This document shows, in pieces, positions 1 through 20,267 of a stretch of DNA of 20,267 nucleotides (the stretch's first letter is position 1; each line of letters starts with the position of its first letter). This DNA comes from a virus: the IMG/VR virus record IMGVR_UViG_3300013137_000136, positions 1-20,267 of that record, one strand, 5' to 3'. Position numbers and translations under genes: made by a program. The notes under the pieces were generated by a model that was not told the DNA's origin, ran no database searches, and saw only the letters and a list, made by a program, of their open reading frames with translations.

Positions 1-105
1 ATGGTTCAGAATATTATAATTTCGGATAGCAAAGTATTTCAAATTGTATATTTAATCTATTGGTGTAAGAAAAATAATATATCTTTTGAGATTGAAAGGG
101 AATAA
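1..105 (+). CDS. Small ORF of 34 residues at window edge, possibly the 3' end of a longer gene
   Basis: An open frame runs from an ATG at the first base to TAA at 103-105. It encodes about 34 residues with a hydrophobic middle (Ile, Val, Leu, Tyr) and a charged end. Because the ATG lies exactly at the edge, it may be an internal codon of a gene that starts upstream. The next gene's SD (AAGGAG) follows at once, which fits an operon. I do not recognise the product. Confidence 0.35.
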   Translation: MVQNIIISDSKVFQIVYLIYWCKKNNISFEIERE

Positions 106-127
106 AAAGGAGCAAAGGAGTGAACCG

Positions 128-619
128 ATGAACATAAGCAGAGTTTGGGCTATGCCAAGCCTATGGACATTTACTATTAAACCAATAAAAGCATTATTAA
201 AAGAAGAAGATATACGTGGAGAGTGGTATGACCCTTTTTCCGGAAAGAATAGTATAGCGAAATATCAAAACGATATTGCTTATGGGGGGATTGATGCCTT
301 AGAATGGCTTAAAAACATTAAAGATAACTCCGCAGATGGGGTTTTGTATGACCCACCATATTCAATAACACAAGCAAGAAATTACGGAAGCAAAAAGTTC
401 AGTTCAATGAAATACTGGGCTGATTGTAAGAATGAGGTTGCAAGAATAATAAAACCCGGGGGAAAGGCAATATGTTTTGGTTGGAACTCTATGGGGCTTG
501 GTAAAAATAGGGGTTTTATAATGGAGAGAATTTTATTGGTTGCTCACGGTGGTAGCAAGAATGATACTATTGTAACAGTAGAACGAAAAGAGCAAATCGC
601 AAAGTTAGTGAATAAATAG
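128..619 (+). CDS. DNA N6-adenine methyltransferase-like protein (phage type)
   Basis: Probable S-adenosylmethionine-dependent methyltransferase that modifies adenine (or cytosine N4) in DNA. A motif-I-like DPFSG lies at residues 35-39 and the catalytic motif IV DPPY at 75-78. A conserved-looking FGWNS stretch comes near residue 118, and VAHGG comes near the end. The 163-residue length and this motif order match a small methylase family that I recall from phages and mobile elements of Firmicutes. I chose the ATG at 128 because AGGAG sits about 8 bases upstream; an alternative start at 86 would add 14 residues without an SD. No restriction endonuclease gene is adjacent, so a solitary methylase that protects or marks phage DNA is likelier than a restriction-modification pair. 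The gene is AT-rich compared with the replication genes to its right. Confidence 0.82.
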   Translation: MNISRVWAMPSLWTFTIKPIKALLKEEDIRGEWYDPFSGKNSIAKYQNDIAYGGIDALEWLKNIKDNSADGVLYDPPYSITQARNYGSKKFSSMKYWADCKNEVARIIKPGGKAICFGWNSMGLGKNRGFIMERILLVAHGGSKNDTIVTVERKEQIAKLVNK

Positions 620-630
620 GGAGGGGAGAG

Positions 631-1107
631 ATGAAGATTTATAAAACGCAACAAGAAGTAGAAAAAGATATTGTAAACGGAGTATTGGCGATTGAGGGTG
701 ATGTAAGGTTTGAGTGTTCAATAAGTATATCAGCTTCAATTAAAGTAACTTGTGGGAATATCACCGCTGGGGACATCACCGCCAGGGACATCAACGCTGG
801 GAATATCACCGCTGTGGACATCAACGCTGGGGACATCAACGCTGGGGACATCAACGCTGGGAATATCAACGCTGGGAATATCAACGCTGGGGACATCAAC
901 GCTTGGAATATCAACGCTGGGAACATACTGTATTATGCTTTCTGTTGTGTGTATAATTTTATAAAATGCAAAAGCATAAAAGCAAAACGGAAAATTTATA
1001 GTGAACCGATTTGCCTTGAAGGAAAGGTTGAGATTATCTCAACACAAGAAAATAAAAACCCGAAAGAGATAATTGTTAATAACGCTAAATATAGATTGGT
1101 GGAATAA
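631..1107 (+). CDS. Pentapeptide-like tandem repeat protein
   Basis: A 158-residue protein of unknown function. Residues 1-41 form an ordinary N-terminal region. Residues about 42-98 consist of five-residue repeats of the form G-(D/N)-I-(N/T)-A. A C-terminal region rich in Cys, Lys and Tyr follows, containing KCKSIKAKRK. The regular Ile every fifth residue suggests a right-handed beta-helix like that of pentapeptide repeat proteins, although the pattern is not the canonical A(D/N)LXX. I recall similar GDINAG-type proteins in metagenomic phage and bacterial genomes, none with a known role. It starts 11 bases after the methylase stop, behind a GGGAGGGGAG SD. Pentapeptide repeat proteins can mimic DNA in shape, but nothing here shows that. 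Confidence 0.75.
   Translation: MKIYKTQQEVEKDIVNGVLAIEGDVRFECSISISASIKVTCGNITAGDITARDINAGNITAVDINAGDINAGDINAGNINAGNINAGDINAWNINAGNILYYAFCCVYNFIKCKSIKAKRKIYSEPICLEGKVEIISTQENKNPKEIIVNNAKYRLVE
754..927 (+). repeat. Eleven 15-bp tandem repeats plus a partial unit inside the repeat protein gene
   Basis: Units start every 15 bases from 754 to 904, with a 9-base partial unit from 919. They fall into two main types, GGGGACATCAACGCT and GGGAATATCAACGCT, with a few changes (ACC for AAC; first bases AGG, GTG or TGG). Because the unit is a multiple of three and lacks stops, several other frames are also open across it. Near-identical codons in most units suggest recent expansion by slippage or unequal recombination. 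Confidence 0.95.
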
Positions 1108-1123
1108 ATAGGGGAGGAGAGAA

Positions 1124-1399
1124 ATGGAAGAATTATGTTCAATAAAGATTAAAGACTTAGAGAAATTATCTAAACAGCATAATTTACAAGCGATAATGAT
1201 GTTATGCGTGGAAAGAAACGGAACAGTCTCAATAGTAACTTATGGAGAAGACGTAACTAAATGTAAAGCTATTGGGGATTGGGGACAGGGTTTGTGGAAA
1301 CATTGTGTGAGCCTGATTCCATTCGTAACTGTTTTCGGTTGGGGTAATAATGGAAAACCAGTCTCCGAAAAAGAAGTAAGAGAAAAATCTAAATCCTAA
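1124..1399 (+). CDS. Small conserved phage-type protein, function unknown
   Basis: A 91-residue soluble protein. It has an N-terminal IKIKDLEKLSKQHNL segment followed by a strand-rich MLCVERNGTVSIVTYGEDVTKC stretch. This resembles small phage proteins carrying a VTYGKT-like segment that I recall from other phage genomes, none with a known role. The C-terminal part (WGQGLWKHCVSLIPFVTVFG) is hydrophobic but has no clear membrane helix. The start follows a GGGGAGGAGAG SD. Its base composition is very AT-rich: in bases 1141-1200, 14 of 60 are G or C. Confidence 0.6.
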   Translation: MEELCSIKIKDLEKLSKQHNLQAIMMLCVERNGTVSIVTYGEDVTKCKAIGDWGQGLWKHCVSLIPFVTVFGWGNNGKPVSEKEVREKSKS

Positions 1400-1411
1400 C
1401 CAGGAGCTGAA

Positions 1412-1615
1412 ATGAGCAAGAAAAACCTAAAAATTATTGATTATTATGAATGTCCTGGTTGTGGTTATCGTATTTCAGAGATAGAGTTTATTTCAGCAAG
1501 AGTAAATCTTCCTTGTCCATCAAGACCTTCTTCTATTTATGGTAATAAATTTAATTGGTGTCAATATACCCATAAGGATTATAAGGTTGTATATAAAACA
1601 GAGGAGCTGAAATGA
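1412..1615 (+). CDS. Small cysteine-containing protein, possible zinc ribbon
   Basis: A 67-residue protein with an N-terminal CPGC pair (residues 14-17) and two later cysteines near residues 35 and 50. This could make a four-cysteine zinc site, though the later spacing is loose. The start is set by AGGAGCTGAA directly before ATG at 1412. The same SD-to-start arrangement occurs before the next gene. The end overlaps the next gene by four bases. Function unknown. Confidence 0.5.
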   Translation: MSKKNLKIIDYYECPGCGYRISEIEFISARVNLPCPSRPSSIYGNKFNWCQYTHKDYKVVYKTEELK

Positions 1616-1848
1616 TGTGGCCTGAAGCAGAAGCGTTGATTATCGAAGCGCATAAATTGGGGTATCGGGGTACAGATTGGGAAAGAGGATTTATCGCCCG
1701 GTTAGAGCTTATGCAGCCAGCGGTCCTTCTTTCAGAAGACGCTAAGAGTGTGGAAGAATTTTACCGGCGCGCGGCTGGCGGGGGCCATAAGATTTTTAGA
1801 AAAACGATAGGCTCTAAACACAGGTATAATCCAGTAGAGGTAGATTGA
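1612..1848 (+). CDS. Hypothetical small protein
   Basis: A 78-residue, probably helical, soluble protein with an N-terminal WPEAEALIIEAHKLGYRG segment. I do not recognise it. Two adjacent ATG codons (1612 and 1615) follow the GAGGAG SD; either could be used. It overlaps the upstream gene and ends in TGATG, which supplies the next start, so the three small genes are probably translationally coupled. From here rightwards the sequence becomes richer in G and C. Confidence 0.5.
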   Translation: MMWPEAEALIIEAHKLGYRGTDWERGFIARLELMQPAVLLSEDAKSVEEFYRRAAGGGHKIFRKTIGSKHRYNPVEVD

Positions 1849-2018
1849 TGGGGGTTAAGCCTGTTAAGTTTTGTAAAATCCATAGGATTCCGGTTTCCGG
1901 GATCACCGGAAAATGCCGGGAATGTGAAAAGGAAGAAATCGCACGGGTTCTAAAAGTTGGGGTTAAGAAATTTTCCTTGACAGAAAATAAAGGAGGTGAT
2001 ATAAATGAAGACCATTGA
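1848..2018 (+). CDS. 56-residue protein with Cx2H...Cx2C putative zinc-binding motif
   Basis: This short open frame starts at an ATG that overlaps the preceding stop (TGATG) and ends at TGA 2016-2018, 14 bases inside the next gene. Near the N-terminus it reads CKIH, then twelve residues, then CREC. That is a plausible C-x2-H / C-x2-C zinc knuckle, followed by a charged tail. Small zinc-finger proteins like this are common beside phage replication genes. The SD is weak (AGAGG), so it probably depends on coupling. No function can be assigned. Confidence 0.55.
   Translation: MGVKPVKFCKIHRIPVSGITGKCRECEKEEIARVLKVGVKKFSLTENKGGDINEDH
1991..2000 (+). promoter_or_regulatory. Near-perfect Shine-Dalgarno before the helix-turn-helix gene
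   Basis: AAGGAGGTGAT is complementary to almost the whole 3' end of bacterial 16S rRNA and lies 5-10 bases before ATG 2005. It is the strongest ribosome-binding site seen in the window, implying high translation of the DNA-binding protein. Confidence 0.8.
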
Positions 2019-2232
2019 CATTGAAGCGATTAAAACTCTCGATCCGACAGCGGTGTTTTCCGTGGGCGAGGCTGCGAGGTTATTAGGTATGACGCACAAT
2101 GGGGTTTTGACGAGAATAAAGCGTAATCAAATACGCGCCGGTAAAAGCGGCTCAAGATATTTTATACCCGGGTCTGAAATACAAAAACAGATACAGCTTC
2201 CGGAAGATTCTTCGGATATAAAAGGCTTATAG
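2005..2232 (+). CDS. Helix-turn-helix DNA-binding protein, MerR/excisionase-like
   Basis: A 75-residue protein. Residues about 15-55 read FSVGEAARLLGMTHNGVLTR followed by IKRNQIRAGKSGSRYFIPGSEI. This is the winged helix-turn-helix typical of excisionase-family and MerR-type domains: helix, turn, recognition helix, then a beta wing ending in the RYFIP strand. Such proteins bind short DNA sites as transcription regulators, excisionases or replication initiators. Its place directly before the primase-helicase suggests a role in early regulation or origin recognition. No integrase is visible, so an excisionase role is unsupported. Confidence 0.78.
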   Translation: MKTIDIEAIKTLDPTAVFSVGEAARLLGMTHNGVLTRIKRNQIRAGKSGSRYFIPGSEIQKQIQLPEDSSDIKGL

Positions 2233-2248
2233 GACGAGTATATCTACT

Positions 2249-4327
2249 ATGCTTGATATAATTCAGCAATATGTTCAGCAAGGTTTTCGAGTTTTTCCTT
2301 TGCGCGGTAAAAAGCCGGCGGTTAAAGAGGGAGAAGACTGGAAATTAATTCCAAAAGACCCGACCCTTTCCCGGAGTGATATCCCCAAGAATTTTGGGGT
2401 GCATACGGAGAACCGGCTTGTAATTGATATTGATATCAAAGACGGGGCCAAAGGGAAAGAAAGTTTTGCCCAGCTCTGTGGGGATCTAAAACTCGAAAAA
2501 GGGTGGGAGAGTAAAACTTTTGTGGTCAAGACAGGTTCCGGTGGTTTTCATATATACCTTAACTTCCCTCTAGGTGTGGAGACTTCACTTTACCTTAAAG
2601 AATACCCAGGTTTAGAATTTCGTCACGGGCCTTTTTATGTGGTGGGGGCAGAAAGCATCCATCCAGATACAAAGAAGCGGTATGAAGTAGTCTTCGGCTC
2701 TTTAAATGCCCTTCTGGACGCGCCAGGGGCTCTTGTAGCCCGGATCGTCAAGCAAGAAAGGGTAGCTATCGGCCCGGCCCCAGAACCGGGGTTTGTAGAT
2801 GATGACGCGTTAAATATCGAACGATTTAAAGAATCTCTTTCCGGGATGCCAGAGGCTACAACAGGGGCCCGTAGAAATTCTCTTTATGTAGCTGCTTGTC
2901 GCGGCCGGGATTTTGGGCTGTCTGAATGCACTTGTCTTCAAACATTGAAAGAGTCGTACCTTCCCCAAAAGATCTCCCCAGCCCTTTCTGACCCAGATAT
3001 TGAACACACGGTCCGCTCTGCTTATACTTATGCTAAAGAAAAAGCCGGCCACTTGAATGTTGGCGCGATTTTTAAAGTGGCTGAAGTAGGCGAAAAAATA
3101 AATTTTGGGGACGTTAAATACGATCTAACCGCAAAAGGCGCGATAAAACCATCCCTCAACAACGCTGTGAACTACTTAGTAACACTACCAAAAATTCAAG
3201 ATGCCTTCCGGTATAACACTTTTTCCGGGATGATAGAAATAAATTCAAGCGCACCGTGGTATAAAGAACGCGGGGCTAAGGGGCCCAATCTTTGCGACGA
3301 AGATGTTGTGTTATTGAAGTTTTTCTTGGCGAAAACGATTAGCATAGAATTTTCCCAGCAAACAGTTTTAGAGGCAGTTATAGTTGTGGCGCATAAAAGG
3401 CATTATCATCCTATTAGAAATTATCTTCAATCTCTTGTCTGGGACCAAATTCCGAGGCTTAACAATTGGCTAACCGTTTTTGGCCACGCGATAGATACCT
3501 CGTACACCCGGGCTATTGCGCGAAAGACTCTTTGCGCGGCGGTGAAACGTGTTATGGAGCCTGGGTGTAAGTGGGATCACGTACTTATTATCGAAGGAGA
3601 TCAGGGAATCGGGAAAAGTACAGCTTGCCGTATCCTCGGCAGAAATTGGGGCGGGGATATGAATTTGGACCCTCACGCTAAAGACGCGATTCATATGATG
3701 TTAAGTAAATGGGTAATAGAGCTCTCCGAAATGACCGCGCTTCGCTGGCACGACGCAAACAGCCTTAAATCTTTTATCACCCGGGAAAAAGATACCGTCC
3801 GCTTGTCTTACGAACGCCACGCAAAAGACTTTCCTCGTCAAAGTATTTTCATAGGAACGGTTAACCCGGAACACGTGGGGTATCTCAACGATATTACCGG
3901 AAATAGAAGATACTGGATTACACGATTTAATGGCCCGGTGGACCTTAAAGGCCTTGAAAATAATTGTGACCAGCTTTGGGCGGAAGCTTTTCAATGTTAT
4001 AAAAACGAAATGCTCTATCTCGTAGGCGAGGCGGAACAACTTCAAGTTCTTGAAGCTCAGGCCCGGATGCCGGAAGACCCTATGAGACAAAATGTTGTGC
4101 GTTGGGTTAAGGAGAATCCGGAAGTGAATGAAGTTACAACAGAAGAAATACTTGAATATGTAGGCATACCTATGAAGTCAGTTACCCGGGCTGATCAAAG
4201 CCGTGTAGCCGCAGCGTTAGTGGGGTTACGTTGGGATAAAAAAATCTCTCGAGAGGGTGGGGTATTCAGTACCTCCTATACCCGGCCGATGAGAGAGCAA
4301 ATGAATCAAATAGTGGGAGAGTTATGA
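2249..4327 (+). CDS. Bifunctional primase-polymerase / VirE-family replicative helicase
   Basis: A 692-residue replication protein that should make primers and unwind DNA at the fork. The N-terminal prim-pol domain has the metal-binding acidic pair in VIDIDIKD (D60, D62) and the SGGFHIYL motif (H101) of archaeo-eukaryotic-type primases. A linker with a primase-C-like region spans residues about 185-275. The C-terminal VirE/DUF3987-like P-loop ATPase has Walker A GDQGIGKST at 450-458, then WVIELSEM as the Walker B region, a FIGTVNPEHVGYLNDITGNR sensor stretch and a YWITRF segment. The fused architecture is common in phages and plasmids. The SD is weak (AGGACGAG, 10-14 bases upstream), which contrasts with the strong site of the preceding gene. 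It overlaps the next gene by four bases. Confidence 0.9.
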   Translation: MLDIIQQYVQQGFRVFPLRGKKPAVKEGEDWKLIPKDPTLSRSDIPKNFGVHTENRLVIDIDIKDGAKGKESFAQLCGDLKLEKGWESKTFVVKTGSGGFHIYLNFPLGVETSLYLKEYPGLEFRHGPFYVVGAESIHPDTKKRYEVVFGSLNALLDAPGALVARIVKQERVAIGPAPEPGFVDDDALNIERFKESLSGMPEATTGARRNSLYVAACRGRDFGLSECTCLQTLKESYLPQKISPALSDPDIEHTVRSAYTYAKEKAGHLNVGAIFKVAEVGEKINFGDVKYDLTAKGAIKPSLNNAVNYLVTLPKIQDAFRYNTFSGMIEINSSAPWYKERGAKGPNLCDEDVVLLKFFLAKTISIEFSQQTVLEAVIVVAHKRHYHPIRNYLQSLVWDQIPRLNNWLTVFGHAIDTSYTRAIARKTLCAAVKRVMEPGCKWDHVLIIEGDQGIGKSTACRILGRNWGGDMNLDPHAKDAIHMMLSKWVIELSEMTALRWHDANSLKSFITREKDTVRLSYERHAKDFPRQSIFIGTVNPEHVGYLNDITGNRRYWITRFNGPVDLKGLENNCDQLWAEAFQCYKNEMLYLVGEAEQLQVLEAQARMPEDPMRQNVVRWVKENPEVNEVTTEEILEYVGIPMKSVTRADQSRVAAALVGLRWDKKISREGGVFSTSYTRPMREQMNQIVGEL

Positions 4328-4956
4328 TAAGTAAAGACTGGACAGGAAATAAGAAATCTATTTTTACGACTCTTGGTGCTAGTAACCATTCGGATCACGA
4401 TCGTGAAGTTCACGACTATTACGCTACAGAACCGTCGGCCATTGACGACTTATTTAATGTTGAAAAATTTGCGCCAAAAATTTGGGAACCTGCTTGCGGG
4501 GAAGGGCACTTATCTATACGTATGACGTCTTTGGGGAAGACAGTTTTTTCGTCTGATTTAATTGATAGGGGTTTTGGAAAACCCGGAATAGACTTCTTAA
4601 CAGCGACAGAAGGCTTTACTGGAGATATTATTACGAACCCCCCGTATAAATTTGCGGCAGAATTTGTCGAGCAAGCGTTAAAACTTACATCTAATAAAGT
4701 TGCGATGTTTTTAAAGTTAACTTTTTTAGAAGGACAAGGCCGCCAAAAGTTGTTTGTCAAGAATCCGCCGAAAAAAATCTGGGTATATTCTTTTCGAAAG
4801 AAATGCGCGATGAACGGGCGTTTCTCAGACACCGGCTCTTCTGCTTCGTGTTATGCTTGGTTTATATGGGAGAAGGGTTTTTCTGGTGCGCCAGTTTTAG
4901 GGTGGCTAACACCAATCGAATATCAAAAGCAAACGGTAACTATTGAGGACTTATGA
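4324..4956 (+). CDS. DNA N6-adenine methyltransferase, NPPY type
   Basis: A 210-residue class I methyltransferase. The N-terminal DYYATEPSAI segment is typical of phage adenine methylases. The SAM-binding motif I is EPACGEG at residues 55-61. An acidic loop follows in SSDLIDRG, and the catalytic NPPY lies at 105-108. A late VYSFRKKCAMNGR region followed by YAWFIWEKG matches the usual target-recognition end of this family. It differs from the methylase at 128-619, which carries DPPY and a different motif I. It starts in an ATGA overlap with the primase and ends in one with the TPP enzyme. No restriction enzyme is nearby. A likely role is protection of phage DNA or marking for replication. Confidence 0.85.
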   Translation: MISKDWTGNKKSIFTTLGASNHSDHDREVHDYYATEPSAIDDLFNVEKFAPKIWEPACGEGHLSIRMTSLGKTVFSSDLIDRGFGKPGIDFLTATEGFTGDIITNPPYKFAAEFVEQALKLTSNKVAMFLKLTFLEGQGRQKLFVKNPPKKIWVYSFRKKCAMNGRFSDTGSSASCYAWFIWEKGFSGAPVLGWLTPIEYQKQTVTIEDL

Positions 4957-5564
4957 TAACTAAACAAGAGTTAATAGACTTTGAAGACGATATGCGTATC
5001 CTTTGGGAGAGCGGACAAATCCGTTGCCCCCACCATTTCTGCGGAGGGAATGAAGATATCTTAATTAGTTATTTTCAAAAACATTTCCAACCTGGGGATT
5101 GGGTTTTTTCTACTCACAGGAATACTTACCATTGGCTCTTGGCCACAGGAGACAAAGAATTTTTGAGGAATGAGATATTGAAGCATAATAATTCAATGCA
5201 CATTATCGATCTTTCCCGGCATTTCATCAGTACAGCTATTGTAGGGGGAAACGTCGGTCTTGCGGTAGGAGTCGCAAAAGCGATTAAACTCGCGGGGCAG
5301 AGTAATAAAGTGCATTGTTTTGTCGGTGATGGGGCTTGTGATCAAGGTTGGTTTTGGGAGGCGCTAAGATACGCAATAGGCCACGATCTACCTATCACTT
5401 TCGTTATCGAAAATAATAATCGATCAGTAACGACATCTATCGAACAGCGTTGGGGGGAAAAAGACCGTGAAATGCAAAAACTTTGGGATACCCCAAAGGT
5501 TTTCTATTACCATTATCAAGCAGCTTTTCCGCACGTAGGAACAGGAGTGCAAATTAAATGGTAG
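4953..5564 (+). CDS. Thiamine-diphosphate-dependent enzyme, E1-alpha-like (PP domain) subunit
   Basis: A 203-residue protein related to the alpha chain of 2-oxo acid dehydrogenase E1 and transketolase. The TPP/Mg2+ motif is clear: GDG at residues 125-127 and, after the usual 26-residue gap, the Asn cluster NNN at 154-156. Upstream, FSTHRNTYHWLLATG matches the E1-alpha R-x-H...G region, and SMHIID and VGGNVGLAVGVA match the following family segments. It is much shorter than E1-alpha (usually 320-360 residues). The C-terminal YYHYQAAFPHVGTG segment appears to close the domain, so this is not an obvious truncation. It pairs with the next gene, which supplies the pyrimidine domain. No E2 or E3 gene is present, so an oxidative dehydrogenase complex is unlikely. 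The reaction is unknown; a decarboxylase or C2-transfer step is an inference. Confidence 0.85.
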   Translation: MITKQELIDFEDDMRILWESGQIRCPHHFCGGNEDILISYFQKHFQPGDWVFSTHRNTYHWLLATGDKEFLRNEILKHNNSMHIIDLSRHFISTAIVGGNVGLAVGVAKAIKLAGQSNKVHCFVGDGACDQGWFWEALRYAIGHDLPITFVIENNNRSVTTSIEQRWGEKDREMQKLWDTPKVFYYHYQAAFPHVGTGVQIKW

Positions 5565-6100
5565 AAAAAATCGAGAATAGAGATACTTACAAAGATCTGC
5601 TTCATAAAACAATGTGCGCGTTATCGCTTAATCCTCAAATTCGTTTTGTCGGTTATAATACCGCCTACGGGCATAAAATGAACGGAACGCTTATCGGATG
5701 CGAACATTTATGTATTGAGACACCAGTTGCCGAAAACTTAATGGTCGGGATAGCCACGGGACTTTCATTAGAAGGTTATCTTCCGGTACTTTGTTTTGAA
5801 CGTGCGGATTTCTTACTCGCCGGGATGGACGCCTTAGTTAATCATCTTTCGAATTTACAAAAATACGGCTTAAAAATTCCTATGATTATCCGAGTATGCG
5901 TCGGCCACGATAGCCCGCTTGACCCGGGGACACAGCACGTTCAGGACTACTCGGACGTTTTTGAGAAGCATACGTCTATTCCAGTTGTAAGGCTTACTAA
6001 TTGTCGCGATGTGATGGGCGCGTTTATACATAGAGTAATTGAGCGACCAATAATGTTTGTCGAATACAGGAGGTTATATGATACAATTATCGAAGGGTGA
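5558..6100 (+). CDS. Thiamine-diphosphate-dependent enzyme, E1-beta-like (Pyr domain) subunit
   Basis: A 180-residue protein matching the pyrimidine-binding domain of E1-beta/transketolase. ETPVAENLMVGIATGLSLEG contains the PVAE signature (catalytic Glu at residue 59) that activates the cofactor aminopyrimidine. PVLCFERADFLLAGMD follows, and the chain ends after RPIMFVEYRRLY, exactly where a Transket_pyr domain normally ends. The C-terminal transketolase domain present in normal E1-beta (about 330 residues) is absent. With the preceding subunit it should form a minimal PP+Pyr enzyme, an arrangement also known for two-chain sulfopyruvate decarboxylase. It starts 7 bases before the alpha stop, behind AGGAG. 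The stop lies inside the start region of the first radical SAM gene. Confidence 0.85.
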   Translation: MVEKIENRDTYKDLLHKTMCALSLNPQIRFVGYNTAYGHKMNGTLIGCEHLCIETPVAENLMVGIATGLSLEGYLPVLCFERADFLLAGMDALVNHLSNLQKYGLKIPMIIRVCVGHDSPLDPGTQHVQDYSDVFEKHTSIPVVRLTNCRDVMGAFIHRVIERPIMFVEYRRLYDTIIEG

Positions 6101-6938
6101 AAAGATGAAATTGCCGGATAAATATAATTACATTGGGGTGTTTCTTACTTTTCGTTGCCGGATGGGGTGTAGTTATTGTATTAATCGGCACGGGGATTTC
6201 GCGCCGCGTAGAGAAATATCTGTCAGTGAATGGGTAAAAATTCTTTCTGCTATTCCTACCCGGAACGATTTACCTATCAGTCTTCAGGGTGGCGAACCAA
6301 CTGAATACCCGGACTTCTACGATCTGGTAAAAGAACTTCATCTTCGCGGAAAGAAGATCGATCTTCTGACCAATGGCTGTTTCGACGTTAAAGAGTTTAT
6401 CTACCGCACAGAGCCAAAAATGTTTAAACGTTGTGCCCCGTATGCGTCGATTAGATTTTCGTTTCATCAAAAAACTAACGGGATTACGCTACTCAAAACT
6501 GTACAAGCATTGAAGAAAGAGGGGTACAGTGTTGGTATCTGGGGCCTGGATCATCCAGATATGAAGTTAAAAAACTCTATGATGCAAAATGCTTGCGACA
6601 GTGTAGGAATAGATTTTCGAATGAAAGAATTTCTCGACGCTACACACGGGACTTATAAATACCCCAAAGCAGTATCTGGCCAGAGGCAGAGAAAAGCAGT
6701 TTGGTGTTATCCGAGCGAACTTCTTTTTGCTCCTAATGGCGAAGTATTCCCTTGCCACCATTTTCTTTATTCCAATAGCCGGCCATTTGCAGCCGCTAAG
6801 AATACAGATAGCCGAAGCTACCGGGTTTGTATGTGCCACGATTTTGGCCTTTGTAATCCGTGTGACGTGAAATTAAAAACCAATCGTCTTCAACAAGGTG
6901 GTCATTGCAGCGTAAAAATAGAGGAGGTAACAAAATGA
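6078..6938 (+). CDS. Radical SAM protein with SPASM-like C-terminus (first of two)
   Basis: About 286 residues. The canonical C-x3-C-x2-C motif CRMGCSYC (Cys 27, 31, 34) binds the SAM-cleaving 4Fe-4S cluster. Further radical SAM barrel segments are LQGGEPTEYPD (GGEP) and LLTNG. The C-terminus has seven cysteines: CYPSELLFAPNGEVFPC fits C-x10-G-x4-C of SPASM domains, followed by CMCHDFGLCNPC and a final GGHC. An auxiliary iron-sulfur cluster is therefore likely. Start choice is uncertain: ATG 6078 has AGGAGG but only 4 bases of spacing, while ATG 6105 has a weaker GGTGA site and would give 277 residues. The end overlaps the next gene (ATGA). The substrate is unknown. Its position between a TPP enzyme and glycosyltransferase genes suggests sugar or small-molecule chemistry rather than peptide maturation, and no precursor peptide gene is visible. 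Confidence 0.88.
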   Translation: MIQLSKGEKMKLPDKYNYIGVFLTFRCRMGCSYCINRHGDFAPRREISVSEWVKILSAIPTRNDLPISLQGGEPTEYPDFYDLVKELHLRGKKIDLLTNGCFDVKEFIYRTEPKMFKRCAPYASIRFSFHQKTNGITLLKTVQALKKEGYSVGIWGLDHPDMKLKNSMMQNACDSVGIDFRMKEFLDATHGTYKYPKAVSGQRQRKAVWCYPSELLFAPNGEVFPCHHFLYSNSRPFAAAKNTDSRSYRVCMCHDFGLCNPCDVKLKTNRLQQGGHCSVKIEEVTK

Positions 6939-8014
6939 ACGTGAAGGATATTGACAAATGGAATTTAGATAGCAACAAGTTGCTCTGGCATATGGATCGT
7001 GTGTATAAACACTTCGTTCAAGGGAAACGAATCGCGCCAATTATGATCGATGCTGGAATTACTAAGTTGTGTAATATTAAATGCGAGTATTGCTATGGTA
7101 TCTTTCAAAAGATGACTGGAGAAATGATTCCTGATGCTGCACTTATCCAGCTTTTTAAAGAGGCCCCAAAATGCGGAGTAAAAGCTATCTCTATTGTCGG
7201 GGACGGTGAGCCTACTCTACATCCAAGTTTGATCCCGGCTATCCGTGCAGGTGTTGACAGTGGACTCGATATGGCGATGGCCACTAATGGCGTTCGGATT
7301 TCCGATTTAGATATGGCTGATTTTGTTAATAACCTTGTCTGGCTGCGTTTTAATCTTTCGGCTATCGAAGAAGGGTACGAAGTCGTTCACGGCCGGCCGT
7401 ATTGGGAAGGAGTGAAACGAAACATCCAGTTAGCCGTCCAAATGAAAAAGCAGCTTGGTTCTCCCGTGACTATCGGACTTCAGATGGTGCTAACAAAGAA
7501 CGCACTCCCATACGTTTTGCGGGAAGCTCAATTCGCTATCGATACCGGGGTAGATTATTTTGTAATTAAGCAATGCTCGGATCCTAAATACAATGCTATG
7601 GAGGTCCCGGAAAGCCCGTGGTTTGACGAGCCAAAAATCAAAGAAACACTTAGACAGGCTGCGGCGATGAGTACCTTTGAAACTCGGATAGTCCCTAAAT
7701 TTCGGATGATTGCTCAACGTGTCCGAAGACCTTATGATCATTGTCTTGACGTGCCTTTACTTTTCCAAATTTCTGGCGATGGGAAGTGTTACCCTTGCGG
7801 GTATTTATTTGGTAACGAAAGGTATTGCTATGGCGATTTGGCAAAACAGTCTTTGGGAGAAATTCTAAATTCTGAACATTACTGGAAAATTATCGGGTAT
7901 CTGCAAAAGGAATTTGACGTGCATAAAGATTGTGAGGGCTGCTGCCGTCACGATAGCACAAATAAATTTATCCACGATTTTGTGCATAAACCCGAACATA
8001 TTAACTTTATATGA
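6935..8014 (+). CDS. Radical SAM protein with SPASM-like C-terminus (second of two)
   Basis: A 359-residue radical SAM enzyme. The cluster motif is CNIKCEYC (Cys 46, 50, 53), followed by VGDGEPTLHPSL (GDGEPT at 89-94), a variant of the GGEP motif, and MATNGV. In the C-terminal part, CLDVPLLFQISGDGKCYPC fits C-x12-G-x4-C, followed by RYCYGDL and DCEGCC, consistent with a SPASM/Twitch auxiliary cluster. The start at 6935 overlaps the preceding stop (ATGA) and has GAGGAGG about 8 bases upstream. It is not a simple duplicate of the preceding protein: length and motif details differ. The two enzymes are likely co-expressed and may act in sequence. Substrate unknown. Confidence 0.88.
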   Translation: MNVKDIDKWNLDSNKLLWHMDRVYKHFVQGKRIAPIMIDAGITKLCNIKCEYCYGIFQKMTGEMIPDAALIQLFKEAPKCGVKAISIVGDGEPTLHPSLIPAIRAGVDSGLDMAMATNGVRISDLDMADFVNNLVWLRFNLSAIEEGYEVVHGRPYWEGVKRNIQLAVQMKKQLGSPVTIGLQMVLTKNALPYVLREAQFAIDTGVDYFVIKQCSDPKYNAMEVPESPWFDEPKIKETLRQAAAMSTFETRIVPKFRMIAQRVRRPYDHCLDVPLLFQISGDGKCYPCGYLFGNERYCYGDLAKQSLGEILNSEHYWKIIGYLQKEFDVHKDCEGCCRHDSTNKFIHDFVHKPEHINFI

Positions 8015-8037
8015 AAAATAGGAAAGGCGGGTAACTG

Positions 8038-8481
8038 ATGGGGAGAAATCTTTTTGTAATGAGTTTTGGAGAATTTATTGATAAGATGTGTGTTGTGTCT
8101 AAAAAAGCGCTTTGCAAGTTACCCGGGGCACAACAAGAATTGGATTTAATGCTCGAGGATTGCAAAAATGCGGGGATAGACGGAGAATTCATTTTGGCCA
8201 TTATCCGTCTCGCTCAAACAAATTTATCTATTTGGGATTTAGAGCATAGCGTCCGGAACGCCGCAGAGGGGTCTATTCCTCTGTCTGAAGTCGGCCGTAG
8301 AGCTATTATGATACGCAACACAAATAAAACCCGGATAGAGAATAAGAATATTCTTGATCAGGGAAACCGGGTGGAGGAAAAGGTTAAGCACCTTTCAGAA
8401 GATACTTATGATAAATTTTATAAAGCCATTGGGGTTGTGTATGTGGCTCAAACCAGAGAAGAAGGAGGGCCAGGTGAATAA
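8038..8481 (+). CDS. Small helical protein, distantly like a glycosyltransferase-associated family (DUF6165-like)
   Basis: A 147-residue, probably all-helical protein. FGEFIDKMCVVSKKAL, then LAQTNLSIWDLEHSVRN and IPLSEVGRRAIMIRNTNKTR, follow a pattern I associate with small proteins encoded next to surface-glycan glycosyltransferases: G-E-x-x-D-K..., N-x-x-(I/L)-W-x-x-E-x-x-(V/I)-R, then N-x-x-R. The match is by eye and weak. ATG 8038 follows AGGAAAGGCGGG; an in-frame ATG at 8059 is an alternative. The end overlaps the next gene by 8 bases. It contributes to the view that genes 4953-9966 form one glycan-related block. Confidence 0.5.
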   Translation: MGRNLFVMSFGEFIDKMCVVSKKALCKLPGAQQELDLMLEDCKNAGIDGEFILAIIRLAQTNLSIWDLEHSVRNAAEGSIPLSEVGRRAIMIRNTNKTRIENKNILDQGNRVEEKVKHLSEDTYDKFYKAIGVVYVAQTREEGGPGE

Positions 8482-9253
8482 TAAGGAAGAAATAAAAGTT
8501 CTCATAGGATGCCCTACGTTTGGGATCGACCCTGACCCGCGTAGGTTTATGAATTCTTTATTGACAACGGTCAATGATCTTCACAGGGCTGGGGCAAAGA
8601 CGTCGTATTTTTTCCCCTATCGGCGCCGAGTGCAAGATGCGGACAATGAAATTATTCAACGCGCGTTGATGAATGGGTTTACCCATATTCTTCGGATGGA
8701 CGATGATATTTGGGGTGTTGAAAAAGGCGATATATTGCGCTTACTTGAGGCAGATAAAGAGTTTATTTCCGCTGTTACTTATACAGCCGGGTTTCCTTAC
8801 GCTAAATTTGCTTGCCGAAAGAAACCTGGAGTGAAACTATCTCTTCAGGAAATTGGAAAAATGAAAGGTGATTTTCTTGACGAAACTACGGGAGAAGGAG
8901 TCCAAACAACGGACCTTACAGCTACTCCGTATACTCTTTGGAAGTCTTCGTTGTTTCAAAAAATTCTCTACCCGTTTTTTGACCCCAAACTCCCAGGGCC
9001 TCCGGATGCTATTTTTTGTGATAAATGTTTAGCCGCCGGGATCCAACCATTCGTCCATATGGATGTACAGCTGAATCACCGGAATGTCACTCCGTGGAAT
9101 CGAATATACTTGTACAATGCAGAGATCCGTCAAGCATTATATAAGAAACGTATTGATCCTACTGAACCCGGGTATAAAGAACTCGTGGAAGAGTTCGGAG
9201 AAGACGGCCAAAAAGATTTACTCACGCTCAAAGGCATAGAAAGGATAAAATGA
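8474..9253 (+). CDS. Glycosyltransferase-like protein (GT-A fold)
   Basis: A 259-residue protein with a nucleotide-sugar transferase look. An N-terminal beta strand, VLIGCPTFG, is followed by helix and strand alternation. The DxD-type metal motif is at RMDDDIWG (D76-D78), which would bind the Mg/Mn of a UDP- or GDP-sugar. Downstream are FISAVTYTAGFPYAKF and a C-terminal VHMDVQLNHRN segment that may carry a catalytic acid or a metal-binding His. I chose GTG at 8474 because GAAGGAGG lies 6 bases upstream; the frame is open further upstream but has no such site. It overlaps both neighbours. Donor and acceptor are unknown. Confidence 0.68.
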   Translation: MNNKEEIKVLIGCPTFGIDPDPRRFMNSLLTTVNDLHRAGAKTSYFFPYRRRVQDADNEIIQRALMNGFTHILRMDDDIWGVEKGDILRLLEADKEFISAVTYTAGFPYAKFACRKKPGVKLSLQEIGKMKGDFLDETTGEGVQTTDLTATPYTLWKSSLFQKILYPFFDPKLPGPPDAIFCDKCLAAGIQPFVHMDVQLNHRNVTPWNRIYLYNAEIRQALYKKRIDPTEPGYKELVEEFGEDGQKDLLTLKGIERIK

Positions 9254-9966
9254 ATAATGAAGTAAGCGTTCTTACAATTTGCCCTTCTCGAGGAAGACCG
9301 GAGGTACTAAGGAGTATGATCCAATCTTTTCGGGAAACCGCGTCACCGGGAAATTTTTTGGTAGTTTATTTGAATGACGACGATCCGAAACTCTCGGAAT
9401 ACCAGAAGATAGAAGTACCTGAAAATTGTAATATTTTCGTGGGCCCGCGTAAATTCATCGCGGAAGTCTACAACGAATTTTCTTGGAGATCGCAAGCGAA
9501 GTATTTCGCCCCCGTAAACGACGATCATTATTTTCACACTCGATTTTGGGACCAAAAACTCATTGGCATACTCGAGCAAAAGGGACAAGGGTGGGGTATT
9601 GCGATGGCCGACGACCTTCTAAGCGACTGGTCTCGGTATTTACACCCGTCAGGCTGTATTGTTTCTGGAAAGATGGCGCGGGAATTAGGATATATGATTT
9701 ACCCAAAAATTCAGCATATCGGGATTGACGTGATGCTGATGAAACTCTGTAAAGGGATTAACCGACTTTTCTCGACAAGAGAAATAATTATCGAACATCG
9801 TCACTGGATTAATGGGAAGCGAACTATCGACGACAATTATAAGTGGGTGTATAGTGACGCTCAACAAAGCTATGGTGATGCGGCTGTGAAAGAATATATG
9901 CTCGAGCACTACGAAAATGACGTTAAGAAACTTCTTGACGCAATCGCGAAAGAATCGAACAAATGA
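9250..9966 (+). CDS. Glycosyltransferase family 2-like protein
   Basis: A 238-residue protein opening with VSVLTICPSRGRPEVLRSMI, the start of many GT2-type and phage glycosyltransferases. It continues with VVYLNDDDPKL. The putative DxD-like metal site is NDDH at residues 90-93, and MADDLLSDWSRYLHPSGCIV follows. HIGIDVMLMKLCK and IIEHRHWINGKRTIDD form the C-terminal part. It shares the small GT-A plan of the preceding gene but is not obviously a duplicate. It starts in an ATGA overlap at 9250 and ends in another with the SNF2 helicase, which joins the sugar block directly to the replication genes. It may glycosylate a host surface polymer, a phage protein or DNA; the sequence does not decide. 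Confidence 0.72.
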   Translation: MNNEVSVLTICPSRGRPEVLRSMIQSFRETASPGNFLVVYLNDDDPKLSEYQKIEVPENCNIFVGPRKFIAEVYNEFSWRSQAKYFAPVNDDHYFHTRFWDQKLIGILEQKGQGWGIAMADDLLSDWSRYLHPSGCIVSGKMARELGYMIYPKIQHIGIDVMLMKLCKGINRLFSTREIIIEHRHWINGKRTIDDNYKWVYSDAQQSYGDAAVKEYMLEHYENDVKKLLDAIAKESNK

Positions 9967-11381
9967 TAAAGCTTCTTCCTTTTCAGGAAACTGGCCGGAA
10001 TTTTCTGGCGTTGCGGCCTAACGCTATCCTCGCTGATGATATGGGACTTGGAAAAACCTATCAAGTTATCGAGGCGTGGAAACAACTTGGGCTTTCGTCA
10101 GGAGTAGTGATTTGTCCCCAGAGTATTCGTCGGTCGTGGGTAAAAAGAATCCGGGAGCAAATGCCGTTAGCTTTTATAAAAGAAATTTACTCCCCAAAAA
10201 TCGTACCTGAAATATCAGCATTTAATATTGTCAATTACGATATTGTCTGGAAGGAGCCGTTGATTACTTTATTAAAAGATCAAGACTGGCCGGTATTGGT
10301 TTGTGATGAAAGCCACTACCTCCGAACGATTGAAGCTAAAAGGACCAAGATGGTATTAGGTAAAAAAGGCTTATACAATAACTGTACTCGCCGATGGATG
10401 GTTACTGGCACTCCAGTGCTGAATCGACCGGTTGAATTGTACCCAATTCTCCGCGCGCTATTCCCGCAATTTCTTGGTAAGTACGCAAACTTCTATGATT
10501 ATGCCTACAAATTTTGCGCGGCTTATCAAGGCGATTTCGGATTCGATTGCACTGGAGCCAGTAACCTCCCGGACTTAGCCGACATCTTGCGCCCAATTAT
10601 GTTGCGGCGACTAAAATCAGAAGTTCAAAAAGAACTTCCGATGGTCACTTATGATAAAATTTATCTCGACCCGTCAGATAAATTGCTCGCGCTTACTCAA
10701 CAAGAAAATCGTGCGGTAAACGCCCGGGACCAGATAGGCGAAATACCATCAATCCGTCGAGCTTTAGGAATTCTGAAAACTTCTGCCGCGATCCGCCATA
10801 TTAAAGATCTCTTAGAAGAGAAGCAAAAGATAGTCGTCTTCGTCTGGCACGAAGATGTAGTAAAGACTATCACCGCGGCATTTCCCGAAGCGGCTGTGGT
10901 TTATACAGGAAAATGCAGCGCGAGAGAGAAAGACACAGCACTTTCGGATTTTTGTACTAAGAAGGAGAAGAAGATTTTTCTGGCTAATATCCAATCTGGG
11001 GGAATAGGCGTCGACGGCCTTCAACACGTTTGTGATACCGCCGTATTTGTGGAAATGTCGTATGTCCCAGAGGAAATTCGTCAAGCGGTTGGGCGGCTGG
11101 ATCGAATCGGACAAAAAAATCCAGTACAAATTCAATTCTTAATCGCAGAAAACAGTGTTGATGAGAAAGTAGTTAATATGCTTATCGAGAAAGCAAAAAA
11201 CATAAACATAATAACAGGAGATAACGAGAGGAGGAAGATAAATGAGTTAAACGAGACGACAGAGTTTGTGGCAACAAGATGTAAAGTCTGCGGGAAAACA
11301 ACGGAAATGAAAAAGCTTAAACGGGTAGCAGGATTATCCGTCTGCGATAATTGCAGGAAAAATATGGAGTGTTTATTATGA
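9963..11381 (+). CDS. SNF2-family DNA helicase/translocase (phage type)
   Basis: A 472-residue superfamily 2 ATPase. Walker A is DDMGLGKT at residues 25-32, Walker B is DESH at 115-118 and motif III is TGTPVLNR. In the second RecA domain, QSGGIGVDGLQ and the arginine-finger motif VI QAVGRLDRIGQ (374-384) are complete. The chain ends in a four-cysteine zinc knuckle: C440-x2-C443 and C461-x2-C464. Phage SNF2 proteins are common in replication modules with DUF2800, Enc34-type SSB and family A polymerase, as here, and probably remodel or restart forks. It overlaps both neighbours by four bases. Confidence 0.93.
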   Translation: MIKLLPFQETGRNFLALRPNAILADDMGLGKTYQVIEAWKQLGLSSGVVICPQSIRRSWVKRIREQMPLAFIKEIYSPKIVPEISAFNIVNYDIVWKEPLITLLKDQDWPVLVCDESHYLRTIEAKRTKMVLGKKGLYNNCTRRWMVTGTPVLNRPVELYPILRALFPQFLGKYANFYDYAYKFCAAYQGDFGFDCTGASNLPDLADILRPIMLRRLKSEVQKELPMVTYDKIYLDPSDKLLALTQQENRAVNARDQIGEIPSIRRALGILKTSAAIRHIKDLLEEKQKIVVFVWHEDVVKTITAAFPEAAVVYTGKCSAREKDTALSDFCTKKEKKIFLANIQSGGIGVDGLQHVCDTAVFVEMSYVPEEIRQAVGRLDRIGQKNPVQIQFLIAENSVDEKVVNMLIEKAKNINIITGDNERRKINELNETTEFVATRCKVCGKTTEMKKLKRVAGLSVCDNCRKNMECLL

Positions 11382-11791
11382 GTATAGAAAAAGATATCGA
11401 ACGTATTGCAGTGGCATTAGAAACTATCGCCGCAGGATTCCAAATACCTGAGCCAAAGAAAGATGCCCAGGGTAAAAAAATCGAGGCTTCTCTGATACCA
11501 GAAGATCAAATTCCTGGTATATGCGAAGAACCGGCAGTGCCTCCTGTTATGGCAGCGGTGGGGATTAAAACTCTGAAGGAACTGCGTACTTTTGTCCAGA
11601 AATACCTTACAGCCGCGGAGAAGGCAGTACCGCCTAAGACCGAGGCAGTGGTAACTTTCGTTAAGGACGTTCTTTGCCCGAAGTTCGCGCCGAAAGAGCC
11701 GAAATTGATGAAGATTCCGGTGAATAAAGTGGCCGAGGCAGCTCAGATGATGTATGACTGGGGCCTGAAAAACGACCTCATAGTCGAGTAG
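11378..11791 (+). CDS. Conserved small replication-module protein, function unknown
   Basis: A 137-residue protein. The N-terminal helix IEKDIERIAVALETIAAGFQ precedes a proline-rich linker (IPEPKK to PAVPPVM). A C-terminal part with GIKTLKELRTFVQKYL and VNKVAEAAQMMYDWGLKN follows. Similar short proteins with an ERIA-type N-terminal helix occur in phage replication modules, but I cannot assign a role. The ATG at 11378 overlaps the SNF2 stop (ATGA). Nine bases separate its stop from the DUF2800 gene, with GGAGG between them. Confidence 0.65.
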   Translation: MSIEKDIERIAVALETIAAGFQIPEPKKDAQGKKIEASLIPEDQIPGICEEPAVPPVMAAVGIKTLKELRTFVQKYLTAAEKAVPPKTEAVVTFVKDVLCPKFAPKEPKLMKIPVNKVAEAAQMMYDWGLKNDLIVE

Positions 11792-11799
11792 GAGGATAT

Positions 11800-12870
11800 A
11801 TGGCACAAAAAACACACACTGAAATATCTCCGTCAAATGCGGAAAGATGGATGAACTGCCCGGGATCAGTGGCCCTATGCAGAAAAATGCCAAAGCCTCC
11901 TCAAAGCGCACACGCAGCAGACGGCGAAGCGGCGCATAAGCTCTTAGAAATGTGCCTGAAGGACAAGAAAGTACTTCCGTTTGATCAAATAGGTAACTTC
12001 ATCGGTGAAATTGAAATTACCGAAGAAATGGCGGAAGCCGTTACTTTTGCCCGGGACACTATTCTAATGGAGTTGCAAAAAGGCGGCCAACTCCTTAGTG
12101 AACAAAAAGTAGACATCATTGAGGGGATGTCTGGGACACTTGACGCGGCTATTGTCCGGCCGTATGAGAAATTAACCGTGTATGACTTCAAATACGGAAA
12201 AGGCGTAGTAGTATCCGCGGTTGATAATCCGCAAATGTTGCTTTACGCACTACCATTATCAAAACAGCACGAAGTAGAAAGCGTTGAATTAGTGATAATT
12301 CAGCCGCGTACTGAAGGCCAAATCAGCAAATGGGAAGCCTCTTGCGATTACTTAGACACGTTTGCACAAGAAGTAGAACGTAAGGTTTCCTTAACTAAAG
12401 AGAAAGACGCTCTGGTTGCGGCTGGTTCTTGGTGTAAATGGTGTTGGGCGAAAGCAATTTGCCCCACACTTCGGCAAGATATCAGCGATCAACTTCCAGC
12501 GATTCCAGGGAAGGAGTTGATTCTCCCTGATGTAAAAGGCCTTCCAATTGTCACGGTAGCCAAAATTCTTGAATATAAAGACCGCATAGAGGCTTGGATG
12601 GATGCGGTGTTCGCTTACGCTCAAGAGTATGTTGAAGCCGGCGGCGTGATACCCGGATGGGACTTAGGGAAAAAACGAGCGAATCGAAAGTGGATTAACG
12701 AAGCAAAGGCTATTATCGCGTTTGTGGATTTAGGGGATAAAGCATTTTCAGAACCAAAATTGCTTTCCCCAGCGCAAATGGAAAAGGTAGCTGGGAAAGA
12801 CCGTGTGGCTCCATTAACGGAGACACCGGATAACGGAACGACATTAAAAAGAATAGGAGAGAAAAAATGA
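11800..12870 (+). CDS. DUF2800 family PD-(D/E)XK nuclease with Cas4-like iron-sulfur cysteines
   Basis: A 356-residue protein typical of phage replication and recombination modules. It opens with SPSNAERWMNCPGSV. The RecB-like nuclease core is visible: GTLDAA (D115) and YDFKYGKG (D129-x-K131). Cys20 near the N-terminus plus C212-x2-C215-x5-C221 near the C-terminal part of the core reproduce the four-cysteine arrangement that holds a 4Fe-4S cluster in Cas4/AddB-type nucleases. It probably processes DNA ends during recombination, together with the ssDNA-binding protein immediately downstream (ATGA overlap). Confidence 0.88.
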   Translation: MAQKTHTEISPSNAERWMNCPGSVALCRKMPKPPQSAHAADGEAAHKLLEMCLKDKKVLPFDQIGNFIGEIEITEEMAEAVTFARDTILMELQKGGQLLSEQKVDIIEGMSGTLDAAIVRPYEKLTVYDFKYGKGVVVSAVDNPQMLLYALPLSKQHEVESVELVIIQPRTEGQISKWEASCDYLDTFAQEVERKVSLTKEKDALVAAGSWCKWCWAKAICPTLRQDISDQLPAIPGKELILPDVKGLPIVTVAKILEYKDRIEAWMDAVFAYAQEYVEAGGVIPGWDLGKKRANRKWINEAKAIIAFVDLGDKAFSEPKLLSPAQMEKVAGKDRVAPLTETPDNGTTLKRIGEKK

Positions 12871-13535
12871 GTGTGCAGAAAAATTCTAAACAAGTAAGAG
12901 TAACTTACCAGACCCCCGCTTTTCGGCTGTCTTACCCAGCGTTATTCGAACCGGTAGCAGTTCTCGGAAACGAAACTAAAAAGAAATACGGAATCACTCT
13001 GCTTTTTCCGAAGAAAAGCACAGCTGAAGCGTTAAAAGCGGCCAAGCATCCAGCGTCTACGTGGATCTTGGCTGATAACTGCGCTGGCTTCTGGCAAGAA
13101 GTTTGCAAAGTCGCTCGAGCTAATTTCGGGCCTGATGTGGATTTGAAAACCTTGAAACTCCCGAAATTCCGGGACGGCGATAAGGCAAAAGAATCCGGAA
13201 AGATTGACGAAAACGAAAAGGGATACATTGTCGCCCGATCGACTACTGATACCCGCCCTGATTGTTTGCGCGGTGATAAAACCCGAATTGTCGATCCGGG
13301 AGAGCTATACCCGGGATGCTGGGTAAGAGCGGTATTGACAATTTCTCCGTTCGTGCATCCGGTAGGCGGCCGTGGGGTAACAATTTATCTTGCTGGCGTC
13401 CAAAAACTCGCGGATGACTTGACCTTCTCTTCTCGTCCGAGAGTTGAGGATGAGTTCGATGCAGTAGCAACAGAAGGCGCAGGAGACGTTGGCGCTAATG
13501 TAGCTGAACCCTCTTCTCTGCCGTTTATGGATTAA
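12867..13535 (+). CDS. Single-stranded DNA-binding protein, Enc34/DUF2815 family
   Basis: A 222-residue protein of the DUF2815 family, whose Enc34 phage member is known as an ssDNA-binding protein. Recognisable segments are an opening strand RVTYQTPAFRLSYPALFEP, KKYGITLLFPKKS, the central KLPKFRDGDKAKESG with YIVARSTT, and LYPGCWVRAVLTISPF with the terminal GVTIYLAGVQKLADD. The acidic, low-complexity tail ending PFMD is typical of phage SSBs and could recruit partner proteins. Its position between DUF2800 and DNA polymerase is the standard phage arrangement. It starts in an ATGA overlap. Confidence 0.87.
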   Translation: MSVQKNSKQVRVTYQTPAFRLSYPALFEPVAVLGNETKKKYGITLLFPKKSTAEALKAAKHPASTWILADNCAGFWQEVCKVARANFGPDVDLKTLKLPKFRDGDKAKESGKIDENEKGYIVARSTTDTRPDCLRGDKTRIVDPGELYPGCWVRAVLTISPFVHPVGGRGVTIYLAGVQKLADDLTFSSRPRVEDEFDAVATEGAGDVGANVAEPSSLPFMD

Positions 13536-13543
13536 AGAAAAAC

Positions 13544-13579
13544 AGGAGCTATGGGGCCTTCGGGCCCCGTAGTACCAAA
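13544..13579 (+). promoter_or_regulatory. SD-hairpin-AUG translation element before DNA polymerase
   Basis: AGGAG at 13544-13548 is the only plausible SD for the polymerase but lies 31 bases before its ATG (13580). The bases between fold into a stem from 13549 to 13572: ten pairs (CTATGGGGCC with GGCCCCGTAG, one of them T-G) closed by C-TTCG-G, the very stable UUCG tetraloop. If the stem forms, it removes 24 bases and leaves the SD 7 bases from the start codon, an ideal distance. It also buries a competing ATG at 13551. No U-run follows, so it is not a rho-independent terminator. Confidence 0.8.
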
Positions 13580-15469
13580 ATGCCTAAAAAAGTATATATC
13601 GATTTTGAAAGCCGCTCTCAAGCGGATATCTGGACAACCGGGGCCTACCACTACGCGGAAGACCCAAGCACCGAAGTCCTTTGTCTTGCGTGGGCTATTG
13701 ACGATGGGCCAGTGCAAGGCGTGTTATATGGTAAACTATCTGAGGCGGCTCAGATAATTAACCAACTCATAAAGTCCGGGGCTGAATTCCACGCCCATAA
13801 TGCTTATTTTGAACGTTCAATTTGGAAATTTCACGCTGAGAAATTTGGGCTACTCCCTATCCCTATCCGGCAGTGGCGGTGTACTGCGGCAAAAGTTTCC
13901 GCGGCTGCGCTTCCAAGAAGACTTGAGCACGCCGCACAAGCCCTGGGTTGCTCTCATCAAAAGGATATGGAGGGCTCCCGGGTAATGCGGTCATTATGTA
14001 CAACTACCGGTCCTATCCCACAAGAAAAACTTGAACGGCTATTACTTTATTGCAAACGGGATGTGGAGACTGAACGAGATATTGACAAACGACTTCCAGA
14101 TCTATCATCTTCCGAACAACGTGTTTGGTTTATGGATCAGTACATTAACGACCGGGGAGTGGCAATAGATACTCTCGCGGTAGAAAACGCGATTACATTA
14201 ATAGCTCAAGAAACTAAGGAACGAAACGAAGAACTTTTTCAATTAACAGGAGGACAAGTCAATGCCGGTACAAAACGAGAAGCGATTAAAAATTATCTTG
14301 AAAAACAGGGAGTTAATCTTCCAGATCTTACAAAAGCAACGGTCAAAGAAGCACTTAAAACAGCCTCCGGTGATAACTTCCGTGTCCTTCAACTTAGGCA
14401 GCAGCTATCCCTTACCTCACTTGCTAAGTTCTCTGCGCTTTTTACAGCAGTCTCTCCCGACAGGCGCATTAGAGATCTGCTCATATTCCACGGAGCCGCG
14501 ACTGGCCGTTGGTCTGGGAAACTCGTGCAAATCCAAAATCTCGTTAAAGCATCTATTAAACCAGAAGAGATTACCGAAGCGATTACTTGCCTACGAGTAT
14601 CCCCAGCTGCCTTTGCCCTTTGCTATGATGTCCTTCCAGCACTCTCGTCCTGCATACGAGGAATGTTTATTCCTTCGCAAGGCCAAGAAATGTTCATCAC
14701 CGATTTTGCCGCGATCGAAGCCCGGGTTGTTATGTGGCTTGCAGGTGAAGAAAAAGGGGTCAAACAATTCGCGGATAAAGATAGGGACCCGTCGCTCCCA
14801 GACATCTACGTCCAAATGGCAAAAACCATAAGCCCTACCGCTACCCGGCAATTAGGTAAGCAAGCCATTCTTGGTTGCGGGTATGGGATGGGAAGAGTGA
14901 AGTTCCAAGAGACGTGTGAGAAATACGGAATAGACGTAACCCCCGCACTGGCTGAACGCGCGGTTAACGCTTATCGTACTTCTTTTCCCGCTATACCTCG
15001 CTTCTGGTACGCATTAGAGGACGCAGCTAAAAAGACCGTGTCATCCGGAAAACCGCATACCTGCGGCCGAGTTTCCTGGCGTATCTCCGGTGATTTTCTA
15101 CAAATGGTTCTTCCCTCTGGCCGGTCAATCGTCTATCATCACCCAAAAATCACGGCTGAGGGCAAACTCACTTTTCTCGGGGTAAACAGTATCACTAATA
15201 AATACGAAGTAGAAGAAACCTGGGGAGGTAAATTAGTTGAGAACGCTACTCAAGCAGTCGCCCGCGATCTTATGGTCGAGGCAATGTTTGGCTTGTTCGC
15301 CGCCAAATACCAGATTCTTTTTACAGTCCACGACGAAGTTGTAGCGGAAAAACCGATCGGTGAAGGAGCTGAAAAAGAAGTTGTGGAAATTGTCTGTAAA
15401 ATTCCTTCGTGGGCAACTGGATGCCCAGTTAACGCAGAGTGTAAGAAAACTATGAAGTACCAAAAATGA
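13580..15469 (+). CDS. Family A DNA polymerase with 3'-5' exonuclease (phage type)
   Basis: A 629-residue replicative polymerase. The N-terminal exonuclease begins at once with VYIDFES (D8, E10), and its last motif is in LLYCKRDVETERDID. The polymerase domain shows GRWSGKLVQIQNL, motif A DFAAIEARV (D375), motif B R423-x3-K427 followed by Y435-G436, and motif C HDEV (584-587) with the catalytic Asp. It is shorter than bacterial Pol I because the 5' nuclease domain is missing, as is usual for phage enzymes. The start is fixed because exonuclease motif I lies at residue 8 and the open frame upstream has no ATG, GTG or TTG. Its SD is separated from the start by a hairpin (13549-13572). It overlaps the LicD gene by four bases. 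Confidence 0.95.
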   Translation: MPKKVYIDFESRSQADIWTTGAYHYAEDPSTEVLCLAWAIDDGPVQGVLYGKLSEAAQIINQLIKSGAEFHAHNAYFERSIWKFHAEKFGLLPIPIRQWRCTAAKVSAAALPRRLEHAAQALGCSHQKDMEGSRVMRSLCTTTGPIPQEKLERLLLYCKRDVETERDIDKRLPDLSSSEQRVWFMDQYINDRGVAIDTLAVENAITLIAQETKERNEELFQLTGGQVNAGTKREAIKNYLEKQGVNLPDLTKATVKEALKTASGDNFRVLQLRQQLSLTSLAKFSALFTAVSPDRRIRDLLIFHGAATGRWSGKLVQIQNLVKASIKPEEITEAITCLRVSPAAFALCYDVLPALSSCIRGMFIPSQGQEMFITDFAAIEARVVMWLAGEEKGVKQFADKDRDPSLPDIYVQMAKTISPTATRQLGKQAILGCGYGMGRVKFQETCEKYGIDVTPALAERAVNAYRTSFPAIPRFWYALEDAAKKTVSSGKPHTCGRVSWRISGDFLQMVLPSGRSIVYHHPKITAEGKLTFLGVNSITNKYEVEETWGGKLVENATQAVARDLMVEAMFGLFAAKYQILFTVHDEVVAEKPIGEGAEKEVVEIVCKIPSWATGCPVNAECKKTMKYQK

Positions 15470-16083
15470 TAACTCAATTAACTCGTATTCAATTGCTCTT
15501 CCGCGTAATTGACGTCCTTGAAAAATACAAAGTTCCGTATTGTCTAGTTGAAGGAACCCTTTTAGGAATGACACGGGAAAATGGGTTTATTCCGTGGGAT
15601 AAAGATATCGACATCGGAGTCCGGCACGAAGATTTAATACCGAAGATGGCGCAACTTCAAAAGGTTTTCTCTGCGTATTTTTCTGTGCATATCTTGGATT
15701 TTCCGTACGCATACCCTAGAGAATTTCATTTACGCGCACAAGGGTATCAAATAGATATTATTAACTACGATACCGGAGAATATCACGACCGGCCAGTTCG
15801 GTTTAATGTTATTCACGACCAATACGCCTCGTCCTACCACGCGACGGAATTATTCGACGAGTATAAACCTTTTAAGTTTCTTGGCCGGACACTCTATCTA
15901 CCAAAAGACCCGGAGAGGTACCTGATAGAAACTTATGGACACGAGTGGCATACGCCGCTTAAACCCGGAAACTACATCGCCTACCCGATTATCCCGGGAT
16001 GGTTTGAGAAGCAAAAAGAGATGGACAATATTGCAATACAGAACTGGCATTTAAAGTATAACCCAAATGGAAGCCCAAAATAG
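15466..16083 (+). CDS. LicD-family nucleotidyltransferase-like protein
   Basis: A 205-residue protein of the LicD/fukutin type. EGTLLGMTRENGFIPWDKDI (residues 29-48) followed by DIG is the family signature: the GTLLG loop and the metal-binding D45/D47/D49. A later YLPKDPERYLIETYGHEW stretch matches the usual C-terminal family segment. LicD proteins transfer phosphocholine or related phospho-substituents to sugars of teichoic acids, lipopolysaccharide or glycans. It overlaps the polymerase stop (ATGA), so it is probably translated with it, and stands apart from the other glycan genes (4953-9966), which share the same operon. The transferred group is unknown; no choline or CDP-activation gene is visible. 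Confidence 0.85.
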   Translation: MITQLTRIQLLFRVIDVLEKYKVPYCLVEGTLLGMTRENGFIPWDKDIDIGVRHEDLIPKMAQLQKVFSAYFSVHILDFPYAYPREFHLRAQGYQIDIINYDTGEYHDRPVRFNVIHDQYASSYHATELFDEYKPFKFLGRTLYLPKDPERYLIETYGHEWHTPLKPGNYIAYPIIPGWFEKQKEMDNIAIQNWHLKYNPNGSPK

Positions 16084-16091
16084 GAGGAAGA

Positions 16092-16253
16092 ATGAGAGGC
16101 ACAGTCGCAAAAAGAATTCGCAGGGAGCATCACGCCGCAAGAGGAAATGCCGTGGCACAATCATATCAAGTTGGCGCGAACGGGATGGTGTTAGCCGACC
16201 GAGGAAGAAGGATATACCAGATGAGAAAGGAGAAGTATTACAATGGAAGGTAG
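16092..16253 (+). CDS. 53-residue basic phage protein
   Basis: This short open frame starts behind TAGGAGGAAGA, a strong SD, and ends at TAG 16251-16253. The product is Arg/Lys-rich: MRGTVAKRIRRE at the start and LADRGRRIYQMRKEKYY at the end. Small basic proteins with a KR(I/L)R start and an RRxYQ end recur in phage genomes beside replication genes; a nucleic-acid-binding role is plausible but unproven. It overlaps the next gene by 11 bases. Confidence 0.65.
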   Translation: MRGTVAKRIRREHHAARGNAVAQSYQVGANGMVLADRGRRIYQMRKEKYYNGR

Positions 16254-16596
16254 AGGCCACAATATTATAGTACCGCATAGAAAGGGCCCGCCAGAATGCC
16301 CTCTTTGCGGCAAACTTATGCGTGAGATATGGTATGGGAAGCACAAGTTTTATACCTGTACCGAACCGCTCTGTATGATATCTATTAACGCTAACGACCC
16401 TTGCATCGCGCAATGGCACAAAATTAACGACCCGGCAACAGCCCCGAAATGCCAACTGTGCGGCCAGCCAATGAAAGTGTTTGTAAGAAAGGATCGTTTG
16501 GTAATAATGCAATGCCGGGAAAAGAGCCACCGTATGTATCAAATCGCCCGCGGTGACGCAAGAGCACTGCCGCCGTTAAGCCAGGAGAAAGGATGA
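16243..16596 (+). CDS. Double zinc-ribbon protein, function unknown
   Basis: A 117-residue protein with two zinc-ribbon-like units: CPLCGKLMREIWYGKHKFYT with following Cys residues (about 19-45), and CQLCGQPM followed by a further Cys near residue 91. The repeat of a C-x2-C-G-x-x-M hairpin in both units suggests internal duplication. Such proteins may bind DNA or act as adaptors for nearby nucleases. AAAGGAG lies 10 bases before ATG 16243. It overlaps both neighbours, including a four-base overlap with VRR-NUC. Confidence 0.6.
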   Translation: MEGRGHNIIVPHRKGPPECPLCGKLMREIWYGKHKFYTCTEPLCMISINANDPCIAQWHKINDPATAPKCQLCGQPMKVFVRKDRLVIMQCREKSHRMYQIARGDARALPPLSQEKG

Positions 16597-16997
16597 TAAA
16601 ATCCACGGATCCAGAATTTCGTATCCAAGCAACTTTCGTGGCAACCATTCAACTCTGTTATCCGGATTTACTTTTCACCATCGCCCCTTCAGGATTTATT
16701 ATGTCAGCTGGAATGGCTATGAAAATGATGCGGATGGGATATAGAAAAGGAACTCCGGATATACTCTTTTTCGAACCCCGGGGTGCTTTTCACGGGCTAT
16801 TGATTGAGTTTAAAGCCCCCAGAGGCACGATCTCAGATGCCCAGAAGGACTTTGCCTGGCTAGCCCGCAATCGGGGCTACAAGGTGGCTTTCTGCTTCAG
16901 CACGCCCGCAGGAATCGCTATTCTGGACGAATACCTGCGTCTACCAGCTCCACCACACTCTCCACAATGGGAATACCTAATTCCCGGGCTCGAATAA
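16593..16997 (+). CDS. VRR-NUC domain nuclease
   Basis: A 134-residue protein of the VRR-NUC family, PD-(D/E)XK-type nucleases common in phages that act on Holliday junctions or branched DNA. Visible motifs are GFIMSAG followed by MRMGYRKGTPDI (G53-T-P-D56) and LLIEFKAPRG (E72-x-K74), giving the D...ExK active site. FAWLARNRGYKVAFCFS is the typical closing helix-strand. The last 26 or so residues extend past the usual domain end and lie inside the opposite-strand gene. It is the last + strand gene, starting in an ATGA overlap. Confidence 0.9.
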   Translation: MIKSTDPEFRIQATFVATIQLCYPDLLFTIAPSGFIMSAGMAMKMMRMGYRKGTPDILFFEPRGAFHGLLIEFKAPRGTISDAQKDFAWLARNRGYKVAFCFSTPAGIAILDEYLRLPAPPHSPQWEYLIPGLE

Positions 16998-17274
16998 CCT
17001 CAGCTTGAGTACCTTTAGAGTTTTCTGAATTCGGAAGAACTAACATCGCGTCTGATGCCTCTAACCAAGCCATAGAATAGGCATAATAGTCAGAGACGGA
17101 CAGCACTTCGCCTTCCCTCAACATTAGTTGAAAATGGAAATCAAGCCACGGGCAGAAAGGCGAATACCCCGCCAATAAGACTTCCGTTGCCTTACGCATT
17201 CCCCGGCGCATATTATCAAGTACCGCTACTACATTGTCCGCTGAGTAGGCTCCAGCAATATAAACACGTTTCAT
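16918..17274 (-). CDS. DUF4406-like / nucleoside 2-deoxyribosyltransferase-like protein
   Basis: A 118-residue Rossmann-like protein. It opens with MKRVYIAGAYSADNVVAVLD, the beta1-loop-helix of this family, has SPFCPWLDFHFQLM in the middle and ends with LVLPNSENSKGTQAEVIRAR followed by ELGIPIV. The GTQAE part corresponds to the S-x-G-x-x-x-E active-site region of nucleoside deoxyribosyltransferases. It may act on nucleotides, but many phage members are uncharacterised. The start overlaps the upstream stop (ATGA) and has GGAGG. Its last 80 bases overlap the convergent VRR-NUC gene. Confidence 0.8.
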   Translation of the reverse strand: MKRVYIAGAYSADNVVAVLDNMRRGMRKATEVLLAGYSPFCPWLDFHFQLMLREGEVLSVSDYYAYSMAWLEASDAMLVLPNSENSKGTQAEVIRARELGIPIVESVVELVDAGIRPE

Positions 17275-17612
17275 TCTTCCTCCTTTTTAGCCATAGCGCC
17301 TAGATAATCCGGGCGAAGTTGTTTGGCCTTAGCCATCATAAGCCGGCAAAAAGCGTGGCCTAAGTGGTCGTCTTGTTTATCCCCGGATAGATACGCAAAT
17401 ATATGCACCAAAGCGTGATTAATATGGCTCTCTTCTGAAATTAAACGCCAGTTATCCCGAGCATACTTTGTAGCCCCAAGATGAGTGATATGAGCTAACT
17501 CCATTAACGCCGGAGCGTCTAATAAATGGAATGCACAATCCAACTTCGACTGCATCCCCCCATTTTCACCGGTCTCAATTTCGGCATTCGGGCCGAGTCC
17601 TTTTCTTTCCAT
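17271..17612 (-). CDS. DUF5664 family protein (dATP/dGTP diphosphohydrolase N-terminal-like)
   Basis: A 113-residue helical protein matching phage DUF5664 proteins. Recognisable segments are KLDCAFHLLDAPALMELAHI, THLGATKYARDNWR, and HINHALVHIFAYLSGDKQDD with HLGHAFCRLMMAKAK. The family is named after dATP/dGTP diphosphohydrolase and is MazG/NTPase-like, so a role in adjusting nucleotide pools is plausible. It follows AGGAGG at a suitable spacing and is coupled to the DUF4406-like gene by an ATGA overlap. Together they form a small nucleotide-metabolism pair at the end of the leftward operon. Confidence 0.82.
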   Translation of the reverse strand: MERKGLGPNAEIETGENGGMQSKLDCAFHLLDAPALMELAHITHLGATKYARDNWRLISEESHINHALVHIFAYLSGDKQDDHLGHAFCRLMMAKAKQLRPDYLGAMAKKEEE

Positions 17613-17621
17613 AGCTTCCTC

Positions 17622-17954
17622 CTAAACACTGCAATGAATGTCAACATAATAATCGTCTTGGCCGTTCTTTTTATTTCTCCGGGGAGTAAGTTCTATTTTT
17701 ATAACCCCTAAATCGCACGGTTTTAATTGCGCTTTGGCTACATAAGAGGGTTGATCAGGCACATACCCGCGTAAAAATGATCCAGTCCGGCCAAGAAGGA
17801 TCTTTTTTTGACGCAATCGGGTGCCTTCCAAATACAGCTTAGACAAAGGCACGGCGCCTTTCTTATGATCGTGGCCCATAAGATATATTGGCTCATTTAA
17901 TTTTCGTACCGGTATTACAAACTTATGTATTGTAAAAATGCTATCAGAAATTAT
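17622..17954 (-). pseudogene. C-terminal fragment of a metallophosphoesterase, no normal start codon
   Basis: The frame encodes about 110 residues if read from an ATA at 17954-17952. YLMGHDHKKG resembles the C-terminal metal-binding G-H-x-H motif of calcineurin-like phosphoesterases, and LLGRTGSFLRGYVPDQPSYV followed by CDLGV resembles the last strands of phage members. The upstream DxH, GDxxD and GNH(D/E) motifs, which would need 100 or more further residues, are missing. AAAGGAGCTGAA lies at correct spacing but before ATA, whereas the same AGGAGCTGAA precedes ATG at 1412. The first real ATG is at 17879 (85 residues), without an SD. I read it as a gene remnant. A short functional protein using a rare start is the alternative. 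Confidence 0.6.
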
Positions 17955-18355
17955 TTCAGCTCCTTTCTGATAACCGCGCTAATCACCTGGCAACCATAGC
18001 GCCGGAGGAACCCTTTTGGCCGCTGAGTGAAGCCTAAGAGAGCAGTGATCTTGCGAGTCTTGCACCACTCTTGGATCTGTTGATATCCAGAGAGATATAC
18101 TTCTTTCGAAATCCGGCCGTCATAGGCATATCCCCGGACAAAAGCTACACGCTCGCCATTCCAAATAGAAAGCGCGGCAAAAAAGAATCCACGCAGAACC
18201 TCACCCTCCACATCAGCAAGAATAAGGAACCGGAAAGGATTAGAAACCGCCGCATAGAGTTCCCGAGAAAGATTAGCCGACCCACCTTCGGGAAATCGTT
18301 TCGCCAAAGAAAGAAGCTGTTCGAAATATTTGTCGTCTGTGAGGACGGCTAGCAT
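17951..18355 (-). CDS. GNAT-acetyltransferase-like phage protein
   Basis: A 134-residue protein opening MLAVLTDDKYFEQLLSLAKR and continuing with FRFLILADVEGEVLRGFFFA, ERVAFVRGYAYDG and a last ALLGFTQRPKGFLRRYGCQV part. This is the helix-strand order of GNAT-fold proteins, with the late RR-YGC resembling the terminal strand region. The acetyl-CoA loop (Q/R-x-x-G-x-G/A) is not clearly present, so catalytic activity is uncertain. I chose ATG at 18355, two bases after the preceding stop; a longer in-frame start at 18448 would overlap the membrane protein by about 90 bases. Similar small GNAT-like proteins are frequent near phage tail and lysis genes. Confidence 0.62.
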   Translation of the reverse strand: MLAVLTDDKYFEQLLSLAKRFPEGGSANLSRELYAAVSNPFRFLILADVEGEVLRGFFFAALSIWNGERVAFVRGYAYDGRISKEVYLSGYQQIQEWCKTRKITALLGFTQRPKGFLRRYGCQVISAVIRKELK

Positions 18356-18357
18356 AT

Positions 18358-18825
18358 TTAAAACTTCCAGATTAATCCATAACCTGCTAAGGCAAAAGAT
18401 ATTGTAATCCCAATCAACGCCCCAAACGCCCCCTCTACAATTTTCCATACCATAGTAGCGGAGGTCAAGGGAGTATTACTTAACAGGAACATTGCAGCGC
18501 AAGCAATAAAAGTAATCGGGTTCCATAATGATAATCCAATCGGAGCAGAGATTAAACCATATCCTAAGAATATCAATAGTTTCTTCCACCATTTTGCTTT
18601 AGACCCATATCCTTGATGTAGCATAAGGCACCCGAGGCCGGCAACTGCGACCGCCTGATACCAAGAGAAACCGGCGAAGAATACGCACACGCCCCACAGG
18701 AAAGGCAGGACAAAACGCCTAAGCCATTTCTTACCCTCTATGGTATCGCTTATCTGTGTTCCGCCGAGAGCAAAAAGAAGCCAAGAAAAAGCAGGGACTA
18801 ACACAATCCAGAGTTCTTTATTCAT
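18358..18825 (-). CDS. Multi-pass membrane protein, function unknown
   Basis: A 155-residue, very hydrophobic protein with about five predicted membrane helices: residues about 5-22, 38-60, 83-100, 103-120 and 132-150. Short basic loops such as GSKAKWWKK lie between them. It follows a GGGGAGAG SD and overlaps the lipoprotein stop by four bases. Its place after a lipoprotein and small holin-like genes suggests a role at the host membrane, in lysis or superinfection exclusion, but no family could be named. Confidence 0.6.
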   Translation of the reverse strand: MNKELWIVLVPAFSWLLFALGGTQISDTIEGKKWLRRFVLPFLWGVCVFFAGFSWYQAVAVAGLGCLMLHQGYGSKAKWWKKLLIFLGYGLISAPIGLSLWNPITFIACAAMFLLSNTPLTSATMVWKIVEGAFGALIGITISFALAGYGLIWKF

Positions 18826-19037
18826 TTCTCTCCCCGTTCGTTCTTGATAGCTGAAACAAGAAGGTCGCTCATATCTTGGGCGTTAATAAGCCAGCCCTCA
18901 ATCGGAGCAGTTTCGCCGGCTTTTAGGTAATATGCTCTCTGGGCTTCTTTACTTTTGCTTGCCAAACAACCGCTTAAGCATATTACTAACACCATCAGCA
19001 TTACCAGACATAGCGTCTTTAGCCGCAGTCCTTTCAT
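18822..19037 (-). CDS. Small phage lipoprotein
   Basis: A 71-residue protein with a basic start (MKGLRLK), a hydrophobic stretch and a clear lipobox LSGC (Cys24), so it should be lipidated and membrane anchored. The mature part is about 48 residues with the motif YYLKAGETAPIEGWLINAQD, which resembles other small phage membrane proteins. It starts inside the preceding 53-residue gene in another frame, behind AAAGGAG, and overlaps it by 89 bases. A spanin-like role is possible but unproven. Confidence 0.75.
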   Translation of the reverse strand: MKGLRLKTLCLVMLMVLVICLSGCLASKSKEAQRAYYLKAGETAPIEGWLINAQDMSDLLVSAIKNERGEK

Positions 19038-19110
19038 TCTTATCAGCTCCTTTCTTACGCCAATTATCTATCCATTTAAAAATCCTAAAGGCTTCTGCCC
19101 ATCCTGCCAT
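18949..19110 (-). CDS. 53-residue soluble protein containing a nested lipoprotein start
   Basis: An open frame from ATG at 19110, behind AAGGAGG, to TAA at 18949-18951. The product opens MAGWAEAFRIFKWIDNWRKK and ends with NMLKRLFGKQK. Two amphipathic basic helices are likely, with no membrane segment. More than half of the gene is shared, in a different frame, with the lipoprotein gene. Function unknown. Confidence 0.6.
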   Translation of the reverse strand: MAGWAEAFRIFKWIDNWRKKGADKNERTAAKDAMSGNADGVSNMLKRLFGKQK

Positions 19111-19119
19111 ATTGCCTCC

Positions 19120-19290
19120 TTATTCTGTCTTAGCCGGCCAGCCAATAACAATAGACATAGTTCCGCTTATCGCTAAAGTCAAATAACCAAATACCGCTCC
19201 CCAAGTCGGGTTAATGCTTGCTGCAAAAGTCAATCCACCGATAGCCCCTGAACCTATCACAGCTATTACTACTTTTAACCAAATTTTCAT
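19120..19290 (-). CDS. Small two-helix membrane protein, holin-like
   Basis: A 56-residue protein with two hydrophobic segments: KIWLKVVIAVIGSGAIGG with following residues, and GAVFGYLTLAISGTMSIVIG. They are separated by INPTW. AAAGGG lies before the ATG. The stop sits only 9 bases before the next start. Size and two-helix topology fit small class II holins or other phage membrane proteins. The evidence is structural only. Confidence 0.6.
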   Translation of the reverse strand: MKIWLKVVIAVIGSGAIGGLTFAASINPTWGAVFGYLTLAISGTMSIVIGWPAKTE

Positions 19291-19292
19291 CT

Positions 19293-19469
19293 TTACCCTT
19301 TCTGCCCGTTTTGGGCGTTCCTGTCGTTACGTGAAAAATACGCATAGACTACAATCAGGATTACTTCATAAACTTTATCCACCGGCATAATCTTTCCGAT
19401 CGCCAATACAGCAAAAACTAATCCACAAATTACTGTTAATAAATATCTACCGCTCAAAAGTTTATTCAT
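19293..19469 (-). CDS. Small two-helix membrane protein, holin-like
   Basis: A 58-residue protein with helix one YLLTVICGLVFAVLAIGKIM, a short acidic-basic turn (PVDKVYE), helix two VILIVVYAYF, and a charged tail SRNDRNAQNGQKG. The topology resembles small phage membrane proteins that I recall with a YF-x-R-x-DR end. It starts in an ATGA overlap with the preceding gene, behind GGGAGG. Two tandem two-helix genes could form a holin/antiholin-like pair, but no endolysin lies in the window to support a lysis cassette. Confidence 0.62.
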   Translation of the reverse strand: MNKLLSGRYLLTVICGLVFAVLAIGKIMPVDKVYEVILIVVYAYFSRNDRNAQNGQKG

Positions 19470-19627
19470 ATAGCCTCCCTCGTCAATTCGTGGATAACCC
19501 GATCCGCTTGTGGCTGCATCTCTGATATAATGCCTTCTTCCGGAAGAACTCTTCGCAATTCTGGCGTAGCTTTATGCACTAAAATCTCAAGATACCTTGC
19601 GATAAATTCTTCCCGTTTTCGTCTCAT
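19466..19627 (-). CDS. 53-residue charged helical protein
   Basis: An open frame from ATG 19627 to TGA 19466-19468, joined to both neighbours by ATGA overlaps. The product MRRKREEFIARYLEILVHKA followed by TPELRRVLPEEG is rich in Arg and Glu and probably helical. No SD is obvious (A-rich ACTAAAAA upstream), so translation probably relies on coupling. I do not recognise it. Confidence 0.55.
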   Translation of the reverse strand: MRRKREEFIARYLEILVHKATPELRRVLPEEGIISEMQPQADRVIHELTREAI

Positions 19628-19881
19628 TTTTTAGTTAACAAACATTTCATATCCGCCATCAAAATACCTTGATTTGCCTGAACTACCCGAAGCATCTCTT
19701 GAGAAATAGACGAAGTTGTGCTTAACACTTTTGTATTCTCAACCAACGCATCAGTAGCTTTTTGTAAGCTAAAGAAAGCAAAATAAAACATCAGAACAAA
19801 AGCTAAAATAGGAAACCCTACTCGATCTACAAAAGCCATTATTACTTTCAATGCATTCGGAAGTTCAAAGTCGGAGGCCAT
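19624..19881 (-). CDS. Membrane-anchored coiled-coil-like small protein
   Basis: An 85-residue protein. One membrane helix lies at about residues 20-40 (VGFPILAFVLMFYFAFFSLQ), followed by a helical, Thr/Ser/Gln-rich tail of about 45 residues. The D-(R/K)-V-G-F-P-I lead into the helix is common in small phage membrane proteins. ATG at 19881 is preferred because AAAGGA precedes it; an upstream in-frame start at 19914 lies inside the preceding gene. One helix plus an external helical tail could suit an inner-membrane spanin or a small holin, without firm support. Confidence 0.58.
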   Translation of the reverse strand: MASDFELPNALKVIMAFVDRVGFPILAFVLMFYFAFFSLQKATDALVENTKVLSTTSSISQEMLRVVQANQGILMADMKCLLTKK

Positions 19882-19883
19882 TA

Positions 19884-20123
19884 TTAATCCTTTCTCGAAA
19901 AACATTTCTGACACGCTTGATAGCCCAATATTTTTGCTTCACTGATGCTTTCAAAAACTACCAAATTTTTAGCTTTTATCGCACAAACGCTATCACAACT
20001 TGGTTTATGATAAATCCTACGTACTTTACTTCCTACAACCGGCGAAATATCATAACTAAAAACATTAATGGTTAGGATAAACCCGACAATAAAGCAAATT
20101 GAAAAAATCGGCGCTTTCTTCAC
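19884..20123 (-). CDS. Exported or membrane-anchored protein with an Ada-type metal-binding domain
   Basis: A 79-residue protein. Residues 6-22 form a hydrophobic signal or anchor segment. The rest, RIYHKPSCDSVCAIKAKNLV followed by VFESISEAKILGYQACQKC, fits the small Cys4 domain found in Ada and at the end of some nucleases and surface proteins (Cys 43, 47, 71, 74). A signal-like N-terminus with this domain suggests action outside the cytoplasm. It starts at GTG 20123, overlapping the preceding TAG, and has no clear SD, so coupling is likely. Confidence 0.7.
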   Translation of the reverse strand: MKKAPIFSICFIVGFILTINVFSYDISPVVGSKVRRIYHKPSCDSVCAIKAKNLVVFESISEAKILGYQACQKCFSRKD

Positions 20124-20197
20124 TATATAATAACTTTTAAATATATAATATCCCCGTAATCAACTGAACTATCACTATAAGTTCTGTTATCCGACAT
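20123..20197 (-). CDS. Possible 24-residue peptide gene
   Basis: A very short frame, MSDNRTYSDSSVDYGDIIYL plus four more residues, from ATG 20197 behind an excellent ATAAGGAGATAA SD to TAG at 20123-20125, which overlaps the next start. Strong SD and coupling favour real translation, perhaps as a leader for the next gene. It could also be the remains of a longer gene. Confidence 0.4.
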   Translation of the reverse strand: MSDNRTYSDSSVDYGDIIYLKVII

Positions 20198-20205
20198 TTA
20201 TCTCC

Positions 20206-20267
20206 TTATAACGCTCTTGGGTTCATCAGTACAAAGTTAGTTCCGTCATAAACTATTACGCAGAACA
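20206..20267 (-). CDS. 3' end of a probable phage tail/structural gene
   Basis: The last 19 codons of a gene that enters from the right end read VIVYDGTNFVLMNPRAL before TAA at 20206-20208. Y-D-G-T-x-(F/W)-x-L-x-(N/S)-P ends are common in phage tail and other structural proteins, which supports a late, structural operon continuing beyond the window. Only the end is visible. Confidence 0.55.
   Translation of the reverse strand, partial: FCVIVYDGTNFVLMNPRAL

What the first reader, a model, noticed from the sequence alone, without database searches (positions are those of the whole stretch)
4953..9966. TPP enzyme, two radical SAM proteins and glycosyltransferases inserted in a phage replication operon
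Seen: six or seven metabolic or glycan genes (E1-alpha-like, E1-beta-like, two CxxxCxxC proteins, a small helical protein, two DxD-type transferases) run in one direction. Every join but one is an overlap; the exception is a short gap at 8015-8037. They sit between a methylase and an SNF2 helicase, and a LicD gene follows the polymerase. Known: LicD and GT-A proteins modify surface glycans, and radical SAM and TPP enzymes build unusual sugars and small molecules. Inference: the phage encodes a dedicated early pathway to make and attach an unusual group, either to the host envelope (blocking rival phages) or, less likely, to its own DNA. I know of no described phage system with this combination.
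Basis: partly seen in the sequence, partly recalled or inferred. Interest (0 to 1): 0.8.

Follow-up and report, generated by a model that had tools for sequence, protein, structure and literature searches.

The report
Phage cassette predicted to modify sugars
A bacterial virus carries a compact set of enzyme genes, found again in other viruses and in bacterial gene clusters, that probably builds an unusual sugar-like group for a surface; what it makes is still untested.

Summary
Window 4953-9966 encodes, in one direction, a two-subunit thiamine-diphosphate (TPP) enzyme, two radical SAM enzymes, a small helical protein and two GT-A-type transferases. It is not a one-off. In IMG/VR, 44 contigs encode a relative of the first radical SAM; of their 36 clusters below 80% identity, 32 carry a TPP enzyme, 30 a relative of the second radical SAM and 19 the small protein. 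None of 73 control phage loci has any of these genes. The TPP slot is exchangeable: E1-type (19), split-transketolase-type (11) or acetolactate-synthase-type (2), with 9 type changes on the radical SAM tree. A sister phage has the two transferases but no cassette. Bacterial genomes carry a chromosomal counterpart, mostly beside heptosyltransferase-family and B12-radical SAM genes. TPP enzymes of E1 type (AviB1/AviB2) and YerE install two-carbon branches on keto-sugars. Best reading: a mobile cassette that makes a radical-edited, C2-extended sugar, most likely for host-envelope glycans, less likely for the virion or for DNA (thymidylate synthase in 1 of 30 contigs). Product, target and timing are unproven.

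The parts
4953..5564 (+). E1a: TPP-binding (PP) domain of a minimal E1-type enzyme, 203 aa
   Evidence: PF00676 68.5 bits, profile 6-171 of 300; phrog_34187 N-terminal half; GDG at 125, NNN at 154; nearest solved proteins are PDH E1 alpha
5558..6100 (+). E1b: pyrimidine (PYR) domain of the same enzyme, 180 aa, without the Transketolase_C domain
   Evidence: PF02779 36.6 bits, no PF02780; phrog_34187 C-terminal half; invariant E59 lies in the stretch aligned with TPLSE of an E1 beta chain
6078..6938 (+). Radical SAM 1, 286 aa, with conserved C-terminal cysteines
   Evidence: PF04055 46.7 bits; CRMGCSYC; C210, C226, C253, C259, C262 invariant in 8 of 8 aligned rows
6935..8014 (+). Radical SAM 2 with SPASM domain, 359 aa
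   Evidence: PF04055 42.8 and PF13186 33.1 bits; CNIKCEYC
8038..8481 (+). Small helical protein, possible remote DUF4254 relative
   Evidence: 17 of 23 aligned members match PF14063 at E<=1, best 4.7e-6, the window copy itself none; helical model, no PDB match at E<=0.001
8474..9253 (+). Transferase 1, GT-A-like fold, DDD at residue 76; also present without the cassette in a sister phage
   Evidence: AlphaFold2 best model pLDDT 81 (other four 68-72); 180 Foldseek matches at E<=0.001, best ColGalT1 3.9e-9, TM by query about 0.4-0.5; L189
9250..9966 (+). Transferase 2, phage glycosyltransferase family phrog_14945
   Evidence: PHROG E 3.4e-26; tblastn to 71 phage records, 63 of them Streptomyces phages
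15466..16083 (+). LicD-type phosphotransferase after PolA; possible partner, not conserved with the cassette
   Evidence: PF04991 61.9 bits; 4 of 30 records; FKRP match 2.8e-5
4324..4956 (+). DNA methylase flanking the cassette; neighbour, not a conserved member
   Evidence: phrog_799; beside the cassette only in the window's own record, L008 and L009 among the 94 loci, and once elsewhere (L031)
9963..11381 (+). SNF2 helicase, replication-module neighbour used as anchor for the control and the empty site
   Evidence: PF00176 101.8 bits

Best explanation
The unit is a mobile sugar-editing cassette related to bacterial envelope-glycan gene clusters. Shown: the TPP pair keeps its cofactor and catalytic motifs but lacks the C-terminal transketolase domain; no E2 gene was found in 30 records with radical SAM 1; the TPP gene is co-inherited with two radical SAM enzymes; and three kinds of TPP enzyme fill the same slot. 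Inferred: the TPP enzyme takes a two-carbon unit from a 2-oxo acid such as pyruvate (or from a ketose, in the transketolase-type variant) and transfers it to a keto or aldehyde sugar, free or nucleotide-bound. The radical SAM enzymes oxidise, epimerise, dehydrate or rearrange that sugar; in some phages a B12-radical SAM adds a further step. GT-A transferases attach it, most likely to the host's envelope glycan, altering phage receptors during infection. Different TPP types would give different surface groups.
For: Co-inheritance: 32 of 36 dereplicated viral radical-SAM-1 clusters have a TPP enzyme (19 E1, 11 transketolase-type, 2 AHAS-type) and 30 of 36 a radical SAM 2 relative; 0 of 73 control loci. 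Exchange: 9 TPP-type changes on the radical SAM 1 tree; L095 (the window's type, E1) is sister to L111 (transketolase-type), support 99/85, same slot. Glycan context: the chromosomal counterpart has GT9 in 10 of 14 and B12-radical SAM in 11 of 14 loci, GT2 in L173 by Pfam; E1 relatives lie in nucleotide-sugar islands of cyanophages S-SM2 and P-TIM68 and, as E1b-radical SAM-E1a, in a 735-kb phage. E2 family PF00198 in 0 of 30. Chemistry precedent: E1-like AviB1/AviB2 and Plm8/Plm9, and the TPP flavoprotein YerE, for two-carbon branches of sugars (PMC4425429, PMC4802897, PMC4753412; passages); that YerE is of the AHAS kind is recalled.
Against: No product, substrate or phenotype is known. In some phages (L102, L104, L114, L119, L120) the cassette borders replication genes and the record has no match to GT2 family or NAD-epimerase; epimerases are missing in 21 of 30. 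Other relatives sit near capsid genes: L004 has a radical SAM 2 relative and transferases after the major capsid gene, and 32 of 80 E1a-seeded loci carry a gene family whose tested member matches P22 coat protein; that fits virion glycosylation as well. Only 8 of 19 dereplicated E1a clusters carry radical SAM 2 and 6 of 19 radical SAM 1: the E1 family also occurs without them. SPASM enzymes often modify peptides. Pfam was run on ORFs of only 3 of the 12 wide bacterial loci (L173, L177, L179).
Confidence: 0.5

Rival explanations
1. Virion glycosylation: the same sugar is attached to phage tail or capsid proteins rather than to the host.
For: Relatives near capsid genes: L004 and 32 of 80 E1a-seeded loci with a P22-coat-like gene family; transferase 1's closest folds include protein glycosyltransferases such as ColGalT1; pilin genes near the chromosomal counterpart would fit protein glycosylation.
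Against: In the window's near-identical record the structural genes lie apart from the cassette. Not decisive.
Confidence: 0.17
2. DNA or nucleotide hypermodification: the cassette builds a group that the transferases attach to phage bases, protecting against restriction.
For: Cassette next to replication genes in at least two phage types (window; L104, L110, L119, L120, L121); methylase adjacent in the window; transferase 2 has a weaker PHROG match to a family called DNA methyltransferase.
Against: Thymidylate synthase family in 1 of 30 records (other routes to a modified base were not searched); methylase not conserved; relatives in glycan islands and chromosomal clusters.
Confidence: 0.13
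3. Peptide or protein maturation (RiPP-like): SPASM radical SAM enzymes modify the small protein or another peptide.
For: SPASM enzymes often mature peptides (recalled); a small conserved protein is next door; PDB relatives include SkfB and anaerobic sulfatase-maturating enzyme.
Against: The small protein is a conserved helical domain present in 19 of 36 clusters; PDB relatives also include MoaA, DesII and cytosylglucuronate decarboxylase; a TPP enzyme is not usual there (recalled).
Confidence: 0.08
4. Central-metabolism support: E1a/E1b supplies acetyl units or energy to the infected cell, the rest being unrelated.
For: Sequence similarity to PDH E1.
Against: E2 family in 0 of 30 records, truncated E1, replacement by transketolase- and AHAS-type enzymes beside the same radical SAM genes.
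Confidence: 0.05

Closest known systems
AviB1/AviB2 (avilamycin), Pau11/Pau12 and Plm8/Plm9 (paulomycin): E1-like pairs for two-carbon branches of sugars (PMC4425429, PMC4802897, passages)
   Same: E1 alpha/beta-like pair in a sugar gene cluster
   Different: Pau11 and Pau12 are 325 and 345 aa, the phage pair is minimal (203 and 180 aa); the phage substrate is unknown. Whether those clusters hold radical SAM relatives was not checked
YerE, TPP flavoprotein of yersiniose (PMC4753412, passage)
   Same: A three-domain TPP enzyme also appears in the slot (L131, L132, L177); that YerE has this architecture is recalled
   Different: Whether those three are YerE orthologues was not tested
Chromosomal cluster in the phylum of a Desulfobacterales MAG (L170, L171, L173, L174, L176)
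   Same: Radical SAM 1, radical SAM 2 (not labelled in L174's ORF listing), E1a and E1b together
   Different: Full-length E1 with PF02780 (L173), plus GT2, B12-radical SAM and GT9; no small protein; no description found in the searches made
Phage surface-glycan (LPS) islands, e.g. pelagimyophages (PMC7029224, passages)
   Same: Glycosyltransferases and radical SAM gene cassettes carried by phages
   Different: The term transketolase does not occur in that paper's main text, and the passages seen describe no fixed cassette

Membership tests
2-oxoacid dehydrogenase E1 (PDH type) | PP domain with GDG-x(about 26)-NN and PYR domain with catalytic Glu | tested here: met
2-oxoacid dehydrogenase E1 (PDH type) | Transketolase_C domain in the beta subunit and full-length alpha subunit | tested here: not met
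   PF02780 absent, PF00676 matched 6-171 of 300; both complete in the chromosomal L173 copy
2-oxoacid dehydrogenase E1 (PDH type) | E2 partner encoded with it | tested here: not met
   PF00198 in 0 of 30 records, many of them fragments; host E2 cannot be excluded
Radical SAM superfamily | CxxxCxxC and PF04055 above cut-off | tested here: met
   both proteins
SPASM subfamily (radical SAM 2) | SPASM domain above cut-off | tested here: met
   PF13186 33.1 bits against cut-off 21.5
SPASM subfamily (radical SAM 1) | SPASM domain above cut-off | tested here: not met
   no PF13186 match, although C-terminal cysteines are conserved
C2-branching sugar TPP enzymes (AviB1/B2, YerE) | transfer of a two-carbon unit to a keto-sugar | not testable with these tools
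   needs enzyme assay
DUF4254 (PF14063) | score above the Pfam cut-off | tested here: not met
   0 of 30 records above cut-off; sub-threshold matches; hhalign probability 55.8%, 25 columns
GT-A glycosyltransferases | GT-A fold with DxD-like motif | tested here: met
   transferase 1, (the fold is shared with nucleotidyltransferases, also in the hit list); transferase 2 by PHROG only, fold not predicted
LicD | PF04991 above cut-off | tested here: met
Phage hydroxymethyl-base DNA modification | thymidylate-synthase-family hydroxymethylase | tested here: not met
   1 of 30 records (G017), none in the window's near-identical record G001
Serotype-conversion (gtr) modules | GtrA/GtrB-type flippase and bactoprenol transferase | not tested
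   no search made

The most novel reading that the evidence does not exclude
Phages exchange an interchangeable-warhead cassette: a fixed pair of radical SAM enzymes is combined with any of three kinds of TPP carbon-carbon-bond-forming enzyme, with nine changes of kind on one tree, to make different branched or extended sugars not yet described in viruses, and so to rewrite surface chemistry during infection.
Probability: 0.4. Interest if true: 0.87.

Novelty: new variant of a known kind. Interest (0 to 1): 0.72.

Why it matters
Phage-encoded glycan editing is a known kind of system, usually built of transferases and nucleotide-sugar enzymes. Here the conserved core is TPP chemistry plus radical chemistry, in a unit shared by different phages and bacterial chromosomal clusters. 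If confirmed it gives a new enzymatic route to unusual sugars, makes a class of unexplained phage radical SAM genes testable, and offers bacterial clusters in which to look for the product.

Tried and rejected
Rejected: a one-off insertion (32 of 36 clusters keep a TPP gene); composition as evidence of recent insertion (GC 0.41-0.44 across the cassette, about 0.42-0.47 in neighbouring windows); pyruvate dehydrogenase for energy. Led nowhere: PDB fold search with the small protein; PDB sequence searches with the small protein and transferase 1; small protein and radical SAM 1 against GenBank phages; transferase 1 against transferase 2; tRNA search.

Literature: no paper describing the combination in searches (open PMC library only). 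DUF4254: one paper listed, not read. One search listed 5 of 1,423 papers, none opened. PMC7150976: passages seen, general radical SAM and transferase statements only.

Caution on counts: the raw 59 of 80 E1a loci with radical SAM 2 is inflated by near-copies; dereplicated it is 8 of 19. 80 of 345 E1a loci were kept. Labels E1, transketolase-type and radical SAM 2 are best matches to my own HMMs at E<=1e-3; Pfam confirmed 6 of the 11 transketolase-type viral clusters. The 73 controls are L193-L265; seven closer SNF2 relatives (L186-L192) were left out, of which L190 (7.5 kb) and L189 lack the cassette. Controls average 13 kb, the 44 loci 16 kb. L135 (radical SAM 1 split in two frames) was dropped from the tree, giving 49 rows; L107, L117, L122, L130 and L169 carried no state there.

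On re-check I lowered the best explanation from 0.55 to 0.50 and raised virion glycosylation from 0.12 to 0.17, because the draft had left out the relatives near capsid genes.
Full report
WHAT IS THERE. The window is a 20,267-base virus record. A 42,787-base IMG/VR record (G001) aligns to it in three main pieces at 96.5, 98.6 and 99.8% identity, and 123 bases of the window map to both of its ends, which fits a complete genome; it has terminase, head-tail adaptor, major head and tail matches. The finding's seven genes are real, co-directional and tightly packed; coordinates are in the parts list. E1a matches only positions 6-171 of 300 of PF00676 and E1b only the pyrimidine domain, without PF02780: a minimal TPP enzyme with the GDG...NN and catalytic-Glu motifs intact. 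One PHROG family without assigned function, phrog_34187, spans both halves. Radical SAM 1 has CxxxCxxC and conserved C-terminal cysteines; radical SAM 2 has a SPASM domain. Transferase 1 has no family match, but an AlphaFold2 model (best pLDDT 81, the other four 68-72) matches 180 PDB chains at E<=0.001, mostly glycosyltransferases among the 50 listed, with some nucleotidyltransferases.

IT IS A CONSERVED CASSETTE. An E1a profile finds 345 relatives in IMG/VR, 80 kept; a radical SAM 1 profile finds 44. In the 44, my HMMs find radical SAM 2 in 35, E1a-like genes in 34, E1b-like in 31, the small protein in 23, transferase 2 in 13, transferase 1 in 6 and LicD in 3. Dereplicated at 80% identity of radical SAM 1 there are 36 viral clusters: E1-type TPP in 19, transketolase-type in 11, neither in 6; two of the six (L131, L132) have an acetolactate-synthase-type enzyme instead. 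So 32 of 36 have a TPP enzyme. Of the other four, radical SAM 1 lies within 150 nt of a contig end in L107 and L117 and within 1.4 kb in L130; only L122 lacks a match with about 10 kb on each side (the rest of its 109-kb contig was not searched for TPP genes). Radical SAM 2 relatives are in 30 of 36, the small protein in 19, a B12-binding radical SAM in 10, GT9 in 4 (Pfam identity of the last two). As control, 73 phage loci fetched through distant SNF2 relatives (956 kb) have no match to any of the 13 HMMs.

THE TPP SLOT IS EXCHANGED. Pfam shows transketolase/DXPS-type PP proteins in L188 (same contig as L111), L108, L109, L113, L123 and L129, with PYR partners in the three tested, and three-domain TPP_enzyme N/M/C proteins in L131 and L132, plus a two-ORF version in L177, a bacterial-genome locus that looks prophage-like by eye. 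On a radical SAM 1 tree of 49 rows the TPP type needs 9 changes; L095 (the window's type, E1) and L111 (transketolase-type) are sisters at 99/85. Only 24 of 46 inner branches are starred, so not all nine are secure; starred branches force at least 4 changes for the viral transketolase group. Repeated replacement within one cofactor class argues that a TPP reaction is the constant function.

EMPTY SITE. L189, a contig with the same primase-transferase-SNF2 backbone (SNF2 61% identical), runs primase (ends 4797) straight into transferase 1 (starts 4794), transferase 2 and SNF2, with no methylase between them and no TPP, radical SAM or small-protein match in its 16 kb. The cassette is a discrete unit and the transferases can do without it.

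CELLULAR COUNTERPART. Radical SAM 1 is found at E<=1e-30 in 13 of 395 genomes of the phylum of G033, a Desulfobacterales MAG by its title. Of 14 bacterial loci examined (these 13, as L090 and L169-L180, plus L088 from a Deltaproteobacteria MAG), 10 have E1-type, 2 transketolase-type and 1 AHAS-type TPP genes and 1 (L169, a 9-kb contig) none; 11 have the B12-radical SAM and 10 the GT9 gene. In L173 Pfam shows radical SAM/SPASM, full-length E1 alpha and beta, GT2, B12-radical SAM, GT9, radical SAM 1 and a protein with the pilin N-terminal motif; L170, L171, L174 and L176 look alike, with pilin-like GFTL(V/I)ELL proteins nearby (read by eye). In the 735-kb phage LR756501 the order E1b-radical SAM-E1a lies among many transferase-like ORFs (those ORFs judged by eye). 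In cyanophages P-TIM68 and S-SM2 a fused E1a-E1b lies among annotated epimerases, phosphoheptose isomerases and nucleotidyltransferases. These settings favour glycans.

HOW IT MIGHT WORK. Precedent: E1-like AviB1/AviB2 (avilamycin) and Plm8/Plm9 (paulomycin) are assigned the attachment of a pyruvate-derived two-carbon branch to deoxysugars, and the TPP flavoprotein YerE the same step for yersiniose of O-antigens (passages of PMC4425429, PMC4802897, PMC4753412). That YerE is of the acetolactate-synthase kind, and that transketolases move C2 units, is recalled knowledge. If so, all three kinds in the slot share C2-transfer chemistry; this is the main argument for C2 transfer to a sugar. PDB relatives of radical SAM 2 include enzymes on sugars, nucleotides or aminocyclitols (DesII, cytosylglucuronate decarboxylase, MoaA, BtrN) as well as peptide maturases, so the radical step is open. 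The E2 family was found in 0 of 30 records that carry radical SAM 1, which fits transfer to a non-lipoyl acceptor. In the same 30, GT2 family has matches in 12, NAD-epimerase in 9, LicD in 4, thymidylate synthase in 1; many are fragments, so absences are weak.

RESULTS AGAINST. Five records checked (L102, L104, L114, L119, L120) show neither GT2-family nor epimerase matches, and cassettes of this type border replication genes, which keeps DNA modification and small-molecule products alive. Others sit near capsid genes: in L004 a radical SAM 2 relative (29.8% identity) and annotated transferases follow the major capsid gene, and 32 of the 80 E1a-seeded loci carry a gene family whose tested member matches P22 coat protein, which fits virion glycosylation. 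The E1 family also occurs without radical SAM partners: 8 of 19 dereplicated E1a clusters have radical SAM 2, 6 of 19 radical SAM 1, and 6 of 19 are the fused form with neither; a fused copy, L078, follows a zinc alcohol dehydrogenase. The small protein's link to DUF4254 is weak; its two conserved motifs seem to be in the opposite order in cellular DUF4254 proteins (read by eye).

PRIOR KNOWLEDGE. In 50,697 GenBank phage records radical SAM 1 has 2 matches, both partial at E 7e-4, and the small protein none; E1a matches 8 records: two of the 735-kb phage, duplicate entries of two cyanophages, and two Acinetobacter records, the one viewed showing what looks like a bacterial acetoin operon. Six paper searches found no description of the combination. 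One paper's passages mention radical SAM gene cassettes in the host-recognition region of pelagimyophages (PMC7029224).

VERDICT. A real, conserved, exchangeable phage cassette; most likely sugar or glycan modification (0.50 for the full host-envelope model; glycan chemistry in general is more likely than any one target). Product and target need experiments.

Noticed in passing
window 760-926: Eleven copies of a 15-base tandem repeat inside ORF 631-1107 (protein repeat like GDINAGNINA); the near-identical record G001 aligns there in several registers, which may mean copy-number variation.
   Followed up: partly
L096 2340-2975 (same contig as L009); L010 7141-7659: An extra ORF lies between radical SAM 1 and radical SAM 2; in L096 it matches LAGLIDADG_1 (E 1e-4), so a homing endonuclease seems to invade the cassette. 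The L010 ORF was only read by eye.
   Followed up: partly
L063 9965-14547: One virus contig seems to hold E1-type, AHAS-type and transketolase-type TPP genes side by side (the transketolase label is from a weak E1a match and an HMM row that names no locus).
   Followed up: partly
L131 9024-10010 and L177 13273-14430: Class I/II aminotransferases lie beside the AHAS-type variant of the cassette, hinting at an amino group in that product.
   Followed up: no
L147 3-1577 (record G001): The large terminase ORF begins with a stretch that looks intein-like by eye; its terminase match starts at residue 76.
   Followed up: no
window 17271-17612: dATP/dGTP diphosphohydrolase N-terminal domain (PF18909), a nucleotide-pool enzyme in the same phage.
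   Followed up: no
L266, L267, L268, L270: Cellular DUF4254 genes have a heptosyltransferase-like (GT9) gene in the same 14-kb region in 4 of 5 loci looked at (weak HMM scores in most).
   Followed up: partly
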